From Catenulispora sp. MAP5-51 (GTDB lineage Bacteria > Actinomycetota > Actinomycetes > Streptomycetales > Catenulisporaceae): 64,000 nt of DNA. Location: positions 62,001 through 126,000 of the forward strand of contig NZ_JBGCCH010000010.1 in assembly GCF_041261205.1 (NCBI RefSeq), in the 5' to 3' direction. The translations under genes were made by a program, and so were the position numbers. Positions 1 through 64,000 of this stretch are shown here, piece after piece. The notes beneath the pieces were generated by a model that was given only the letters and a program-made list of their open reading frames with translations, was not told the DNA's origin and did not search any database. Numbering within the stretch: the stretch's first letter is position 1; each line of letters begins with the position of its first letter.

Positions 1-108
1 GTGCGTGACGCACGCGCGGCGGCCGACAAGCTGGCCTCGGACAAGATGGGCCCGCTGGCCGGCGGCGGCATGCCGGACCTGGGCAGCCTCGGCAACCTGT
101 TCGGCTGA
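1..108 (+). CDS. YbaB/EbfC nucleoid-associated protein, C-terminal end (partial)
   Basis: Only the last 35 codons are in the window; the 5' part lies to the left. The tail is Ala/Lys then Gly/Met/Pro-rich and ends in GSLGNLFG, as YbaB/EbfC DNA-binding proteins of actinobacteria typically end (for example a KMGPLAGG-type tail). The family binds DNA as a small dimer and is classically encoded between dnaX and recR. The recR gene starting 20 bases downstream supports the call. The fragment is too short to test any domain. Confidence 0.72.
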
Positions 109-128
109 GGCGGGTCGGGGATTCTGTC

Positions 129-728
129 GTGTACGAGGGTGTGGTCCAGGACCTGATCGACGAGCTCGGCCATCTGCCCAACATCGGGCCCAAGTCCGCA
201 CAACGCATCGCCTTCCACCTGCTGCAGGCCGATCCGGCCGAGGTCCGCAGGCTCGCCGAGGTCCTGATCCGGGCCAAGGAGCAGGTGCGGTTCTGTGTGG
301 TCTGCTTCAACGTCGCCGAGCAGCAGGAGTGCAAGATCTGCCGGGACCCCCGGCGCGACCCGGGCAGCCTGTGCGTGGTGGAGGAGTCCAAGGACGTCGT
401 CGCCGTCGAGAAGACCCGGGAGTTCCGGGGCCGGTACCACGTGCTGGGCGGGGCCATCTCGCCGATCGACGGCGTGGGCCCGGACGACCTGCGGGTCAAG
501 GAACTGCTCAAACGGCTGGCCGACGGTGTGATCACCGAGGTGATCCTGGCCACCGACCCGAACCTGGAGGGGGAGGCCACCGCCACGTACCTGGCGCGGC
601 TGATCAAACCCCTGGGGCTGCGGGTGACCCGGCTGGCATCAGGCCTGCCGGTGGGCGGGGATCTGGAATACGCCGACGAGGTCACCCTCGGCCGGGCGTT
701 CGAGGGGAGAAGGCAGCTCGATGTCTGA
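129..728 (+). CDS. recR: Recombination mediator protein RecR
   Basis: RecR acts with RecF/RecO to load RecA at single-strand gaps during recombinational repair. The 199-aa product has the family layout: an N-terminal helix-hairpin-helix (about residues 8-30, [17 protein letters not shown]), a four-cysteine zinc motif (C56, C59, C68, C71) and a Toprim domain (about 79-175, with VVEESKDV and [11 protein letters not shown]). Length is normal. The start is a GTG 20 bases after the YbaB-type stop. Its stop overlaps the next gene by 8 bases, so the two are probably translationally coupled. The order ybaB-recR is the usual bacterial one. Confidence 0.97.
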
Positions 729-1257
729 ACCGATGACCTCCGACGATTTGTCGGACTTCGCGATCGAGATCCACGACCAGGTCACCTCCTTCCTGCTCTC
801 GGTGCGCGCGGTGGCCCGGGGCGACGCTCCGGACAGCAGCGTGCCGATCCTGCTGTTGGAGACCTCGCAGCTGCTGCTGGCCGGCGGGCGCCTGGGCGCC
901 ATCCGGGACGTGGTGCCCGACGAGCGCTTCGAGACCGACGCCGGTCCCGACCCGGACCTGGACGAGCTGCGTGACAAGCTGAACGCGCTGCTCAAGCCGG
1001 TGAACACCTACAAGGAGGTGTTCGACCCGCTGGCCCCCAAGTCCGAGATCGAGACCCGCCGGATCTCCGACGACCTGGCCCTGGTCTGCGCCGACCTGGC
1101 GCACGGCCTGGCCCACTACAAGGCCGAGCGGGTCACCGAGGCGCTGTGGTGGTGGCAGTTCTCCTACCTGTCCAGCTGGGGCCCGGCGGCCTCGGCGGTG
1201 CAGCGGGCGCTGCTGTCGGTGGTGGCCCGCTCCCGGCTCGGCGCGACCACCGGCTGA
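721..1257 (+). CDS. DUF5063 domain-containing protein
   Basis: A 178-aa soluble, acidic protein that I match to DUF5063, a family of unknown function typically found directly downstream of recR in actinobacteria. The sequence is mostly predicted helix, with conserved-looking stretches [13 protein letters not shown] (about 119-131) and [14 protein letters not shown] (about 140-153). It has no signal peptide or membrane segment. Its ATG lies inside the recR 3' end (8-base overlap), so it is the last gene of the ybaB-recR unit. A GC hairpin followed by a short T-run lies about 125 bases downstream. Function is unknown; the link to recR is contextual only. Confidence 0.85.
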
Positions 1258-1380
1258 GCCGGTCGCGTCCGTTTCCTCCAGACGTTTCCGCGACCGGCCG
1301 CCTGACCTGCGGCGGCGGCCGGTCCCACATGGTGAAAGCTCAGGGACGTCTCAGCGGTCCCGATTAGACTCGAAGGCGCC

Positions 1381-1400
1381 GGGCCGCCTGCGGGCGGCCC
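1381..1400 (+). terminator. GC hairpin with short T-tail before lysC
   Basis: An 8-bp perfect stem (GGGCCGCC / GGCGGCCC) with a 4-base loop is followed by TTTG. It lies 124 bases after the DUF5063 stop and about 45 bases before the lysC start. It could end the recR unit or act as an attenuator in the lysC leader. The 187-base gap shows no other clear element apart from a weak TAGACT-like -10 just upstream. Confidence 0.5.
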
Positions 1401-1444
1401 TTTGTACCGCACCGCACACCGCCTCACCTCCAGGGAGACACCGC

Positions 1445-2713
1445 GTGGGCCTCATCGTCCAGAAGTACGGGGGCAGCTCCGTTGCCGACGCCGAGAGCAT
1501 CAAGCGTGTCGCCAAACGGATCATGGAGACGCGCCGGGCCGGCCACGAGGTGTGCGTCGTGGTCTCGGCGATGGGCGACACCACCGACGAGCTGATCGAC
1601 CTGGCCAAGCAGGTCTCGCCGATCCTGGAGGGCCGCGAGTACGACATGCTGCTCACCGCCGGCGAGCGCATCTCGATGTCGCTGGTGGCCATGGCCATCA
1701 ACTCCATGGGCGGCGACGCGCGCAGCTTCACCGGCTCGCAGGCCGGCGTGATCACCGACCAGTCCTTCAACAAGGCCCGCATCACCTCGGTGACCCCGGG
1801 CCGGCTGCGCACGGCGCTGGACGAGGGCGCGATCACGATCGTGGCCGGCTTCCAGGGCGTCTCGGAGACCACGAAGGACATCACCACGCTGGGCCGAGGC
1901 GGCTCGGACACCACCGCGGTCGCGCTGGCCGCGGCCCTGGGCGCCGACGTCTGCGAGATCTACACCGACGTGGACGGCGTGTTCTCCGCCGACCCGCGCC
2001 TGGTGCCCAAGGCCCGCAAGCTGAACCGGGTCGCCTATGAGGAGATGCTGGAGCTCGCCGCGTCCGGCGCGAAGATCCTGCACCTGCGCAGCGTGGAGTA
2101 CGCGCGCCGTTTCAACGTCCCGATCCATGTCCGTTCGTCGTTCTCCCAGCATGAGGGCACCTGGGTCCGCGCCAGAGAAGAAGGAGAAACCGTGGAGCAA
2201 GCCATCATCGCCGGGGTCGCGCATGACACCAGCGAGGCGAAGGTCACGGTGGTCGGCGTGCCCGACAAGCCCGGCGTGGCCGCCCAGATCTTCCGCACCA
2301 TCGCCGACGCCGAGCTGAACATCGACATGGTGGTGCAGAACATCTCCGCCGCCGCGACCGGCCGCACCGACATCTCCTTCACGCTGCCGGTCGCCGACGG
2401 CCGCAGGGCGATCACCGCGCTGCAGAAGGTGCAGCCCGCGATCGCCTTCGAGTCGCTGCTGTTCGACGACCAGATCGCCAAGGTGTCGCTGGTCGGCGCG
2501 GGCATGAAGTCGCACCCCGGGGTGACCGCGGTGTTCTTCGAGGCCCTGTCCAACGTCGGCGTGAACGCCGAGATGATCTCGACCTCGGAGATCCGCATCT
2601 CCGTGGTCTGCCGCGCCGACGTCGTCAAGGACGCCGTCGCCGCGCTGCACACCGCCTTCGGCCTGGACGCCGATGGCAACGAAGCCGTGGTTTACGGAGG
2701 CACCGGCCGATGA
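1445..2713 (+). CDS. lysC: Aspartate kinase, alpha subunit
   Basis: Phosphorylates L-aspartate to beta-aspartyl phosphate, the first step toward lysine (diaminopimelate), threonine, methionine and isoleucine. The 422-aa product has the amino-acid-kinase fold with the signature KYGGSSVA (residues 7-14) and substrate loops TAGERISM and GRGGSDTTA. Two C-terminal ACT domains (about 265-335 and 345-415) normally bind Lys/Thr for feedback control. The start is GTG, matching the usual [11 protein letters not shown]-terminus. It overlaps asd by 4 bases (ATGA), so the two enzymes are co-translated. A strong internal start makes a separate beta subunit (next entry). Confidence 0.98.
2192..2713 (+). CDS. 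lysC: Aspartokinase beta subunit from in-frame internal GTG start
   Basis: Inside lysC a strong ribosome-binding site (GAAGGAG, 5 bases before GTG) precedes an in-frame start that gives a 173-aa protein beginning [20 protein letters not shown]. This is the ACT-domain regulatory part only. In Corynebacterium glutamicum and Bacillus subtilis the same enzyme is an alpha2beta2 complex whose beta chain comes from an internal start at this place; the C. glutamicum beta chain begins with very similar sequence. The Shine-Dalgarno is better than that of the full-length start, so both products are likely made. The homology to that arrangement is from family knowledge; the site itself is visible. Confidence 0.82.
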
Positions 2714-3771
2714 CTGGAAAGAAGCCCACCCTGGCGGTCGTGGGGGCGACCGGAGCGGTCGGCACCGTGATGCTCGACCTGCTGTCCACCCGCGAGGACG
2801 TCTGGGGCGAGATCCGTTTGATCGCCTCGGCGCGCAGCGCCGGGCGCAAGCTGGCCTGCCGCGGCGAGCAGTTGGAGGTCGTGGCGCTGTCCGAGGAGGC
2901 CTTCGAGGGCGTCGACGTGGCGATGTTCGACGTGCCCGACGAGGTCTCGGCGCAGTGGGCGCCGATCGCCGCAGGCCTTGGGGCGGTGGCCGTGGACAAC
3001 TCCGGCGCGTTCCGGATGGACCCGGAGGTGCCGCTGGTGGTGCCGGAGGTCAACGCCTCCGCCGCGCGCAACCGGCCCAAGGGCATCATCGCCAACCCGA
3101 ACTGCACGACGCTGTCGATGATCGTGGTGCTCGGTGCCCTGCACCAGCGCTACGGCCTGGCCTCGGTGGTGGCCGCGTCCTACCAGGCGGCCTCCGGTGC
3201 CGGCCAGCCCGGCATCGACACGCTGCGCGCGCAGATGGAGAAGGTGTCCGGCACCAACCTCGGCACCCACCCCGGCGACCTGCGCGGCGTGGTCGGCGAC
3301 CTGGGCCCGTTCCCGGCGCCGCTGGCGCTGAACGTGGTGCCGTGGGCCGGCTCGCTGAAGGAGGACGGCTGGTCCTCCGAGGAGCTGAAGATCCGCAACG
3401 AGTCGCGCAAGATCCTGGGCCTGCCGGACCTGCGGGTGTCGGCGACCTGTGTGCGCGTCCCGGTGGTCACCACGCACTCGGTGTCCGTGCACGCCAGCTT
3501 CGAGGACGAGGTCACCGTGGCCGGCGCGCACGAGATACTGCGGGCCGCCCCGGGCGTCGTCGTGCTCGACGACCCGGCGGCCGGGGAGTTCCCGACCCCG
3601 GCGGACGTGGTCGGCACCGACCCGACGTGGGTGGGGCGCATCCGGCGTTCGCTGGACGACCCGAAGTCGCTGGAGCTGTTCGTCTGCGGCGACAACCTGC
3701 GCAAGGGCGCTGCGCTGAACACCGCGCAGATCGCCGAGGTGGTGGCTGCGGAGCTGTCCGGGAAGGTCTAA
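2710..3771 (+). CDS. asd: Aspartate-semialdehyde dehydrogenase
   Basis: Reduces beta-aspartyl phosphate to aspartate semialdehyde with NADPH, directly using the product of the upstream kinase. The 353-aa product has the N-terminal Rossmann loop [12 protein letters not shown] (about 11-22), the catalytic cysteine in NPNCTT (C132), and the [10 protein letters not shown] region typical of the actinobacterial/Gram-positive type. Length is normal for the family. The ATG overlaps the lysC stop (ATGA). A 13-bp inverted repeat lies about 50 bases downstream of its stop, before the sigma-factor gene. Confidence 0.97.
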
Positions 3772-3823
3772 GGGTTCTTATTGCCCGGCCCATTCGGGTA
3801 GGAATATAGGCATGTGCCTGTCA

Positions 3824-3862
3824 GAACACCCCCGTAGGCGGTACAACTTTACGGGGGTGTTC
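3824..3862. promoter_or_regulatory. 13-bp perfect inverted repeat between asd and the sigma gene
   Basis: Left arm GAACACCCCCGTA (3824-3836) and right arm TACGGGGGTGTTC (3850-3862) are exact reverse complements around a 13-base loop. No U-run follows. It sits 14 bases before the GTG of the sigma-factor gene. It may be a terminator for lysC-asd, a leader hairpin, or an operator. The structure is seen directly; its role is inference. Confidence 0.55.
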
Positions 3863-3876
3863 CGTGTCTAACCATC

Positions 3877-4440
3877 GTGACCGCTGGAGTGTTGACGTCC
3901 GCGATGCCCACGGGTGGGGCAGTGGTGACGTCTGACCGAGAAGCCGGCGACGTCACCGTCGACCTGCTCACGCAGACGTACCGCGACCACTACGGCTCCC
4001 TGCTGAAGCTGGCCGCCCTTCTGCTGGACGACCTGGCCTCCTGCGAGGACGTGGTCCAGGAGGCGTTCATCCGGGTGCACAGCGCGCGCACGCGGGTGCG
4101 GGACTCCGAGAAGGTGCTGGCCTATCTGCGCCAGACCGTGGTGAACCTCTCGCGCTCGGCGCTGCGCCGGCGGCTGATTGGCATGCGCCTGGCGCCCAAG
4201 CCGATGCCGGACATGGCCAGCGCCGAGGAGGGCGCCTACGAACTGCTGGAGAAGGACGCCCTGATCCAGGCCCTGCGGGGCATCCAGCGGCGCCAGCGCG
4301 AGGTGCTGGTGCTCCGCTACTTCTCGGACCTGACCGAGGCGCAGGTGGCGGATCTGCTCGGGATCTCGATCGGGTCGGTCAAGGCTTATGGGTCTCGGGG
4401 GATCGAGGCCCTTCGGGTACGGATGGAGGCGTTCCGGTGA
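3877..4440 (+). CDS. ECF-like (SigE-family) RNA polymerase sigma factor
   Basis: A 187-aa small sigma-70 protein with regions sigma2 (about 29-95, including CEDVVQEAFIRVH) and sigma4 (about 130-185, including REVLVLRYFSDLTEAQVADLLGI then a recognition helix SVKAYGSRGIEAL). Spacing and length match the SigE-family ECF-like sigma factors common in streptomycetes. The next gene overlaps it by 4 bases (GTGA) and encodes a protein with one membrane segment, which is the expected position for a partner or anti-sigma factor. The exact start is uncertain: the GTG used here is close to the inverted repeat, and the ATG at 3904 is possible. Confidence 0.88.
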   Translation: MTAGVLTSAMPTGGAVVTSDREAGDVTVDLLTQTYRDHYGSLLKLAALLLDDLASCEDVVQEAFIRVHSARTRVRDSEKVLAYLRQTVVNLSRSALRRRLIGMRLAPKPMPDMASAEEGAYELLEKDALIQALRGIQRRQREVLVLRYFSDLTEAQVADLLGISIGSVKAYGSRGIEALRVRMEAFR

Positions 4441-5567
4441 GCGGGCCCGACCACGGGGATTCCGGGGTGCCGGACGACGACATCGACGGTTCCTACAGTT
4501 CCGACGGCTTCGACGACGTCGGCAGCGCTCTGCGCGAGCGTTTCCAGCAGGCGGTCTCGGGCTTGGAACCGGGGCCCGGGACGCTGGACTATCTTCGGCG
4601 CGCGGTTCCGGCACGGCGCCGCCGGCGGCACGCGGCGCTGGCCGCGACGGCCGTGTCGGTGTTCGCGGTGAGCGCCGGGGCGACGCTGGCCGCCCGCGGA
4701 TCCTTCGAGTCCGGATCCTCCCAGGCCGGCGGCACCGCCGTCGGCAATCTGATGTCCACGGGGACGAACGACGCGCCGGGCGGCGGTTCCGGCCACGGTC
4801 CCTCGTCCCCTGGCGGCCCGGACCGGACCACCGACGGAGCGGTCGGCACCGAGGCGCCGTCCTCGGCGGGCTCGGCGCCGGGAAGCGCGAAGCCGCCGCA
4901 GTCCGCGACCGCGCCATCGGCCCCGGTGTCCGGGAGCCCGTTGGTCGCGCTGTGTCAGAACTCTTCGGTGACCGCGCTGGTCGCCACCGCGAACGGCACG
5001 AGCGCGGGGGTCACCTACGAGACCTTCGAGGGGACCGCGAAGGCGGCCTGCACTTTGCAGGGACTGCCGGGTCTGACCGTGACCGGCTCCGGCGGCACAC
5101 CGGTGAAAATCTCGGTGTCCGCGGCCGATCTGAGCGTCGCGCCGCTGCTGCCGAGTGTCCCGGCCGGCCAGGCGCTGGTGCTGCAGCCCGGCGAGCGGTT
5201 CGAGTTCCAGCTCGCCTGGGTCCCCTGGACCTGCCCGACGAATCCCCCGCCGACGGTCCCGCCGACGTCCGTGCCGTCCACGGCCGGAAGCCCGACGCAG
5301 ACCGCGGCCCTGTCCTCGGCCGGACCGACGCCGAGCGGGCCGAGTTCGCCGCCGTCGAGCCCGACGACGCCGTCCGGGCCGCCGTCGTCGTCCGCGCCGG
5401 GCTCGGCGCTGTATTCGGTGGTCTATTCGGTGTCCGGGTCGCAGCCGGCGCAGAGCGTGAGTTTCCGGGCCGAGTGCGGGGCTGCGGTCTACGTCACGAA
5501 CTACTTCGCGGTGTCGGGGCAGCGGCAGGTGGGACAGCCGACGTCGGGCTCCGATTCGGCGCACTGA
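4437..5567 (+). CDS. Membrane-anchored DUF4232-like protein, probable sigma-factor partner
   Basis: A 376-aa protein. Residues 1-60 are cytoplasmic and acidic then basic (PARRRRRHAALAA), followed by one membrane segment (about 62-80). A long Ser/Pro/Gly/Thr-rich linker leads to a domain at about 160-265 with two cysteines (LVALCQNSS, AACTLQGLPGLTV) resembling DUF4232. A second Pro/Ser/Thr linker and a short C-terminal part follow. Layout and the GTGA overlap with the sigma gene suggest a transmembrane partner that senses something outside. There is no recognisable zinc-finger anti-sigma motif (HxxxCxxC), so an anti-sigma role is inference only. Confidence 0.65.
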   Translation: MSGPDHGDSGVPDDDIDGSYSSDGFDDVGSALRERFQQAVSGLEPGPGTLDYLRRAVPARRRRRHAALAATAVSVFAVSAGATLAARGSFESGSSQAGGTAVGNLMSTGTNDAPGGGSGHGPSSPGGPDRTTDGAVGTEAPSSAGSAPGSAKPPQSATAPSAPVSGSPLVALCQNSSVTALVATANGTSAGVTYETFEGTAKAACTLQGLPGLTVTGSGGTPVKISVSAADLSVAPLLPSVPAGQALVLQPGERFEFQLAWVPWTCPTNPPPTVPPTSVPSTAGSPTQTAALSSAGPTPSGPSSPPSSPTTPSGPPSSSAPGSALYSVVYSVSGSQPAQSVSFRAECGAAVYVTNYFAVSGQRQVGQPTSGSDSAH

Positions 5568-5603
5568 GCGCGCGCTATGCGATTGCTGCTAAGCGTTGTC
5601 CGC

Positions 5604-5969
5604 CTATAGCGCGCTCAGGTAGACCCAGTTCCCGTCCTCGCGGACGAAGGTGCTGTTCTCCCGCATGGAGCCGGTGCGGCCGGATTCCGTGTAGTGCGCG
5701 ATGAATTCGACGGTGCCGTCGGTGTGGAACGCCGTGCCGCCGGTGGTGCCGAGGATCTCCAGGCCGGTCCAGCGGAGCTTCGGCTCGAAGTCGAGTGTCG
5801 TGGGGCGCGTCGAGGGGTGGTGGGTCTTCAACAAGTACGCGCCGTCCTGTACAGCGAAGGCGCTATAGCGGGAGCGCATGAGCTGTTCCGCTGTCGTTGC
5901 GGTCGCGTGTCCGGAGTGCAGTGGGCCACAGCAGTCGGCGTACGACTTCCCTGTACCGCAGGGACACAT
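5604..5969 (-). CDS. YchJ/UPF0225-family protein with SEC-C motif
   Basis: A 121-aa protein beginning with a SEC-C zinc-binding motif (CPCGTGKSYADCC, residues 3-15) followed by the NTF2-like fold of the UPF0225/YchJ family (ATTAEQLMRSRYSAF, WTGLEILGTTGG, STFVREDGNWVYL). Its biochemical role is unknown; SEC-C motifs bind zinc and often occur in SecA-like or chaperone-related proteins. A longer frame continues upstream into the next gene, but the ATG at 5969 puts the motif at the N-terminus as in relatives. It lies 37 bases downstream of the DUF2277 gene on the same strand. The stop is 36 bases from the convergent gene end. Confidence 0.87.
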   Translation of the reverse strand: MCPCGTGKSYADCCGPLHSGHATATTAEQLMRSRYSAFAVQDGAYLLKTHHPSTRPTTLDFEPKLRWTGLEILGTTGGTAFHTDGTVEFIAHYTESGRTGSMRENSTFVREDGNWVYLSAL

Positions 5970-6006
5970 AGCGGGAATCGCTTTAGCGTTTCCGCCCCGA
6001 CGTTCT

Positions 6007-6231
6007 CTACGCGGCACTAGGCGCCTGCTTACGGATTTCGAGATGGTCCAGGAGTTCCTGGGTCGCCGCCGCGATGGCGTCCACGGCCTGCTCGAAGGCC
6101 TCGGTGTTGGTCTTGCTAGGCGCGCGGAAACCGCTGATCTTGCGGACGTACTGGAGCGCTGCGGCGCGGACGTCCTCGGCGGTGGGGTCGGCCACATAGG
6201 GCTCGCGGAGGGTCTTGATGCTTCGGCACAT
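6007..6231 (-). CDS. DUF2277 family protein
   Basis: A 74-aa protein that starts MCRSIKTLREP, the hallmark N-terminus of DUF2277. This small family of unknown function is widespread in actinobacteria and proteobacteria. The rest is helical (AAALQYVRKISGF, AIAAATQELLDHL). It lies 9 bases downstream of the M56 peptidase gene stop and 37 bases upstream of the SEC-C gene, all on the minus strand, so it may be cotranscribed with the BlaI/peptidase pair. A longer overlapping frame here is a shadow of the SEC-C gene frame. Confidence 0.88.
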   Translation of the reverse strand: MCRSIKTLREPYVADPTAEDVRAAALQYVRKISGFRAPSKTNTEAFEQAVDAIAAATQELLDHLEIRKQAPSAA

Positions 6232-6240
6232 GCCTTCAGG

Positions 6241-7218
6241 CTAATCCCGGGCGCCGACGAGATGCGGACGCTCCAGGCTTTGCTGGTGTGCGACGTGCCA
6301 GGCGGTGTGCGCGGCGTCGAAGAACTGATCGGTCTCCCGGGCCGAGTCGACCGAAGCGCATACGGTCGCCGCGATGGCGATCCCCACTAGGACCGCGAGT
6401 ACGCGGCGGCGCGGAGGCGGGGGTGCCATCAGCGCGCGGACGCGTTTGCCCACATGCGCCTGCGCCATCGCCGGGACGGTGCGGGGGAGGTTCGACAGGG
6501 CGGCCCGGCCGAGCGCCCGCGCCAGGATCTCGCGGTCGCCGACCGCGATCGCGGCGTCCTCGTCGGCCCACCGCTCGGTGGCCTCGGTGACCGCGTCAGG
6601 CAGCCGCCACAGCAACGGGTTCGCGACCGCGGCGAGGTTGGTCAGGAGCAGGTAGAGGTGGTGCCGGCGGCACAGGTGGGCCTGCTCGTGGGCGAACATC
6701 GCGCGGCGCTGGTCCTCGTCGAGGGTGCGCAGCAGCGAGTCGGTGGCGACGATGCGGGTCGGGATCGCGGCGTGGCCTGGCAGCGACGGGATCCCGGGTA
6801 CGGCGAAGGCCTGGGCCCGGGGGTCCTCGATCACCGCGATGCTCGCCGGGTGGGCCGAGAAGGCCTTGGCCAGACGGTACGTGCGGGCCGACTCGCGCCA
6901 CAGGCGGATGGCGCCGCGGACCGCGAAGGGGACCAGGGCCAGGAGCGCGGCGCCCGCGGCAGCGCCGGCCAGCGGGCTCACCGGGCCGTGCACGAGGACC
7001 GCGTCCGAGAGCCGGCCCTCGGCGGCGAACTCCGGAATCCGCAGCAGGGCGACGCTGGTCAGCAGGGCCAGCGAGGCCACCGAGGTGAGAGCGGAGACCA
7101 GCGCCGCGGCGGTGAGCAGCACGGTGGCCACCGCCGGCGGCAGGCGGCGCCCCAGGGCCGGGCCTGCGGCGCCGAGCGCGAGCGCGGCCAGCAGCGGGAG
7201 GTAGACGTTGACGTTCAT
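6241..7218 (-). CDS. M56 (BlaR1-like) membrane metallopeptidase
   Basis: A 325-aa membrane protein with several hydrophobic segments (about 4-24, 30-60, 78-100) and a cytoplasmic zinc-peptidase motif HEQAH in MFAHEQAHLCRRHH (about 185-198). A final membrane segment (about 278-295) leads to a short extracellular tail. It lacks the penicillin-binding sensor domain of BlaR1. The M56 family cleaves partner BlaI repressors, and the BlaI gene lies immediately upstream with a 2-base gap. The ATG at 7218 is chosen because the longer upstream frame only overlaps the regulator. There is no beta-lactamase gene nearby, so the inducing signal is unknown. Confidence 0.9.
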   Translation of the reverse strand: MNVNVYLPLLAALALGAAGPALGRRLPPAVATVLLTAAALVSALTSVASLALLTSVALLRIPEFAAEGRLSDAVLVHGPVSPLAGAAAGAALLALVPFAVRGAIRLWRESARTYRLAKAFSAHPASIAVIEDPRAQAFAVPGIPSLPGHAAIPTRIVATDSLLRTLDEDQRRAMFAHEQAHLCRRHHLYLLLTNLAAVANPLLWRLPDAVTEATERWADEDAAIAVGDREILARALGRAALSNLPRTVPAMAQAHVGKRVRALMAPPPPRRRVLAVLVGIAIAATVCASVDSARETDQFFDAAHTAWHVAHQQSLERPHLVGARD

Positions 7219-7220
7219 GG

Positions 7221-7574
7221 CTAGTCGCCCAGCAGCTCGCGGATCATCGCCGCGTCGTCCGGGGAGATCTCGCCGAGGAACTTCGACAGCACGGCCGGGC
7301 GGTCGCTGCTGCCCTCCAGCGCGGCGCGCATGGCCTCCGCGGCGAGGTCGGCCTGCTCCACGACCGGGGTGTAGGCGTAGGCCTTCCCCTCGCGGACGCG
7401 GGTGAGCATCTTCTTCTCGTGCAGGCGGTCCAGGATCGTCTTCACGGTGGTGTAGGCCAGACCGCCGCCCACCTGCTCCTGCACCGCGGCCGGGGTGAGC
7501 GGGCGGCCCGCCGCCCAGAGCGCGGCCAGCACTTCCTGCTCCAGCGCTCCGGAGGGTCTGCGTCCGGTGGCCAT
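7221..7574 (-). CDS. BlaI/MecI/CopY-family transcriptional repressor
   Basis: A 117-aa winged-helix protein. The DNA-binding part (about 10-80) includes LEQEVLAALWAAGRPLTPAAVQEQV and AYTTVKTILDRLHEKKMLTR, typical of BlaI. The C-terminal helices (about 85-117) form the dimer interface that the partner peptidase normally cuts. It is the first gene of a minus-strand unit with the M56 peptidase. A CTACA-N3-TGTAG dyad lies 56 bases upstream of its start, as expected for autorepression. Assignment is firm at family level; targets outside this locus are unknown. Confidence 0.93.
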   Translation of the reverse strand: MATGRRPSGALEQEVLAALWAAGRPLTPAAVQEQVGGGLAYTTVKTILDRLHEKKMLTRVREGKAYAYTPVVEQADLAAEAMRAALEGSSDRPAVLSKFLGEISPDDAAMIRELLGD

Positions 7575-7629
7575 CAGGGGGTCTCCTCACACGTCCGGTT
7601 CCGCGGGCGCGGTGTCGTCCGCATCGATG

Positions 7630-7642
7630 CTACAGCTTGTAG
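7630..7642. promoter_or_regulatory. Candidate BlaI operator (TACA/TGTA dyad)
   Basis: CTACA-GCT-TGTAG is a perfect 5-bp inverted repeat with a 3-base centre. BlaI/MecI operators carry TACA/TGTA half sites. It sits between the divergent blaI-type gene and the PAP2 gene (about 97 bases before the PAP2 ATG), so it could control both. Confidence 0.62.
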
Positions 7643-7738
7643 TAGATTGCGGGACGGGAACGCTTCGTTCACCCGGCGTTCACCAGTTTTGCCTGCACAG
7701 CCCATGGACCGCATCCCCCGATCGTAGGAGTATCCGCG

Positions 7739-8443
7739 ATGCCGAAGGTACGCCACTGGCTGGCGATCCCGCTGGCCCTGTTCGCCGCGGCCCTGGCGCT
7801 GGGGCTGACCGCCGCGCACACCTCGCTGACGCGGAGCACCGAGCTGGACTGGAACTCGCACATCCAGCAGCTGCGGACCGGCTGGCTCAACCGCGTGCTG
7901 CTGGACCTGGCGAACCTCGCCTCGCCGGTCGGGGGACTGGTGATCACCGTGCTCATCGCGCTGTTCTTCCTGTGGCGCCGCAACCCGGTGCAGGCCACCG
8001 CCACGTTCCTGGTGATCGCGGTGGGCTGGAACAGCTCGGAGATCGCGAAGATCATCGTGGCCCGGCACCGGCCGCCGACGGTCTACTCGCTGGCCCCGGA
8101 GACCGGCTCGAACTCGTTCCCGTCGGGGCACACGGCGTTCGCCTTCTCGCTGGCCGTCGCGCTGTGCCTGCTGGCCGCGCGGACCCGCTGGTTCGGGCTC
8201 GCGGTGGCGCTCGGCACCGCCTGGACGCTGCTGATCGGCTTCGACCGCCTGTACATCGGCGCGCACTACCCGTTCGACGTGCTGGGCTCGGTGCTGGTCA
8301 GCACCGCGGCGATCGTCTTCCTGACCGGTCTGTGGCACGGCTGGATCGCGCCGAACCTGTACCGGGTGCCGCTGCTGGACAAGTTCGGTCCGGTCCCGGG
8401 GCCGGAGGCCGCCCCGGAGACCGTTTCCGTCACGGGCTACTGA
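7739..8443 (+). CDS. PAP2-family membrane phosphatase
   Basis: A 234-aa integral membrane protein with about six hydrophobic segments and the three phosphatase signature motifs: KIIVARHRPP (about 104-113), PSGHTAF with the catalytic His (about 127-133) and RLYIGAHYPFDV (about 170-181). The family dephosphorylates lipid phosphates such as undecaprenyl diphosphate or phosphatidic acid at the outer face of the membrane. It is divergent from the BlaI gene and shares its upstream region. Substrate cannot be told from sequence. Confidence 0.92.
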   Translation: MPKVRHWLAIPLALFAAALALGLTAAHTSLTRSTELDWNSHIQQLRTGWLNRVLLDLANLASPVGGLVITVLIALFFLWRRNPVQATATFLVIAVGWNSSEIAKIIVARHRPPTVYSLAPETGSNSFPSGHTAFAFSLAVALCLLAARTRWFGLAVALGTAWTLLIGFDRLYIGAHYPFDVLGSVLVSTAAIVFLTGLWHGWIAPNLYRVPLLDKFGPVPGPEAAPETVSVTGY

Positions 8444-8453
8444 CCCGTGGCTT

Positions 8454-8499
8454 TCCGTCGAAATCCGTCAAAATCCGTATCCGTCAAAATCCGTCAGAA
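8454..8499. repeat. Tandem 10-bp repeats (TCCGTCAAAA type)
   Basis: Four near-identical 10-bp units (TCCGTCGAAA, TCCGTCAAAA, TCCGTCAAAA, TCCGTCAGAA) with one 6-bp partial unit lie between the convergent PAP2 and MBL genes. The last unit runs into the MBL stop codon. They are AT-richer than the surroundings. No function is evident. Confidence 0.8.
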
Positions 8500-9273
8500 G
8501 CCAGCCGACTCGCCCGGCTTGAGCAGCCGCAGCTTCTCCTCCAGGCCGGCGGCCGCGAACGCCTGCCGAAGCTGCTCGCCGCCCTCGCTGAAGTGCGCCC
8601 ACTGCTCGAAGTGCAGCGGGACCACGGCGCCGGCCCGCAGGATCCCCGCGGCCTCGGCGGCCTCGGCGCTGGTCAGCGTCAGGTAGGCGTAGTCCAGCAG
8701 CGGGGTGCGGGCCCCGCCGGCGAACAGCAGCGCCACGTCGACCGGGGCGTAGCGGTCGGCGATCTCGCGGACCAGGTCCAGCGAGGCGTTGTCGCCGCTG
8801 ATGTAGACCGTCGGCAGGTCCTCGCCGGTCAGGACGAAGCCGGTGACCTCGCCGACCACCGGCTCGCTGCCCTCCGGACCGTGCAGCGCCGGGACCCCGG
8901 TGACCAGGGCGGTGCCGCCGCCGGGGCGGTCGAACTCCTGGCTGACCCAGTTCGGCAGGCCCAGCACCGCGCCGCCCAGGCGCTCCTCGGCCGAGCGGGT
9001 GCTCAGAACCAGGCGGGCGGTGTCGACGTAGTCCCGCCCGCCGTCGTCGAGGTTGTCAGGGTGCTGGTCGTGGGACAGCAGCACCACGTCCACGGCGCCG
9101 ACCTCGTCGGCCGTCAGGGCCGGGCCCGCGGTCTTGGTCAGGACCCGCTCGCCGACCGGGTGATCGCCGGGCGGGTCGAAGGTCGGATCCACGAGGATCG
9201 TGACGCCGCCGTAGTCGAGCAGGGCCGAGGGACCGCCGAGGTAACGGACCGTGAAGGTCTCCGGATTCGCCAT
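8494..9273 (-). CDS. MBL-fold metallo-hydrolase (UlaG/YtnP-like)
   Basis: A 259-aa soluble metallo-beta-lactamase-fold protein. The metal motif is SHDQHPDNLD (about 67-76), a variant of HxHxDH in which the second position is Gln. Further ligands are likely His109-region, the Asp in YISGDNASLDL (about 158) and the His in VVPLHFEQWAH (about 218-228). The N-terminal GGPSALLDYGGVTILVDPTF is typical of the UlaG-like subgroup. The substrate is unknown. The start ATG at 9273 follows a short upstream gap; a strong hairpin separates it from the GatB/YqeY gene. Confidence 0.85.
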   Translation of the reverse strand: MANPETFTVRYLGGPSALLDYGGVTILVDPTFDPPGDHPVGERVLTKTAGPALTADEVGAVDVVLLSHDQHPDNLDDGGRDYVDTARLVLSTRSAEERLGGAVLGLPNWVSQEFDRPGGGTALVTGVPALHGPEGSEPVVGEVTGFVLTGEDLPTVYISGDNASLDLVREIADRYAPVDVALLFAGGARTPLLDYAYLTLTSAEAAEAAGILRAGAVVPLHFEQWAHFSEGGEQLRQAFAAAGLEEKLRLLKPGESAGF

Positions 9274-9314
9274 GGATCAACACTACGGCCGCCCTCGCCG
9301 GCGCGGACATGGCA

Positions 9315-9350
9315 GCGGCGTCGATCGTCGTGCTTTGCGATCGACGCCGC
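9315..9350 (-). terminator. 13-bp perfect stem-loop between GatB/YqeY and MBL genes
   Basis: Arms GCGGCGTCGATCG (9315-9327) and CGATCGACGCCGC (9338-9350) are exact complements with a 10-base loop. It lies 47 bases downstream of the GatB/YqeY stop on the minus strand and 41 bases upstream of the MBL start. No U-run follows on either strand, as is common in GC-rich genomes. Confidence 0.6.
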
Positions 9351-9397
9351 GTCCAACGTGACGGCCTTGCGGTAGGGAGCCTGGACCCCCGGGTCGC

Positions 9398-9850
9398 TTA
9401 CGCCAGCGCGGACTTCACCGCGGCGGCGACCCGGCCGCCCTCGGCGCGTCCGGCGATCTTCGGGTTCAGCGCCTTCATCACCAGGCCCATGCCCTTGGGG
9501 CCCTCGGCGCCGGTCTCGGCGATGGCCTGGGCGACCAGCGCGGCCAGTTCCTCGTCGCTCAGCTGGGCGGGCAGGTATCGGGCCAGGACCTCGCCCTCGG
9601 CCTTCTCCCGGGCGGCCTGCTCGGGGCGGCCGCCGTTCTCGAACGCCTCGGCGGCCTCGCGGCGCTTCTTCGCCTCCCGCGTGAGCACCTGGACGACCTC
9701 GGCGTCGGACAGCTCGCGCGCCGCCTTGCCGGCCACCTCCTCGGTGCCGATGGCGGTCAGGGCCATCCGCAGGGTGGCGGTCACCAACTCGTCGCGGCCC
9801 TTCATGGCGGCGGTGAGATCGGTGCGGAGCGTTTCCTTGAGCGCGGTCAT
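9398..9850 (-). CDS. GatB/YqeY domain-containing protein
   Basis: A 150-aa protein with the YqeY fold: N-terminal helical part TALKETLRTDLTAAMKGRDELVTATLRMAL, then a middle EVVQVLTREAKKRREAAEAFENGGRPE and a C-terminal QLSDEELAALVAQAIAETGAEGPKGMGLVMKALNPKIAGRAEGGRVA. The C-terminal part is the helical domain shared with GatB, which binds the tRNA D-loop/elbow. YqeY's own function is not established. The ATG at 9850 is preferred because AAGGG lies 6 bases upstream; an ATG 5 codons further up sits against the Shine-Dalgarno. It diverges from the metallophosphoesterase gene, a pairing also common in streptomycetes. Confidence 0.92.
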   Translation of the reverse strand: MTALKETLRTDLTAAMKGRDELVTATLRMALTAIGTEEVAGKAARELSDAEVVQVLTREAKKRREAAEAFENGGRPEQAAREKAEGEVLARYLPAQLSDEELAALVAQAIAETGAEGPKGMGLVMKALNPKIAGRAEGGRVAAAVKSALA

Positions 9851-9936
9851 GATCATCCCTTCTGAATGCACCCCAGTCTGTCACCAACTCCCCCGGTCCG
9901 GCCGCGAGATTTCGCCGGATGCCGATAATGGAATCC

Positions 9937-10914
9937 ATGCGGAAGCTCGTGACGGTCCCCCTGTCCCTCGCCGGCGCGGCGGCGGCCGGGCTCGCCTATG
10001 CGCACAAGGTCGAGCCCAACCTGTTCCGGCTGCGCCGGTACGAGGTCCCGGTGCTCCCGCGCGGGGTGCGCCCGTTCCGGATCCTGCAGGTCTCGGACAT
10101 CCACATGATCCCCGAGCAGTACCGCAAGGTCCGCTGGCTGCGCTCGCTGGCCGCCCTGGAGCCGGACTTCGTGGTCAACACCGGCGACAACCTGTCCCAT
10201 CCCGAGGGCATCGGCTCGGTGCTGGACGCCCTGGAGCCGCTGATGGAGCTGCCCGGCGCCTTCGTCATGGGCTCCAACGACTACCTGGCGGCCAAGCCCC
10301 TGAACCCGACGAAGTACCTGCGCGGCGGCGACCCCAGCAAGCGCACCCGCGGCCAGGGCCCGACGAACGACTGGCAGAAGCTGCGCGACGGCTTCGGCAA
10401 GGCCGGCTGGCTGGACCTGACCAACCGCACCGACCGCCTCACCCTGCCCGGCGCCGCCGGCCCCGTGGTCGGCCTGGTGGGCGTCGACGACCCGCACATC
10501 CGCCGCGACGACTACGCCGGCGCCGCCGCGGAGCTGACCGCCGAGGAGGGCACCGCCTCCGGCACCCACAGCGGCACCCACAGCGGCACCCACAGCGCCG
10601 CCCGCACCCTGCCCGGCACCGACCTGACCATCGGCGTCGTCCACGCCCCCTACCGCCGCGTCCTGGACGCCATGTCCGCCGACGGCCTGCCGCTGATCCT
10701 GGCCGGCCACACCCACGGCGGCCAGCTCCGCGTCCCCCTCTACGGCGCCCTGGTGACCAACTGCGACCTCGACCGCCGCCGCGCCTCCGGCCTGTCCACC
10801 TACGGCGAGTCGCACCTGCACGTCTCAGCCGGCTGCGGCACCTCCCGCTTCGCCCAGGTCCGCTTCTGCTGCCCCCCCGAGGCCGCCCTGCTGACCCTCA
10901 CACCCCGATCTTGA
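9937..10914 (+). CDS. Membrane-associated metallophosphoesterase
   Basis: A 325-aa calcineurin-like phosphoesterase with an N-terminal hydrophobic anchor (about 3-20). The metal-binding motifs are in order: QVSDIHM (about 57-63), NTGDNLSHPE (about 90-99), GSNDYL (about 120-125) and LAGHTHGGQ (about 256-264). It resembles the YkuE-type family and mycobacterial Rv3683, which lies next to ponA2/whiB4; here the same neighbours are 6-9 kb downstream. A Ser-Gly-Thr-His tetrapeptide is repeated three times (about 209-220) in an exposed insertion. The ATG at 9937 has GGAA just upstream; an in-frame ATG at 9919 is possible. Confidence 0.92.
   Translation: MRKLVTVPLSLAGAAAAGLAYAHKVEPNLFRLRRYEVPVLPRGVRPFRILQVSDIHMIPEQYRKVRWLRSLAALEPDFVVNTGDNLSHPEGIGSVLDALEPLMELPGAFVMGSNDYLAAKPLNPTKYLRGGDPSKRTRGQGPTNDWQKLRDGFGKAGWLDLTNRTDRLTLPGAAGPVVGLVGVDDPHIRRDDYAGAAAELTAEEGTASGTHSGTHSGTHSAARTLPGTDLTIGVVHAPYRRVLDAMSADGLPLILAGHTHGGQLRVPLYGALVTNCDLDRRRASGLSTYGESHLHVSAGCGTSRFAQVRFCCPPEAALLTLTPRS
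10561..10596 (+). repeat. Three in-frame 12-bp repeats coding Gly-Thr-His-Ser
   Basis: GGCACCCACAGC occurs three times in direct succession inside the metallophosphoesterase gene, giving (GTHS)3. The third unit is complete and then diverges. This is a slippage-prone coding repeat and adds a histidine-rich insertion between conserved motifs. Confidence 0.85.
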
Positions 10915-10983
10915 GGCTCTGACCTGGGCGGATAAGTCGTTTTCGCTTCCGGGCCACGTTTGGGTAGACTGTCCACGCACGAT

Positions 10984-11057
10984 CGGGGTGTGGCGCAGCT
11001 TGGTAGCGCGCTACGTTCGGGACGTAGAGGCCGCAGGTTCAAATCCTGTCACCCCGA
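10984..11057 (+). tRNA. tRNA-Pro (anticodon CGG)
   Basis: A full cloverleaf can be drawn. The acceptor stem is CGGGGTG / CACCCCG, the D arm GCGC-AGCTTGGTA-GCGC, the anticodon stem CTACG / CGTAG with loop TTCGGGA (anticodon CGG), and the T arm GCAGG-TTCAAAT-CCTGT. The discriminator base is A at 11057 and CCA is not encoded. CGG reads CCG proline codons, which are abundant at this GC content. A strong terminator hairpin follows 6 bases later. The last 13 bases around its 3' end recur at 11629-11641. Confidence 0.96.
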
Positions 11058-11063
11058 CCCAAG

Positions 11064-11101
11064 CAAGAGGCTCGTCTCCCTTCCGGGAGGCGGGCCTCTT
11101 G
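11064..11101 (+). terminator. Terminator hairpin after tRNA-Pro
   Basis: A 17-bp stem (11064-11080 with 11085-11101, two G-U pairs) closes on the loop TTCC. The right arm ends CCTCTTG and is followed by TGGTTCTGG. The position just after the tRNA supports a factor-independent terminator. Confidence 0.78.
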
Positions 11102-11156
11102 TGGTTCTGGCAGAAAGCCGGGAGGCCGTCCCCCCCGGCGACCACCTTCGTGACGG

Positions 11157-11534
11157 TCAGCGTGCCACGGCGGAGGCAAGCCGCTGCCGGTGGCGGTCGG
11201 CGCGCTGCTTCAGGCGATTCGACCAGGTTCCGCGCCAAGCGTCGACCCACAGGACAGGCGCACCCGAGTGTGTTCCCGGCGGCGTCCACAGGTGGCAGTC
11301 GATCAGCACCCAGCTTCCAGCCTTGGGATGGCGGCCTTCCCACCACGTGTCCCACTGCCCGGCACCGTCGAACCAGACGATGACTTTCGTACCGCGACGC
11401 GCCTTCTGGTACACCTGCTCAACGCGGCCGAGCATGGTCTGGCTTCGTCTGCCGACGGGCGCGGGTGCCCTGGTATAGGGAGTGAGACGCGACCATTCCT
11501 CATGGGCTTTGGCATCACGGCGCCGACCGAACAT
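11157..11534 (-). CDS. Hypothetical protein
   Basis: A 125-aa basic, tryptophan-rich protein I do not recognise. It starts MFGRRRDAKAHEEWSRL; the middle has KVIVWFDGAGQWDTWWEGRHP and WVLIDCHLWTPPGTHSG, and the C-terminus is Arg-rich (RLKQRADRHRQR). It has no signal peptide or membrane segment. The W-rich beta-like core may be a small nucleic-acid- or ligand-binding domain, but this is a guess. It stands alone between tRNA-Pro and a 13-bp copy of the tRNA 3' end, so it may be cargo of a small integrated element. A GTG 4 codons upstream is an alternative start. Confidence 0.6.
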   Translation of the reverse strand: MFGRRRDAKAHEEWSRLTPYTRAPAPVGRRSQTMLGRVEQVYQKARRGTKVIVWFDGAGQWDTWWEGRHPKAGSWVLIDCHLWTPPGTHSGAPVLWVDAWRGTWSNRLKQRADRHRQRLASAVAR

Positions 11535-11628
11535 GTACACCCCCACCGATCACGAGATGCTCGGACGGCATCTCGTTGAGTGATTGTACGTACCTTGGGT
11601 CAGCGCCAGAACACGGCGCGTGTTGTGT

Positions 11629-11641
11629 TGTCACCCCGACC
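11629..11641 (+). repeat. 13-bp copy of the tRNA-Pro 3' end (candidate att half)
   Basis: TGTCACCCCGACC here equals 11047-11059, which spans the 3' end of tRNA-Pro. The two copies are direct repeats 582 bases apart and flank one hypothetical gene. Both are followed by a GAGGC-containing hairpin, so the second looks like the displaced original downstream end of the tRNA locus. No integrase gene is present. Confidence 0.55.
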
Positions 11642-11651
11642 AGGTGCGAGA

Positions 11652-11678
11652 GGCCGGATCCGCTTTTCGGATCCGGCC
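11652..11678 (-). terminator. 11-bp hairpin, probable bidirectional terminator
   Basis: GGCCGGATCCG (11652-11662) and CGGATCCGGCC (11668-11678) are exact complements with loop CTTTT. It lies 18 bases after the stop of the minus-strand HAD phosphatase gene and follows the 13-bp tRNA-end copy on the plus strand. CCTTTCCC follows on the plus strand. Confidence 0.7.
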
Positions 11679-11696
11679 CCTTTCCCGTTGCGGCGG

Positions 11697-12518
11697 CTAC
11701 GGGATGTTGTACATGGGGTTCGGCAGCTTGAAGCCCCGGTCGTCGTAGCCGCCGGCGTAGTCGCTGACCTGGTCGCCGATGGCCTCGATGAAGTCGTAGC
11801 CCATCGTGTGTTCCAGGTATTCGCGGGTGGCCGACTTGAACGGGGTCGCGGTGCACTGTGTCCCGCAGGGGAGGTACGGCGGGGGGTCCTGCCTGGGGCG
11901 CAGGTAGAGGCCGTCGATCGGGAAGCCCAGGGCGGTGAGCTGGTTGCGGGTGACCGTGGTGAGGTTGTCGTGGCGGCCGGTGATGAAGACGACCTTCACG
12001 CCGTGTGCGTGGGCCCACTGGGCCAGCTCCAGCGTGGGCTGGATGACCGGGTAGGTGTTGTCGGCGTTGGCCTGTGCGTCCGCCGCTGAGGCGTCGGCGC
12101 CGCCGCCGAGGTCGTAGTCGGCGTTGACCGGGTAGGTGGAGATCGAGGTGTCGTCGACGTCCAGCATGATCGCTGGGGTGCGCGGGGCGTGGTGGGCCAG
12201 GCGTTCTGCGAGGTAGGCCTTGGCCTGGCCGATCTGGGTGGCCACGTCGGCGGCCCACTGGCTGTGGGGGCCGATGTGGTGGTGGCCCGCGGCGTCCGTG
12301 GAGCCGTTGTAGTAGGTGTTGATCTGGGCTTTGAGTTGGTCGAGGTTGCGCGGTTCGGCGCCGACTCGCTTGTAGTCCGGTGGGGCGGCGGTGGTCGCGG
12401 CGGCCACGCCGGCGCCGGTCAGGGCTGTGGCCAGGGCGAGGGCGGCGGCGGTCGTGGCCAGGGTGGGGCGGGCCGTTAGCAGGGCCGACAGCGGGGCCGG
12501 CAGCAGGCGGGTTCGCAT
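11697..12518 (-). CDS. Exported HAD-family acid phosphatase
   Basis: A 273-aa protein with a long signal peptide (about 1-42, hydrophobic core ATTAAALALATALTGAGVAAA). The HAD motifs follow: motif I LDVDDTSIST (about 119-128), motif II FITGRHDN (about 176-183) and motif III-like EAIGDQVSDYAGG (about 246-258). This fits the acid-phosphatase (class B/vegetative-storage-like) subgroup that acts outside the membrane. Two cysteines (PCGTQC, about 212-217) could form a disulfide. It lies 8 bases downstream of the trypsin gene stop on the same strand, so the two exported enzymes are likely cotranscribed. Substrate is unknown. Confidence 0.88.
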   Translation of the reverse strand: MRTRLLPAPLSALLTARPTLATTAAALALATALTGAGVAAATTAAPPDYKRVGAEPRNLDQLKAQINTYYNGSTDAAGHHHIGPHSQWAADVATQIGQAKAYLAERLAHHAPRTPAIMLDVDDTSISTYPVNADYDLGGGADASAADAQANADNTYPVIQPTLELAQWAHAHGVKVVFITGRHDNLTTVTRNQLTALGFPIDGLYLRPRQDPPPYLPCGTQCTATPFKSATREYLEHTMGYDFIEAIGDQVSDYAGGYDDRGFKLPNPMYNIP

Positions 12519-12526
12519 GGGGCCGG

Positions 12527-13219
12527 TCACTTCCCGATGGTCTGCTGGATCCAGCTCTGGTACGCGGTGATGTCCGCGTAGTCCTTGACCGTGTCGGAGC
12601 CTCTGCTGTCGGTGCCGACGATGGCGCCGTCGTAGAACGCCGGGCCGCCGGAGTCGCCCTTCGCCGAGATGCCCGAGCCCTTCGTCAGTTGCAGGACGTG
12701 CGCGTTGGCGTCGTCGGAGGAGCTGTTGTCCTTCACGACCATGGTGCAGGTCTTCAGCTGGTTGGAGGGCGTGCCGCTGCTGTCCACCTCGCCGTATCCG
12801 TAGGCCTGGACCGAGGCCTTGTCGGCCGGCCGGTCCGAGGGCGAGCCGATCTTCGCGTAGGTCGTGGTGTAGGGCTTGGTGAGGTGGAGCAGCAGGATGT
12901 CCTCGCCGTTCCCCTTGATCTGCTTGTCGGTGGAGATCTGCGTTCCCTGACCCTTCGTCACGCTGCCCAGCAGGACGTAGTCGTCGCTGGCCGCGCAGTG
13001 CCCCGCGGTCAGGACCCACTGGGCCGCGATGAGGGCGCCGGAGCAGTGGCTGCTGCCGCCGTTGAACCGGATCTGCGCCGCCCAGGGCGCGCTGGAGATG
13101 TTGCTGACCGTCGATCCGCCGATGATCAGAGGGCTGGCAGCCTGCGCCGCGCCGCCGGCCATGAGGATTCCCGCGGCTGTGAGACCGCCGATCAACGCGA
13201 CGCGCTGTCGGTTCGACAT
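12527..13219 (-). CDS. Secreted trypsin-like serine protease
   Basis: A 230-aa S1-family protease with signal peptide (about 1-28, ending AAQAA) and a mature domain starting near IIGGSTVSN (about 32-40). The catalytic triad is visible as TAGHC (His about 72), Asp in GEDILLLHL (about 107) and GDSGGPA (Ser about 189). The IIGG start suggests activation by N-terminal cleavage, with almost no propeptide. GGAGG 6 bases before the ATG fixes this start; a much longer frame upstream belongs to a decayed hydrolase. It is followed by the exported HAD phosphatase in the same unit. Confidence 0.94.
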   Translation of the reverse strand: MSNRQRVALIGGLTAAGILMAGGAAQAASPLIIGGSTVSNISSAPWAAQIRFNGGSSHCSGALIAAQWVLTAGHCAASDDYVLLGSVTKGQGTQISTDKQIKGNGEDILLLHLTKPYTTTYAKIGSPSDRPADKASVQAYGYGEVDSSGTPSNQLKTCTMVVKDNSSSDDANAHVLQLTKGSGISAKGDSGGPAFYDGAIVGTDSRGSDTVKDYADITAYQSWIQQTIGK

Positions 13220-13495
13220 TGTGTTCCTCCGCATTCGTGAATGGATGGACCGAGCGGGGAGGAACGTACTTCTGGGCCGAGTGGGGGCGTAAGGCCTGGT
13301 GAGCGGGCCTGGAGGGGTGCCTGAACAGGGGCGGGTAAGGCCGCTGGTCGAGGTTGGCGCGGCAAGCCATTGACTGGTCATAAAGTTGGCGAACTTATCG
13401 GTCGGTGTGGCCTCGTCGCCGGTGGCGGTCAGCGAGCCGATGAGACGGCACTGGGAAGTATGAAGACCACGCCGGTCCGCGTTTTGGGCCCGTCG

Positions 13496-13940
13496 CGGCG
13501 GCCAGGTCCGCTCGACCACCCAGCGTCCCGGGTGCTCGTCCGCGTTCGAGCCGAACGGCGCCGGGTCGGGCATCCAGGCCCTCGGCGCGGGCAGTTCTTC
13601 ATCCTGGTCCGCGTTTTCGCGGAGGAATCGGTCAAACCATTTCAAACATTCGTCGGCGAAATCCATCGCGGGGCCGGGGTTCGCCTGGTGCGGATATGGA
13701 TGGGCCCGGGGGCCGACCGTGAGGACCGCCGCCTTGATTGTCCGAGGGATCCTCGATCACCGAGCCGTGCAGAGCATCGTCGAGCCCCATGGCAGGGCCT
13801 CGGAGGCGACCAGCGATCCGCCGAGGTGGTGCAACGTCGTCGGCGTAGCGGTCGTCGGTGGAGCAGACGATCACAATGCATTTCAGTTCCGGCGCAGTCA
13901 GGGCGGCGACCTGCAAGCCATTGAAGCCGTCCCAGGACTC
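13496..13940 (-). pseudogene. Decayed CocE/NonD-type X-Pro acyl esterase
   Basis: Pieces of one alpha/beta hydrolase family can be read on the minus strand. From 13940 one frame gives WDGFNGLQVAALTAPELK and STDDRYADDV. One extra base near 13833 shifts to a second frame giving HHLGGSLVASEALPWGSTML, which meets a TGA at 13759-13757. The same frame then resumes with AAVLTVGPRAHPYPH, LKWFDRFLRENADQ and DEHPGRWVVERTWPP. A normal family member has over 100 residues between the second and third pieces, so there is also an internal deletion. The N-terminus and C-terminal jelly roll are missing. The 13220-13495 and 13941-14184 flanks hold no gene I can support. Confidence 0.75.
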
Positions 13941-14184
13941 TGCCTCGCTTGTCGACGCGCACGGCCGCGCAGGACGAGCAGGACTCGGGCGGGAACCGCA
14001 CGAGACCCTTCCCCAGTGCGATGACCGTGCTGGAACCAAAGTCGGTGACGACAAGTAGTTCCGGTTCATCCTGCCGTGCCTGGCCGTGATGATCGTCATG
14101 ATCTGCGGTTTCCTGTCGGCCGGGACGGCTCTGGGATGGCCACCCCAATGGGTTAACGCCCGTCGCTCGGGTAGCGTACGGTCC

Positions 14185-15609
14185 ATGCTCGATCTCTTGC
14201 ATGGCACAGAAGGTGCCTCGCGCTTCGACCTGGCGGCTCTGCCCTGGTGGCGGATCTGCCGTGTCGACGCCGTGGCCCCCGGGCAGGGCGCGGTCCAGTC
14301 GTTCCTCGACGAGTTGTCCAAGGCGTTCGCCGACCAGGGGCACGAGGTCGGGCGGCCGGCGTCGGTGGCCGGGGCCGGCAAGCGGGCCGAGCTGGACGTG
14401 CTGCTCGTCCACATACCCGTCCCGGCCGGGCCCGGTACGTTGCTGGACCGGGTCGCCGAGCAGTATCCGCCGTTGATGGTGAGCCTGCGGCGCACCGGCG
14501 ACGTGCGCGGGGGCGTGCGGAACCTGGTCGGGGTGTTCGAGGTCGACGAGCCGCTGGCCGGGGCCAAGCACCTGGAGGTGGTGCAGCTGGCCCGGGTGCT
14601 GATGGCCCGGGTCGGGGCGCCCAAGACGCTCTTCGTGTATCCGGACCCCGAGACCGGCGAGATCCTCGAGGCCACGCTGTGCACCATGGAGGGCGGCCAC
14701 CCCTCGGTCACCACTGACATAGTGCGCGACATCCGTGACCGGCTGGTCGCCGTGGCCTGCGCCACCGAGGTCAACGACCGGCTGGACCGGATACCGGACT
14801 CGGTGCAGACCTCCGCTTTCGAGACCGCTCGCTCCCCGCAGGTGTTGGTCACCGCCGGGCGCCGCATGGGCCGCCTGGGCCTGCTGCCCCCGCCGCACCG
14901 GGTCTCGGACTACGTCTCGGTGACCATGGCCTCCGCCTACCAGCGCTACCTCGGCATCAAGGGGTTCAGCGAGGGCATGATGTTCGTCTACGACCCGGAC
15001 CTGCAGGCGCTGGTGGTCACCGCGTCCGGCAGCTTCGAGGTCGACAAGCGGGACCTGCGGCCCGAGGACGTGGTGGTCGTGGACCACCAGCTGGACGGCG
15101 GGCGGCTGCGGCTGCTCGAGGTCGCCGGCAGCGGGCAGAAGGGCCCCTCGGTGGAGGCCTGGGAAGTCGTCTCGCTGATGGCGGCGGCTCCGAAGATCAA
15201 GGTGAGCAAGGACGCTAGCGGTATCTGGCGCCCGGACCCGGATGGCACCGTCGAGGTGCCCGCGGTGCGCGGTGGACTCCACGCGCACGTCGGTGTCGAC
15301 GAAGCCGACGAGACGCTGATCGAGAGCATCCCGCCGGACCGCGCCGCCTACCCCTACGGCTTCGGCTGCGGCACCGACCTGATGGTGGACGTCGCCGCGG
15401 CCACCGTGCGGCGCTCGCAGGCCATCAACGACGCCGCCGACTCCCGCTCCTACGTGCGCTGGCCGATGCTGTACCACGGCGAGATGGCCGTGGAGCTGTG
15501 GACGCCCGACGTCCCCGACGAGCCGCTGACCGGCCTGCTGGACCTGTTCGACCCGGCCGGCCGTGCCGCGATCGCCTTCCGTACCGACAACGTGGACCAG
15601 CCGGTGTGA
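14185..15609 (+). CDS. Unrecognised 474-aa protein
   Basis: I do not recognise this protein. It is soluble, with no signal peptide or membrane segment. The N-terminal half (about 1-210) looks alpha/beta with ELDVLLVHIPVPAGPG (about 71-86). The C-terminal half has VTMASAYQRYLGIKGFSEGMMFVYDP and FEVDKRDLRPEDVVVVD (about 250-300), with many conserved-looking Asp/Gly. Codon use is typical of the host and the frame is long, so it is real. GTAGCGT, a possible -10, lies only 8 bases before the ATG and no Shine-Dalgarno is seen, so the mRNA may be leaderless. The SDR gene begins at its stop. Confidence 0.75.
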   Translation: MLDLLHGTEGASRFDLAALPWWRICRVDAVAPGQGAVQSFLDELSKAFADQGHEVGRPASVAGAGKRAELDVLLVHIPVPAGPGTLLDRVAEQYPPLMVSLRRTGDVRGGVRNLVGVFEVDEPLAGAKHLEVVQLARVLMARVGAPKTLFVYPDPETGEILEATLCTMEGGHPSVTTDIVRDIRDRLVAVACATEVNDRLDRIPDSVQTSAFETARSPQVLVTAGRRMGRLGLLPPPHRVSDYVSVTMASAYQRYLGIKGFSEGMMFVYDPDLQALVVTASGSFEVDKRDLRPEDVVVVDHQLDGGRLRLLEVAGSGQKGPSVEAWEVVSLMAAAPKIKVSKDASGIWRPDPDGTVEVPAVRGGLHAHVGVDEADETLIESIPPDRAAYPYGFGCGTDLMVDVAAATVRRSQAINDAADSRSYVRWPMLYHGEMAVELWTPDVPDEPLTGLLDLFDPAGRAAIAFRTDNVDQPV

Positions 15610-15611
15610 CC

Positions 15612-16379
15612 ATGAAGCAGACATATGCCAGAGCCCTGGTGACCGGGGCCTCGTCCGGGTTCGGCGAGCAGTTCGCGCGGCAGCTGTCCGCGCGCGGGAC
15701 GGCGTTGGTGCTGGTGGCGCGCCGCGGCGACCGGCTGGAGAAGCTGGCCGCCGAACTGGGCACCGAGATCGAGATCCTGCCCGCCGACCTGACCGACCCG
15801 GCCGGGCTGGCCGTGGTCGAGGACCGCCTTCGCGATGCGGCCAAGCCGGTCGACCTGCTGGTGAACAACGCCGGCGTGGGCACCACCGGCGAGTTCGCCA
15901 AGCTGTCGGCGCAGGGCGAGACCGGCAAGGTCGCGCTGAACGTCATGGCGCTGATGCGGCTGTGCCACGCCGCGCTGCCGCGGATGACCGAGGCCCGGCA
16001 CGGCGGCATCCTCAACGTCTCCTCGCTGTCCAGCGCGACGCCCGCGCCGCGGGCCGCGACCTACGGCGCCACCAAGGCGTTCGTCACCTCGCTGAGCGAG
16101 AGCCTGAACCGCGAGTCCCGCAGGGCCGGCGTGCATGTCACGGCCCTGCTTCCGGGCCCGTCGGCGACCGAGCTCACCGACGCCGGGTTCGTGAACCTGC
16201 TGCCGCGCGTGTTCTGGCAGTCGCCGGAGGCGATCGTGGCGCGCGGGCTCGCGGCGGTGGCCTCGGGCAAGCCGGTGTGCATCCCGAGCCGGGTGCTGTC
16301 GGTCGCGACGGTCACGGGGTCCCGGATGCCCCGGTCCTTTCAATACCTGGTGGGAGAACGCCTGTTCGGGTCCAAGTGA
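15612..16379 (+). CDS. SDR-family NAD(P)-dependent oxidoreductase
   Basis: A 255-aa short-chain dehydrogenase with the nucleotide-binding TGASSGFG (about 10-17), NNAGVG (about 82-87), catalytic Ser in NVSSLSS (about 134-140) and YGATK (Tyr/Lys about 150-154). The Arg after the first strand pair (VARRGDRL) suggests an NADP preference. The C-terminal part has IVARGLAAVASGKPVCIPS, seen in the DltE-like subgroup. Substrate is unknown. It starts 2 bases after the upstream stop; a GTG at 15606 overlapping that stop (GTGA) is an alternative, so translation is coupled with the unknown 474-aa gene. Its 3' end overlaps the convergent gene by 68 bases. Confidence 0.9.
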   Translation: MKQTYARALVTGASSGFGEQFARQLSARGTALVLVARRGDRLEKLAAELGTEIEILPADLTDPAGLAVVEDRLRDAAKPVDLLVNNAGVGTTGEFAKLSAQGETGKVALNVMALMRLCHAALPRMTEARHGGILNVSSLSSATPAPRAATYGATKAFVTSLSESLNRESRRAGVHVTALLPGPSATELTDAGFVNLLPRVFWQSPEAIVARGLAAVASGKPVCIPSRVLSVATVTGSRMPRSFQYLVGERLFGSK

Positions 16380-17298
16380 TGCCGAACAGCGCGTAGACCT
16401 TCGTGATGAGTCCGGTGCCGCCGGAGTAGTGCTGAGGTTTGCCGCCCTGCGGGGTGATGGTGACCCCCTCGCATCCGACGGGGTCGGCGGTGACGGACGC
16501 CAGGCCCGGCAGCGTGATCAGGACCCGGGTGCCGTCGTCCATCGGGCAGTTGACGACCCCCGGCGTCTCCGGCGGCAGGGCGTTGAGCAGATCGACGATC
16601 TGGTGGACGACCAGCGGGGCGGTGGCCGTGACCGTGCGCGTCTCGCGGGCGGGCAGGGCGCTGTGGGCGCTCTGGGCCGACGGTGCGGTGGTCACCACGG
16701 ACACCGACGGCGTGTCGTAGCCGAGCTCGCTGGCGGGGGACCGCGTCGGGGTCCAGCCGACGGAGGCGTCGATCCGGATGACGGTGCGGCCGTCCGGTCC
16801 GCTCGCCGGCGTCACGGTCAGTGAGCTCTGCGGGGTCGGATACGAGAAGACCACGAAGCTCGGCGTGTTGGAACCGCTGCCCGATCCCGCCGGGGACGAG
16901 CCGGCCGGCCGGTCCGCCTGGACCCACGCCAGCACCTCGGCCGGCGACTGCGAGGTGGAGTACCAGGCGATCGAGGTGGCCCGGTCCTGGTCGGCCGACC
17001 AACTCGGCGGCCCTTGCAGACCCGATGGCACCGGATCCGGCCGCACCGTGGCCTTGCTCGACCCCGGCGGCGCCTGGAACGTGGTGAGGATCCGGTCGGC
17101 CTCGCGCTGGGCCGCCACCTCGTGGGGATCACTCGCTGAGGACGATCCTGCCGCGACCGCCGATCCGGTGGAGCCCGGCCCCGAGCCGGAGGACGACGCG
17201 TACGCCCCGACCGCCGCGCCAGTGACGACGGCTGTCGCGGCCAGCGTCATGCCGATCCATCCCGGGGTCTTCCGCAGTGTCGATCGAGGGGTAGCCAT
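16312..17298 (-). CDS. Exported or membrane-anchored hypothetical protein
   Basis: A 328-aa protein I cannot place in a family. It has a basic N-terminus, one hydrophobic segment (about 15-35), then a Ser/Gly/Ala-rich linker and an extracellular Thr/Ser/Pro-rich body with beta-like segments (TSIAWYSTSQSPAEVLAWVQ, TVIRIDASVGWTPT, APLVVHQIVDLLNALPPE) and two cysteines. It lies downstream of the penicillin-binding protein gene, but a strong terminator hairpin ends right at its start codon, so its expression may be separate from or attenuated relative to ponA. The 3' end overlaps the SDR gene tail-to-tail by 68 bases. Confidence 0.75.
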   Translation of the reverse strand: MATPRSTLRKTPGWIGMTLAATAVVTGAAVGAYASSSGSGPGSTGSAVAAGSSSASDPHEVAAQREADRILTTFQAPPGSSKATVRPDPVPSGLQGPPSWSADQDRATSIAWYSTSQSPAEVLAWVQADRPAGSSPAGSGSGSNTPSFVVFSYPTPQSSLTVTPASGPDGRTVIRIDASVGWTPTRSPASELGYDTPSVSVVTTAPSAQSAHSALPARETRTVTATAPLVVHQIVDLLNALPPETPGVVNCPMDDGTRVLITLPGLASVTADPVGCEGVTITPQGGKPQHYSGGTGLITKVYALFGITWTRTGVLPPGIERTGASGTP

Positions 17299-17299
17299 A

Positions 17300-17348
17300 A
17301 AACTTCGACGGGGCGCGCCGCCTTTCGGTTGCACGCCCCGTCGAGTTT
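17300..17348 (-). terminator. Rho-independent-type terminator after the PBP gene
   Basis: On the minus strand AAACTCGACGGGGCG pairs with CGCCCCGTCGAAGTTT (one bulged base), and the T-run GTTTT runs directly into the ATG of the next gene at 17298. It lies 25 bases after the PBP stop. This is the best factor-independent terminator in the window and could also hide the ribosome site of the next gene. Confidence 0.8.
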
Positions 17349-17372
17349 CGCGGTGTTCTTCACCCGGCCGGC

Positions 17373-19598
17373 CTATTGGCCGCCGATGAACCCTCCGATG
17401 AAGCCGCCGTTCGCGCCGCCGTCCTGGCCGCCGTTGGCCTGCCCGGGCGGGTTGTTCGGCGGGTTCGGGTTCGCCGGCGGCTGCGTCGGCGCGGGGATGT
17501 CGCCGGGCAGTTCGGGCACCGAGAAGCCGGGCGGCGAGGTGCCGGCCAGGGCGCCGTTGATCGCCTCGCCCCAGATCGGGGCGGCCAGACAGCCACCGCA
17601 GACCTTGTCGTAGTACTGGCCGTGGATCTTCACGTTCACCAGGCCCTTGTCGCCGGGCTTGGGCGAGACCACGCCGACCCAGACCGCGGCGGCCAGGTTC
17701 GGGGTGTAGCCGTCGAACCAGGTCATCAGGCGGCTGTCGTTGGTACCGGTCTTGCCGGCCGCCGGGCCCGAGAAGTAGTCGCGGACCTTCGAGCCGGTGC
17801 CCTTGTCCACCACGCCCTGGAGCATCCCGGTCAGCTGGTCGGTCAGCGAGGGGTCGATGGTCTGGTGGCAGTCGGGGGTGGCGACCGGGTACTGCTTGCC
17901 GGAGGTGTCGGTGATCGAGGCGATCGCCGTGGGCTTGCAGTACATGCCGCGCGCGGCGAAGGTCGCGTAGGCGTTGGCCATCGCGATCGGCGTCACCTGG
18001 TTGGTGCCCAGGGTGAACGAGCCGATCTGCTCCAGGCGCTTGCCGGCGCCCTCGTCGCTGTCGATGGTCAGGCCGGCCGCGGCGGCCAGGCGGGCCGGTT
18101 CGCACAGGCCCGTCTGCTCCTGCAGCTTGATGAAGTAGTTGTTGACCGAGTTCCACAGCGCGCTGGTCATGGTCTGCGGACCCTGTTCGGCCTGGGTCTC
18201 ATCGGTCGGCTTCCACTTGGTGTCCTGGGTGAAGCCGGCCGGGGTGTCGCAGGTCGTGAACTTGGTCTGGCTCTCGTCGATCTGGTACGGCAGGTCCTGG
18301 ACGTACTGCGGGGTCAGGCCCTTCTCCATCGCGGCCATGGCCACGAAGGACTTGAAGGTCGAGCCGGCCTGGTACCCGTTGCCGCCGCCGTGCTTGGGGT
18401 CGGCGGCCAGGTTCAGGTAGGTCTGACCCTCCCCGGTGCCCATGTTCCGGCTCTGGGCCATGGCCTTGATCTGCCCGGTGCCGGGCTGGATCATCGCGAT
18501 CGCCGCGCCCGGGATGTCGGTGGCCGAGACGTTGTCGTTGATCGCCTTCTCGGCGGCCGCCTCCGTCTTCGGGTCCATCGTGGTCTTTATGGTCAGGCCG
18601 CCGCGGTTGAAGAAGGCCGCGCGGTCGGCGCTGGTCTTGCCGTAGATCGGGTCGTTCAGGATCTCCTGCTCGATGTACTCGCAGAAGAAGGCCGAACTGC
18701 CCGGCGCGTAGATGCAGCCGGAGTGCTGCGGCTGCAGGTTCAGGCCCAGCGGCATCGCCTTGAAGGCGGCGGCCTGCTGCGGGGTGATGTAGTGCACCGT
18801 CGGGTCGGCCATCCGGTCCAGCACGGTGTTGCGCCGGTCGGTGGCGGCCTGCGGGTGTTTGGCCGGGTCGTAGGCGACCGGGTTCTTCAGCATCCCGATC
18901 AGGGTCGCGGCCTGCGGGATGGTGAGCTGGCTGGCGTGCACCCCGAACCAGCGGTCGGCGGCGGTCTCGATGCCCGAGACGTTCTCGGCGAAGGGCACCA
19001 GGTTCAGGTAGCGCTCGAGGATCTCGGTCTTGGAGAACTTCTGCTCCACCGCGATCGCGTACTTCAGTTCCCGGACCTTGCGGGCCACCGAGTCGCCGGT
19101 GGCGTCGGCGTACGCGGCCTTGTTGTTGCCGGCCTGGAGCACCAGCACGTTCTTCACGTACTGCTGGGCGATCGAGGAGCCGCCCTGGTTGGAACCGCCC
19201 AGGTCGGAGACGAAGGCACGCATCGTGCCCTTGATGTCGATGCCGCCGTGCTCGAAGAACCGGGAGTCCTCGGTGGCCACCAGCGCCTGCCACACGTTCG
19301 GGCTGATGGCGCTGAAGGGCACGATCACCCGGTTGCCGAAGTCGCCCCAGACGTTCGCGATCACCGAGCCGTCGGAGGCCAGGATCTGCGAGCGCTGCGG
19401 CAGGTCCGGGGTCTTCAGGTCGTCCGGGATGTCCTCGAAGTGGTCCGAGGCGCTCTTGGCGGCCAGGCCCGCGGTGCCGACGAAGGGCAGTGCCATACCG
19501 GCCACCAGCACGCCGGCCAGCGCGCTGATCATCAACAGGCCGAACAGGGCGCGCAGGGGTCCGCTGCCGCGGAAGGGCCGGGGCGGGTGCGAAGCCAT
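17373..19598 (-). CDS. Class A bifunctional penicillin-binding protein (PonA2-like)
   Basis: Polymerises and crosslinks peptidoglycan outside the membrane. The 741-aa protein has one N-terminal membrane segment (about 16-44). A GT51 glycosyltransferase domain follows with catalytic Glu in EDSRFFEHGGID (E110) and QGGSSIAQQYVKN (138-150). The transpeptidase domain has STFK (S413), SVN (484-486) and KTGT (616-619). The tail is Gly/Pro/Asn-rich (about 700-741). It is divergent from the WhiB gene, as ponA2 is from whiB4 in mycobacteria and the corresponding PBP gene near wblA in streptomycetes. That synteny supports the PonA2-like name, although no C-terminal PASTA domain is seen. Confidence 0.95.
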   Translation of the reverse strand: MASHPPRPFRGSGPLRALFGLLMISALAGVLVAGMALPFVGTAGLAAKSASDHFEDIPDDLKTPDLPQRSQILASDGSVIANVWGDFGNRVIVPFSAISPNVWQALVATEDSRFFEHGGIDIKGTMRAFVSDLGGSNQGGSSIAQQYVKNVLVLQAGNNKAAYADATGDSVARKVRELKYAIAVEQKFSKTEILERYLNLVPFAENVSGIETAADRWFGVHASQLTIPQAATLIGMLKNPVAYDPAKHPQAATDRRNTVLDRMADPTVHYITPQQAAAFKAMPLGLNLQPQHSGCIYAPGSSAFFCEYIEQEILNDPIYGKTSADRAAFFNRGGLTIKTTMDPKTEAAAEKAINDNVSATDIPGAAIAMIQPGTGQIKAMAQSRNMGTGEGQTYLNLAADPKHGGGNGYQAGSTFKSFVAMAAMEKGLTPQYVQDLPYQIDESQTKFTTCDTPAGFTQDTKWKPTDETQAEQGPQTMTSALWNSVNNYFIKLQEQTGLCEPARLAAAAGLTIDSDEGAGKRLEQIGSFTLGTNQVTPIAMANAYATFAARGMYCKPTAIASITDTSGKQYPVATPDCHQTIDPSLTDQLTGMLQGVVDKGTGSKVRDYFSGPAAGKTGTNDSRLMTWFDGYTPNLAAAVWVGVVSPKPGDKGLVNVKIHGQYYDKVCGGCLAAPIWGEAINGALAGTSPPGFSVPELPGDIPAPTQPPANPNPPNNPPGQANGGQDGGANGGFIGGFIGGQ

Positions 19599-20018
19599 GG
19601 GGGACAGACTACGACGTCGACCTAGGCGCGGGCGGGCGGGTCGCGCGGCCGGGGCTTTCGTGCCCTGTCGGCACCTGCCGCGGCGGGTCCGGGAGGCACC
19701 TTCGCCGGCGCCCGGTTGGGGAGGCGTGCGGGGCCCCGGTGTATGAGAACAGCAGGGTGTGGCATCTGCGGCGATCTAGTCACAAAGGACCATAGGAATT
19801 GAGTACATCGGGGACTGTTGCGCCCTCGGGATCTTCCGTATTGTGCTGTTTGGCTGCCGAGATCGACCCTTCCACCAGGTCGGATGCGTTTCGGCCCGAC
19901 CGACGGGCCGGTGCGCGACAGCGCGTCCGGGTCCGTGGACGCCTGTCGGTGAGGGGAAGGGCCGCTGTCGGCTCCGCCGTTGGGGGAGCTCGATCTTTGC
20001 GAGAGGACGGCACCGGCG
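19599..20018. promoter_or_regulatory. 420-bp divergent promoter region between PBP and WhiB genes
   Basis: No gene is supported here. The part next to the WhiB gene (19740-20018) is less GC-rich and holds a weak promoter-like pair TTGCGC (19818) and TATTGT (19839). GAGAGGA lies 11 bases before the WhiB ATG. The part next to the PBP gene is GC-rich and featureless. The length suggests a long leader for the WhiB gene, but this is not shown. Confidence 0.45.
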
Positions 20019-20414
20019 ATGAGCTGGGTAGAGGACTGGACCGTTGTGGCGGCGTGCCGCGGCATGGATCCGGATGAGCTGTTCGTGCAGGGAGCAGCTC
20101 AGAACCGGGCGAAGACCGTGTGCTCGGGGTGCCCGGTGCGCACCGAGTGCCTGGCCGACGCCCTGGACAACCGCGTCGAGTACGGCGTGTGGGGCGGGAT
20201 GACCGAGCGCGAGCGGCGTGCGCTGCTGCGCCGGCGCCCCGAGGTGCGCTCCTGGCGGCAGTTCCTGGAGTCCGCCAAGGAGCACTACGAGCGCAACGGC
20301 GCCGAGCGCGGCGGGGGTGAGCTGCCCACCGAGGTCGACCCGCGGTTCGCCGCCGCGGCCCAGGCCGCCATCCCCCGCCAGCGCAGCGAGGCCGGCTCCT
20401 TCGGCCGGGCCTGA
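20019..20414 (+). CDS. wblA: WhiB-family [4Fe-4S] transcriptional regulator (WhiB4/WblA-like)
   Basis: A 131-aa WhiB-like protein. The four iron-sulfur cysteines are at about residues 12 (AACRGMDPD), 35 and 38 (TVCSGCPVR) and 44 (ECLADAL). The family signature GVWGGMTERERRALLRR follows (about 56-72), then a long C-terminal extension. The cluster senses O2/NO and the protein works with the principal sigma factor. WhiB4 in Mycobacterium and WblA in Streptomyces sit in the same neighbourhood (PonA2-type PBP, ArsA pair, Crp), so the name is based on sequence plus synteny. ATG 20019 is chosen; an in-frame TTG 13 codons upstream is less likely. Confidence 0.88.
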   Translation: MSWVEDWTVVAACRGMDPDELFVQGAAQNRAKTVCSGCPVRTECLADALDNRVEYGVWGGMTERERRALLRRRPEVRSWRQFLESAKEHYERNGAERGGGELPTEVDPRFAAAAQAAIPRQRSEAGSFGRA

Positions 20415-20424
20415 CCGGCGCGGA

Positions 20425-20444
20425 TCGGCGCCGGCCGGCGCCGA
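20425..20444 (+). terminator. 20-bp GC palindrome after the WhiB gene
   Basis: A perfect 20-bp self-complementary sequence (TCGGCGCC-GGCC-GGCGCCGA) starts 11 bases after the WhiB stop. It can fold into a tight stem and is a likely terminator, although no U-run follows. Confidence 0.55.
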
Positions 20445-20562
20445 CCGGTACATCGTCCGCATCGTCGAGGTGTGATCAAGCGGGTCCGTCAGGGCCCGCT
20501 GACGGTGCCCATGCTCATCGTGCCCGAGGCGGTCCGGCCCGGGCGCGGGGAGCAAGGCTGTT

Positions 20563-20589
20563 CGGTCAGCACGGTCAGCACGGTCAGCA
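20563..20589. repeat. Three 9-bp tandem repeats (CGGTCAGCA)
   Basis: CGGTCAGCA occurs three times in direct succession. GGTCAGCGC occurs twice more at about 20617-20640. All lie between the convergent WhiB and MBL genes. Nothing else is seen in this 232-base gap besides the palindrome near the WhiB stop. Confidence 0.8.
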
Positions 20590-20646
20590 CAGATCGCTCA
20601 GTGCTTAGTGTTTATTGGTCAGCGCCTATCGGTCAGCGCCCAGTGC

Positions 20647-21453
20647 TCAGGCACCGGCGTTGAGGTACTCCAACTGGGCGCGCACCGACATCTCGGCGGC
20701 CAACCGCACCGCCGGGTCCACGTCGGCGTACACCCTGGCCACCACGTCGGCGGCGCTCTCGTCGCCGGCGGCCAGCGCCGCGCGCACCTGTTCCAGCCGG
20801 GTCCGGCGGTGCTCGAGGTAGAACTCGATGACGCCGAGCGCGTCGGCCGGTACCGGTCCGTGGCCCGGCAGCACCGTGTCCACCTCGTGCGCGGCGGCCA
20901 GGTCGCGCAGCCGGCGCAGCGTGCCGAGGTAGTCCCCCAGCCGCCCGTCGGGATGGGCGACCACGGTGGTGCCCCGGCCCAGGATGGTGTCGCCGGTCAG
21001 GAGCGCACGGTCGTCGGGCAGAACGAAGCACATGCTGTCGCCGCTGTGCCCGGGCGTGGCGACCACGTCCAGCCGCAGTCCGTCCATGTCCACCACGTCG
21101 CCCTCGGCCAGCCCTTCCGAGCCGAGCCGGAAGCGCGGGTCCAGCGCGCGCACCGGTGCGCCGGTCAGCTCGGCCAGCCGCGGCGCGCCCTCGGAGTGGT
21201 CGAAGTGGCCGTGCGTGAGCAGGATCAGCCCGATCCGCAGCTCGCGCTCCTCGGCGGTGGCCCGGACCAGCCGCAGGTGGTCCTCGTCCAGCGGTCCGGG
21301 GTCGACGACCACCGCGCGGCGGGCCCCGGGTTCGGCGAGCAGCCAGGTGTTGGTGCCGTCCAGGGTCATCGGGTCGGCGTTCGGCGCCAGGATGAGCGTC
21401 GCGCGCTCGGTCCCGGCCTCGGGCCGGACACCCGGCTTCATCAGGTCGCTCAT
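20647..21453 (-). CDS. MBL-fold metallo-hydrolase (Rv3677c/LACTB2-like)
   Basis: A 268-aa metallo-beta-lactamase-fold enzyme with the complete metal motif THGHFDHSEG (about 80-89), PGHSGDS (about 136-142), TGDTILG (about 154-160) and LPGHGPV (about 193-199). The C-terminal helical extension (FYLEHRRTRLEQV and on) is that of LACTB2-type hydrolases, some of which are ribonucleases. It is the last gene of a minus-strand run kinase-DUF4177-RidA-NUDIX-MBL, 13 bases after the NUDIX stop. Mycobacteria carry the matching gene (Rv3677c) beside crp. The actual substrate is not known. Confidence 0.92.
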   Translation of the reverse strand: MSDLMKPGVRPEAGTERATLILAPNADPMTLDGTNTWLLAEPGARRAVVVDPGPLDEDHLRLVRATAEERELRIGLILLTHGHFDHSEGAPRLAELTGAPVRALDPRFRLGSEGLAEGDVVDMDGLRLDVVATPGHSGDSMCFVLPDDRALLTGDTILGRGTTVVAHPDGRLGDYLGTLRRLRDLAAAHEVDTVLPGHGPVPADALGVIEFYLEHRRTRLEQVRAALAAGDESAADVVARVYADVDPAVRLAAEMSVRAQLEYLNAGA

Positions 21454-21466
21454 CCCCGCCGCGTCC

Positions 21467-22336
21467 TCACAGTTCCCATTCCAGGTGCCAGGACCCGTCG
21501 TCGTGGCGCCGGACCGTGGCCATGATCGGCTTCAGCGGCCGCTCGGCCGCGGCCCGCACCGCCTCGGCCGCGGTGGCGAAGCCGTGGACCTCGCGCAGGG
21601 TGGTGACGGTCGGCGGGAGCATCAGGGCCCGCCCGGCGATGTGGTCGTCAATAGCCGTCCCGGGCTGCATCCAGATGGTCGACTCGGTCTCCCCCGACAC
21701 GTCGCGGGTCCGCTGGCCGGCCGGCAGCGCCGCGACGAAGAACGCGGTGTCGTACCGCCGGGGCTCGAACTCCGGGGTGATCCAGCGGGACCAGCCGCCG
21801 AGCAGGTCCGTACGCAGCACGAGGGACCTTTTTGCGAGGAAGCCCGCCAGTGATGTTTCCCGTGAAACCAGGGCCCGGCGGTCGGCCTCCCACTCCTCGT
21901 CGGTGGTGTCGGCGACCACGGAGTGCTCGTCGGGCCCGGCGAACAGCACGCCGGACTCCTCGAACGTCTCCCGCACCGCGGCGCACAGCAGCGCGCGGGC
22001 CTCGGCCTCGTCGCTGCCGAACCGCCGGGCCCACTCGGCCGCCGACGGCCCGACCCAGGCGATCTCGGCGTCGGCGTCGCGCGGGTCCACCCGGCCGCCG
22101 GGGAAGGCGTAGAAGCCGCCGGCGAAGGACATCGAGGCCGCGCGCTTGAGGAGGTAGACGTCCGGCGGGCCGTCCGGGCAGTCGCGCAGCAGCACGACCG
22201 TGGCGGCGTGCTTCGGCGGCACCGGGGTGAACTCGCCGCGCTCGTAGGCGGCGATCTGTTCCTCCCAGCCCTCCGGCACGTGCGCGCTGAGCCGGCTGCC
22301 GGCCGGGGCTATGTAGTCCCCGCCTTGCTGCGACAT
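21467..22336 (-). CDS. NUDIX hydrolase
   Basis: A 289-aa NUDIX protein. The Nudix box is split by an insertion: GGFYAFPGGRVDPRDADAE (about 71-89) and REtFEESGVLFAG (about 118-130), with the catalytic REx2EE present as RETFEESG. The N-terminal AATVVLLRDCPDGPPDVYLLKRA is typical for CoA-pyrophosphatase/large actinobacterial NUDIX proteins. The C-terminal half is an extra helical domain. It hydrolyses a nucleoside diphosphate-X compound, identity unknown. It lies between RidA and MBL genes on the same strand; a 13-bp hairpin precedes it. Confidence 0.9.
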   Translation of the reverse strand: MSQQGGDYIAPAGSRLSAHVPEGWEEQIAAYERGEFTPVPPKHAATVVLLRDCPDGPPDVYLLKRAASMSFAGGFYAFPGGRVDPRDADAEIAWVGPSAAEWARRFGSDEAEARALLCAAVRETFEESGVLFAGPDEHSVVADTTDEEWEADRRALVSRETSLAGFLAKRSLVLRTDLLGGWSRWITPEFEPRRYDTAFFVAALPAGQRTRDVSGETESTIWMQPGTAIDDHIAGRALMLPPTVTTLREVHGFATAAEAVRAAAERPLKPIMATVRRHDDGSWHLEWEL

Positions 22337-22352
22337 GCGTTCCCCTTCCAGT

Positions 22353-22382
22353 TCTGGTTCCCGCCGGACGGCGGGAACCAGA
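22353..22382 (-). other. 13-bp hairpin between RidA and NUDIX genes
   Basis: TCTGGTTCCCGCC (22353-22365) pairs exactly with GGCGGGAACCAGA (22370-22382), loop GGAC. It sits 16 bases before the NUDIX start, within the same minus-strand run, so it may be a partial terminator or an RNA-processing signal. Confidence 0.55.
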
Positions 22383-22390
22383 TGGGTGAA

Positions 22391-22426
22391 GCTCAGCTCT
22401 CAGGTACGGCTCAGCTCTCAGGTACG
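22391..22426. repeat. Two 18-bp tandem repeats
   Basis: GCTCAGCTCTCAGGTACG occurs twice in direct succession, followed by the first six bases of a third unit. It lies just after the RidA stop. No function is evident. Confidence 0.85.
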
Positions 22427-22428
22427 GC

Positions 22429-22890
22429 TCAGACCTCGACGGTCAGCTCGACCTCGACCGGCGCGTCCAGCGGCAGCACGGCCACGCCGACCGCCGAGCG
22501 GGCGTGCCGGCCGGCCTCGCCGAACACCGCGCCGAGCAGCTCCGAGGCGCCGTTGATGACGCCGGGCTGCCCGGTGAAGTCCGGGGCGCTGGCCACGAAG
22601 CCGACCACCTTCACGACCCGCTTGACCTTGGCCAGGTCGCCGATCTCGGACTTCACCGCGGCCAGCGCGTTCAGCGCGCAGCGCTGCGCCAGGGCCTTGG
22701 CGTCCTCCGGGCTGACCTGGTCGCCGACCTTGCCGATCATCGGCAGCGCGCCGTCGACCATCGGCAGCTGGCCGGAGGTGAAGACGAGGTTGCCGCTGCG
22801 CAGCACCGGGATGTAGGCCGCGACCGGGGCCGCGACCTCGGGCAGCTTCAGGCCCAGCTCGGTCAGCTTCTCTTCGGGGTGGGTCGTCAT
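22429..22890 (-). CDS. RidA/YjgF family enamine deaminase-like protein
   Basis: A 153-aa protein of the YjgF/YER057c/UK114 family, close to the variety encoded beside arsA/crp in actinobacteria (Rv3678c-like). It has [26 protein letters not shown] (about 23-48), [15 protein letters not shown] (about 72-86) and a C-terminal [27 protein letters not shown]. The canonical arginine is present in ARSAVGV. RidA proteins hydrolyse reactive enamine/imine intermediates from PLP enzymes. The ATG is 3 bases after the DUF4177 stop, so the two are translationally coupled. Confidence 0.92.
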
Positions 22891-22893
22891 GTC

Positions 22894-23058
22894 TTAGGAC
22901 TCCGTCGTCTTCGGACGCTTCAGGTAGGCGACCAGCTGGTCCGGGTTCGGGCCCGGGACGACCTGGACGAGCTCCCAGCCGTCCTCGCCCCAGGTGTCGA
23001 GGATCTGCTTGGTGGCGTGCACCAGCAGCGGCACTGTCGCGTATTCCCACTTGGTCAT
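22894..23058 (-). CDS. DUF4177 mini-protein (54 aa)
   Basis: A small gene coding 54 residues, MTKWEYATVPLLVHATKQIL and on, then WGEDGWELVQVVPGP and a C-terminal VAYLKRPK. The pattern KWEYxxVPL...ILNxxGxxGWELVxV...AYLKRP is that of DUF4177, a tiny family of unknown function. It lies between the kinase gene (gap 26 bases) and RidA (gap 3 bases) on the same strand. Its small size means it is easily missed by gene callers. Its fixed place beside ridA suggests a shared role, but this is inference. Confidence 0.85.
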   Translation of the reverse strand: MTKWEYATVPLLVHATKQILDTWGEDGWELVQVVPGPNPDQLVAYLKRPKTTES

Positions 23059-23084
23059 AGGCCAACCTTAAGGGGCCGGGGGGC

Positions 23085-24647
23085 TCAGCCGTCGCCGGGC
23101 AGCTGGCCGGCCGAGTTCGTCATGACGCAGTAGATGTTCTGGTTGACGGTCCAGTTGGCCGGCAGGTTCTTGCCGTTCCAGAGGTTCTCGCTGGGGATGA
23201 GCGCGTAGTAGTCGTAGTGGCTGCCCGCGGGGTCCGCCCAGGGCCCGATCAGGCGGTCGGTCCAGCACAGCTGCTTGCCCAGGGCCGTCAATGCGGCGAC
23301 GCCCGGGTAGGGGATCGGGCTGTTGCCGTCGGTGCCGTACTGGCTGTACGAGGAGTTGGTGACCGAGCTCACGTAGTAGAGCTCCAGATCATGAGCGCTC
23401 TTGCACTCCGCGTCCTGGTAGGTCGGGGTGCCGGGGACGAACGGCGGGCCGCTCATGCACGTCTGGCCGCTGCCGATGGGCAGGCTGGGGAAGTCGGTCC
23501 CGGCGCCGCCGAGGGTGTAGACCTTCACGACGTCCGAGGCCGGGACGTCGGCCTTCTTCTGCGTCTTCTTGCCCGAACTCGATCCCGCGCCGTAGGCGGC
23601 GAATCCCGCGACAGCAGCCGCGACCAGCACCGTGGCCGCGAACGCCCCGGCGGCCTTGGCCCGGGACCGCTTCGGCGGGACCGGTGAAGCCGTTCCCGCG
23701 GGGCTGCCCGGATCCGGATCCTCGGGGGCGCCGAGCGTCGCGGTCGCCACTCCGGTCGGGGACATCAGCATCGTGCCCTGCGCGGTCATGGCTCGGCCCG
23801 GGTCGGCGATCACCGCGTCCAGCAGCGTCCGGACCTGCGAGGCGGTCAACCGGCCTGCGGGCGCGGAGGCCAGCATCCCGGACACCGCGGCCGCCAGCGG
23901 GCCCTGCGCGTTCGTCAGGTAGGGGACCTCGTTCAGGACCGCCCCGAAGGTCGCGGCGGTGGTGTCGCGCTCGAACGCGGCCTTGCCCTCGATCGCGAAG
24001 TACAGCACCGCCCCGAGCGACCACAGGTCCGAGGCCGGGCTCGCCTCGTGCCCGGAGAGCCGCTCGGGCGCCAGGTAGGCCGGGGAGCCGATGACCGCGC
24101 CGGTCTTGGTCAGGGTGGGGTCGTCGGCGGCCTGCGCGATGCCGAAGTCGGTGAGCTTGGCCCGGCCGGTGCCGCCGACCATGATGTTCGAGGGCTTCAC
24201 GTCGCGGTGCACGATCCCGGCCTCGTGGGCGGCCTCCAGGGCCGAGAGGACCTGGCGCCCCACGTCGGCCACGGCGTGCGCGGAGAGCGGACCGGTGCGG
24301 CGGACCAGCTGCGCCAGGGTCGGCGCCTCGACCAGCTCCATGACGATGAACACGGAGCCGTTGTCGTGGACCACGTCGAAGACGGTCACCACGGCCGGGT
24401 CGTTCAGCCGGCCGGCGGTGCGGGCCTCGCGCAGGATGCGCTGCTCGAACTCGGCCCGCTCGGCGACGGTGACGTCCTCGCCGAGCCGCATCTCCTTCAC
24501 CGCGACCGCCCGGCCGATCACCCGGTCCTCGGCGCGCCACACGATCCCCATGCCGCCGCGGCCGAGCTCGGCGTGCAGGACATAACGTTCCGCGATCACG
24601 CGCTCGGTTCTCGGCGCCAAACGCTCGGTGTCGACATCGTCGCTCAT
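23085..24647 (-). CDS. Membrane Ser/Thr protein kinase (PknB-type)
   Basis: A 520-aa Hanks-type kinase. The kinase domain (about 20-285) has the glycine loop GRGGMGIVW (29-37), invariant Lys51 (VAVKEM), catalytic HRDVKPSN (D149) and DFGIA (D167), with LAPE and DLWSLG. A Pro-rich linker leads to one membrane segment (about 332-353). The extracellular C-terminal domain (about 365-520) has paired cysteines and Tyr-rich stretches; it is not PASTA. All catalytic residues are present, so it should be active. It is divergent from the arsA pair and heads the DUF4177-RidA-NUDIX-MBL run. The signal it senses is unknown. Confidence 0.95.
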   Translation of the reverse strand: MSDDVDTERLAPRTERVIAERYVLHAELGRGGMGIVWRAEDRVIGRAVAVKEMRLGEDVTVAERAEFEQRILREARTAGRLNDPAVVTVFDVVHDNGSVFIVMELVEAPTLAQLVRRTGPLSAHAVADVGRQVLSALEAAHEAGIVHRDVKPSNIMVGGTGRAKLTDFGIAQAADDPTLTKTGAVIGSPAYLAPERLSGHEASPASDLWSLGAVLYFAIEGKAAFERDTTAATFGAVLNEVPYLTNAQGPLAAAVSGMLASAPAGRLTASQVRTLLDAVIADPGRAMTAQGTMLMSPTGVATATLGAPEDPDPGSPAGTASPVPPKRSRAKAAGAFAATVLVAAAVAGFAAYGAGSSSGKKTQKKADVPASDVVKVYTLGGAGTDFPSLPIGSGQTCMSGPPFVPGTPTYQDAECKSAHDLELYYVSSVTNSSYSQYGTDGNSPIPYPGVAALTALGKQLCWTDRLIGPWADPAGSHYDYYALIPSENLWNGKNLPANWTVNQNIYCVMTNSAGQLPGDG

Positions 24648-24763
24648 CTATGGGCCCCCCTCGGCCAAGTTCCCTGATAAGCACCACGGGTACAACGCCT
24701 CATCACACTAGCGCCAGGGGTAGGCCGTCCCAGGAATGTTCGCCGCATGGTTAGGCTGGGGCC

Positions 24764-25759
24764 ATGAGCCGACCCTGGCCGCCGGAGTGCCGCCTGCACA
24801 TCGTGACCGGAAAAGGCGGCACCGGGAAGACGACGGCGGCCGCGGCGCTGGCCCTGGCCCTGGCCGAGGGCGGCGGCCGGGTGCTGCTGGTGGAGGTCGA
24901 GGGCCGGCAGGGGATCGCGCAGCTCTTCGACACCGCCCCGCTGCCCTACGAGGAGCGCAGCATCGCGATCGCTCCCGGCGGCGGCGAGGTGTTCGCCCTG
25001 GCCATCGATCCGGAGCAGGCGCTGCTCGAGTACCTGGACATGTTCTACAAGCTGGGCCGGGCCGGCAAGGCGCTGAAGAAGTTCGGCGCCATCGACTTCG
25101 CGACCACCGTGGCCCCCGGCATGCGCGACGTGCTGCTCACCGGCAAGGCCTGCGAGGCGGTCCGCCGCACCGCCGCCGACCGTCCGGGCGCCGCCTTCGC
25201 CTACGACGCCGTGGTGATGGACGCCCCGCCCACCGGCCGCATCACCCGGTTCCTGAACGTGAACACCGAGGTCGCCGGCCTGGCTCGGGTCGGCCCGGTG
25301 AAGAACCAGGCCGAGGCGGTCATGCGGGTCCTGACCTCGCCGCAGACCGCGGTCCACCTGACCACGGTGCTGGAGGACATGCCGGTCCAGGAGACGCTGG
25401 ACGGCGTCGGGGACCTGCGGGCCGCCGGACTGCCGGTCGGCACGATCCTGGTCAACATGGTCCGCACCGCGCACCTGGCCGTCGGCAAGCGCGCGGTGGT
25501 CAGCGCGGCGGCCGAGAAGCGGGTCGCGACCCTGCTGCGGCCCTACGGCATCGACACCGCCGACACCCGCGCCCTGGCCGAGCTCGGCCGCGAGCACGCC
25601 GAGCGGCTGGCCCTGGAAGAGGTCCAGCGGCGCGCCCTGGACGGCGCGGGCCGGCCGGTGGTCGAGCTGCCGCTGCTCACCGACGGCATCGACCTGGGCG
25701 GACTCTACGAACTGGCCGCGGCCCTGACCGCCGCGGCCGAGACCGGGGAGGCGGTATGA
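24764..25759 (+). CDS. ArsA/GET3-family ATPase, first subunit
   Basis: A 331-aa deviant-Walker-A ATPase with GKGGTGKTT (about 16-24) and the A-loop region GNGGAGKTT-like replaced by a single P-loop. Switch motifs include VVMDAPPTGRITRFLN (about 150-165). It matches the first of the two ArsA-like proteins conserved next to whiB4/crp in mycobacteria (Rv3679). Rv3679/Rv3680 form a heteromeric ATPase linked to anion transport in mycobacteria. It lacks the cysteine triad for arsenite. The second subunit overlaps by 4 bases (ATGA), giving coupled, near-equal synthesis. Confidence 0.93.
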   Translation: MSRPWPPECRLHIVTGKGGTGKTTAAAALALALAEGGGRVLLVEVEGRQGIAQLFDTAPLPYEERSIAIAPGGGEVFALAIDPEQALLEYLDMFYKLGRAGKALKKFGAIDFATTVAPGMRDVLLTGKACEAVRRTAADRPGAAFAYDAVVMDAPPTGRITRFLNVNTEVAGLARVGPVKNQAEAVMRVLTSPQTAVHLTTVLEDMPVQETLDGVGDLRAAGLPVGTILVNMVRTAHLAVGKRAVVSAAAEKRVATLLRPYGIDTADTRALAELGREHAERLALEEVQRRALDGAGRPVVELPLLTDGIDLGGLYELAAALTAAAETGEAV

Positions 25760-26904
25760 GCGTGACCCCGAAGCATCTGGACGTCGACGGTCTGCTCACC
25801 GACCCGGCCACCTCCATCGTCGTGTGCTGCGGCTCCGGCGGCGTGGGCAAGACCACCACCGCCGCGGCGCTCGCCCTGCGGGCCGCCGAGCAGGGCCGCA
25901 AGGTCGTGGTCCTGACCATCGACCCGGCCCGCCGGCTGGCGCAGTCCCTGGGCCTGACCGAGCTGGACAACAGCCCGCGCGAGGTCGAGGGCGTCCAGGG
26001 CCCCGGCCGGCTGTTCGCGATGATGCTCGACATGCAGCGGACCTTCGACGAGATCGTCGAGAAGCACGCCGATCCGGACCGCGTCGACCAGATCCTTCAG
26101 AACCCCTTCTACCAGTCGCTGTCCGCGGGCTTCTCCGGCACGCAGGAGTACATGGCGATGGAGAAGCTGGGCCAGCTGCGCCGCACGGGCGACGAGACCG
26201 GCAGCTGGGACCTGATCATCGTCGACACCCCGCCGAGCCGCTCCGCCCTGGACTTCCTGGACGCCCCGAACCGGCTGGCCGGCTTCCTGGACGGCCGCCT
26301 GATCAAGGTCCTCATGGCCCCGGCCAAGGCCGGCGGGGGCTTCGCCATGAAGGTGCTGGCCTCCGGCTTCTCGATCGCCACGATGGCGCTGAACAAGCTG
26401 CTGGGCTCGGGCCTGCTGCACGACGTCCAGACCTTCGTCGGCTCCCTGGAATCGATGTTCGGCGGCTTCCGCCAGCGCGCCGAGGAGACGTACCGGCTGC
26501 TGCAGGCCGAGGGCACGGCGTTCCTGGTCGTGGCCGCGCCCGAACCGGACGCCCTGCGCGAGGCCGCCTACTTCACCGAGCGGCTGGCCGCCGAGAACAT
26601 GCCGCTGGCCGGCCTGATCCTGAACCGGGTGCACCCGGTGGCGGTGCCGGAGCTGTCGGCGGAGAAGGCCCTGGCGGCGGCCGAGGAGCTGGACGCGGAC
26701 TCCCCCGACCCGCGCCTGGCCGCGGGCCTGCTGCGGCTGCACGCCGAGCGGATGCGGCTCAGCGCGCGCGAGCGGCGGCTCGCGGACCGGTTCACGGCGT
26801 CGCAGCCGCATGTCGCGGTGGCGGAGATCCCGGCGCAGCCGGGGGACATCCACGACCTGGACGGGCTGCGGCTGGCCGGGGACCTGCTGGCCGGCGGCGC
26901 CTGA
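25756..26904 (+). CDS. ArsA/GET3-family ATPase, second subunit
   Basis: A 382-aa partner ATPase with Walker A CGSGGVGKTTTAAALAL (about 25-41), the A-loop VLTIDPARRLAQSLGL (about 53-68) and switch II VDTPPSRSALDFLDAP (about 156-171). A C-terminal part binds nucleotide (VVAAPEPDALREAAYFTERL, about 257-276). It matches mycobacterial Rv3680. The ATG at 25756 overlaps the first subunit's stop; a longer frame continuing upstream through that gene is only a shadow. A 24-bp tandem repeat and a terminator hairpin separate it from the convergent crp gene. Confidence 0.94.
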   Translation: MSVTPKHLDVDGLLTDPATSIVVCCGSGGVGKTTTAAALALRAAEQGRKVVVLTIDPARRLAQSLGLTELDNSPREVEGVQGPGRLFAMMLDMQRTFDEIVEKHADPDRVDQILQNPFYQSLSAGFSGTQEYMAMEKLGQLRRTGDETGSWDLIIVDTPPSRSALDFLDAPNRLAGFLDGRLIKVLMAPAKAGGGFAMKVLASGFSIATMALNKLLGSGLLHDVQTFVGSLESMFGGFRQRAEETYRLLQAEGTAFLVVAAPEPDALREAAYFTERLAAENMPLAGLILNRVHPVAVPELSAEKALAAAEELDADSPDPRLAAGLLRLHAERMRLSARERRLADRFTASQPHVAVAEIPAQPGDIHDLDGLRLAGDLLAGGA

Positions 26905-26944
26905 CGCGAGCGGCGCGGGCCGACAGGATCAGAAAGCAGAAAAG

Positions 26945-27016
26945 CGGATCTGGCGCCGGGCAGCAAGGCGGATCTGGCACCGACCAGAAAACCGGATCTG
27001 CCCCCGGGCAGCACTC
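26945..27016. repeat. Three 24-bp imperfect tandem repeats
   Basis: Units at 26945, 26969 and 26993 each begin CGGATCTG and share the pattern GGATCTG-N2-CCG-N3-CAG. They lie in the gap between convergent arsA2 and crp-type genes, just before a strong hairpin. The unit length is a multiple of three, but no start codon or ribosome site is associated. Confidence 0.75.
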
Positions 27017-27017
27017 A

Positions 27018-27045
27018 GCCCGGCGCGCATCCCACCGCGCCGGGC
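27018..27045. terminator. Bidirectional terminator hairpin between arsA2 and crp
   Basis: GCCCGGCGCG (27018-27027) and CGCGCCGGGC (27036-27045) pair perfectly with an 8-base loop. It lies between two convergent genes, 20 bases from the crp stop. Confidence 0.68.
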
Positions 27046-27065
27046 CCGGAACCGTCTGAACAGTG

Positions 27066-27740
27066 CTACCGCGAGCGCTGGCTCAGCCGCTCCACGTTCG
27101 TCAGCACCACGGCGCGCGCCTCCAGGCGCAGCCAGCCGCGGCCGGCGAAGTCGGCCAGCGCCTTGTTCACGGTCTCGCGGGAGGCGCCGACCAGCTGCGC
27201 CAGCTCCTCCTGCGTCATGTCGTGGGCGACGTGGATGCCGTCCTCGGCCGGGGTGCCGAAGCGCGCCGACAGGTCCAGCAGGGCCTTGGCCACGCGGCCG
27301 GGCACGTCTGAGAACACCAGATCGGACATCGAGTCGTTGGTGCGCCGCAGCCGCCGGGCGATGGCGCGCAGCAGGGCGCGGGCCACGTCGGGGCGGCCGG
27401 CCAGCCACGGGGTCAGCTCGTCGGAGCTCAGGCCCAGCAGGGTCGAGTCCACCAGGGCGGTGGCGCCGGCCGAGCGCGGGCCCGGGTCGAACAGGGACAG
27501 CTCGCCGAACATCTCGCCGGGGCCGAGCACCGCGACCAGGTTCTCGCGCCCGTCGCCGCTGGTGCGGCCGAGCTTGATCTTCCCGCGCAGCACCACGTAC
27601 AGCGAGTCCCCCGGGTCGCCCTCGTGGAACAGGAGGTCACCTCGGGCCAGCTCGATCTCGTTCATGGAGGCGCGCAGGGACGCGGCCGCGTCCTGATCGA
27701 GCGTGGCGAAGAGGGGCGTACGGCGTAGTACGTCGTCCAC
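27066..27740 (-). CDS. crp: Crp/Fnr-family transcriptional regulator (Crp)
   Basis: A 224-aa cyclic-nucleotide-type regulator. The cNMP-binding domain (about 8-118) has GDLLFHEGDPGDSLYVVLRGKIKLG and the phosphate-binding GEMFGELSLFDPGPRSAGATA (about 76-96), with the PRSA Arg/Ser pair used for cAMP. The C-terminal winged helix (about 150-215) has TQEELAQLVGASRETVNKALADFAGRGWL. It is very close in pattern to mycobacterial Crp (Rv3676) and streptomycete Crp, which lie in the same gene neighbourhood. It is convergent with the arsA pair. Confidence 0.95.
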   Translation of the reverse strand: MDDVLRRTPLFATLDQDAAASLRASMNEIELARGDLLFHEGDPGDSLYVVLRGKIKLGRTSGDGRENLVAVLGPGEMFGELSLFDPGPRSAGATALVDSTLLGLSSDELTPWLAGRPDVARALLRAIARRLRRTNDSMSDLVFSDVPGRVAKALLDLSARFGTPAEDGIHVAHDMTQEELAQLVGASRETVNKALADFAGRGWLRLEARAVVLTNVERLSQRSR

Positions 27741-27853
27741 GGATTTCTCCTCTTAAAAGGCAGTGCTGTTCCGAGACCAGTGTGACGCAGGGAGCGCCTG
27801 CGCAGCACGCCGGGTCGGGCTATCGTGCGATGTCCATTAGACCGTATGAGTAG

Positions 27854-29326
27854 TCATCTCCACGAAAGTGTCCGCACCAGAGCATCCAGCGCCCTGGGGT
27901 AGGCGGCCTCGGTGGGGCTGCCGAAACCGACCACGATGCCCTGCGGACGTGCGGCGGAGCTCGCAAGAGTGTTCGCCGGCGGCGTGTGCCACAGGTCCCC
28001 GAGGCCTTCCAGGTCGAGATCAAACTCAGCTGCGCGCTTGAGCACTTCGGCCTCGGTCATCCCGGCGGGCTCCAGCCGGACCAGCGCGTGCAGCCCGGCG
28101 GCGATGCCTCCGAGCGCGAAGCCGGCGGCCGGCCGCCCGGCCCGGGTGTGCAGCCGTTCGGCCAGCAGGTCGCGGCGCCGGCGGTAGCGCAGCCGCGCGG
28201 CGCGGATGTGCCGGTCGTAGTCGTGGGAGGCGATGAATTCCGCGAGCGTGAGCTGGCCCAGGGACTCCGACTGGTGGTCGGCGTGCCGTTTGGCCTCGGT
28301 CAGCGGCCCCACCAGGTGCTCGGGCAGGACCAGCCAGGCCAGCCGGACCGCCGGCCCCAGCGTCTTCGAGGCCGTGCCGAGGTAGACGGTGCGCTCCGGG
28401 GCCATCCCCTGCACCGCGCCGACCGGCTGCCGGTCGTAGCGGAACTCGCCGTCGTAGTCGTCCTCGACGATCACGCGCCGGCCGGCACGGGCCCACTCCA
28501 CCAGCGCCTGACGGCGGGCCGGGTGCAGGGTCGAGCCGATCGGATACTGGTGGCTCGGGGTGACCACCGCGGTGCCGGCGCCGTCGAAATCCGGCCCGCG
28601 AAGCAGGTCGACGCGGGCGCCGTCGTCGTCCACCGGGAGCGGCGCCACCTGCGCGCCGTGCGACCGCACCACCTCGTGGAACAGCGGTATGTAGGGGTCC
28701 TCCATCGCGAAGGTGCCGCCGAGCACCTGCCCCAGCAGCGCCAGCCCCTGCACCGCGCCGGACACGATGATGATCCGTTCCGCGTCGGTCCGGACGCCGC
28801 GCGCCCGTCCCAAATACTCGGCCAATGCCCGCCGCAGTTCGATCCGGCCGCGCGGATCCCCGTAGCCGAAGGCTTCGTTGGGCGCGGCATTAACCGCGCG
28901 GCGGGCAGCACGGAGCCAGGCGGCCCGTGGGAAGTGGGACAGGTCTGGTGTGCCCGGCCGGAGGTTGTGGGCCAAACGCTGCGGGGACCCGGCCGGCTCG
29001 CCGCGGGCTGACACCCCGGCCGTGGCCTTGGCCGGGGACGGGTTCCCCGCGCCCTGCGTTCCCAGCTCGGCGACCCGCGTCCCGGAGCCACGCGTCGCGA
29101 CCAGATGCCCCTCGGCGACCAGCTGGTCGTACGCCGCGGACACCGTCCCGCGCGCCAGCCCGAGCTCCGCCGCCAGGGTCCGGGTCGAGGGCAGCCGGGT
29201 GCCGGCGCCCAGCCGGCCGTCCCGGATCGCCTCGCGCAGGGCCTGCTCCAGCCCGACCCGGCGCCCGGAGGCCGGATCGACCGCGAGGTGCAGATCGACA
29301 TCCAAAGTGGACCAATATTCAGCCAT
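27854..29326 (-). CDS. MocR-family regulator (GntR domain + aminotransferase domain)
   Basis: A 490-aa fusion of a GntR winged helix (about 20-88: LEQALREAIRDGRLGAGTRLPSTRTLAAELGLARGTVSAAYDQL) and a PLP fold-type I aminotransferase domain (about 115-490). The PLP lysine is in GTASKTLGPAVRLAWLV (about 313-329), with VIVEDDYDGEFRYDRQP upstream as in PdxR/MocR proteins. Such proteins regulate transcription in response to PLP or an amine. It is divergent from an AhpD-like gene with only 47 bases between starts, so that gene is the likely target. A weak inverted repeat (ATTGGATCC / GGTCCACAAT) lies between them. Confidence 0.93.
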   Translation of the reverse strand: MAEYWSTLDVDLHLAVDPASGRRVGLEQALREAIRDGRLGAGTRLPSTRTLAAELGLARGTVSAAYDQLVAEGHLVATRGSGTRVAELGTQGAGNPSPAKATAGVSARGEPAGSPQRLAHNLRPGTPDLSHFPRAAWLRAARRAVNAAPNEAFGYGDPRGRIELRRALAEYLGRARGVRTDAERIIIVSGAVQGLALLGQVLGGTFAMEDPYIPLFHEVVRSHGAQVAPLPVDDDGARVDLLRGPDFDGAGTAVVTPSHQYPIGSTLHPARRQALVEWARAGRRVIVEDDYDGEFRYDRQPVGAVQGMAPERTVYLGTASKTLGPAVRLAWLVLPEHLVGPLTEAKRHADHQSESLGQLTLAEFIASHDYDRHIRAARLRYRRRRDLLAERLHTRAGRPAAGFALGGIAAGLHALVRLEPAGMTEAEVLKRAAEFDLDLEGLGDLWHTPPANTLASSAARPQGIVVGFGSPTEAAYPRALDALVRTLSWR

Positions 29327-29373
29327 CGGATTGGATCCTAACAGCGGTCCACAATCCGCGTACCGTCATAGTC

Positions 29374-29889
29374 ATGACAACGAACACAGCGGTTGAACAG
29401 CAAATACAGGCCAAGAACACCACATACGTGAAGCCCGCCGTCCGCCTCGCCGTCGACGACCTCGCGCCGGGGATCGCCAAGGCGATGAACGGCCTGGAGC
29501 GCGCCGCGGGCCAGTCCAGCCTGGAGAAGCCGCTGCGCGAGATGGTGAAGCTGCGCGCCTCGCAGATCAACGGCTGCGTCTACTGCGTCGACATGCACTC
29601 GCGCGACGCCGTCGCCGGCGGCGACACCTGGCGCCGTCTGAACCTGGTCGCGGTCTGGCGCGAGGCCCCGTACTTCACCGCCCGCGAGCGTGCCGCCCTG
29701 GCGCTGACCGAGGCCGTGACCCGGCTGGCCGACCGCGAGGTGTCCGACGCGGTGTGGGAGGAGGCCGCGGCGCAGTTCTCCGAGACAGAGCTGGCCGAGC
29801 TGGTCTGGCACATCGGGATCATCAATCTGTGGAACCGGCTCGGCGCGACCGCCCGGCCGTGGGAGCTGTCCGGCGGTGCCGAGGACTGA
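29374..29889 (+). CDS. Carboxymuconolactone decarboxylase/AhpD-like protein (1 of 3)
   Basis: A 171-aa AhpD-fold protein with the redox motif CVYCVDMH (about 67-74) preceded by LREMVKLRASQINGC, typical of the peroxidase-like carboxymuconolactone decarboxylase group. It probably reduces peroxides or acts in thiol redox reactions rather than in muconate breakdown. It is divergent from a MocR regulator. Two paralogues occur in this window (48178-48648 and 59482-59967), but this one lacks the TGTCACA promoter element seen before those two. The ATG at 29374 is used; the longer frame runs back into the MocR gene. Confidence 0.92.
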   Translation: MTTNTAVEQQIQAKNTTYVKPAVRLAVDDLAPGIAKAMNGLERAAGQSSLEKPLREMVKLRASQINGCVYCVDMHSRDAVAGGDTWRRLNLVAVWREAPYFTARERAALALTEAVTRLADREVSDAVWEEAAAQFSETELAELVWHIGIINLWNRLGATARPWELSGGAED

Positions 29890-29890
29890 A

Positions 29891-29920
29891 CCGCCTTCGG
29901 CCGCACGGCCGTTTCGGCGG
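29891..29920 (+). terminator. Candidate terminator between AhpD-like and response-regulator genes
   Basis: CCGCC and CGGCCG arms pair with CGGCCG and GGCGG arms across a small internal bulge, directly after the AhpD-like stop. It lies between convergent genes (113-base gap), so it may serve both. No U-run is present. Confidence 0.45.
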
Positions 29921-30003
29921 GGGACGCCGCCGGGACGGCAGGGCCGGACACCGACAGCCGATGGGAACGTACCCGCTGCGAAGGGGTCATCGCGGGTGCG
30001 GGC

Positions 30004-30669
30004 TCATCGGCTGTTCGCCGTCACCAGCCCCGACTCGTAGGCCAGGACCACCGCCTGCGCCCGGTCGCGCAGGCCGGTCTTGGCCAGGATCCGTGAGACG
30101 TGCGTCTTCACCGTCTGCTCGGCCAGGACCAGCTCGGCGGCGATCTCCTGGTTCGACAGGCCGCGGGCGACCAGCCGCAGGACGTCGAGCTCGCGCGGCG
30201 TCAGCGCCGTGACGGCGGCCGGCTCCGGCCGGTCGGCCGGCCGCCGGGCCGCGAAGTCCGCGATCAGCCGGCGCGTCACCGACGGCGCCAGCAGCGCGTC
30301 CCCGGCGGCCACCACCCGGACCGCGTGGACCAGTTCGGCGGCCGGGGCGTCCTTGAGCAGGAAGCCGCTGGCCCCGGCGCGCAGCGCGGCGTAGACGTAG
30401 TCGTCGAGGTCGAACGTGGTCAGCATCAGGACCCGGGGCCGCTCCGGGGCGCCGGCCAGGATGTGCTGGACCGCCTCCAGGCCGTCCATCACCGGCATCC
30501 GCACGTCCATCAGCACCACGTCCGGCTCGTGCGCGGCGACCTCGGCGACCGCCTGCACCCCGTTCGCGGCGTCCCCGACCACCTCGATGTCCGGCTGGGC
30601 CGCCAGCAGCGCGCCGAATCCGGCCCGCACCATCGCCTGGTCGTCCGCGATCAGGACCCGGATGCTCAT
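30004..30669 (-). CDS. NarL/LuxR-family response regulator
   Basis: A 221-aa response regulator. The receiver domain (about 3-120) has DDQ (8-10), phospho-acceptor Asp in VVLMDVRMPVMDG (about 55), Thr in MLTTFD and Lys in GFLLKDAP (about 105). The C-terminal LuxR helix-turn-helix (about 150-212) has LTPRELDVLRLVARGLSNQEIAAEL and TVKTHVSRILAKTGLRDRAQ. It overlaps the sensor kinase gene by 4 bases (ATGA), so it is translated with its cognate kinase. Targets are unknown. Confidence 0.95.
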   Translation of the reverse strand: MSIRVLIADDQAMVRAGFGALLAAQPDIEVVGDAANGVQAVAEVAAHEPDVVLMDVRMPVMDGLEAVQHILAGAPERPRVLMLTTFDLDDYVYAALRAGASGFLLKDAPAAELVHAVRVVAAGDALLAPSVTRRLIADFAARRPADRPEPAAVTALTPRELDVLRLVARGLSNQEIAAELVLAEQTVKTHVSRILAKTGLRDRAQAVVLAYESGLVTANSR

Positions 30670-31931
30670 GCTTCGGTCTCCAGGGGCAGGACGGCCGTCA
30701 CGGCGAAGCCGTCGTTCGCCGTCGGGCCCGCGTCCAACTCGCCGTGGACCAGCGTGACCCGCTCGCGCATCCCGGCGATGCCGTGGCCGGCGACCGCGCC
30801 GAGCTCGGGATCGAGCTCCGGACCGAGCATCGGCGGCTCCGGCGAGGGTTCGTTGCGCACCTCGATCCGCACCTCCTCATCGGTGCGGGTGACCCGGACC
30901 GAGACGTCGGCGCCCCGGGCGTGCCGCCGGGCGTTCGACAGCGACTCCTGCACCACCCGGTACGCCGTGAGCCCGACCAGCGGCGGCACGTCGTCCAGGT
31001 CCCCCGAGGCGTCCCACTCGGCTCCGGCCTCCCGGACCAGGGCCGGCACGTCGGCCAGCCGGGGCTGCGGCGCGGTCTGCGCCTGCTCGGAGTCCGCGCG
31101 CAGCAGCCCGAGCAGCGTGCGCATGTCGTTCAGCGCCTCGCGGGTCACGGAGCTGATCGCCCGGAACTCCGCCTCGGTCTCAGGGCTCTGCCCGGTGATC
31201 CGGAAGGGCGCGGTCTCGGCCTGCACGGCGATCAGCGACATGTGGTGCGCCACCACATCGTGCAGCTCGCGGCCTATCCGTGCGCGCTCCTCAAGCAGCG
31301 TGCGCCGGGTGCGTTCGGTCTCGGTGCGCTCCTCCTGAACTGCCAGCGCCTGCCGGGCGTCGCGCCGGTCGTGTAGCAGCTCCACGCAGCCGATCGCGAG
31401 GGCCGATCCGCCGATCACCGAGCCGATGCTCAGCGCGAAGCTGTAGCCGGGGCGGACGGACTGCAGGAAGAGCGTCAGCAGGAAGTAGGCCGTGGCCATC
31501 TCGATGCTGCGCTGCCGGCCGACCTCCAGGCCGGCGACCACCAGCGCGGCCAGTACGCACAGCTGGCTCGACGGCGACCACGGCCACACCGACCAGGGCA
31601 GCGGCGTCCCGACGACCGAGGCAAGAGCGGCACCGGCGAACGCGGACCCGGCGAGCGTCGCGGCGAAGGCGACGATCGGATGCCGGCGGCACCACAGGAT
31701 CGGCAGGGCGCGCACAATGGCGAAGAGCCACACGTAGGAGTCCTCGGCGCCGGCCCGCCACGCACCGTGCTCCGCGTCGAAGCGCTCGTGCAGATCGGCG
31801 TACCCGAACAGGACCAGCCCGGCCACGAGGATCCCGACCGTCAGCAGCTCGGTCCGGCTGAATCCGAGCCCGTCGACGCTTTGTCTCCGTATTCGCTGCG
31901 GTCGCTGTGGTGCCCCCGGCACAGAAGTCAT
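30666..31931 (-). CDS. NarL-type sensor histidine kinase
   Basis: A 421-aa kinase with about four to five membrane segments in residues 28-190. A coiled linker (ARQALAVQEERTETERTRRTLLEERARI) leads to the HisKA_3 dimerisation domain with phospho-His in RIGRELHDVVAHHMSLIAVQAE (about 222-243). The ATPase domain (about 315-420) has QESLSNARRHARGA (N box) and VAGHGIAGMRERVTLVHGEL (G box). There is no extracellular sensor domain, so it probably senses within the membrane. The ATG at 31931 is chosen; a much longer upstream frame runs into the next gene. It is the first gene of the two-component pair. Confidence 0.93.
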   Translation of the reverse strand: MTSVPGAPQRPQRIRRQSVDGLGFSRTELLTVGILVAGLVLFGYADLHERFDAEHGAWRAGAEDSYVWLFAIVRALPILWCRRHPIVAFAATLAGSAFAGAALASVVGTPLPWSVWPWSPSSQLCVLAALVVAGLEVGRQRSIEMATAYFLLTLFLQSVRPGYSFALSIGSVIGGSALAIGCVELLHDRRDARQALAVQEERTETERTRRTLLEERARIGRELHDVVAHHMSLIAVQAETAPFRITGQSPETEAEFRAISSVTREALNDMRTLLGLLRADSEQAQTAPQPRLADVPALVREAGAEWDASGDLDDVPPLVGLTAYRVVQESLSNARRHARGADVSVRVTRTDEEVRIEVRNEPSPEPPMLGPELDPELGAVAGHGIAGMRERVTLVHGELDAGPTANDGFAVTAVLPLETEA

Positions 31932-32026
31932 GCCGATGACGGTAGCCGCGCCGCCGCCGTCGCACGTCACACCGGAGAGCCACATTCCATGCAGTGCCAG
32001 GCTCCAGGCAGTACCGGGGTAGGGGG

Positions 32027-32857
32027 TCAGTCCTGCGTCGCGGCGTCCATCTGCGCGACATCCGCCTTCGCCACGTCCATCTTCGTCACCGCCAGCACCG
32101 CCACCAGCACCACGATGACGGCCAGCAGCACCAGGCTCACCGGCCCGGTCCCCCACGCCAGGCCGCCGCGCTTGACCGAGACACCCATCCAGTCGGCGAA
32201 CGACGCGCCGAACGGCCGGGTCACGACGTAGGCGAACCAGAACGCGAAGATCCCGTTCAGCCCGAACTTGTACGCCACCGCCGGCACCGCGAACAGGACC
32301 GCGAACATCACGCCGGAGGAGAAGTACCCCAGCTTCAGCGTCGTGGCGGTCAGGTCGCCGACCGCGGTGCCGAGCGCGAACGTGGTCACGACGGTCAGCC
32401 AGTAGAACAGCTCGCGGCGCGGCGTGGTGATGCTGTGGATCGACAGCGTGCCCTCGACCCGGTACCAGAGTACGAAGATCGCGGCGAGCGCGACCGCGAA
32501 GAAGGCGGTGGACACCGTGTACGGGATCCCGAAGCCGACGTGCAGCACGTCGGCGCACATGGTGCCGAACACGCTCACCATGACGACCGCGGCCCAGTAC
32601 AGCCAGGCCGAGTACCGCGGGGCCCGGAACTGCACCCAGATCACGCCGGCCAGTACCAGCCCGGACAGCGAGACCATGATCTTCGGGTCCCACTTCTGGT
32701 TCAGGAAGTCCGAGGTGGTCTCGCCCATCCCGGTGGTGAGGATCTTGGTGACCCAGAAGATCAGCGTGACCTCGGGGACCTTGCTCAGCGTGGTGGCCGA
32801 GGCCAGGCCGCGGCGGGTGGAGCCGGCCGCGCTCCGCCCGGTCAGTTCGGTCGTCAT
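32027..32857 (-). CDS. COG4705-family membrane protein
   Basis: A 276-aa integral membrane protein with about eight hydrophobic segments. It begins with a polar region and then KVPEVTLIFWVTKILTTGMGETTSDFL (about 26-52), the hallmark of the COG4705 membrane protein family. The same KxLTTxxGExxxD pattern recurs in LGTAVGDLTATTLKLGY (about 160-176), so it seems built of two repeats. Function is unknown. It stands alone: 95 bases upstream of the histidine kinase gene on the same strand, and 92 bases after the TetR gene stop. A link to the two-component pair is possible but not shown. Confidence 0.87.
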   Translation of the reverse strand: MTTELTGRSAAGSTRRGLASATTLSKVPEVTLIFWVTKILTTGMGETTSDFLNQKWDPKIMVSLSGLVLAGVIWVQFRAPRYSAWLYWAAVVMVSVFGTMCADVLHVGFGIPYTVSTAFFAVALAAIFVLWYRVEGTLSIHSITTPRRELFYWLTVVTTFALGTAVGDLTATTLKLGYFSSGVMFAVLFAVPAVAYKFGLNGIFAFWFAYVVTRPFGASFADWMGVSVKRGGLAWGTGPVSLVLLAVIVVLVAVLAVTKMDVAKADVAQMDAATQD

Positions 32858-32949
32858 AGCGGCAGATCATCCCAGAAGCGGGGCCTGCCGAACGAGCTTG
32901 TCCGCAATCTGTTACAAGATGTAGCAGAAATTCGTCCCCGACCGCCGGC

Positions 32950-33612
32950 TCAAGCCTTCGCCCGGGGGATCCAGCGGGCCCCGAGTTCTTCGTCGGTCGG
33001 CGGCGGACCTGGCATCTCGGTGGTCGGGCCTTGCGTGCGCAGGGCATCGAAGTGCATGGCCAGATAGCGGTGCCGCAGCTCCCTGGTCCGCGCGGGGTTC
33101 GACCCGGTGATCGCGGTCAGCTGCTCCAGCAGCATGGCGATGTCGTTCAGTGCGAAGTCGGGGCGGACCACGCCGGCCTCGTGGGCCTGCTTCAGGATCT
33201 CGTCGGCCAGACCCACGGCGCGCACCGACTGGCCGTGCATCTCCGGGGTCGGGGTGAACGTCCCGGCCAGGTTCACGGTCAGCGCGTGCACGTCGGCGTC
33301 GATCACGGCGCGCACGAAGTCGGTGAACGTCTCCCAGGGCCCGGCCGTCGACGCCAGTGCCGCTTCGGCGCACTCGATGTAGGTCGCGAGGCCGTCCGCG
33401 CACAGCGTCTGGAGCAGCACTTCCTTGCTCTCATAGCGCCGGTACAAGGCGCTGATCCCGACGCCGGCCGCCTTGGCGACCGCGGAGATCGGCGCGGACG
33501 GATCGGCGACGAAGACCTCGCGCGCGGCGCGCAGGATCGCCTCGTCGTTGCGGTTGGCCTGGGCCTTTCGGCCGGACAGCGGTCCGGTCCGGGGAGCGGG
33601 CTGGGTCGTCAT
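32950..33612 (-). CDS. TetR-family transcriptional regulator
   Basis: A 220-aa TetR protein. The N-terminal helix-turn-helix (about 20-65) reads NDEAILRAAREVFVADPSAPISAVAKAAGVGISALYRRYESKEVLLQTL. The C-terminal ligand-binding part is helical. It is divergent from the epoxide hydrolase gene. Two sites of the form GGAA-N7-TTCC lie between them, and a third partly matching site precedes the gene at 40729. It most likely represses the hydrolase and itself until an unknown ligand binds. Confidence 0.92.
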   Translation of the reverse strand: MTTQPAPRTGPLSGRKAQANRNDEAILRAAREVFVADPSAPISAVAKAAGVGISALYRRYESKEVLLQTLCADGLATYIECAEAALASTAGPWETFTDFVRAVIDADVHALTVNLAGTFTPTPEMHGQSVRAVGLADEILKQAHEAGVVRPDFALNDIAMLLEQLTAITGSNPARTRELRHRYLAMHFDALRTQGPTTEMPGPPPTDEELGARWIPRAKA

Positions 33613-33633
33613 GGTCCCAGGCTAGCACTTGAA

Positions 33634-33687
33634 CGGAATGCTTTGTTCCGCTAGTCTCGACCCTAGAACGGAACAAGAGATTCCGTT
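33634..33687. promoter_or_regulatory. Two TetR operator candidates
   Basis: CGGAA-N7-TTCCG at 33634-33650 and AACGGAA-N7-TTCCGTT at 33667-33687 share the same spacing, with centres 35 bases apart (over three helical turns). They fill the region between the divergent TetR and epoxide hydrolase starts. Confidence 0.78.
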
Positions 33688-33706
33688 CCGGATTCGAGGA
33701 GCAGCC

Positions 33707-34846
33707 ATGACCGCCCAGCAGATACAGACCGTCCAGCAGATACAGCCCGCGCAGCAGAGCACCGCCGTCCGTCCGTACCGCGTCGAGATCCCCCAGGCCG
33801 ACCTCGACGACCTGCGCGAACGCCTGGACCGGACCCGCTGGACCTCCGTGCCCGACGGCGCCGACGGCGAGTACGGCACCGCCCTCACCCGCGTGCGCCG
33901 CCTGGCCGAGTACTGGCGGAACGGCTTCGACTGGCGGGCCTTCGAGGCCCGGCTGAACACCCACCCGCAGTTCCTGACCGAGATCGACGGCCAGGACATC
34001 CACTTCCTGCACATCAAGGCCGGCGACCCGAACGGCACGGCGCTCCTGCTCACGCACGGCTGGCCGGGTTCGCAGGCCGAGTACCTGGACGTGATCGACC
34101 CGCTGACCGCGGCCGGCTACGACCTGGTGATCCCCTCTATCCCGGGATACGGCTTCGCCGGCCCGACCACCGAGAGGGGCTGGAACCTGCACCGCACGGC
34201 GCGTGCGTGGGTCGAGCTGATGGCCCGGCTGGGCTACGAGCGCTACGGCGCGGTCGGCAACGACGGTGGTTCGATGATCTCGCCCGAGGTCGGCCGGCTG
34301 GACCCCGAGCACTGCGTCGGGGTGCACGTCACGCAGCTGTTCTCGTTCCCGTCCGGCGACCCGGCCGAGCTGGCCGGCATGACCGATGAAGAGAAGAAGG
34401 CGGTGGAGACGCTGCAGTGGTTCTGGGAGAACATGGGCTCCTTCAACCAGGTGCAGTCCCAGCAGCCGCAGACCCTGGCGCACGCGCTGTCCGACTCGCC
34501 GGCCGGCCTGCTCGGCTGGAACGTCCAGCTGCTGCCGGAGAACCTCGACGACGACTTCGTCCTGGCGAACGTGGCCACCTACTGGCTGACCGGCACCACA
34601 GGCTCGGCCCTGCGCTTCTACCGCGAGATGGCCCTGGACGCCGAGCGGCCCGACGGCCCCACGACGGTCCCCACCGCGCTGGCCGGCTCGGCGAACGACT
34701 TCTTCGGCATCCGCCGTTTCGCCGAGCGCGACCACGCGAACATCGTGCGGTGGAACGTGTACGAGACCCCCGGCCACTACACCGCGCACCAGGCCCCCGA
34801 GGTGCTAGTGCGCGACGTCGTGGAGTTCTTCGGCGCTCTGGGCTGA
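33707..34846 (+). CDS. Epoxide hydrolase (alpha/beta hydrolase, EHN domain)
   Basis: A 379-aa epoxide hydrolase. The N-terminal EHN domain (about 20-130) has VRPYRVEIPQADLDDLRERLDRTRW and EYWRNGFDWRAFEARLNTHPQF. The hydrolase core has HGWPGSQAEYLDVIDPL (oxyanion hole, about 119-135) and the nucleophile Asp in GAVGNDGGSMISPEVG (about 185, in the GNDGG elbow). The catalytic His is likely in PGHYTAHQAPE (about 358-368). This is the microsomal/soil-type family that opens epoxides by an enzyme ester. It is probably controlled by the divergent TetR. The 3' end overlaps a convergent transporter gene by 42 bases. Confidence 0.93.
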   Translation: MTAQQIQTVQQIQPAQQSTAVRPYRVEIPQADLDDLRERLDRTRWTSVPDGADGEYGTALTRVRRLAEYWRNGFDWRAFEARLNTHPQFLTEIDGQDIHFLHIKAGDPNGTALLLTHGWPGSQAEYLDVIDPLTAAGYDLVIPSIPGYGFAGPTTERGWNLHRTARAWVELMARLGYERYGAVGNDGGSMISPEVGRLDPEHCVGVHVTQLFSFPSGDPAELAGMTDEEKKAVETLQWFWENMGSFNQVQSQQPQTLAHALSDSPAGLLGWNVQLLPENLDDDFVLANVATYWLTGTTGSALRFYREMALDAERPDGPTTVPTALAGSANDFFGIRRFAERDHANIVRWNVYETPGHYTAHQAPEVLVRDVVEFFGALG

Positions 34847-36172
34847 GTCCGCGGCGGACATCGAGACCGACCGCGTCTCGCGCGCGAAGTACAGGGCGAC
34901 GATGGTCACCACGGCCGCCAGCCCCATGTACAGCACGAGCCACGCGGAGGTCTTGCCGCCGTTGTGCTGCAGGATCGCCACCGCGATCAGCGGCGCCGGC
35001 GCCCCGGCCGCGACCGAGGCCACCTGGTAGCCGATCGAGGCGCCCGAGTAGCGGACCCCGGTCGGGAACATCTCGGCGAAGAAGGCGGCCTGCGGGCCGT
35101 ACATCAGGCCGTGGAAGACCAGGGCGACGGTGATCGCGAGCACGGCGAGCGGGTACGACCTCTGATCGACCAGCGTGAAGAAGATCGGCGTCCAGATCCC
35201 GATCCCGACCGCCCCGGCCAGGTACACCGGCCGCCGCCCGACCCGGTCGGACAGCATGCCGAACACCGGGATGAGCACGGTCTCGACCGCCGCGCCGATC
35301 ATCACCGCGTCCAGGCCGAAGGACTTCGACAGCTTCAGGTGCTCGGTGATCCAGGTGACCGAGAAGGTGGCGACCAGATAGAAGGAGATGTTCTCGGCCA
35401 TGCGCGTCCCGAAGGCGATGAGGATCTCGCGCCAGGAGGTGCGGAACACCTCCAGGACCGGCAGCTTGGGCGGCGCGCTCGCCTTCCTGGCCTGCGCGGC
35501 CCGGAAGGCCTCGGTCTCGTTGAGCGACTTGCGGACCCAGACGCCGACCAGCAGCAGGATCGCCGACAGGCCGAAGGCCAGCCGCCAGCCCCAGTCCAGG
35601 AACGACTTCTCGCTCATGTTCTGGGACAGCAGGATGAGCACGCCGGTCCCCAGCACCAGGCCCAGCGGCGCCCCGGCCTGCGGCCACGAGGCCCAGAAGC
35701 CGCGCCGGGACTGGTCCCGCTCGGCCACGATCAGCACCGAGCCGCCCCACTCGCCGCCGAGTGCGAAGCCCTGGACCATGCGCAGCGTGGTGAGCAGCAC
35801 CGGGGCCCAGACGCCGATCGAGTTGTAGCTCGGGACGAACGCCATCCCGGTGGTGGCGATCCCCATGATGATCAGGCTGACCATCAGCGTCTTCTTGCGC
35901 CCGACCCGGTCGCCGATGTGGCCGAAGACCACGCCGCCGATCGGCCGGGCGGCGAAGCCCAGCGCGTAGGTGAGGAACGACAGCAGCGTCGCGGTGAGCG
36001 GATCGCTCTTGACGAAGAAGACCTTCGGGAAGACCACGGCGGCCGCGGTGCCGTAGAGGAAGAAGTCGTACCACTCCAGGGTGGTGCCGACCATGGACGC
36101 GCCGACGACTCTCCAGACGGAGTCGCCGGCGCGTTCGGGTATCGAGCTCGAGGTGGTGGGGGAATCCGTCAT
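34805..36172 (-). CDS. MFS metabolite:H+ symporter (MHS/ShiA-like)
   Basis: A 455-aa major facilitator with 12 predicted membrane segments. Signatures are GTTLEWYDFFLYGTAAAVVFP (about 28-48), the loop GHIGDRVGRKKTLMVSL (about 86-102) and QGFALGGEWGGSVLIVAE (about 130-147), all typical of the metabolite:H+ symporter group (proline/betaine, shikimate, alpha-ketoglutarate). The substrate cannot be named. It converges on the epoxide hydrolase (42-base overlap) and lies 40 bases downstream of the DHA2 exporter gene on the same strand, so readthrough from that operon is possible. Confidence 0.92.
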   Translation of the reverse strand: MTDSPTTSSSIPERAGDSVWRVVGASMVGTTLEWYDFFLYGTAAAVVFPKVFFVKSDPLTATLLSFLTYALGFAARPIGGVVFGHIGDRVGRKKTLMVSLIIMGIATTGMAFVPSYNSIGVWAPVLLTTLRMVQGFALGGEWGGSVLIVAERDQSRRGFWASWPQAGAPLGLVLGTGVLILLSQNMSEKSFLDWGWRLAFGLSAILLLVGVWVRKSLNETEAFRAAQARKASAPPKLPVLEVFRTSWREILIAFGTRMAENISFYLVATFSVTWITEHLKLSKSFGLDAVMIGAAVETVLIPVFGMLSDRVGRRPVYLAGAVGIGIWTPIFFTLVDQRSYPLAVLAITVALVFHGLMYGPQAAFFAEMFPTGVRYSGASIGYQVASVAAGAPAPLIAVAILQHNGGKTSAWLVLYMGLAAVVTIVALYFARETRSVSMSAADSAQSAEELHDVAH

Positions 36173-36212
36173 GCAGGGAACAATGGGGCACTACTTTCCG
36201 TTGTGATATGGC

Positions 36213-37763
36213 TCACATGACCACAGTCGCGCGCGGTGTGGTGTCGCTGGTCAACACCGGGCCCACGCCCTCGCCGTCGGTCGGCGCCGTCGGCGGCTTG
36301 ACGTCCCGCAGCACCGCGAACGACATCACCGCCGCGGCGATCACGCCGACCGCGCCGGCGATGTAGGCGATGGACGCGGCGTGGGTGAAGGCGTGCTTGG
36401 CCGAGTCCAGCAGGGCGGTGTTCCCGGTGCTCTTGGCGATGCCGTAGGCCTCGCCGAGCGAGTGGCGCGCGGTGCCGGTGACCTGCGCCGGCATCGCCGC
36501 GGTGAAGCGGCTGGCCACCACGGTGCCCATGATCGCCACGCCCAGGGCCGCGCCGGTCTGCTGCACCGTGTCGTTCAGCGCCGAGCTGACGCCGGCGTGC
36601 TCCGGCGGGACCGAGCCCATGATCGCGGTGATCGCGGCCGGCATGGCCAGGCCGGAGCCGGCGCCGAGCAGGAACAGGCCGACGAACAGCTTGGTCAGGC
36701 CGTCGTCCACACCCAGGTCGGCCAGAAGCCCGAAGGCCGCCGCGCAGATCAGCAGGCCGACGACCATCAGGGGACGGTTGCCGAACTTCATCCCCAGGCC
36801 GGCGCCCAGGGTGTTGAAGATCAGCGCCGCGACGGCCAGCGGGATGAAGCACAGCGAGGCCTTCAGCGCCGAGAAGCCGAGCACGAACTGCAGGTACTGC
36901 GTCATCACCAGCAGCAGGCCGCCGTTGCCGATCTGCACCAGGGTCAGCGAGAACGAGCCGCCGGAGAAGTTCCGCTGCTTGAACAGGTGCAGCGGCACCA
37001 TCGGCTCGGCGATCCGGGTCTCCCAGATCCCGAAGGAGACCAGCGCGACCAGGGCGAGCGCGGAGGCGGCCAGGGTGCCGGGCCGGGTGAAGCCCTTCGG
37101 GAGTTCGATGATGACCCACACCAGCGAGGTCAGGCCGACGATCGACAGGACGGTGCCCAGCGGGTCGGGCTTGCGCCACGGGCCCTTGCTCTCCGGCATC
37201 AGCACCACGGCGGAGATGATCGCCAGCACCGCGATCGGGATGTTCAGCAGGAACACCGAGCCCCACCAGAAGTGGCTGATCATCACGCCGCCCAGCACCG
37301 GGCCGCCGACCAGGCCGACCATCGCCACCACGGTCCAGGCGGCCATCGCCTTGCGCCGCTCGGCCTCGTCGGTGAACACGGTGATCAGGATCGACAGCGT
37401 GCTCGGCATCAGCAGCGCGCCGCCGACGCCCATCGCGACCCGGGCCGCGATCAGCTCGCCGGGGTTGCTGGCCAGGGTCGCCACCGCCGAGGCGATGCCG
37501 AACACCGTGAGCCCGATGATCAGGACCCGGCGCCGTCCGAACCGGTCGGACAGGCTTCCGGTGGTCAGCAGCAGGCCGGCGAACACCAGGATGTAGGAGT
37601 CGAGCACCCACTGGATGTTCTGGGCGCTGGCGTGCAGCGACTCGGTGAGCGCCGGCACCGCGACCGTCAGGACCATGTTGTCCACGACGAGGACCAGCGT
37701 GGCCAGGCACAGCACGATCAGGATGAGCCAGCGCCGCCGGCCGCCCATGGTCGTCTCGGACAT
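36213..37763 (-). CDS. DHA2-family (EmrB/QacA-type) MFS drug exporter
   Basis: A 516-aa exporter with 14 predicted membrane segments. Motif D1 is LVVDNMVLTVAVPALTESL (about 24-42), motif A GSLSDRFGRRRVLIIGL (about 71-87) and motif C-like GLVGGPVLGGVMI (about 150-162). It pumps drugs or other hydrophobic compounds out with the proton gradient. AGGAGG lies just upstream of the ATG at 37763. It is divergent from a TetR gene, with two palindromic operator-like sites between them, the classic repressor-pump layout. Confidence 0.94.
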   Translation of the reverse strand: MSETTMGGRRRWLILIVLCLATLVLVVDNMVLTVAVPALTESLHASAQNIQWVLDSYILVFAGLLLTTGSLSDRFGRRRVLIIGLTVFGIASAVATLASNPGELIAARVAMGVGGALLMPSTLSILITVFTDEAERRKAMAAWTVVAMVGLVGGPVLGGVMISHFWWGSVFLLNIPIAVLAIISAVVLMPESKGPWRKPDPLGTVLSIVGLTSLVWVIIELPKGFTRPGTLAASALALVALVSFGIWETRIAEPMVPLHLFKQRNFSGGSFSLTLVQIGNGGLLLVMTQYLQFVLGFSALKASLCFIPLAVAALIFNTLGAGLGMKFGNRPLMVVGLLICAAAFGLLADLGVDDGLTKLFVGLFLLGAGSGLAMPAAITAIMGSVPPEHAGVSSALNDTVQQTGAALGVAIMGTVVASRFTAAMPAQVTGTARHSLGEAYGIAKSTGNTALLDSAKHAFTHAASIAYIAGAVGVIAAAVMSFAVLRDVKPPTAPTDGEGVGPVLTSDTTPRATVVM

Positions 37764-37819
37764 TTCCCCTCCTCCTGGGACGCGGTCCGGGTTCCCGGGT
37801 CGCGTACACCGTTCGCATC

Positions 37820-37896
37820 TGCGCACAGTGTGCGCGTCGATGGGAACACCGTACGCTGATGCGCACAGCGTGCGCAACAGCGAACAGCGTGCGCAC
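37820..37896. promoter_or_regulatory. Repeated GTGCGC/GCGCAC dyads between DHA2 exporter and TetR
   Basis: GCGCAC-AGT-GTGCGC at 37821-37835 and TGCGCAC-AGC-GTGCGCA at 37860-37876 are perfect dyads with the same 3-base centre. A half site GTGCGCAC follows at 37889-37896. Centres are 40 bases apart. They lie in the divergent promoter region of the two genes. Confidence 0.8.
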
Positions 37897-37908
37897 TTCT
37901 GAGCTATC

Positions 37909-38736
37909 GTGGAGGGCGTGGACAACGACACCGACGCCTCCGAGACCGGCACCGACGCCGACGACTCCGACGTCACCGCCCCGGCCCCGGCGCTGAACTC
38001 GGTCTGGACCCGGCCCCAGCGCCGGCCGAAGGAGCAGCTCACCCGGGAGCGCATCGTCGCCGAGGCGGTCGCGCTGTTGGACGAGGAGGGCATCGAGGCG
38101 CTGAGCATGCGCACCCTGGGCCAGCGGCTCGGCGCCGGCGCGACCTCGCTCTACCGGCACGTGGCGAGCAAGGACGAGCTGATCGAGCTGGTGACCGACG
38201 AGGTCTACGGCGAGCTGGACGTCCCGGAGATCACCGATCCCGCGAGCTGGCGGCTGGCCCTGCACGTCGTCGCGCACAGCCTGCGCGAGGTCGGGCTGCG
38301 GCACATGTGGCTGATGAACGTGCTGGGCCAGGTGGGGCTGAACTACCTGGGCCCCAACGTCGTCGCCGTGACCCAGCGGAGCCTGGCCGTGCTGACCACC
38401 GCGGGCTTCGACGTCCACGAGGCCGCCCGGGCGATGAGCACGGTGTCCTCCTACGTCATCGGCATCACGTCCGCCGAGGCCGGATGGCTGTCGGCCCTGC
38501 GCCGGCAGGGCATGAGCGAGCAGGAGTGGTACCGGTCCGTGGGCCCGCAGATGGCGGCGGCCGCCGGCGACGCCGGTTTGGCGGAGGTCTACCTGGACGA
38601 GCTCAAGAAGGACCCGGACGAATCGCGCATGACGAACTTCGCCTACGGGCTCGACCTCATCCTGGACAGTCTGCAGGTCCGGCTCACCGCCAAGCTTGTG
38701 GCTGACGAGAAGGCACAGGCCGCCGGGTCTCAGTAG
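37909..38736 (+). CDS. TetR-family repressor with TetR_C domain
   Basis: A 275-aa regulator with a disordered acidic N-terminus (about 1-32). The helix-turn-helix follows (about 45-90: TRERIVAEAVALLDEEGIEALSMRTLGQRLGAGATSLYRHVASKDEL), then a C-terminal TetR_C (TetR class II) ligand domain. This subtype usually controls the adjacent pump. It is divergent from the DHA2 exporter with dyads in between. GTG 37909 is used; a GTG three codons later is equally possible because the ribosome site GGAGGG lies between them. Confidence 0.9.
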   Translation: MEGVDNDTDASETGTDADDSDVTAPAPALNSVWTRPQRRPKEQLTRERIVAEAVALLDEEGIEALSMRTLGQRLGAGATSLYRHVASKDELIELVTDEVYGELDVPEITDPASWRLALHVVAHSLREVGLRHMWLMNVLGQVGLNYLGPNVVAVTQRSLAVLTTAGFDVHEAARAMSTVSSYVIGITSAEAGWLSALRRQGMSEQEWYRSVGPQMAAAAGDAGLAEVYLDELKKDPDESRMTNFAYGLDLILDSLQVRLTAKLVADEKAQAAGSQ

Positions 38737-38747
38737 GCTCCTCTGCT

Positions 38748-39773
38748 ATGTCGGACGAGCCGTTGCAGTTGCCCCATAACCGCAACAACGCGGTCACCCG
38801 CGGCGTGTGGCGCGGCCGGGACGGTCTGATCCACAAGGTCCTGACCCATCGCCGCACCGACGCCCCGGCGCGGTGGGCCTCGTCCGCCGAACCCCGCTTC
38901 TGGAACTACTGGCGGCGTGAGGCGGACGTCTACATTAGCGGCCTCCCGGAGCGGCTGGGCCTGGGCGCACCGAAGCTCGCCGAGCTGCGCGAGCTGCCCG
39001 ACGGCGATCTGGAGCTGGTCCTCGAGGACGTGCCCGGGACGCACGGCGGCGACCTGACGCTGGAGGACATCGCGGCGGTCGCCTTCGCGGCGGGCCGGGC
39101 GCAGGGCGCGGAGCCGCAGCCTTCCGAGCCCTGGCTCAGCCGCGGTTTCCTGGCGGACTACAGCACCACCCGGCCCGCGGACTTCTCCCTGCTGGAGGAC
39201 GAGCGCGCCTGGGCACTCCCGCTGATCGCCCGGCACTTCCCACCGGACCTGCGCGAAGCCCTGGTCCGCCTGCACCGCAACCGCGAACGCCTGCTGACGG
39301 TGATGGCGCGCCTGCCGCGCACGGTCTGCCACCTGGATGTCTGGCCGAACAACGTGATCCGGCGCCCGGACGGCACCGTGGTGCTGCTCGACTGGGCGTT
39401 CACCGGCGACGGCGCGGTCGGCGAGGACGCCGGGAACCTGGTGCCGGACAGCTTCTTCGACTGGCCGCTGCGGCCGGGCTTCGCCGAGCACCTGCCGGAC
39501 CTGGCCACCGAGGCCTACCTCGAAGGCCTGCGAGCGGCCGGCTGGTCCGGCGACCCGCGGACGGCGGTCCTCGGCATCCGGGCCTCGGCGGTCAAGTACG
39601 ACTGGCTGATGCCCTGGTGCCTGCGAGCGGCGCTCGACGACTCGCACCGCGCCTACGGCAGCGGCGAGGCCGTCGATCCCGATGTGCGCTACGAGGCGCG
39701 CGCGGCCGGTCTGGCGATCTGCGCGCGCTGGGCCGACGAGGCGGTCGAGCTGGCGGATGCGCTGGGGCTGTAA
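38748..39773 (+). CDS. Aminoglycoside-phosphotransferase-fold kinase
   Basis: A 341-aa APH-fold protein. The N-lobe is short; the catalytic loop CHLDVWPNNVIRRPDG (about 196-211) contains the Asp and Asn, and LLDWAFTGDGAVGEDAGNL (about 214-232) is the metal-binding and following segment. It phosphorylates a small molecule, unknown here; close relatives are annotated only as phosphotransferases. It starts 11 bases after the TetR stop and may be cotranscribed with it. The catalytic residues are present, so the enzyme should be active. Confidence 0.88.
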   Translation: MSDEPLQLPHNRNNAVTRGVWRGRDGLIHKVLTHRRTDAPARWASSAEPRFWNYWRREADVYISGLPERLGLGAPKLAELRELPDGDLELVLEDVPGTHGGDLTLEDIAAVAFAAGRAQGAEPQPSEPWLSRGFLADYSTTRPADFSLLEDERAWALPLIARHFPPDLREALVRLHRNRERLLTVMARLPRTVCHLDVWPNNVIRRPDGTVVLLDWAFTGDGAVGEDAGNLVPDSFFDWPLRPGFAEHLPDLATEAYLEGLRAAGWSGDPRTAVLGIRASAVKYDWLMPWCLRAALDDSHRAYGSGEAVDPDVRYEARAAGLAICARWADEAVELADALGL

Positions 39774-39791
39774 GGCTTTCTGTGCCTCCTC

Positions 39792-40601
39792 CTATGCCTC
39801 CTTCAACGCCTCCGGTGCCACGATCCCGAACTCCTCGGCCAGCACCGTGCGGACCTCGGCGTCGTCGGCGAGCTCGCGCTTGACCGAGGTCCCGTCGGCG
39901 TGGGACACGGTGAAGGTGCGGGCGTCCAGCTTCAGCAGGCGGTCCGGCAGCGTCCGGCAGGCGTAGACGCGCGAGCCGAACGGCGATCGCGGGTTCCCGG
40001 CCATGAAGAAGTTGATGACCGCGAAGTCGGGTCCGTAGAACGGCTCGACCGTGAACGAGTACTGATCCCGCCACTCGCCGTCCAGGAACGCGCGCAGGAC
40101 CCACTGCTCCAGCGGGCTGTCGGCGGGGGTGACGGCCAGGCGGTGGCGGCGCGGGTCGTCGCCGACCTCGCCCTCGGCCAGCGGCATCGGGTCCAGCAGC
40201 GCGCCCTCGCTGCCGAAGCCGACGTCGGTCAGGTACCGCCGCGGGTCGCCCGGGGCTTCGGCGAGCAGCAGCATGTGCGTGCGGGGGCGCAGGTCGCCGG
40301 GCTTGGCGCCGACCAACACGCGGCCGGTCAGCAGCGTGACCCGGTAGCCGAGTGCGCGCAGGGCCGCGGCGTAGAGGGTGTTGTGCTCGTAGCAGTAGCC
40401 GCCGCGCGTGGTGTCGTGGACCAGCTTCGCCATGAGCGCGTCCAGGTCCAGGGCGGGGATGACCCCGCGGACCGGGTCCAGGTTCTCGAAGGGGATGACC
40501 TGGATGTGCGCGCGCTGGAGTGCGGCCAGCGTCGCGGCTGTCGGGGTGCGGTCGCCGGTGTAGCCGATGCGGCCCAGGTACGCGTCGAGGTCGAAGTCCA
40601 C
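39792..40601 (-). CDS. Arylamine N-acetyltransferase
   Basis: A 269-aa NAT. The catalytic triad is visible: Cys in TRGGYCYEHNTLYAAAL (about 69), His in RTHMLLLAE (about 106) and Asp in YLTDVGFGSEG (about 122). It begins with DLDAYLGRIGYTGDRTPT, the typical start of the family. NATs move acetyl from acetyl-CoA to arylamines or hydrazides; in actinomycetes relatives also close amides in ansamycins, but no such cluster is seen. The GTG at 40601 is preferred over a TTG three codons upstream. It is divergent from the next gene. Confidence 0.94.
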   Translation of the reverse strand: MDFDLDAYLGRIGYTGDRTPTAATLAALQRAHIQVIPFENLDPVRGVIPALDLDALMAKLVHDTTRGGYCYEHNTLYAAALRALGYRVTLLTGRVLVGAKPGDLRPRTHMLLLAEAPGDPRRYLTDVGFGSEGALLDPMPLAEGEVGDDPRRHRLAVTPADSPLEQWVLRAFLDGEWRDQYSFTVEPFYGPDFAVINFFMAGNPRSPFGSRVYACRTLPDRLLKLDARTFTVSHADGTSVKRELADDAEVRTVLAEEFGIVAPEALKEA

Positions 40602-40650
40602 GCCGCCCAAGCTACTCGGAGCGGTCCCACTGGGAGAGGCCGCAAACAGT

Positions 40651-40668
40651 GGAACGAATCATTCCGTT
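40651..40668. promoter_or_regulatory. Third GGAA-N7-TTCC site (shared with the TetR at 32950-33612)
   Basis: GGAA-N7-TTCCGTT has the same spacing as the sites at 33634 and 33667, and its right arm TTCCGTT is identical to the second site; the left arm matches only in GGAA. It lies 61 bases before the ATG of the DinB-like gene. Confidence 0.55.
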
Positions 40669-40728
40669 CTGATAGTGTGGAGACACGACCTCGGCAGAAC
40701 GCCGGGGGTCCGGACGAAGGGATCAGCC

Positions 40729-41328
40729 ATGATCAGCACCGGTTACGCCGCTCTGGACGCCTCGCACGTCGCGCTGCGCACCGTGATCGCCGCGCTCGCC
40801 GACGCCGACCTGGACCGTCCGACTCCCTGCTCGCAGTGGTCCCTCGCCCAGGTGCTGCGGCACGCGGCCGGCGACCAGATCGGGTTCGCGGCCTTCCTCG
40901 ACGGCGGCGCCGGGCCCGACGAGAACCCCTTCACCCCGTCGGCGACGCCGCCGCAGGACCCGAAGGCGTTCCTGGAGCAGGCTTTGAACCGGTCGGCCGG
41001 CGCCTGGGCCGCCGTCGACCCGCAGACCGAGGAGGTCGCGGTCCCGGTGCCGCCGAACAAGCTGAGCGCCCGAGTCGGCGCCGGGGCGTGCGCCCTGGAC
41101 GCGGCGGTCCACGCCTGGGACATCGCGATGGCCTCCGGGCAGGCTTCGCCGCTGACCCCGGACCTGTCCGCCGAGCTGCTGGTCGTCGCGCGCCAGATCG
41201 TCGAGCCGCTGCGCCAGTTCGGGGCGTACGCGCCGGAGCTGGCGCCCGAGCAGGGCGACGACGCCGAGGCGGAGCTGCTGCGCTACCTCGGCCGGGACCC
41301 GCGGTGGACGGCCGTCACGGCCGGGTGA
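40729..41328 (+). CDS. TIGR03086/DinB-like mycothiol-dependent-type metalloprotein
   Basis: A 199-aa DinB-fold protein of the TIGR03086 (maleylpyruvate isomerase-like) group. It has ALDASHVALRTVIAALADADLDRPTPCSQWSLAQVLRHAAGDQIGF (about 6-51) with the metal-binding His near 9 and 44, and AALDAAVHAWDIAMASGQ (about 122-139) with the third His. Actinobacterial relatives use mycothiol or are of unknown function. The upstream region has a site matching the TetR operators 7 kb away, so it may be co-regulated with the epoxide hydrolase. It converges with the phosphoesterase gene. Confidence 0.88.
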   Translation: MISTGYAALDASHVALRTVIAALADADLDRPTPCSQWSLAQVLRHAAGDQIGFAAFLDGGAGPDENPFTPSATPPQDPKAFLEQALNRSAGAWAAVDPQTEEVAVPVPPNKLSARVGAGACALDAAVHAWDIAMASGQASPLTPDLSAELLVVARQIVEPLRQFGAYAPELAPEQGDDAEAELLRYLGRDPRWTAVTAG

Positions 41329-41349
41329 GTCGGCCGCTCGGCCACCGGA

Positions 41350-42093
41350 TCACACGACGCTGCGATAGTGCGTGGTGATCCGGTGCCGGTCGTCGATGAC
41401 GTGGAAGGCCAGCGACGGCGGCTGGTCCAGGTGGACCGCCCGCTCGCCCTCCCACGGCAGCGGCACCGTGGAGACCACGCCCGGCGCGACCAGCAGCGGC
41501 AGCCCGGCGAAGCGGGTGGCGGCGGCGGTGTGCGCGTGCCCGGCCAGGAAGGCGACGACGTTCGGCCGCCCGGCGACCGCCTTCGCCAGCCGCTCCTCGC
41601 CGAACTGCCGGATCGGGTCCACGAACGGCGTGTGCAGGTCGACCGGCGGGTGGTGGAAGCCGATCAGGAAGGGGACGCCGTCCGGCGTCGCGTCCAGTTC
41701 GGTGGTCAGCCACTCCAGCGTCGTGTCGGCGAGGTACCCGTCGTCCTGCCGCGGGATCGAGGAGTCGCAGAGGGCGACGACGAACCGGTCGGTGCGGTGG
41801 ACCTGGTCGATGGGCCCGGCCGAGGGCGGCACGCCGAGCAGCGTGCGCCGGAACGCCTCGCGGTCGTCGTGGTTCCCGGGGCAGACCAGCAGCGGGTGGC
41901 GGGTGGCCGTGGCTTCGCGGACGGTCTCGTACTCGCTGTCCAGGCCGTGGTCGGCGACGTCCCCGGTGAGCACGACCAGGTCCAGGTCGGCCGGCAGGGC
42001 GTCGAGATGGTCGAAGACGCGGCGGGTGCGCTCGATGGCGCGGGGTCCGGCGTCGATGTGGATGTCGCTGACGTGCGCGATGACGACTGGCAT
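41350..42093 (-). CDS. Metallophosphoesterase (CpdA/GlpQ-like)
   Basis: A 247-aa calcineurin-like phosphoesterase with motifs in order: HVSDIHIDAG (about 7-16), LTGDVADHG (about 41-49), CPGNHDDREAF (about 66-76), FHHPPVDLH (about 148-156) and LAGHAHTAAA (about 186-195). The GNHD and GHxH motifs place it with class III phosphodiesterases (CpdA-like), which cleave cyclic nucleotides or phosphodiesters. It is divergent from the second MocR gene, with 46 bases between starts. Substrate is not known. Confidence 0.92.
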   Translation of the reverse strand: MPVVIAHVSDIHIDAGPRAIERTRRVFDHLDALPADLDLVVLTGDVADHGLDSEYETVREATATRHPLLVCPGNHDDREAFRRTLLGVPPSAGPIDQVHRTDRFVVALCDSSIPRQDDGYLADTTLEWLTTELDATPDGVPFLIGFHHPPVDLHTPFVDPIRQFGEERLAKAVAGRPNVVAFLAGHAHTAAATRFAGLPLLVAPGVVSTVPLPWEGERAVHLDQPPSLAFHVIDDRHRITTHYRSVV

Positions 42094-42139
42094 GCTCCGA
42101 GCGTAGGCAGCGAGCGGTCCACGGTTAAGCTCCACTTCC

Positions 42140-43651
42140 ATGGCGAAAGCTTGGACCGGTTCGCGCATCGACCTGCATCTCGACCTCACCGCCGCCGGGC
42201 CGGCGAAGCGCCGCGCCGCGCTGGAGGCGGCGCTGCGCGAGGCGATCCGCGACGGCAGCCTGCGCCCCGGCGTGCCGCTGCCGTCCAGTCGAGGCCTGGC
42301 CGAACAACTCGGGCTCTCGCGCGGCACGGTGACCTCCGCCTACGGCCAGCTCGTCGACGAGGGCTTCCTCACCTCGCGGCCCGGATCCGGCACCGCGGTC
42401 GCCGACGTCCGCGACCCGAAGCCGCCGGCCGCCTCGCCGCACCGGTTCGCGGCCGTGCGGCCGGAGCACGACCTGCGGCCGGGGAGCCCGGATCTGGCGG
42501 CGTTCCCGCTGCGCGGCTGGACCGCCGCGACCCGGCGGGTGCTCGCGGCGGCCCGGCCGGAGCTGTTCGGCGCCGGCGATCCGCAGGGCCGCTTCGAGCT
42601 GCGGGCCGCGCTGGCCGACTACCTCGGCCGGACCCGCGGCGTGCAGACCTCGGCCGACCGCGTCGTCATCACCAGCGGTTATCACCACAGCGTGCAGCTG
42701 GTCGCGCGGGTGCTGCGGTCGCAGGGGGCGAAGACGGTGGCGTGGGAGGACCCGGGGCACGCGGTCTTCCGAGGGCTGGTCGCCGGCGCGGGTCTGTCCC
42801 TGCGGGTGCGGCCGCTGCCGGTGGACGAGGGCGGAGCGGTGGTGGAGGCCCTGACCGACGAGTCCGCCGTGTTCCTCACCCCGGCGCATCAGTATCCGAC
42901 CGGTGTGCCGCTGGACCCGGCGCGGCGGCGGGCGGTCGTCGAATGGGCCCGGGCGCGCGGAGCGCTGGTCATCGAGGACGACTACGACGGCGAGTTCCGC
43001 TACGACCGGCGTCCGGTCGGTGCCATGCAGCCGGTGGCGACCTGCGAGGTCGTCTACTGCGGGTCGGTCTCCAAGACCCTCGGCCCCGGGCTGTGCCTGG
43101 GCTGGCTGGCGCTGCCGTCGCGGCTGGTCGAGGCGTTCGTGCGGGCGAAGCTGGAGACGGAGCCCTTCGGCGAGAGCGTCGGGCAGGCGGTGCTCGCCGA
43201 CTTCGTGTCCTCCCATGCCTACGACCGGCACGTCCGCGCGGCCAGGCTTCGTTATGGCAGGCGCCGCGAGCGATTGCTGGCTGTGCTTGAGGAGTTCCCG
43301 GGGCTGACCGCGCACGGCGTCCCCGCCGGTCTGCACGTCCTGGTGACGCTGCCCGCCGGCGGACCGGGGGAGAGCGAGATCCGGGCCGCGGGCGAGGCGC
43401 GCGGCGTGGCGGTCCGCGGCCTGGCCGAGCTGTACCAGGATCCGGATGAGGCCCGGCAAGGACTGCTCATCGGGTATGCCGGGCCCGCGGAGCGCGCGTA
43501 CCCGGCGGCGCTCGAAGCGCTCGCCGGGACTTTGCGCGCGGTGGGTCTCCAGACGGCTCCTAACCGACCGTGGTCCGAGTCTTCTTCACGCACCACCACG
43601 CGACCGCCAGCGCGATCACGAACAGCCCGAGGTTCATGCCGTTCTCGATGA
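42140..43651 (+). CDS. MocR-family regulator, second copy
   Basis: A 503-aa GntR-aminotransferase fusion. GntR part about 20-90 (LREAIRDGSLRPGVPLPSSRGLAEQLGLSRGTVTSAYGQL), aminotransferase part about 112-475 with VIEDDYDGEFRYDRRPVG (about 276) and the PLP lysine in CGSVSKTLGPGLCLGWLAL (about 313). It is clearly related to the copy at 27854-29326. The natural end of the domain is near ALEALAGTLRAVGL; the remaining ~30 codons are low-complexity and lie antisense to the ABC permease gene (92-base overlap), so the stop may have been lost. It is divergent from the phosphoesterase. Confidence 0.92.
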   Translation: MAKAWTGSRIDLHLDLTAAGPAKRRAALEAALREAIRDGSLRPGVPLPSSRGLAEQLGLSRGTVTSAYGQLVDEGFLTSRPGSGTAVADVRDPKPPAASPHRFAAVRPEHDLRPGSPDLAAFPLRGWTAATRRVLAAARPELFGAGDPQGRFELRAALADYLGRTRGVQTSADRVVITSGYHHSVQLVARVLRSQGAKTVAWEDPGHAVFRGLVAGAGLSLRVRPLPVDEGGAVVEALTDESAVFLTPAHQYPTGVPLDPARRRAVVEWARARGALVIEDDYDGEFRYDRRPVGAMQPVATCEVVYCGSVSKTLGPGLCLGWLALPSRLVEAFVRAKLETEPFGESVGQAVLADFVSSHAYDRHVRAARLRYGRRRERLLAVLEEFPGLTAHGVPAGLHVLVTLPAGGPGESEIRAAGEARGVAVRGLAELYQDPDEARQGLLIGYAGPAERAYPAALEALAGTLRAVGLQTAPNRPWSESSSRTTTRPPARSRTARGSCRSR

Positions 43652-44531
43652 GGTGGAAGGTGCCCATCCGGCTCGCCGGCTGGAACTTCACCAGGGTGCC
43701 GATGATGCCGTGCTGCTGGATGCAGGTCTTTGGATCGGCCGCGGTTCCGCACCAGCCGTCGACGACCATCCCGGGGTCATAGGTTTTGCCATGGACATCC
43801 ACGAAGGGGACGCTGCCGTTGTTGATGCCCAGGTCGTTCGAGAACGAGACCGCCGGCGGCGGGTCGCCCTTCATCGTCAGCACGAGCGGCTTGATCACCG
43901 TCTTGGCGGCCATGAACCGCGGCCGCAGCTGGACCATTTCCACCATGCGGACGATCCAGAGCCCGCCGACCACCGCGATCGCGACGAGCACCCGCCGGGT
44001 CGCGGCGCCCGCCGCGATGCCGACCGCCAGCCAAGCCAGGCCCAAAGTCAGCGGCAGCCAGCCGCCGGCCTGGAACTGCGTGCCGTCGAACAGGCTCGCC
44101 GCGGTGTAGGCGTGGTATTCGTACGCCAGGTGGATCGACGACGCGGCCAGCGCCGTGCCCATCGCCCCGATGAGCACGATCATCACCGCGGTCTTGCCGG
44201 CCAGCCACCGGAGCCTGCTGACGTCCTGCGACCAGGCCAGCGGCAGCGTGCGCTGCTCGAACTCGCGGGCCAGCAGCGGCACCCCCCAGAACACCGCGAC
44301 CAGGACCGGCAGGAACACGACCGTGTTCATCAGGTAGCCGGCGTGCGACGGCGTCGGCTCGGTCTTGGACCGCTGGCACTGGTAGGCCGGTACGGTCAGG
44401 CATTTGTGAGCCATCGAGCTCAGATCGGATGCGGTGATCAGCATCAACGCGACCAGCACCGCGGTGATCACCGCGCTGACGACGATCGGCCAGCGGTGCT
44501 GGCGCCAGGTCAGCCAGATCAGGCCCCTCAC
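43560..44531 (-). CDS. ABC-2-type transporter membrane protein
   Basis: A 323-aa permease with about six membrane segments (first about 12-32, then 78-98, 118-140, 160-185, 188-205, last about 295-315). It has a large loop (about 205-290) with two Cys (WCGTAADPKTCIQQHG). It forms a transporter with the ATPase gene, which it overlaps by 4 bases (GTGA), and is the third gene of a GntR-ATPase-permease unit. Substrate is unknown. The layout is like the YtrA-type stress systems of Gram-positives. The 3' end is overlapped by the convergent MocR gene. Confidence 0.9.
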   Translation of the reverse strand: MRGLIWLTWRQHRWPIVVSAVITAVLVALMLITASDLSSMAHKCLTVPAYQCQRSKTEPTPSHAGYLMNTVVFLPVLVAVFWGVPLLAREFEQRTLPLAWSQDVSRLRWLAGKTAVMIVLIGAMGTALAASSIHLAYEYHAYTAASLFDGTQFQAGGWLPLTLGLAWLAVGIAAGAATRRVLVAIAVVGGLWIVRMVEMVQLRPRFMAAKTVIKPLVLTMKGDPPPAVSFSNDLGINNGSVPFVDVHGKTYDPGMVVDGWCGTAADPKTCIQQHGIIGTLVKFQPASRMGTFHLIENGMNLGLFVIALAVAWWCVKKTRTTVG

Positions 44532-45373
44532 AGCTCCTCCCCGAGGCTGCGATTCGGCTTCAGATAGGCGAGCACCAGGTCCTCCAAGGCGATCGGCTGG
44601 GCCTTCCACGGTTCGGCGACGGGAGTGTCCGCGCCGAGCAGCGTCCGGATCAGATACGTCGACTGCCGTTCGGTGTGCTGGGCCTGCACGACCTCGCCCT
44701 CGACCGGCGGGGCGTCGGCGCGCGGGCCGGTCAGCCGCGCGTGCTGGCCCAGCAGCTCCTCGATGTCGCCGTCGAGCTTGCTGTGCCCCTGGCTGAGCAG
44801 CAGCAGGTGGTCGCCGACGCCGGCCAGTTCGGCCACCACGTGGGTGGACAGCACGACCGTCATCTCGCTGTCGGCCACCTCGGCCAGCAGCTCGCCGGTG
44901 ACGTCCCGGCGGGCGACCGGGTCCAGGTTGGCCAGCGGCTCGTCCAGCAGCAGGACCGAGGGCCGCGCGCCGAGCGCCACAGCCATCGCGACCTGCGTCT
45001 GCTGGCCGCCGGAGAGCTTGCCGCAGGGCCGGTCCAGCGGGATCTCGAAGCGGCTCAGCCAGTTCAGCGCGCGCTGCTGGTCCCAGGTGCGGTTCAGGTG
45101 CCGGCCGAAGGCGAGCATCTCGGCGACCTTGAACGAGCGGTAGAGCGGCTTCTCCTGGGACAGCAGCACCACGCGGCCGGCCACGCGGATCTCGCCCTCG
45201 GTGGCCGGCAGGATCCCGGCGGCCATCGACATCAGCGTGGACTTGCCGGCGCCGTTCGCGCCGACCAGGGCTATGACCTTGCCGGCCGGCAGCGAGACGC
45301 TGAAGTCCTTCAGGGCCCACAGGCTGCGGTAGCGCTTCCCGAGGCCGTGCGTCTGGATGGCGAAGCCGGTCAT
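44528..45373 (-). CDS. ABC transporter ATP-binding protein
   Basis: A 281-aa ATPase with Walker A GANGAGKST (about 38-46), Q-loop near VVLLSQEKP, signature LSGGQQTQVAMAVALG (about 119-134), Walker B VLLLDEPLANLDP (about 139-151) and H-loop STHVVAEL (about 170-177). A C-terminal extension (about 210-281) is typical for the ABC-2 exporter group. It overlaps the upstream GntR gene by 4 bases and the downstream permease by 4 bases, so all three are translationally coupled. Confidence 0.95.
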   Translation of the reverse strand: MTGFAIQTHGLGKRYRSLWALKDFSVSLPAGKVIALVGANGAGKSTLMSMAAGILPATEGEIRVAGRVVLLSQEKPLYRSFKVAEMLAFGRHLNRTWDQQRALNWLSRFEIPLDRPCGKLSGGQQTQVAMAVALGARPSVLLLDEPLANLDPVARRDVTGELLAEVADSEMTVVLSTHVVAELAGVGDHLLLLSQGHSKLDGDIEELLGQHARLTGPRADAPPVEGEVVQAQHTERQSTYLIRTLLGADTPVAEPWKAQPIALEDLVLAYLKPNRSLGEEL

Positions 45374-45837
45374 CGCCGCGGCCCGGATCCGGTTCCGCGC
45401 CCGGACTCCTGCTCCGAGCGCGCCGCGGCGGCCGCGCGCTGCTCAGCCGTCAGCTCCCCCGGCGGCTCCGCGAGCACCGAGGTCATCAGGGCCCGCAGGT
45501 CGTCGTCCTCCAGGCCGGCGCCGCGGGCGTCGCCCACCCAGCCGGTCAGCCGCTCGCGCAGCTCGCCCATCACCGCCGGGTCGGCGGTGCCGCCCAGGGT
45601 GCCCGAGACGTAGGTGCCGGCGCCCTGCCGCGCTTCGACCAGTCCCGAGAGCTCCAGCTCGCGGTAGGCCTTCAGGACGGTCGCGGCGTTGACGGCGCAG
45701 GAGGTGACGACCTCCCGCACCGTGGGCAGCTTGTCGCCGGGGTGCAGCAGTCCCAGCCGCAGGGCCTCGCGGACCTGTTGCACGAGCTGCGCGTAGGCCG
45801 GCACGCTGCCGGCCCGGTCGACATGAAAATCGATCAC
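45370..45837 (-). CDS. GntR-family (YtrA-type) regulator of the ABC operon
   Basis: A 155-aa regulator. It starts VIDFHVDRAGSVPAYAQLVQQVREAL, then the winged helix GLLHPGDKLPTVREVVTSCAVNAATVLKAYRELELSGLVEARQGAGTYV (about 32-80). A short C-terminal helical tail follows, as in the YtrA subfamily. The GTG at 45837 has GGGAG 7 bases upstream; an earlier start at 45900 would lie inside the operator. A large inverted repeat lies 39 bases upstream, so it autorepresses the GntR-ATPase-permease operon until an unknown effector, perhaps a cell-wall stress signal, appears. Confidence 0.92.
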   Translation of the reverse strand: MIDFHVDRAGSVPAYAQLVQQVREALRLGLLHPGDKLPTVREVVTSCAVNAATVLKAYRELELSGLVEARQGAGTYVSGTLGGTADPAVMGELRERLTGWVGDARGAGLEDDDLRALMTSVLAEPPGELTAEQRAAAAARSEQESGRGTGSGPRR

Positions 45838-45875
45838 GAAAAGACTCCCGTCGCAGGATTGGACGAGAGAATTGT

Positions 45876-45909
45876 TACGGTTAACTAGAACACTAGTCAA
45901 CCGTTACGC
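45876..45909. promoter_or_regulatory. GntR (YtrA-type) operator, 15-bp arms
   Basis: Arms GTTACGGTTAACTAG (45876-45890) and CTAGTCAACCGTTAC (45895-45909) match at 13 of 15 positions around AACA. YtrA-type sites are typically long dyads with AGTxTA/TAxACT-like centres; here ACTAG/CTAGT flanks the centre. The site ends two bases before the ADH stop, upstream of the GntR start. Confidence 0.82.
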
Positions 45910-45911
45910 GG

Positions 45912-46955
45912 TCAGCGCAGCGTGGCGATGTCGATGACGAACCGGTAGCGCACGTCGGAGGCGAGCACTCGCTCGTAAGCCTCGTTGATCTGATCGGCCG
46001 CGATCAGCTCGATCTCCGCGCCGATCCCGTGCTCGCCGCAGAAGTCGAGCATCTCCTGGGTCTCGGCGATCCCGCCGATCAGCGAGCCGGTCAGGACCCG
46101 CTGCCGGTTCAGCAGCCGCAGGTGCAGGCCGCTCTCCTCCGGTGCCGCGCCGACGTTGACCATCACGCCGACGCCGACGGCCAGCATCGAGATGTAGGAG
46201 TCCATCGGCAGCGGCGCGCTGACCGTGCTCAGGATCAGGTCGAAGGCGCCGGCCAGGTCCTCGAAGGTGGCCGGGTCGGAGGTCGCGCGGTAGTCGCTCG
46301 CGCCCAGCGCCAGGCCGGCGTCCTTCTTGGACAGGCTCTGGGACAGGACGGTCACCTCGGCGCCGAGCGCGCGGGCGATCTTCACCGCGACGTGGCCGAG
46401 CCCGCCGAGGCCGACGACCGCGACCTTCGTGCCGGGGCCGACGCCCCAGCGCCGCATCGGCGCGTAGGTCGTGATGCCGGCGCACAGCAGCGGCGCGGCG
46501 GCGTCCAGCGGCAGCGAGTCCGGGACGCGCACCACGAAGCGGTCGGTCACCACGATCTGCGTGGAGTAGCCGCCCTGGGTGACGGTGCCGTCGACGTCGG
46601 TGTCGCCGTAGGTCCAGACCGCCTTGACCGAGCAGAACTGCTCCTGGCCGCGCTCGCACGCCTTGCAGGTCCCGCAGGAGTTCACCAGGCAGCCGACGCC
46701 GACCCGGTCGCCGACCGCGAACCGCGTCACCTCGGCACCGACCTCCGCGACCACGCCGGTGATCTCGTGGCCCGGCGCCAGCGGATAGGGGCACGGCCCC
46801 CAGTCCCCGCGGACCTCGTGGATGTCGGAGTGGCAGATACCGGTGTACTGGATGTCGATCCGCACGTCCCGGGGCCCGACCTCGCGGCGCTCGATGGTGA
46901 TCGGCTGGAGCGGGGCGGTCGCGGAGACGGCGGCGAAGGCGTTCACTGTGGGCAC
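45912..46955 (-). CDS. Zinc-dependent NADP(H) alcohol dehydrogenase (YahK/AdhC type)
   Basis: A 347-aa medium-chain dehydrogenase. Catalytic zinc ligands are Cys in TGICHSDIHEVRGDWG (about 38) and GHE (about 60-62). The structural zinc motif is CGTCKACERGQEQFC (about 93-107). The NADP-binding loop is VGLGGLGHVAVKIARALG (about 176-193). This cinnamyl-alcohol-dehydrogenase-like group reduces aldehydes with NADPH. The GTG at 46955 is chosen because it gives the usual N-terminus; AGGAGG is 12 bases upstream. A longer frame extends to 47048. The stop lies next to the GntR operator. Confidence 0.92.
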   Translation of the reverse strand: MPTVNAFAAVSATAPLQPITIERREVGPRDVRIDIQYTGICHSDIHEVRGDWGPCPYPLAPGHEITGVVAEVGAEVTRFAVGDRVGVGCLVNSCGTCKACERGQEQFCSVKAVWTYGDTDVDGTVTQGGYSTQIVVTDRFVVRVPDSLPLDAAAPLLCAGITTYAPMRRWGVGPGTKVAVVGLGGLGHVAVKIARALGAEVTVLSQSLSKKDAGLALGASDYRATSDPATFEDLAGAFDLILSTVSAPLPMDSYISMLAVGVGVMVNVGAAPEESGLHLRLLNRQRVLTGSLIGGIAETQEMLDFCGEHGIGAEIELIAADQINEAYERVLASDVRYRFVIDIATLR

Positions 46956-47123
46956 CCGATCATCAAACCTCCTGATCAACGGCTTGCGCCAATCACGGGA
47001 CCGATGAGCGTCCGCCGGACCCCCGCCGAGCTGGCGGAAAGCGGTCACGCCGGATGACCGATACCAAGCTCCTTACGCGCTGCAACGGTTAGCATCGCCG
47101 TGTCGGGAGTGAGAGGTGGGGCG

Positions 47124-48143
47124 ATGCGCGGGCGTGTAGTGGTCGTGGCGGCGGTTCTGGCCGTCGCGGGATGTTCCAGTGGCGGCGGGTCGAAGCCGGA
47201 CGCGGCGGACGCGGGCGGCTCGTCCGCGGCGAGTTCGTCTGCAGCGGGTTCGTCCATGTCGAGTTCGGCGGCGAGTTCGCCGGCGACGACACCCGATCCG
47301 ACGGGCGGCTCCTCGTCGTCCGCCGCGCATTCGCCGTCGCCGTCATCAGCCTCATCGGAGTCATCGTCGGCGGGCAGCAAGTCCAGCTCGCCGAGCCAGC
47401 CCCCGGCCCCGGCCGCGGCCAAGGCCGGCGCGCCGCCGCCGACCGGCGTGAAGTGGGACTACCAGATCGGCGGCGCCTACGCCCCGCCGGCCGGCGTCCG
47501 GATCGTCTCCCGCGACAGCTCGGCCTCGCCGGCGCCGGGGCTCTACAACATCTGCTACATCAACGCTTTCCAGGCGCAGCCGGACGCCACCGGCTGGTGG
47601 CAGAGCAACCACCCGGACCTGTTGCTGAAGACCTCGTCCGGCGCGCCGGTGATCGACCAGAACTGGAACGAGCAGCTGCTCGACGTCTCCACCGATGCCA
47701 AGCGCACGGCGCTCGCGCAGATCGAGGGTGGCTGGATCGCCTCCTGCGCGGCCAAGGGATTCCAGGCGATCGAAGCCGACAACCTCGACTCCTACTCCCG
47801 CTCCCAGAGCCTGCTCACCGCCGATGACGACGTGGCGATGGCCACGGAGCTGGCGCGGCTGGCCCATGCGAAGGGGTTGGCCATCGCGCAGAAGAACACC
47901 ACGGAGTTCCTGCCGCGCGCCCACCAGGTCGGCTTCGACTTCGCGGTCTCCGAACAGTGCGGGAAGTACGGCGAGTGCGGCGGCTACGCGAGCACGTACG
48001 CCGACCACGTCGTGGACGTCGAGTACGACGAGTCCGGCTTCACCGCCGCCTGCCGCGACTACGGCGGGAAGATCGCGATCGTGCTGCGCGACCAGGACGT
48101 GAGCCCGGCCGGCAGCTCCTCCTACGTCTACAAGACCTGCTGA
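47124..48143 (+). CDS. GH114-family lipoprotein (endo-alpha-1,4-polygalactosaminidase-like)
   Basis: A 339-aa exported protein. It has a lipoprotein signal (about 1-19) with lipobox LAVAGC, then a Ser/Ala/Gly-rich linker (about 20-100). The GH114 domain (about 108-339) has WDYQIGGAYAPP, YINAFQAQPD, ILDVST-type IDQNWNEQLLDVST, IEADNLDSYSRS (about 221-232) and AIAQKN. GH114 enzymes cut alpha-1,4-linked galactosamine polymers found in fungal and bacterial extracellular polysaccharides. Anchored outside, it may degrade such matrices. It stands alone. ATG 47124 is used; a GTG 8 codons up is possible. Confidence 0.88.
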   Translation: MRGRVVVVAAVLAVAGCSSGGGSKPDAADAGGSSAASSSAAGSSMSSSAASSPATTPDPTGGSSSSAAHSPSPSSASSESSSAGSKSSSPSQPPAPAAAKAGAPPPTGVKWDYQIGGAYAPPAGVRIVSRDSSASPAPGLYNICYINAFQAQPDATGWWQSNHPDLLLKTSSGAPVIDQNWNEQLLDVSTDAKRTALAQIEGGWIASCAAKGFQAIEADNLDSYSRSQSLLTADDDVAMATELARLAHAKGLAIAQKNTTEFLPRAHQVGFDFAVSEQCGKYGECGGYASTYADHVVDVEYDESGFTAACRDYGGKIAIVLRDQDVSPAGSSSYVYKTC

Positions 48144-48177
48144 CGCCGTCGGGAGCCGCCGGCCGGACCGGCCTTCC

Positions 48178-48648
48178 TCACCACTGGCCGGGCTGGTAGC
48201 TCCCGGCCGGGGTGCGGGCGATCACGTTCATCCGGTTGTAGGCGTTGATCAGGGCGATCGTCGACACCAGGCCGGCGAGCTGCTCTTCGTCGAAGTGCTT
48301 CGCGGCGTTCTCCCACACCGCGTCCGGCACCCCGCCCGCGGCGTCGGCGACGCGGGTGCCCTCCTCGGCCAGCTCCAGCGCGGCGCGCTCGGCGTCGGTG
48401 AACACCGTGGCCTCGCGCCAGGCCGCCACCAGGTTCAGGCGCTCGGGCTGGTCGCCGGCGTGGACGGCGTCCTTGTAGTGCATGTCGGTGCACATGCCGC
48501 AGCCGTTGATCTGGCTGGCCCGCAGCAGGACCAGCTGCGTCGTGGCGTGGGGGACTCCCGAACCCTCGGCCGCCTTGCCCGCCGAGTTGATGTACTTGCT
48601 GAACTTCTGGCCGGTGGTGGTGCCGTAGTAGTTGAAGCGGGCTTCCAT
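48178..48648 (-). CDS. Carboxymuconolactone decarboxylase/AhpD-like protein (2 of 3)
   Basis: A 156-aa AhpD-fold protein with CGMCTDMHYKDAV (about 48-60), preceded by LLRASQINGC. This is the same layout as the paralogue at 59482-59967, with which it shares the opening MEARF/MEPRF and FNYYG/FSLFD segments and an upstream TGTCACA element. It is probably part of the ECF41 regulon rather than regulated locally. It converges with the GH114 gene. Substrate is unknown; the family includes thiol peroxidases. Confidence 0.92.
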   Translation of the reverse strand: MEARFNYYGTTTGQKFSKYINSAGKAAEGSGVPHATTQLVLLRASQINGCGMCTDMHYKDAVHAGDQPERLNLVAAWREATVFTDAERAALELAEEGTRVADAAGGVPDAVWENAAKHFDEEQLAGLVSTIALINAYNRMNVIARTPAGSYQPGQW

Positions 48649-48695
48649 GGCGGTGCTCCTCGGGTCTTGGCTATCGCGTTCGCTTTCGTTAGGTA

Positions 48696-48722
48696 GACCC
48701 GGGGAACCGAGGCGATGTGACA
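48696..48722 (-). promoter_or_regulatory. Candidate ECF41 promoter for AhpD-like gene 2
   Basis: On the minus strand TGTCACA (48722-48716), a 16-base spacer and GGTC (48699-48696) match the reported ECF41 pattern TGTCACA-N16-CGTC with one change. The downstream ATG is 48 bases away. A TGTGATGTG block just upstream is also shared with gene 3. Confidence 0.62.
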
Positions 48723-48769
48723 GCCCGCCCCGCCGTTGTGATGTGACCTGCGTCACTCGCGTCCGTCGG

Positions 48770-49468
48770 TCAGAGACCGGCCTCGGCGCGGTACTCCTCG
48801 AGCCGCCGGACGAGCTCGTCGGGGTGCGCGAGCGGGAGCAGGTGGCCGCCGTCCATCTCGTCCGGGGCGAAACCGAACCGCTCCTGGACGGTGCGGCGCT
48901 GGAAGTCCAGGGGGAAGAAGCGGTCGTCCCGGCCGGCCAGGAAACGGATGGGGAGGTCTGCCGGCAGCGCGGGCATCGCCGGCGGCCCGAAAGGCCGCTC
49001 GCTCTGGCCGACCTCGCCGCGCTCCCAGGCCTCGTCCACGACCTCCTTCGGGACGTCGTGGAAGAACACCACCTTCAGGTCGGCGTCCTGCGCGATCCCG
49101 AGGCGCGCGTCGCTGTCCTGCTTGGCCTGCCTCCAGTCGGTCGCCTCCCACCACTGCCCGGCCGTCTCGCCCTCCTTCGGGGCCATCGCCGAGATGTAGA
49201 CCAGGAACTTCACCGGGATCCGGTGCGTGAGCACCGTTCCGGTGAAGGCCCCCAACGACTGTGCGACGACGACGATGTCGTCGGCGCCGGCACGGTCGCC
49301 GAGGGCCGCGACGGCCGCGTCGGCGTATTCGTCGATCCCCGCCTCGGGATCGGCGACCGGCAGGTCGGGGGCGACGACGTCGTGGCCGGCCGCACGCAGC
49401 AGCGGGACGACGCGGTGCCACAGCCAGGAGTCCGAAGACGCTCCGTGGATCAGCAGGTAGGTAGCCAC
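48770..49468 (-). CDS. Alpha/beta hydrolase (esterase-like)
   Basis: A 232-aa hydrolase without lid, like the MenH/salicylate-esterase subgroup. It has LIHGASSDSWLWHRVVPLL (oxyanion hole, about 6-24), nucleophile Ser in VVAQSLGAFTGTVL (about 71), Asp in FLAGRDDRFFP (about 175) and His in DGGHLLPLAHPDEL (about 202). All three triad members are present. It is 5 bases downstream of the DUF4188 gene, so the two are probably one unit under the MerR-type operator at 50076. Substrate is unknown. Confidence 0.9.
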   Translation of the reverse strand: MATYLLIHGASSDSWLWHRVVPLLRAAGHDVVAPDLPVADPEAGIDEYADAAVAALGDRAGADDIVVVAQSLGAFTGTVLTHRIPVKFLVYISAMAPKEGETAGQWWEATDWRQAKQDSDARLGIAQDADLKVVFFHDVPKEVVDEAWERGEVGQSERPFGPPAMPALPADLPIRFLAGRDDRFFPLDFQRRTVQERFGFAPDEMDGGHLLPLAHPDELVRRLEEYRAEAGL

Positions 49469-49473
49469 GCTTC

Positions 49474-50031
49474 CTACGCTAGCTGCGGGTCACCCACTTT
49501 CTCGTAGCCGAGACCGTCCTGGCGCGCCATGACCTCATCGAGTCCGCGGAACGCTCCGATGCCGGTGGGAGGCATATCACCGTAAAGACACTGATACGAG
49601 CCGGCGCGCACCGACAGCATCTCGTGCCAGATCCCGACGGCTCCGTTGGAGCGCGTGAAGCGATCCGTGAAGCGGTCCTGCGCGGGGCGGTGCGTGCGGT
49701 TCTCGTCGTGGGAGAAGGCGCGGATGTCGCCCGCGCGGCGCCAGTACTGCACCACGGTCACCTGGCCGGGCCAGGGGCCCCACAGGATGCGGTAGCCCAG
49801 CAGTGAGCTGTCAGGGTCCGCACTCAGTTCCTTGAGCATGCGCGGCATGGCGCGGAAGACCGGGGCCCAGTGGTGCACCGCCCACCACTTGTTGATGCGC
49901 GCCCCGATCAGCAGCACAGCGATCGGCTCGGTGTTGTCGGCCATGAAGCGCCCGGCCATCCGCTTGTGGTGGTTCGGCGCGCCGGGCACGGAGCGGGTCC
50001 AGTGCATGGGCATCGGGTTTCGGATCGGCAT
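49474..50031 (-). CDS. DUF4188 family protein (monooxygenase-like)
   Basis: A 185-aa protein matching DUF4188. It has EPIAVLLIGARINKWWAVHHWAPVFRAMPRML, LGYRILWGPWPGQVTVVQYWRRAGDIRAFSHDENRTHRPA and VGIWHEMLSVRAGSYQCLYGDMPPTG, the family's conserved run. The ferredoxin-like fold is shared with small cofactor-free monooxygenases, and a role in oxidising aromatic compounds is inferred only. It is divergent from a MerR regulator with a 21-bp palindrome between them. A GGGGG stretch 7 bases before ATG 50031 supports that start. Confidence 0.85.
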   Translation of the reverse strand: MPIRNPMPMHWTRSVPGAPNHHKRMAGRFMADNTEPIAVLLIGARINKWWAVHHWAPVFRAMPRMLKELSADPDSSLLGYRILWGPWPGQVTVVQYWRRAGDIRAFSHDENRTHRPAQDRFTDRFTRSNGAVGIWHEMLSVRAGSYQCLYGDMPPTGIGAFRGLDEVMARQDGLGYEKVGDPQLA

Positions 50032-50075
50032 GGCGAGACCCCCATTGAGATGTGGCTCCGGGTGGTGCGGGCGGA

Positions 50076-50096
50076 AAGGATAGTTGAACTATCCTT
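50076..50096. promoter_or_regulatory. 21-bp perfect palindrome, MerR-type operator
   Basis: AAGGATAGTT and AACTATCCTT (10-bp arms) flank a single G. It lies 44 bases upstream of the DUF4188 ATG and 56 bases before the MerR-type GTG. Such a dyad between -35 and -10 is how MerR proteins bind. Confidence 0.78.
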
Positions 50097-50152
50097 AGTG
50101 GTCAGGGTAAAACCCGGCGCGACGGCTGTCGAGACCCGGAGCGGGAGAGAAC

Positions 50153-50806
50153 GTGCACCTGGCGGAGTTGAGTCGACGCAGCGGTGTGTCGGTCCCGAGC
50201 ATCAAGTTCTACCTGCGCGAGGGGCTGCTGCCTGCCGGCGTGCCGCTGTCGGCGCGCAAGGCCGAGTACAGCGACGAGCACGTCCGGCGGCTCCGGCTGG
50301 TGCGGGCGATGCTGACCATCGGCAAGATGTCGGTCGCCCAGGTGCGCGACGTCCTCGCGGTCGCCGACGATCCGGCCTTCACCCGCCACGAGCGCCTGGG
50401 CATCGCGCAGTACATGTTGCCGCCGCATGCACAGGCCCCCGCGGAGGGCTCCGAGGAGCGCTCTACCTGGGACGCGACGCGCACGCTGATCCGCGACGAG
50501 CTGCGTGCTCTCGGATGGCGCTTCGAGGACAAGGCTCCGGCGCTCGACATGCTGACGCAGTCCGTGGTGACGCTACGGGGCCTCGGCTACAAGGCGACGG
50601 TGGAGCACTTGCGCGGGTACGCCAAGGCGATCCATCCGATGGCCGAGAACGAGTACGCGACGATCGCGGAGTACGAACAGATCGAAGAGGCGATCGAGGC
50701 CACCGTCGCCTACACGGTGCTGGTCGAGCCGGTGCTGTTGGCGTTGCGGCGGTTGGCGCACGAGGACGTCTCGTCGCGGCTGCACTACAAGGATCCCGAG
50801 GCGTAG
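50153..50806 (+). CDS. MerR-family transcriptional regulator
   Basis: A 217-aa regulator. The N-terminal MerR helix-turn-helix reads HLAELSRRSGVSVPSIKFYLREGLLPAGVPLSARKAEYSDEHVRRLRLVRAM (about 2-54). A coiled dimerisation helix and a C-terminal ligand-binding helical domain (about 100-217) follow, as in the TetR_C_33-like/MerR_1 actinobacterial type. It starts at GTG with GGGAGAG upstream. It is divergent from the DUF4188-hydrolase unit. The ligand is unknown. Confidence 0.92.
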   Translation: MHLAELSRRSGVSVPSIKFYLREGLLPAGVPLSARKAEYSDEHVRRLRLVRAMLTIGKMSVAQVRDVLAVADDPAFTRHERLGIAQYMLPPHAQAPAEGSEERSTWDATRTLIRDELRALGWRFEDKAPALDMLTQSVVTLRGLGYKATVEHLRGYAKAIHPMAENEYATIAEYEQIEEAIEATVAYTVLVEPVLLALRRLAHEDVSSRLHYKDPEA

Positions 50807-50818
50807 CGCCGTTCTGCG

Positions 50819-51724
50819 TCAGCTCTTTGCCAGGGCCTCGCGCACGCCGGGCGCGATCTCCTGCGCCCACAGCGCCGACGCGCGCTCGATCGGCAGATCG
50901 CCGACCGGGAAGTAGGTGAAGCCGCCCGCACCGTGTTCCAGCACCGCGCCGGTCAGCTCCGCCACCCACTGCTCCACCGAGCCGCCGAGCCAGCGGCCTT
51001 CCGGGTCGCGGGTCGCGGCAAGCGGTGTCGGGCTGATGCGGCCGGGGAGGTTGTAGACCGTGGCGATGGCACGGGGATCGCGGCCGACCGCGCGCGCCGC
51101 CTCGTCGATGACCGGCCGGGATTCGCGGTAGCGGGTGCTCAGCCAGTCGGCGGCGTGCCCGGGGATCCAGCCGTCGGCCTGGCGGCCGGTGACGGCCAGG
51201 GACTTCGCGCCGACCGAGCCGGTCCAGATCGGCGGGACCGCGACCGGAGCCGGGTCGACCTGGTCCAGACGGTAGAACTCGCCCTCGAAGCTGACCGGCT
51301 CGCCGCCTCCGCTCAGGGACCTGATCAGCCCGAACGCCTCCTCGAAGGCGCGGACGGCTTCGGCGCCGCTCAGGCGGGGGAAGCCCAGGCGGGCGATGTC
51401 GTCCCACGAGCCGCCGGCGCCCAGGCCCAGGACCACGCGGCCGCCGGTCAGCGCGGACAGCGAGGTGACGGCGCGGGCCAGCATCGGCGCGGGCCGGGTC
51501 GGCAGGTTGCTGACGTTGACCATGCCGCTGATCCGCCGCGTCCGGCCCAGCGCGACGCCGATCAGCGAGTAGGCGTCGAGCATGCGGCCGACGTAGGGGT
51601 GGTCGGAGACGGAGAAGTGGTCCAGGCCGGCCTGATCGGCGACCGCGACGATCTCCATGGTCTGGGCGATGTCCCGGACCGCGTTCGACACCCCGATGCC
51701 GAACCGGGTCGTGTTCTCGGCCAT
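50819..51724 (-). CDS. LLM-class F420-dependent oxidoreductase
   Basis: A 301-aa luciferase-like monooxygenase-fold enzyme, TIGR03621-like. It has FGIGVSNAVRDIAQTMEIVAVADQAGLDHFSVSDHPY (about 8-44), GTxVxx-type RRISGMVNVSNLPTRPAPMLARAVTSLSALTGGRVVLGLGAGGSWDDI (about 64-110), and GPxxW-like VPPIWTGSVGAKSLAVTGRQADGWIPG (about 174-200). These enzymes use F420 (or FMN) to oxidise or reduce organic substrates. It is convergent with the MerR gene and lies alone. Substrate is unknown. Confidence 0.92.
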   Translation of the reverse strand: MAENTTRFGIGVSNAVRDIAQTMEIVAVADQAGLDHFSVSDHPYVGRMLDAYSLIGVALGRTRRISGMVNVSNLPTRPAPMLARAVTSLSALTGGRVVLGLGAGGSWDDIARLGFPRLSGAEAVRAFEEAFGLIRSLSGGGEPVSFEGEFYRLDQVDPAPVAVPPIWTGSVGAKSLAVTGRQADGWIPGHAADWLSTRYRESRPVIDEAARAVGRDPRAIATVYNLPGRISPTPLAATRDPEGRWLGGSVEQWVAELTGAVLEHGAGGFTYFPVGDLPIERASALWAQEIAPGVREALAKS

Positions 51725-51783
51725 GATGCGCTCCGTCCCGTTGGTAGTTCGCTATACGAACCTAGTGATTCGTGGTGCGAACT

Positions 51784-52449
51784 TCAAGCGCGGCACACCC
51801 CGTGCTGCCACGCCCACGCCGCGATGCCGACCCGGTTGCGGGCCCCGGTCTTGCGCTGGATCGCCGCGACGTGGTTCTTCACCGTCCCGGCCGCGAGGAA
51901 CAGTTCCGCGGCGATCTCGGCGTTGGTGGCGCCGCGGGCCAGGGCTCTGACGACGTCCAGTTCGCGCTCGGTGAGCTCCTCGCCGCCGGTCCCGGACGGC
52001 CGGGGGCGCGAGGCGGCCAGTTCCCGCAGCAGCCGCACCGTGATCTGCGGGCTGATCAAGGTGTCGCCGGCCGCCGCGGCGCGCACCGCCTCGACGAGCA
52101 GCGCCGGGCCGGAGCGTTTGATGAGGAAGCCGGACGCGCCGTCGCGCAGCGCCGCGTGGACGTATTCGTCGAGGTCGAAGGTCGTCACCACGACCACTTT
52201 CGGCGGGTCGCCGGAACCGGGGTCGGCCAGCAGCCGCCGGGTGAGTTCGAGCCCGTCGACCCGCGGCATGCGGATGTCGGCCAGTACGACGTCCGGCGAC
52301 AGCCGCCGGGCCAGGTCGGCCGCGGCGGCGCCGTCCGCGGCCTCGCCGACGACCCGGATGTCCGGCTGCGCGTCGAGGATCATCCGGAATGCGGCGCGGA
52401 TGTTCTCCTGGTCGTCAGCCAGCAGGACGCGGATCGGGGTGGCGGGCAT
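51784..52449 (-). CDS. NarL/LuxR-family response regulator, second
   Basis: A 221-aa response regulator. The receiver has DDQ (about 11-13), phospho-Asp in VVLADIRMPRVDG (about 58), VTTFDLDEY and Lys in GFLIKRSGP (about 110). The LuxR domain (about 152-215) has LTERELDVVRALARGATNAEIAAEL and TVKNHVAAIQRKTGARNRVGIAAWAW. It sits directly behind the sensor kinase gene with a 1-base overlap (TGATG). Unlike the first pair, both products are made from one unit here and the receiver has DP-rich insertions. Confidence 0.95.
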   Translation of the reverse strand: MPATPIRVLLADDQENIRAAFRMILDAQPDIRVVGEAADGAAAADLARRLSPDVVLADIRMPRVDGLELTRRLLADPGSGDPPKVVVVTTFDLDEYVHAALRDGASGFLIKRSGPALLVEAVRAAAAGDTLISPQITVRLLRELAASRPRPSGTGGEELTERELDVVRALARGATNAEIAAELFLAAGTVKNHVAAIQRKTGARNRVGIAAWAWQHGVCRA

Positions 52450-53534
52450 CAGGCGGTCGCCTTCCGGGGCAGGGGAAGCACGGCGTGGACCGTCCAGCCG
52501 CTCCCGTCGTCGTGGGGACCGGCGGCGAACCGCCCGCCGAGGGCTTCGACGCGCTCTTCGAGCCCGGGCAGACCCAGGCCGCCCCGGCGGCCGAGCCGGC
52601 CGGCGCGGCGCTGGGTCCCGGTCGGCGCGCTGTTCGCCACGCTGACGGCGAGCGCGGCCTGTTCGCTGCGAAGGGTGACGACCACGTCTGTGTCGGCGGC
52701 ATGGCGCCGGACGTTGGTCAGCGCCTCGACCACGACCCGGTAGACGGTGGTCGAGGTCTCGCGCGAAACGCCGCCGGCGAGCGCGGGATCCAGGTCCAGC
52801 CGCGCTTGTCCGCCCGAGGACTCGCCGAAGGCGGCGACCAGGCCCGGCAGGTCGCCGATGCCCGGTGCGCCGCGGGGAACCGCGGCCTCGTCGTCGGTGT
52901 GCAGCATGGTCACGGTGCGGTCCATCGCCGCGAGCGCGCGCAGACCCGCCAGTTCGACGCGTTCCAGCGCGGCCAGCGCCACCGCCGGATCCCGCTCGCC
53001 GAGGTAGCGGCCGGCCTGGGCCTGCGCGACCATCTCCGACACGTCGTGCGCCACGAAGTCGTGCAGATCGCGGGCCAGATCCAGGCGTTGTGCGCGGCGG
53101 CCGTCGGCGACCGAGCGGATCCGGCGCGTGTCCAGCATCCGCAGATAGACGCCGCCGGCGACCGCCCCGCCGGCCGCCAGCGACCAGAAGAGGCACCCGC
53201 CGATCGCGGTGCCGCCCAGCCGTGGCGACGCCGCGCGCAGCGGCCACACCGAGACCGCCAGATGGGCGCTGACGGCTGCGGCGACCACCCCGGGAACGGC
53301 CGCGAACCGCACCGTCGGCACGAGGATCGCCGACAGCGCTAAGGCTTCTCCGGTGCCCAGCAGCCCCGGTCCCGGCCCACGGTGCCCCGCCGGCTGCGTG
53401 ATCGTGACGGCCAGCGAGACCGCCCCGGCAACTCCGGTGAGCCACGACAGCCACCGCTGCGAGCGCGGCCGGCCGCCGTAGACGGCGAGCGCCGCCAGGC
53501 CGGCGACCGCTGCGGGGAAGGCGATGATCAGCAC
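52449..53534 (-). CDS. NarL-type sensor histidine kinase, second
   Basis: A 361-aa kinase with about five hydrophobic segments in the first 130 residues. The HisKA_3 domain has RAQRLDLARDLHDFVAHDVSEMVAQAQAGRYLGE (about 147-180) with the phospho-His in DLHDF. The ATPase domain (about 268-360) has VEALTNVRRHAADT (N box), and the G box is GLGLPGLEERVEALGGRF. No extracellular sensor domain is visible. It is cotranscribed with the response regulator through TGATG. Confidence 0.93.
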   Translation of the reverse strand: MLIIAFPAAVAGLAALAVYGGRPRSQRWLSWLTGVAGAVSLAVTITQPAGHRGPGPGLLGTGEALALSAILVPTVRFAAVPGVVAAAVSAHLAVSVWPLRAASPRLGGTAIGGCLFWSLAAGGAVAGGVYLRMLDTRRIRSVADGRRAQRLDLARDLHDFVAHDVSEMVAQAQAGRYLGERDPAVALAALERVELAGLRALAAMDRTVTMLHTDDEAAVPRGAPGIGDLPGLVAAFGESSGGQARLDLDPALAGGVSRETSTTVYRVVVEALTNVRRHAADTDVVVTLRSEQAALAVSVANSAPTGTQRRAGRLGRRGGLGLPGLEERVEALGGRFAAGPHDDGSGWTVHAVLPLPRKATA

Positions 53535-53661
53535 GTTTCGACACTAGCGAGGCGCGCGCACGAGCGCCTGTGCCGGACGGCACTGCCCGCGCCCGATTCC
53601 GCCGTCATCCGTGCCGAACGGCATGTGTTCCGGTCACGGGGTCGCGAACGAGGCTGAAGCC

Positions 53662-54246
53662 ATGACAACGCTCAGCCCCGGTCCTGCCCGTACCGCCACC
53701 GCCCACTACGTCCCCGGCACTCCGCGCTGGGCCCGCGTCGCCGCGCACGCGGTGCCGCTGGTCGTCCTGCCCTCGAGTCTCTGGCGGCTGTCGCTGGCCG
53801 CCGATGTGGCCGGAGTCCGGGGCTCGGATCCCGGCCAGACCTCCACACTCGCCAATTGGCTCTACATCCTTTGCCTGTCGGCGATCGGGGAGGGCGTCGC
53901 GCTGCTGACACTCGGCCTCGTGAAGCCGTGGGGCGAGGTGGTCCCGCGATGGATCCCGGTGCTGGGCGGCCGCCGGGTGCCGGTGAAGGCGGCGGTCATC
54001 CCGGCCACCGCCGGAGCCGCGCTGCTGGCGGCGATCGGCGTCTACTTCTTCGCCAACATGCTCTTCTTCCACCTGCACTTCGCGCCGGCGGTGGGTCCGA
54101 AGGGCGGAGCACACCCGCGTCTGGAGATCGGCGGTCGGCCGAAGGTCTTCTTCCTCGCCTGCTATCTGCCGCTTCCGCTGTGGCCGATCCTGGTCGCGGC
54201 CTGCACCGTGGCGTATCGGCGGCGGCGCCGCGCGAGCGGGAGCTGA
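53662..54246 (+). CDS. Four-TM membrane protein of unknown function
   Basis: A 194-aa membrane protein with four predicted segments (about 25-45, 67-88, 108-128, 163-183) and a short polar loop containing PKGGAHPRLEIGGRPKV. I do not recognise a named family, though similar small actinobacterial membrane proteins exist. It is divergent from the second two-component pair (starts 127 bases apart) and is a plausible target. A strong GC hairpin terminator follows its stop. Confidence 0.72.
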   Translation: MTTLSPGPARTATAHYVPGTPRWARVAAHAVPLVVLPSSLWRLSLAADVAGVRGSDPGQTSTLANWLYILCLSAIGEGVALLTLGLVKPWGEVVPRWIPVLGGRRVPVKAAVIPATAGAALLAAIGVYFFANMLFFHLHFAPAVGPKGGAHPRLEIGGRPKVFFLACYLPLPLWPILVAACTVAYRRRRRASGS

Positions 54247-54256
54247 AAAGGAAAAA

Positions 54257-54297
54257 GGACGCGCCGCGCCGTTCGGGGGGTGCGGCGCGACGCGTCC
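54257..54297 (+). terminator. GC stem-loop terminator after the four-TM gene
   Basis: GGACGCGCCGCGCCG (54257-54271) pairs with CGGCGCGACGCGTCC (54283-54297) with one C-A mismatch. It starts 11 bases after the stop, preceded by AAAAGGAAAAA, an unusual A-rich run for this sequence. Confidence 0.72.
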
Positions 54298-54392
54298 AGC
54301 GGGCACGGTGACGGCTTGAAGCCCTCTCCCTGCGCCTTGTAAGAAAAGGCGCCAGGTGATCGGAATCCGTTACACCCCTATGATCACCAGCC

Positions 54393-55301
54393 ATGATCCT
54401 GGACCCGGAGGTCCTCGAAGCCGCACTCCACCGCTTCGAGGCCGAGTACATCGACCCCGACAAGGCGGCCCGCGCCGCCGCCGAGATCCGGCGCGCCGCG
54501 GCCGCCGGCGAATACGCGGACCTGGACGGTGCCGCGGCCTGTGCGGCCGTCACCGCAGTGTTCGCCGACGTCTGCCGGGACAAGCATCTGCGGCTCGTCT
54601 GGAGCCCGGAGCCCGAGCCGCTGGAAGAGGAGGACGCGGAGGCCGGTGCGGCCATGTTCGCCGCGCTGTGCCGGGAGCACAACGACGGCGTGCGCAAGAT
54701 CGAGATCCTGGACGGCGGCATCGGCTACCTGGACCTCACGCTGATTCCCACGGCCGAGATCGGCGGCGCCACCATCGGCGCCGCGATGCGGGTCGTCGCC
54801 GGCACCAAGGCGCTGATCATCGACCTGCGCTCCACCATCGGCGGCTCCACCGACGGCGTGCAGCTGTGGTGCAGCCACCTGATCGCCGGCGCGGACACCC
54901 TGCTCACCACCTCGCACTCCCGGGTGAAGGGCACCCGGCAGTACTGGTCGCTGGGGCACCTGGACATACCGCGCTACCTCGACCGCCCCGTCTACGTCCT
55001 GACCGGCGCCCGTACCTTCTCCGGCGGCGAGGACCTGGCGTACACCCTCCAGGGGCTGAAGCGGGCCACGCTGATCGGGGCGACGACCCGCGGCGGCGCG
55101 CACCCCACGGACTGGTACCAGCTCACCGAGCACGTGACCGTGACCGTCCCGAACTGCCGCTCGGAGAGCCCGTTCACCGGGACGGACTGGGAGGGTGTCG
55201 GCGTCGTCCCGGACGTCGCGGTCGCGCAGGAGGAGGCACTCGCCGCGGCGATCGAGCGCGCCCGGCTGTCGATCGGCGCCGGTGCGGATCGTCACCAGTA
55301 G
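54393..55301 (+). CDS. S41-family peptidase (tail-specific/IRBP-like)
   Basis: A 302-aa protein with an N-terminal IRBP-type helical region (about 1-75: EVLEAALHRFEAEYIDPDKAARAAAEI) and a C-terminal S41 peptidase domain (about 85-295). The core has GGIGYLDLTLIPT, LIIDLRSTIGGSTDGVQLWCSHL, and the catalytic Ser in VLTGARTFSGGEDLAYTLQGLK (about 208). The final GATTRGGAHPTDWYQL completes the active site. It has no signal peptide and no PDZ domain. It degrades peptides in the cell, specificity unknown. It stands alone before the YciI-ECF42 module. Confidence 0.93.
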   Translation: MILDPEVLEAALHRFEAEYIDPDKAARAAAEIRRAAAAGEYADLDGAAACAAVTAVFADVCRDKHLRLVWSPEPEPLEEEDAEAGAAMFAALCREHNDGVRKIEILDGGIGYLDLTLIPTAEIGGATIGAAMRVVAGTKALIIDLRSTIGGSTDGVQLWCSHLIAGADTLLTTSHSRVKGTRQYWSLGHLDIPRYLDRPVYVLTGARTFSGGEDLAYTLQGLKRATLIGATTRGGAHPTDWYQLTEHVTVTVPNCRSESPFTGTDWEGVGVVPDVAVAQEEALAAAIERARLSIGAGADRHQ

Positions 55302-55341
55302 TGAGAGGGTCGGAAACCGGCCCGCCACGAAGGGAACGCCG

Positions 55342-55698
55342 ATGGCGAAGTACATGCTCCTCATCTACGGCAACGAGCAGCGGTGGGAGAACCTCTCCCC
55401 GACCGAGCAGACCGAGATCGACGCCGGCCACGTCGCCTTCCAGAAGCGGGCCGGCGACCGGATCCTGTCCTCGGGCCAGCTGGAGCCGTCCTCGACGGCC
55501 ACCACGGTGCGCACCGCCGGCGGCGACGCCCCGGCGGTGACCGACGGCCCGTTCCTGGAGACCAAGGAGGTCGTCGGCGGCTTCTACCTGGTGGAGGCCG
55601 CCGACCTGGACGAGGCGGTGGCGCTGAGCCGGGAGCTGGCCGAGGTCCGGCACGACCACTCCGGCGTGGAGATCACGCCGCTGGTCCAGCACGGCTGA
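55342..55698 (+). CDS. YciI-family (DGPF) protein
   Basis: A 118-aa protein of the YciI/DGPF family. It has KYMLLIYGNEQRW (about 3-15), a catalytic-looking His/Asp in AGHVAFQKRAGDRILSSGQL, and the family's TDGPFLETKEVVGGFYLVEAADLDEAVALSREL (about 70-102), with the DGPF motif at 71-74. Such proteins are nearly always encoded with ECF42 sigma factors, as here (next gene, 13 bases on). Its activity is unknown; it may be part of a signalling or metabolite-handling pair. Confidence 0.94.
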   Translation: MAKYMLLIYGNEQRWENLSPTEQTEIDAGHVAFQKRAGDRILSSGQLEPSSTATTVRTAGGDAPAVTDGPFLETKEVVGGFYLVEAADLDEAVALSRELAEVRHDHSGVEITPLVQHG

Positions 55699-55711
55699 GG
55701 GGGGTGCGGCG

Positions 55712-56974
55712 GTGAGTGAACCCGGCGAGGCCGTCGCGGCCGCTCACCGCGCCCACTGGGCCGGCGTCCTGGCCGCGACGGTCCGCATCACGCGCGACCT
55801 GGACACCGCCGAGGAGTGCGTGCAGGACGCCTATGCCCAGGCTTTGCGCACCTGGCCGGCGGCCGGAATCCCCGACCGCCCGGCCGCCTGGCTGCGCACC
55901 GTGGCCGGGAACCGGGCCCGGGACCTGCTGCGGCGCGAATCGGTGTGGCGGCGCGCGATGCCGCTGCTCGTCGAGGACGCCACGGCCACCGCCCCCGACC
56001 CGCAGGACGCGGCCGAACCCCCGGCCGTGGCCGACGACACCCTGCGCCTGATCTTCACCTGCTGCCATCCCGCGCTCTCCCGGGAAGCCCGCGTCGCCCT
56101 GACCCTGCGCCTGGTCTGCGGCCTGTCCACGGCCGAGGTGGCCCGGGCCTTCCTGGTCCAGGAGAGCACCATGGCCGCGCGCATCACCCGGGCCAAGAAG
56201 AAGATCGCCGCGGCGCGCATCCCCTATCGTGTGCCCACCGCCGCCGATCTGCCCGAGCGGGTCTCGGCGGTCTGCGACGTCGTCCACCTCGTCTTCACGA
56301 CCGGCAGCAACGCCCCGGTCGGCGAGCGGCTGATCCGCGAGGACCTCGTCGCCTCGGCGGTCGGTCTGGCCCGCACCCTGCACCGGCTGCTGCCGGTCGC
56401 CGAGCCGGCCGGGCTGCTGGCGCTGCTGCTCCTGATCGACGCCCGGCGCGCGACCCGCACCACCGACACCGGCGTTCTCATTCTTTTGGAAGACCAGGAC
56501 CGTTCCCTGTGGGATCGCGAGTTGATCGGCGAGGGCACGGATCTGCTGACCGAGGCTCTGCGCGGCGGTCCGCCGACGCGGTACGCGGTCCAAGCCGCGA
56601 TCGCCGCCGTCCACGCCGAGGCCCCGGCCTTCGACGCCACGGACTGGGCCGAGATCGTCGCGCTCTACGACGTCCTGCTCGGCTTGTGGCCTTCGCCGGT
56701 CGTCGAGCTCAACCGGGCCGTGGCCCTCGGAATGCGGGACGGACCGCGGGCCGGCCTCGCCGCTCTGGACGCCTTGGCCGCCGAGCCCGCTTTGGCGACC
56801 TACCGCTATCTGAGCGCCGCTCGCGCCGACTTCCTCAGAAGGCTGGGACGGTGGCCGGAAGCTGTTACCGCATATGAGGAAGCCCTGCTGCTCACGGACA
56901 ACGAATCAGAGCGCGCCTACCTGGCGATGCGCTTGGCCACCATCTCGTTCAAGCGGACCCAGGCAGGCGAGTAG
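55712..56974 (+). CDS. ECF42-type sigma factor with C-terminal TPR-like extension
   Basis: A 420-aa RNA polymerase sigma factor. Sigma2 (about 10-75) has AATVRITRDLDTAEECVQDAYAQAL; sigma4 (about 105-165) has LRLIFTCCHPALSREARVALTLRLVCGLSTAEVARAFLV and AARITRAKKKI. The long C-terminal DUF6596-type domain (about 185-420) has LLLLIDARRATRTTDTG, EDQDRSLWDRELI and helical repeats. Group ECF42 is known for this extension and its DGPF/YciI neighbours, and has no anti-sigma. It starts at GTG. Its 3' end overlaps the convergent MerR gene by 58 bases. Confidence 0.95.
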   Translation: MSEPGEAVAAAHRAHWAGVLAATVRITRDLDTAEECVQDAYAQALRTWPAAGIPDRPAAWLRTVAGNRARDLLRRESVWRRAMPLLVEDATATAPDPQDAAEPPAVADDTLRLIFTCCHPALSREARVALTLRLVCGLSTAEVARAFLVQESTMAARITRAKKKIAAARIPYRVPTAADLPERVSAVCDVVHLVFTTGSNAPVGERLIREDLVASAVGLARTLHRLLPVAEPAGLLALLLLIDARRATRTTDTGVLILLEDQDRSLWDRELIGEGTDLLTEALRGGPPTRYAVQAAIAAVHAEAPAFDATDWAEIVALYDVLLGLWPSPVVELNRAVALGMRDGPRAGLAALDALAAEPALATYRYLSAARADFLRRLGRWPEAVTAYEEALLLTDNESERAYLAMRLATISFKRTQAGE

Positions 56975-57672
56975 TCGCTGACGTAGGCCGCGAAGAGCTT
57001 CTGCTCCTCGGGGGAGAGCACCTTCTCCATCCGCAGTTCGTCGGCATGGTCCCCGGCTTCGGCCAACTGCTTGCGGAACCGTTCGGCCATGGTGTCGGCC
57101 AACGCCTCGAGTCGGGGATCGTCGACCTTCCAGTCGTGGGCCCGGTCGTAGGTCACGTAGAAGTCCCGATATTCGGGGTCCTCCAAGTCGGCCCGCTTCT
57201 GCGCCACCCAGCGCGGTGCCTGCTCCGGGTACGAGGCGGCCAGCATCATCCAGCCGTCGCGCTCCATCAGCACCCCGCGATCGCTGACCCCGGCGGCCCG
57301 CAGTTCCTCGATGTAATCGGCGATCTCCGGCGGGAGGAACAGGCGCTCGCCGGAGGCCAGCTGCGCCACCCGGCGGCGCCGCTCCTTCAGCTCGCGGATC
57401 TGGTCCTGCATCGAGCGGTCGATCTCGGTGATCGCGGTGCCGAACTGCGCGGAGTCGGCGGCCAGCAGCTCCTCGATCCGGGCCAGCGGGACCCCGGCCT
57501 CAGCCAGGGTCTTGATGCGGATCAGGTCGATCACCGCCTGGGCGTCGTACCGGCGGTAGCCCGAGTGGTCGCGGTCCGGTTCGGGGAGCAGGCCGCGCTG
57601 GTGGTAGTGCCGCACGGCCCGTACTGTCACCCCGACGTAGTCGGCGAGCTGGCTGATGGTGAGCATCAGCAT
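56917..57672 (-). CDS. MerR-family regulator of the DrrAB-type operon
   Basis: A 251-aa regulator with a MerR domain LTISQLADYVGVTVRAVRHYHQRGLLPEPDRDHSGYRRYDAQAVIDLIRIKTL (about 4-57) and a C-terminal helical domain (about 80-251) of no assigned specificity. It is the third gene of an ATPase-permease-MerR unit, overlapping the permease by one base (TGATG). A 21-bp palindrome upstream of the ATPase gene is the expected operator, so it controls its own operon. Ligand is unknown; likely a drug or metabolite exported by the pump. ATG 57666 is an alternative start. Confidence 0.9.
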   Translation of the reverse strand: MLMLTISQLADYVGVTVRAVRHYHQRGLLPEPDRDHSGYRRYDAQAVIDLIRIKTLAEAGVPLARIEELLAADSAQFGTAITEIDRSMQDQIRELKERRRRVAQLASGERLFLPPEIADYIEELRAAGVSDRGVLMERDGWMMLAASYPEQAPRWVAQKRADLEDPEYRDFYVTYDRAHDWKVDDPRLEALADTMAERFRKQLAEAGDHADELRMEKVLSPEEQKLFAAYVSDYSPAWVRLNEMVAKRIAR

Positions 57673-58478
57673 CAGTGTGCCCGAGGCTTGCGGAAGGACG
57701 CCACGGCCCAGGCGTACCCGCCGGCTGCGATCACGGCGCACCACACCAGGGACACCACCGCGTTGTGCCCGATCGGCGCGCCGGTGAGCAGGCCGCGCAC
57801 GGTCTCGATGGCCGGGGTGAACGGCTGGTACTCGGCGAACTGGCGCACCCCGAACGGCATCGACGCGGCCGGGGCGAAGGCGGAGCCGACGAACGGCAGG
57901 AACACGATCAGCATCGGCGCGTTGCTGGCCGCCTCGGCCGTCGGGGACACCAGCCCCATGGCCACCGCCATCCAGGTCAGCGCGACGCTCAGAAGCAGCA
58001 GCAGTCCGCCGGCCGCCGCCCATTCGAAGGCTGAGGCGTGGGGCCGGAAGCCCAACAGCACGGCCACCAGGATCACCGATCCGGTCGACACGACGGTCGT
58101 GATGACGCTGTTGATGACGTGCGCGGCCAGGATCGCGACCCGCGATATCGGCATGGTCCGGAACCGGTCGACGATCCCCTCGGTCATGTCCACGCAGACC
58201 GCGACCGCGGTGGACATGCTGCCGGAGGCGACGGCCGTGATGATGATGCCGGGCGCGATGTAGCCGATGTAGCCGCCGTCGTGCGCTCCGGCCGCCAGGC
58301 CCTTTCCGAGCGTCCTGCCGAGGATGCCGACGAACAGCAGCAGCATGATGACCGGCCCGAACACCGAGCCGAGGGTCATCGAGGGATACCGGATCGTGTG
58401 GCGCAGATTGCGGCGCAGCAGGGTGAAGGTGTCAGTGAGGGTGTGGTGCTGGGCAGATACAGAAGATGGAGCGGTCAT
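57672..58478 (-). CDS. ABC-2 transporter permease (DrrB-like)
   Basis: A 268-aa membrane protein with six predicted segments, typical of daunorubicin-resistance DrrB/ABC-2 permeases. It has TLLRRNLRHTIRYPSMTLGSVFGPVIMLLLFVGILG (about 19-54), MTEGIVDRFRTMPISRVAIL and FLPFVGSAFAPAASMPFGVRQFAEYQPFTPAIETVRGLL. With the next ATPase it exports hydrophobic compounds. It lies 10 bases after the ATPase stop and overlaps the MerR gene by one base. Confidence 0.94.
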   Translation of the reverse strand: MTAPSSVSAQHHTLTDTFTLLRRNLRHTIRYPSMTLGSVFGPVIMLLLFVGILGRTLGKGLAAGAHDGGYIGYIAPGIIITAVASGSMSTAVAVCVDMTEGIVDRFRTMPISRVAILAAHVINSVITTVVSTGSVILVAVLLGFRPHASAFEWAAAGGLLLLLSVALTWMAVAMGLVSPTAEAASNAPMLIVFLPFVGSAFAPAASMPFGVRQFAEYQPFTPAIETVRGLLTGAPIGHNAVVSLVWCAVIAAGGYAWAVASFRKPRAH

Positions 58479-58488
58479 GGCAGACTCC

Positions 58489-59427
58489 TTAGCGGCTTGT
58501 GGTCAGGGTGAGGAACACGTCGTCGAGGTCCGGTGTGTGCACGGACAGCTCTTCGGCGGAAAGGCCCGCGGACGTCAGGAGATCCAGGACCGTCCGCAGC
58601 GAGTCGAAGCCGCCGTCGCTGGTGACCTGGACGGTGAGCGCGTCCTCGTCGACCGAGTCCGCGCCGAGCGTCTCGGCTGCCTTGGCGAGGCTGTCGGCGC
58701 TCGCGAAGCGCAGGGTGATGTGCCCGCCGGGAATCAGCCGCTTCAGCTCCGCGGCCGTGCCCTCGGCGACGATCCGGCCGCCGTCCAGCACCGCGATCCG
58801 GTCGGCCAGCTGATCGGCCTCTTCCAGGTACTGCGTGGTCAGCAGGATCGTGACGCCGTCGGCGACCAGCTCGCGCACGATCGCCCACAGCTCGCGGCGG
58901 CTGCGCGGGTCCAGACCGGTGGTCGGTTCGTCGAGGAAGATCACCTTCGGGTCGCCGACCAGGGTCATCGCCAGGTCCAGCCGCCGGCGCATGCCGCCGG
59001 AGTAGGTGGACAGCGGCTGGTCGGCGGCATCGGTCAGCCCGAAGCACTCGAGCAGTCCGATCGCGCGGGCCCGGCCGGCGCGGCGGCCGAGCCGGTACAG
59101 GTCGGCCATCAGGATCAGGTTCTCGCGCGCGGTCAGCAGGTTGTCGACCGCGGAGAACTGGCCGGTCACCCCGATCACCGAGCGCACCGCTTCCGGCGCC
59201 TCGGCGACGTCGTGGCCGGCCACCGAGATCCGGCCGCCGTCGGCGGCGATCAGGCTGGACAGGATGCGCACGGTCGTGGTCTTGCCGGCGCCGTTCGGGC
59301 CGAGCAGGGCGAAGACCGTCCCGGCCGGGACGCTGAGGTCCACGCCGGCCAGGACGGTCTTGGCGCCGAAGGATTTGCGCAGGTCGGAGACGCTGATCGC
59401 GGGGGTGGTGGCTGTCGTCGTCGTCAT
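58489..59427 (-). CDS. ABC transporter ATPase (DrrA-like)
   Basis: A 312-aa ATPase of the daunorubicin resistance type. Walker A is LLGPNGAGKTTTVRILSSL (about 39-57), signature YSGGMRRRLDLAMTLVG (about 142-158), Walker B VIFLDEPTTGLDPRSR (about 162-177) and H-loop LLTTQYLEEADQLADRIAVL. A C-terminal extension of about 90 residues follows, as in DrrA. MTTTTATTP at 59427 is preferred; a start 13 codons upstream falls within the operator palindrome. It is first in an ATPase-permease-MerR operon with a 21-bp operator upstream. Confidence 0.94.
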   Translation of the reverse strand: MTTTTATTPAISVSDLRKSFGAKTVLAGVDLSVPAGTVFALLGPNGAGKTTTVRILSSLIAADGGRISVAGHDVAEAPEAVRSVIGVTGQFSAVDNLLTARENLILMADLYRLGRRAGRARAIGLLECFGLTDAADQPLSTYSGGMRRRLDLAMTLVGDPKVIFLDEPTTGLDPRSRRELWAIVRELVADGVTILLTTQYLEEADQLADRIAVLDGGRIVAEGTAAELKRLIPGGHITLRFASADSLAKAAETLGADSVDEDALTVQVTSDGGFDSLRTVLDLLTSAGLSAEELSVHTPDLDDVFLTLTTSR

Positions 59428-59445
59428 GACAGCCATGCTGGGAGG

Positions 59446-59466
59446 TTGACCCTGCGTCAGGGTCAA
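59446..59466. promoter_or_regulatory. 21-bp palindromic MerR operator before the DrrAB operon
   Basis: TTGACCCTG and CAGGGTCAA (9-bp arms) flank CGT. It ends 18 bases before the ATPase ATG on the minus strand. The TTGACC start could be the -35 overlapped by the operator, a hallmark of MerR promoters. Confidence 0.82.
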
Positions 59467-59481
59467 GCGGAGTTTTTCAGC

Positions 59482-59967
59482 TCACTCCTCCAGGGCCGCG
59501 AACGCCCCCGGTTCGTACTCCCCGCCCAGCATGTTCGGGATGAGCGACATCCGGTTGGTCGCGTTCATCATCGCGATCAGGCAGATCAGGGTGCCGAGCT
59601 GGTCGTCGTCGAACTGCGCGCGGGCGGCGGCCCAGGTGGCGTCCGACACCGCCTCGCCGGGGGCGGTGATCCGGGTGCCCTCCTCGGCCAGGGCGAGCGC
59701 GGCGCGCTCGGTCTCGGTGAAGACCGTGCTGTGCCGCCAGGTTGCGACCATGTTCAGGCGCAGCGCCGTCTCGCCGGCGAGTGCGGCCTCCTTGGTGTGG
59801 ATGTCGACGCACCAGCCGCAGCCGTTGATCTGGCTGATGCGGAGCGAGACCAGGTCCTGGAGCGGCTTGGGGAGCGCGGACTTCTCCATGACCTGGGCCG
59901 TGGCGTAGAAGCGCTTGGCCAGCTTGGTGGCCGTCGGGCTGTCGAAAAGGCTGAATCGGGGTTCCAT
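59482..59967 (-). CDS. Carboxymuconolactone decarboxylase/AhpD-like protein (3 of 3)
   Basis: A 161-aa AhpD-fold protein with CGWCVDIHTKEAALAG (about 50-65) after VSLRISQINGC. It is divergent from the ECF41 sigma gene, and this arrangement (a carboxymuconolactone decarboxylase-type gene beside ECF41) is one of the defining contexts of that group. It shares the opening MEPRFSLFD with gene 2 (MEARFNYYG). A TGTCACA-like element precedes it. It probably acts on a peroxide or thiol substrate; which is unknown. Confidence 0.93.
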   Translation of the reverse strand: MEPRFSLFDSPTATKLAKRFYATAQVMEKSALPKPLQDLVSLRISQINGCGWCVDIHTKEAALAGETALRLNMVATWRHSTVFTETERAALALAEEGTRITAPGEAVSDATWAAARAQFDDDQLGTLICLIAMMNATNRMSLIPNMLGGEYEPGAFAALEE

Positions 59968-59975
59968 GGACACCA

Positions 59976-60063
59976 GATGCCGGCCGCCGGAAGCCTGTGA
60001 CGGCCGTCGGATGTGATGTGGGTCACTCCACAGGGATGTCACAGAAACGGGGCTCGCGCAGTC
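59976..60063. promoter_or_regulatory. Divergent ECF41-type promoters
   Basis: Minus strand: CGTCACA (60002-59996), 16 bases, CATC (59979-59976), nine bases before the AhpD-like ATG, which would make a near-leaderless mRNA. Plus strand: TGTCACA (60037-60043), 16 bases, AGTC (60060-60063), toward the sigma gene. Both differ from the reported TGTCACA-N16-CGTC by one or two bases. Confidence 0.58.
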
Positions 60064-60104
60064 CCATGGGAAAGCACTGGCAAGCGACCAGATAGGTGCC
60101 GTCC

Positions 60105-60986
60105 ATGAGCGAGTCCGCCACCGAGACCTTCATCACTCACCGCAACCTGCTGTTCACGGTCGCCTACGAGATGCTCGGCTCGGCCGCCGACGCCGAGGAC
60201 GTGCTGCAGGAGACCTGGCTGCGCTGGACCACCGTCGACCTGGACACGGTGCGCGACCGCCGGGCGTACCTGGTGCGCATCACGACCCGGCAGGCGCTCA
60301 CCCAGCTGCGCAAGCTCGGGCGGCGCAAGGAGTCCTACGTCGGGCCGTGGCTGCCCGAGCCGCTGCTGACCACGCCGGACGTGGCCGAGGACGTGGAGCT
60401 GGCCGACAGCGTCTCGATGGCGATGCTGCTGGTGATGGAGACGCTGACGCCGGCCGAGCGCGCGGTGTTCGTGCTGCGCGAGGTGTTCGGCCTGGAGTAC
60501 GGCGAGATCGCCGAGGCGGTGGACAAGAGCCAGGCGGCGGTCCGGCAGATCGCGCACCGGGCCCGCAACCACGTCGCGGCCCGGCGGCCGCGCGCGGCGG
60601 CGTCCACGGCCGACGCCCGGGGCGCCACCGAGGCGTTCCAGAAGGCGGTCACCACCGGCGATCTGCAGGGCCTGTTCGACCTGCTGGCCCCGGACGTCGT
60701 GTTCATCGGCGACGGCGGCGGGGTCGTGCAGGCCACGCCGTGGCCGCTGTACGGCGCCGAGGTGGTGTCCGCCTTCATGGCCGAGGGCCTGTCCCACCTG
60801 GCGGGCTTCGTCACCATGGAGACGGCGTACGTCAACGGCGGCCTGGGGGTGATCCTGCGGGTCGGCGGGGCGGTCGACACCATCGTGGCGATGCACACCG
60901 AGAACGGCCTGATCAAGGGCATCTACGTGGTCCGCAACCCGGAGAAGCTGTCGCGGGTCGAGGAGGAGACCGCGATGGCGCGCTGA
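60105..60986 (+). CDS. ECF41-type sigma factor (SigJ-like) with fused C-terminal domain
   Basis: A 293-aa sigma factor. Sigma2 (about 5-70) has LFTVAYEMLGSAADAEDVLQETWLRW; sigma4 (about 108-160) has LTPAERAVFVLREVFGLEYGEIAEAVDKSQAAVRQIAHRARNHV. The SnoaL-like C-terminal domain (about 175-285) contains DGGG in FIGDGGGVVQATPWPLYGAE, and NPEKL near the end, the two hallmark motifs of ECF41. That domain regulates the sigma factor in place of an anti-sigma. It is divergent from AhpD-like gene 3, its likely target. ATG 60105 is preferred; a GTG at 60096 is possible. Confidence 0.95.
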   Translation: MSESATETFITHRNLLFTVAYEMLGSAADAEDVLQETWLRWTTVDLDTVRDRRAYLVRITTRQALTQLRKLGRRKESYVGPWLPEPLLTTPDVAEDVELADSVSMAMLLVMETLTPAERAVFVLREVFGLEYGEIAEAVDKSQAAVRQIAHRARNHVAARRPRAAASTADARGATEAFQKAVTTGDLQGLFDLLAPDVVFIGDGGGVVQATPWPLYGAEVVSAFMAEGLSHLAGFVTMETAYVNGGLGVILRVGGAVDTIVAMHTENGLIKGIYVVRNPEKLSRVEEETAMAR

Positions 60987-61036
60987 TTCCCTCCAGGGAA
61001 TTGAGGCGCCGCGGCGGACGGGCGACCATCGAGGCC

Positions 61037-62050
61037 ATGGACATCGGTGTGTTGCTTCCGACCGGCACGGCGCAATGGGAAGCGGGGGACGATCCGCGCG
61101 GCGTGCTGGCGCTGGCGCTGTGGGCCGAGCGGATCGGGTTCTCGTCCTTGTTCGTCAACGATTCCCTGATCAGCCCTCGGATCGAGGCGCTGACCATGCT
61201 CGCGGCCCTGGCCCCGGCGACCGAGCATGCGCACCTGGGGACCGGCGCGCTGCTGCCCTTCCTGCGGCGGCCGGTGCAGGTCGCGCAGTCGCTGGCCTCG
61301 ATCGACGCGCTGTCCGGCGGCCGGCTCGCTGTCGCGGTCGGCGCCGGGTTCCCCGGCCGGTTCGGGCGTCCCATGTACACGCTGTCCGAGCTGCCGTGGG
61401 AGCGCCGCTTCCGGCGGTTGGACGAGACGGTCGCGCTGTGGCGCGCGCTGTGGGCGGGGGACACTTCGTTCCACGGCGAGCTCGTCCGCTTCGACGACCT
61501 GCCGCCGGCCACGAAGCCGTTCCGGGCCGGCGGGCCGCCGATCTGGCTCGGCGGCGCGACGCCCGCGGCTTTGTCCCGCACCGCCAAGCACTACGACGGT
61601 TGGCTGCCCTATCCGCCGGATCCCGCCGACTATCGCAGCGGCCTGGCGACCATCCGCGAGGCCGCGGCTCTGGCGGGCCGCCCGGCCGAGGCAGTCACCC
61701 CGGCGCTGTTCGTGACGGTCCGCGTCGACACCGACGAGGCGGCCGGCCGTTCCCAGCTCGACGTCTACTCCCGCGCCAACTACGGCATGCCGCTGGAGGA
61801 GCTGCGGACCATCCAGGCCGTCGTCACCGGGACCGCCGAGCAGGTGGCCGCGGGCTTGGGCGCCTACATCGCCGCCGGCGCCCGGCATCTGGTGCTGCGC
61901 CTCGGCGCGATCGGCCTGGCCGCGCAAGAGGAACAGCTCGATCGCGTCGCGGCCCTGATCGATCGCCTGTCAGTGGCAGACTGCGCCGCATGGGACCACA
62001 CGAGCGCGGCGCCGGACCGGACCCCGGCCCGCCCGGCACCTCGGACCTGA
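61037..62050 (+). CDS. LLM-class flavin/F420-dependent oxidoreductase
   Basis: A 337-aa luciferase-fold enzyme. It has DIGVLLPTGTAQWEAGDD, ALWAERIGFSSLFVNDSLI (about 29-47), HLGTGALLPFLRRPVQVAQSLASIDALSGGRLAVAVGAGFPG (about 71-112), FHGELVRFDDL and PIWLGGATPAALSRTAKHYDGWLPYPPDPADY (about 171-202). It oxidises or reduces an unknown substrate. It starts 50 bases after the ECF41 sigma stop on the same strand, so it could be a target or merely a neighbour. The last ~20 codons overlap the next gene in another frame. Confidence 0.92.
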   Translation: MDIGVLLPTGTAQWEAGDDPRGVLALALWAERIGFSSLFVNDSLISPRIEALTMLAALAPATEHAHLGTGALLPFLRRPVQVAQSLASIDALSGGRLAVAVGAGFPGRFGRPMYTLSELPWERRFRRLDETVALWRALWAGDTSFHGELVRFDDLPPATKPFRAGGPPIWLGGATPAALSRTAKHYDGWLPYPPDPADYRSGLATIREAAALAGRPAEAVTPALFVTVRVDTDEAAGRSQLDVYSRANYGMPLEELRTIQAVVTGTAEQVAAGLGAYIAAGARHLVLRLGAIGLAAQEEQLDRVAALIDRLSVADCAAWDHTSAAPDRTPARPAPRT

Positions 62051-62529
62051 ACACGCTGCTGCTCCAGGGCGAGGACATGATCGAGCAGCTCGGCGCCGCG
62101 CACGCGAAGGCCTGGGGCCTGGGCACGGCCGACCGCTGGGACCTGGACCAGCGGACCGGGCTGATCACCTGGACCTTCCCGGACCGGACCGCGACCGCTC
62201 CGGCGCAGATCCTCGGCAGCTTCAACGCCGAGGCCGAATCCTGGCTGTGGGCCTGGGCGAACGACAGCATCCTGCCGGAGATGAGCCGCGACGCGTGGGC
62301 GGTGCACGAGTGGGGCCGGGCGTACGGCCACCGCGCGCTCACCGAGCCCAAGGTGCACGGCGACGCGAGCACGGCCGGCGCCCTGGTCGCGCTGGCGGTG
62401 CGGATCACCCGGGCGACCGGCTACTACAAGGGCGGCGACGGCGGCGCCATCCCGATCATCACCTTCGGGCCGGTGACGCTGACCTCGCACGACGGCGCGA
62501 CGCGGACGGTCACGGTCGAGATCGGCTGA
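61990..62529 (+). CDS. DUF6882-like protein
   Basis: A 179-aa protein that I match to DUF6882. It has ALLLQGED-like LNTLLLQGEDMIEQLGAAHAKAWGLGTADRWDLDQRTGLITWTFPDRTATAPAQILGSF, then WLWAWANDSILPEMSRDAWAVHEWGRAYG and a last beta part. The Trp-rich WLWAWAN(N/D) segment is the family's clearest mark. Function is unknown. ATG 61990 overlaps the LLM gene by 61 bases and keeps the whole helix before RWDLDQ; ATG 62077 is the alternative. It overlaps the convergent zinc-ribbon gene by 20 bases. Confidence 0.75.
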   Translation: MGPHERGAGPDPGPPGTSDLNTLLLQGEDMIEQLGAAHAKAWGLGTADRWDLDQRTGLITWTFPDRTATAPAQILGSFNAEAESWLWAWANDSILPEMSRDAWAVHEWGRAYGHRALTEPKVHGDASTAGALVALAVRITRATGYYKGGDGGAIPIITFGPVTLTSHDGATRTVTVEIG

Positions 62530-63118
62530 GCGCTTCGGCGATCCAGGCTTCGACGGCCTGCTCGGCGAGGCCGGCCCGCTCTTTGCGAGGCGCCTTCTTG
62601 ATCAGGGCGCTGGCACGCTGCGCCTGGTCGGTACCGGGCAGCGAACCGATCAGCAGGAGCGGCAGGACCAGGCGGCGCACCAAAAGTTCGTCCTCCGACG
62701 TGACCTGAGGCCGCCGCACGACCGAGACGTTGACCCGAACGCCGTGCTCGTTGCCCGGCTGCGCGCCGGGACGGTCCGTTTCGATGGCGGCGTAACGGAA
62801 TCCGTGCGCGAGATCGCACGCCGAGCAGCCCACCGGTCCCCGGCTCAGGCGCTCGCCGCATTCGGGACAGGCCATGCGGTCGTAGGCGGCGTCGACGATC
62901 CGCCAGTCGTGGCGGTCGGGTTCGCTCGTCACCATCTCGGCCAGTGCCGCTTCTTGGCCGGCCTCGACGTTCCACTGCCGCAGGAACGCTGACCATTCGC
63001 CCTCGACGATGTCGTCCACGAGCGCACGGCAGTCATCGCATGCGGGCGCGCCGCCGTACTCGTAGCCGCCGCATTCCGCACAGCGCCGCAGTGCAGCGCC
63101 GACAGCGGGTCTGGTCAT
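62510..63118 (-). CDS. Zinc-ribbon-containing hypothetical protein
   Basis: A 202-aa protein with two Cys pairs near the start (RRCAECGGYEYGGAPACDDC, about 11-30) and another zinc-ribbon-like set CPECGERLSRGPVGCSACD (about 84-102). The rest is helical. The first ribbon suggests a zinc-binding module, but I do not recognise a family or a function. It starts near the gap at 63119-63456 and is convergent with the DUF6882 gene by 20 bases. Confidence 0.75.
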   Translation of the reverse strand: MTRPAVGAALRRCAECGGYEYGGAPACDDCRALVDDIVEGEWSAFLRQWNVEAGQEAALAEMVTSEPDRHDWRIVDAAYDRMACPECGERLSRGPVGCSACDLAHGFRYAAIETDRPGAQPGNEHGVRVNVSVVRRPQVTSEDELLVRRLVLPLLLIGSLPGTDQAQRASALIKKAPRKERAGLAEQAVEAWIAEALSRSRP

Positions 63119-63456
63119 GGGGCGCAGCCTAATCCGCGAATAATCGCTGGCCCTGTTCGACCGGCCGGAGTTACGCTCACAGCATCATCCGGGATGGGCC
63201 GATCACATCGGCGAACCGGGCCGCCGCGTCAAGGGCAGGCCGTTGTACACCAGCTGAGACATTCGTCGCGTCGAGCAGGCGCCGCCAGACCGGTTCGTCA
63301 GCGCTGTTGCGCCACCGGTCTTGTGACCGTGCCCTCGACAGGTCATCGACATTCCGGCTGCCGTTCCCCGGCATCCGAAGGTCGAGCCGGTGCTTCCGCG
63401 TGCGCGCGGTGCACCGACGTCTCAGTGATGATCTCTCAGCAGATCGGCCTTTCCTG
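63119..63456. other. 338-bp gap, no supported gene
   Basis: Nothing in this stretch is convincing. A short minus-strand frame (63374-63177, 65 aa, starting MPGNGSRNVDDL) has amino-acid-like composition (WRRLLDATNVSAGVQRP) and may be a relic or a tiny gene, but it has no ribosome site and I do not call it. Upstream of 63457 the plus-strand frame of the next gene stays open, so its start could be earlier. Confidence 0.4.
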
Positions 63457-64000
63457 GTGCACGAAAACACCTTTCTGGTGCGCGCCGCCACGCGCTGGCG
63501 CGTACGCCCGACCGCCCTGCCGACCATCCGTCGCCGCTGCCGGGCCTGTCCCTCCACGGAGTACCGGACCCAGGGCAAGTTCCGGGTCAACGCGAACCAC
63601 AAACTGCTCGACGTCTGGCTGCTGGCGCTGTGCGCGCAGTGCGGCGAGACGATCAAGCTGACCGTGATGGAGCGGGCCCACGTCCGCACCATCGACCCGG
63701 ACGCGCTCAGCCGGTTCCACGAGAACGACGCCTCGCTCGCGGCGAGGCTGCTGACCGATCCCCAGCTGCCGCACCGCAACGGCGTCTCCCTGGACTGGAG
63801 CGAGGCGTGGCGGCTGGACATGGATCCGGTGGAGCTGCCGAAGGCGGACATCCTCGACGTCCGCGTCGAGTTCACGCACCGGATCCCGCTGCGGGTGACG
63901 ACGGTCATCGCCACCGGTCTGGAACTGTCCGGATCCGAGGTCTCCCGGCACATCGTGACGGGGGCGATCACCTCCGGGGACAAGTTGACCGGTCGCAGGG
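63457..64000 (+). CDS. DUF1062 family protein (runs off the right edge)
   Basis: Reading from GTG 63457 in frame to the window end gives 181 residues with no stop. It begins VHENTFLVRAATRWRVRPTALP, then CRACPSTEY (a CxxC pair), GKFRVNANHKLLDVWLLALCAQCGE (second CxxC) and IDPDALSRFHENDASLAARLL. This is the DUF1062 pattern, two zinc-binding CxxC pairs around FRVNAN and LLDVWL. Function is unknown. The start is uncertain: GTG 63409 in the same frame would add 16 residues. It has no stop in the window, so gene finders requiring a complete frame miss it. Confidence 0.85.
   Translation, partial: MHENTFLVRAATRWRVRPTALPTIRRRCRACPSTEYRTQGKFRVNANHKLLDVWLLALCAQCGETIKLTVMERAHVRTIDPDALSRFHENDASLAARLLTDPQLPHRNGVSLDWSEAWRLDMDPVELPKADILDVRVEFTHRIPLRVTTVIATGLELSGSEVSRHIVTGAITSGDKLTGRR

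What the first reader, a model, noticed from the sequence alone, without database searches (positions are those of the whole stretch)
17373..27740. Expanded ponA2-whiB4/wblA-arsA-crp neighbourhood with a kinase
The order PBP, WhiB, MBL, NUDIX, RidA, ArsA, ArsA, Crp matches mycobacterial and streptomycete synteny, but a membrane Ser/Thr kinase and a DUF4177 protein lie in it. It may be one redox/cell-wall control unit in which the kinase phosphorylates a neighbour.
Basis: partly seen in the sequence, partly recalled or inferred. Interest (0 to 1): 0.55.

Follow-up and report, generated by a model that had tools for sequence, protein, structure and literature searches.

The report
Genus-specific kinase in conserved actinobacterial cluster
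A well-known block of cell-wall and redox genes has, in the soil bacterium Catenulispora, been partly turned around and has gained a membrane-bound protein kinase whose role and targets are untested.

Summary
The window is Catenulispora. Two parts of the reading need correction.

(1) DUF4177 is no intruder: it lies upstream of ArsA1 in 134 of 139 non-Catenulispora loci. The kinase is the newcomer: all 10 Catenulispora genomes examined carry it at the same place, 0 of 139 other loci do.

(2) The order is not that of Streptomyces or of the other families sampled: crp> <MBL <NUDIX <RidA <DUF4177 | ArsA1> ArsA2> <whiB ponA2>. In Catenulispora the inner block MBL-ArsA2 is inverted relative to both flanks, with breakpoints between convergent genes.

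The kinase lies between DUF4177 and a retained arsA1 promoter-like motif. It is probably the first gene of a kinase-DUF4177-RidA-NUDIX-MBL operon. Its ectodomain (four invariant cysteines) is Septum_form-like; a Streptomyces kinase has the same layout. The catalytic domain is under purifying selection; the ectodomain evolves faster.

That the kinase phosphorylates a neighbour is plausible but untested; sequence tests gave no clear substrate. A passenger role at a recurrent insertion point is nearly as likely. Modest interest.

The parts
17373..19598 (-). Class A penicillin-binding protein (ponA2-like): transglycosylase + transpeptidase
   Evidence: PF00912 1e-55, PF00905 9.6e-26
20019..20414 (+). 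WhiB-family regulator (whiB4/wblA position); ORF opens at 19980, first ATG about 20019
   Evidence: PF02467 2.2e-25
20647..21453 (-). Metallo-beta-lactamase-fold hydrolase
   Evidence: PF00753 7.5e-19
21467..22336 (-). NUDIX hydrolase
   Evidence: PF00293 22.6 bits against cut-off 21.1
22429..22890 (-). RidA-like protein (YjgF_endoribonc)
   Evidence: PF14588 2.8e-23
22894..23058 (-). DUF4177 protein, 54 aa; member of the common set
   Evidence: PF13783 25.2 bits, cut-off 25; found upstream of ArsA1 in 124 of 129 + 10 of 10 other loci
23085..24647 (-). Membrane Ser/Thr protein kinase, 520 aa, genus-specific addition and probable first gene of the operon
   Evidence: PF00069 6.5e-49; HRDVKPSN, DFG and glycine loop present; 10 of 10 Catenulispora genomes
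23832..24584 (-). kinase catalytic domain (residues 22-272)
   Evidence: dN/dS 0.225 over 10 genomes (computed on residues 1-272)
23595..23651 (-). single predicted transmembrane helix (residues 333-351)
   Evidence: hydropathy maximum 2.03
23088..23594 (-). presumed extracytoplasmic domain, four invariant Cys (397, 415, 461, 507), Septum_form-like
24648..24763 (.). divergent region between the kinase and arsA1; conserved blocks in the 10 genomes aligned
24752..24757 (+). TAGGCT, -10-like hexamer 6 nt before the arsA1 start codon; the same motif stands upstream of arsA1 in several Streptomyces and in the f3 genome
   Evidence: my reading of the output; promoter role inferred
24764..25759 (+). 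ArsA/Get3-like ATPase 1 (BagA-like position)
   Evidence: PF02374 1.7e-20
25756..26904 (+). ArsA/Get3-like ATPase 2 (BagB-like position); start overlaps the end of arsA1
   Evidence: PF02374 1.2e-24
27066..27740 (-). Crp-family cAMP-type regulator
   Evidence: PF00027 8.9e-26, PF13545 3.4e-16

Best explanation
This is the conserved actinobacterial crp / MBL-NUDIX-RidA-DUF4177 / ArsA-ArsA / whiB / ponA2 neighbourhood, in a form specific to Catenulispora. Shown by comparison: (a) the inner block from MBL to ArsA2 is inverted between convergent gene ends, and (b) a single-pass Ser/Thr kinase gene stands between DUF4177 and arsA1. The kinase keeps its catalytic motifs and four ectodomain cysteines in all ten genomes. 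Inferred: it is transcribed with DUF4177, RidA, NUDIX and MBL; its Septum_form-like ectodomain senses an envelope condition (cell wall or extracytoplasmic redox) and sets the phosphorylation of at least one cytosolic product of the locus. The ArsA pair, DUF4177/RidA and Crp are the candidates. The insertion thus added an envelope-sensing input to an existing redox/cell-wall housekeeping module.
For: The kinase ectodomain is found in 10 of 10 genus members, single copy, at the same place, and in 0 of 50 other relatives. In a phylum sample of 396 genomes only the own genome and one weak hit (3.3e-4) match. The kinase lies between DUF4177 and ArsA1 in all 10 Catenulispora genomes (window + 9); none of 139 other loci has a kinase there (129, of which 124 show DUF4177; 10). 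Spacer to DUF4177 is short: 26 nt in the window, 23-37 nt in six genomes, about 40-56 nt in four; no terminator-like site was predicted there. dN/dS: catalytic 0.225, ectodomain 0.514: purifying selection with a faster sensor part. Four Cys invariant. Septum_form: 9 of 10 members match, best 3.9e-4; profile-profile probability 92-94%, reversed control 0.1%. A Streptomyces-order kinase ORF (L258) also carries Septum_form.
Against: No direct evidence of a substrate. RidA, NUDIX, MBL, WhiB and DUF4177 show 0 genus-specific fixed Ser/Thr sites by the test used. The invariant KTTES tail of DUF4177 is nearly as invariant at the DNA level and overlaps the apparent ribosome-binding site of RidA, so it is no evidence of a phospho-acceptor. 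The genome holds about 44-50 kinases, so adjacency is weak evidence. The DUF4177/arsA1 gap exceeds 300 bp in 18 of 124 and 2 of 10 other loci: insertions there are common. The ectodomain misses the Septum_form curated cut-off.
Confidence: 0.42

Rival explanations
1. Passenger. One of many Catenulispora kinases landed in a spot that tolerates insertions; it senses and signals to proteins elsewhere, and its neighbours are incidental.
For: 44-50 kinases in the genome; gap over 300 bp in 18 of 124 and 2 of 10 other loci, four with an extra WhiB, one f3 genome with DoxX/SRPBCC-like ORFs (L052; named by my reading, no family search); the nearest kinases outside the genus lie away from arsA1 by their coordinates.
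Against: Present at the same place in all 10 genomes of the genus with the operon-like spacer kept.
Confidence: 0.38
2. Cis effect. The main consequence is transcriptional: DUF4177-RidA-NUDIX-MBL lost its own promoter beside arsA1 and now depends on the kinase promoter and any kinase autoregulation.
For: The arsA1 -10-like TAGGCT is kept, while DUF4177 now follows the kinase stop by some 23-56 nt; the DUF4177-RidA junction is spaced with an SD-like GGAG here, unlike the seven outgroup junctions printed.
Against: The kinase keeps its catalytic motifs under purifying selection, so it is not merely a promoter carrier.
Confidence: 0.15
3. Chance or misassembly: the inversion or kinase is an artefact of one assembly.
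For: None found; the window genome is in 87 contigs.
Against: Same arrangement in independent assemblies, including a single-contig genome of 10,467,782 bp, the size published for C. acidiphila.
Confidence: 0.01

Closest known systems
Mycobacterial Rv3676 (crp)-Rv3682 (ponA2) region with BagA/BagB (Rv3679/Rv3680) and WhiB4
   Same: Same gene families (the Rv gene order and names apart from BagAB are recalled). BagAB are cited as protecting against glycerol and nitric-oxide toxicity (passages of PMC10597346).
   Different: The inner block is inverted and a kinase is inserted in Catenulispora.
Streptomyces wblA neighbourhood
   Same: Same set including NUDIX; the arsA1 -10-like motif is shared by several
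   Different: No kinase between DUF4177 and ArsA1 in any Streptomyces locus examined; WhiB, where the contig reaches it, lies next to ArsA2, not MBL.
Actinobacterial Hanks-type receptor kinases (PknA/PknB-like)
   Same: Catalytic domain matches solved PknA (7.8e-50), PknE and PknB; single TM and ectodomain
   Different: Septum_form-like four-Cys ectodomain; own monophyletic clade with a long stem among 59 kinases.
Streptomyces-order kinase ORF in L258 (631 aa) with Septum_form ectodomain
   Same: Kinase and Septum_form in one ORF
   Different: 41% identity in the catalytic domain; at another place in its genome.

Membership tests
Conserved actinobacterial crp-arsA-whiB-ponA2 neighbourhood | gene content Crp, MBL, RidA, DUF4177, ArsA1, ArsA2, WhiB, PBP together | tested here: met
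Conserved actinobacterial crp-arsA-whiB-ponA2 neighbourhood | common order and orientation (crp> <MBL ... ArsA2> <whiB ponA2>) | tested here: not met
   inner block inverted
Hanks-type Ser/Thr protein kinase | Pkinase domain over cut-off; glycine loop, HRD and DFG motifs | tested here: met
   167 bits against 31.7; motifs at residues 29, 147, 167
Hanks-type Ser/Thr protein kinase | kinase activity | not testable with these tools
   needs biochemistry
Septum_form (PF13845) | match over Pfam's curated cut-off (25 bits) | tested here: not met
   12.8 bits for the window protein; 9 of 10 members match at E up to 1, best 3.9e-4
Septum_form (PF13845) | shared Cys/His pattern and profile similarity | tested here: met
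   hhalign 92-94%, reversed control 0.1%; templates were picked by part of this pattern from Pfam-positive loci, so somewhat favourable
ArsA/BagAB ATPases | ArsA_ATPase domain over cut-off, P-loop | tested here: met
   73.9 and 87.5 bits against 24.3; P-loops found
Eukaryotic-type Get3 | CXXC zinc motif (recalled) | tested here: not met
   Cys at 9 and 130 (ArsA1) and 24 and 25 (ArsA2) only

The most novel reading that the evidence does not exclude
Catenulispora converted a widely conserved redox/cell-wall module into an envelope-controlled one: a Septum_form-type receptor kinase, transcribed with DUF4177, RidA, NUDIX and MBL, phosphorylates the BagAB-type ATPases and/or Crp. Crp carries 7 genus-fixed Ser/Thr residues at sites where under 5% of the other loci have Ser or Thr. 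Comparing species with and without the kinase would then reveal what the still poorly understood DUF4177-RidA-BagAB module does.
Probability: 0.15. Interest if true: 0.6.

Novelty: new variant of a known kind. Interest (0 to 1): 0.28.

Why it matters
The neighbourhood is very stable across the actinobacteria sampled, yet the joint role of DUF4177, RidA and the two ArsA-type ATPases is poorly known (my judgement from the few papers seen). A lineage that wired a receptor kinase into it offers a handle: the signal sensed and the protein phosphorylated would point to what the module does. If the kinase is a passenger, the locus is still a clear example of an inversion that preserves transcription units.

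Tried and rejected
Rejected as evidence. Columns filled in fewer than 30% of the outgroup were left out of the Ser/Thr count, so the tail may not have been scored there.

Genus-specific Ser/Thr in neighbours: 22 of 212 genus-specific fixed sites overall; Crp 7 of 22 against 15 of 190 in the other eight, Fisher p 0.003 uncorrected. PBP 6 of 98 (fewer than the rest, p 0.07), ArsA1 5 of 25 (p 0.15), ArsA2 4 of 25 (p 0.30), WhiB 0 of 20, NUDIX 0 of 11, RidA 0 of 6, MBL 0 of 5, DUF4177 no site. A lead only.

Origin of the kinase: a tree of 59 kinase domains (10 locus kinases, 20 of the best hits outside the genus, 29 others of the window genome) gave a monophyletic locus clade (support 100/100, stem 0.66) with no close relative among them. 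Other Catenulispora genomes' paralogues were not in it. Best own-genome paralogue 49%.

Structure: ectodomain AlphaFold2 model mean pLDDT 63; 31 PDB matches at E up to 10, none at or below 0.001; uninformative.

Promoters: the consensus scan found 0 sigma-70-like sites. The TAGGCT reading is mine and the motif is not visible in every locus printed there.
Full report
Identity. The window is contig 10, bases 62001-126000, of a 10.9 Mb genome in 87 contigs. The genus is Catenulispora: a genome labelled 'same genus' (G001) shares its locus sequence with the named record C. rubra DSM 44948 (L134; the stretch tested is identical to L043). Another (G004) has one contig of 10,467,782 bp, the size published for C. 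acidiphila (passages of PMC3035231).

Anatomy. PBP 17373-19598(-), WhiB ORF 19980-20414(+), MBL 20647-21453(-), NUDIX 21467-22336(-), RidA 22429-22890(-), DUF4177 22894-23058(-), kinase 23085-24647(-), ArsA1 24764-25759(+), ArsA2 25756-26904(+), Crp 27066-27740(-). The kinase is 520 aa: catalytic domain 22-272 with intact glycine loop, HRDVKPSN and DFG, one hydrophobic helix near 333-351, and about 170 presumed outside residues with four Cys.

Neighbourhood. I classified 139 records holding ArsA1 (recounted): 10 Catenulispora records (9 genomes besides the window; L134 repeats L043) and 129 others, mostly Streptomyces plus 39 regions from other families. Ten further regions from families f5, f7 and f8 were added. 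Streptomyces are over-represented and some records may be one species twice, so these are counts of loci, not of independent events. Outside the genus the usual order is crp> <MBL (<NUDIX) <RidA <DUF4177 | ArsA1> ArsA2> <whiB ponA2>. 'ArsA2> <whiB' holds in 124 of 129 and 10 of 10. Of the five exceptions four (L228, L236, L239, L248) have ponA2-whiB inverted on the same side and one (L195) shows no WhiB. 'crp> <MBL' holds in 108 of 110 and 9 of 9 where a Crp was found; the two exceptions (L053, L145) have NUDIX and MBL turned. DUF4177 lies upstream of ArsA1 in 124 of 129 and 10 of 10; no kinase match stands left of ArsA1 on any of the 129 stretches. In one search one genome (L279) has a kinase match about 4-5 kb beyond MBL. 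L155 (Streptomyces tanashiensis) has one about 4 kb beyond ponA2.

In Catenulispora the order is <ponA2 whiB> <MBL <NUDIX <RidA <DUF4177 <kinase | ArsA1> ArsA2> <crp. WhiB next to MBL holds in 8 of 8 genomes that reach it and Crp next to ArsA2 in 9 of 9, window included; L045 and L046 lack one side or both. The simplest account is an inversion of the MBL-ArsA2 block, both ends between convergent genes. In L048 (same family; Actinospica is my guess) an nth-like gene stands beside crp (named by my reading). In the four Catenulispora genomes searched its homologue lies about 38-43 kb from crp, so the outside has changed as well.

The kinase is the newcomer. Its ectodomain is single copy in 10 of 10 genus members and 0 of 50 other relatives. 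In a phylum sample of 396 genomes the only other match was G382 at 3.3e-4, itself a Septum_form protein (2.1e-10). The kinase clade is monophyletic in a 59-row tree (100/100) on a long stem. The tree holds 29 further kinases of the window genome and 20 of the best hits outside the genus, not all kinases. The DUF4177-arsA1 gap is over 300 bp in 18 of 124 other loci and in 2 of 10, so this is a recurrent insertion point. Four loci have an extra WhiB there, and the f3 genome (L052) has ORFs that look like DoxX and SRPBCC proteins by eye.

Selection and regulation. Mean pairwise dN/dS over the genus: kinase catalytic 0.225, ectodomain 0.514, ArsA1 0.133, ArsA2 0.077, DUF4177 0.067, Crp 0.021, PBP 0.309 (simple Nei-Gojobori, averages over non-independent pairs). 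The kinase stop lies 26 nt from DUF4177 in the window, 23-37 nt in the six genomes with a clear start, about 40-56 nt in the others. The divergent region (116 bp in the window) is conserved in blocks. TAGGCT (TAGTCT in three genomes) stands 6 nt before the arsA1 start; the same motif precedes arsA1 in several Streptomyces and in L052, but not visibly in every locus printed. Reading this as a leaderless -10 element is inference. On it, the kinase entered between that promoter and DUF4177.

Ectodomain. Pfam places 9 of 10 members near Septum_form at E up to 1, best 3.9e-4, below the curated cut-off. A profile of 17 Septum_form stretches (16 without G382) aligns over 92 (95) columns at 94% (92%) probability, with 0.1% for the reversed control. 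The stretches were chosen partly by a Cys/His pattern, which favours the match. A plain search of those Septum_form loci with the ectodomain profile was significant only for G382. One Streptomyces-order kinase ORF has the same layout (L258); the other 20 of 21 Septum_form loci showed no kinase domain on the stretch held. I therefore call it Septum_form-like, not a confirmed member. The AlphaFold2 model (mean pLDDT 63) gave no significant PDB match.

Does it act on a neighbour? Nothing here shows it. Genus-fixed Ser/Thr sites: none in RidA, NUDIX, MBL, WhiB or DUF4177; Crp 7 of 22 (Fisher 0.003 uncorrected, about 0.03 over nine proteins); ArsA1 5 of 25; ArsA2 4 of 25; PBP 6 of 98. The DUF4177 tail is explained as well by a ribosome-binding constraint. 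With 44-50 kinases in the genome adjacency alone is weak, though presence at one place in all ten genomes argues against a recent neutral insertion.

Literature. PMC10597346 (passages) identifies MSMEG_6193/6195 as bagAB (Rv3679/Rv3680) and cites their role against glycerol and nitric oxide; the two primary papers are not held. PMC12216072 (passages) reports Rv3679/Rv3680 mutants with enhanced fitness under streptomycin and ponA2 mutants with reduced fitness under rifampicin. PMC5473688 (passages) describes WhiB4 as a redox regulator in the beta-lactam response. PMC4255298 (passages) gave WblA's developmental role. My searches list no paper on this kinase among the 15 and 12 shown of 603 and 5,198; I saw listings and abstract starts only. 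One search listed two papers on Rv3676 with kinase terms, neither opened.

Verdict. A known, conserved gene neighbourhood in a genus-specific variant: block inversion plus one receptor kinase.

Noticed in passing
window 20647-26904 against flanks: The MBL-ArsA2 block is inverted relative to crp and whiB-ponA2 in Catenulispora, breakpoints between convergent gene ends.
   Followed up: yes
G000:C10:132308-133024 (about 43 kb right of crp): The nth-like gene next to crp in L048 of the same family lies about 38-43 kb from crp in the four Catenulispora genomes searched.
   Followed up: partly
L219, L231, L244, L252; L052; L233, L240, L242, L248, L253: The DUF4177-arsA1 divergent gap is a recurrent insertion point: an extra WhiB in four loci, DoxX/SRPBCC-like ORFs in L052 (by eye), several kb in others.
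   Followed up: partly
window 27066-27740: Crp is almost frozen within the genus (dN/dS 0.021) yet carries 7 genus-fixed Ser/Thr residues rare elsewhere.
   Followed up: partly
window 22890-22920: DUF4177-RidA junction: spaced with an SD-like GGAG and a KTTES tail in Catenulispora, unlike the junctions in the seven outgroup loci printed.
   Followed up: yes
L228, L236, L239, L248: Four loci have ponA2 and whiB inverted as a pair (ArsA2> <ponA2 whiB>); three of the four also show no RidA or DUF4177 within the stretch.
   Followed up: no
window about 16312-17310: ORF beside ponA2 (possibly secreted, my reading), no Pfam match, fast evolving (dN/dS 0.67), found in 7 of 10 Catenulispora stretches (two of the other three are cut by contig ends).
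   Followed up: no
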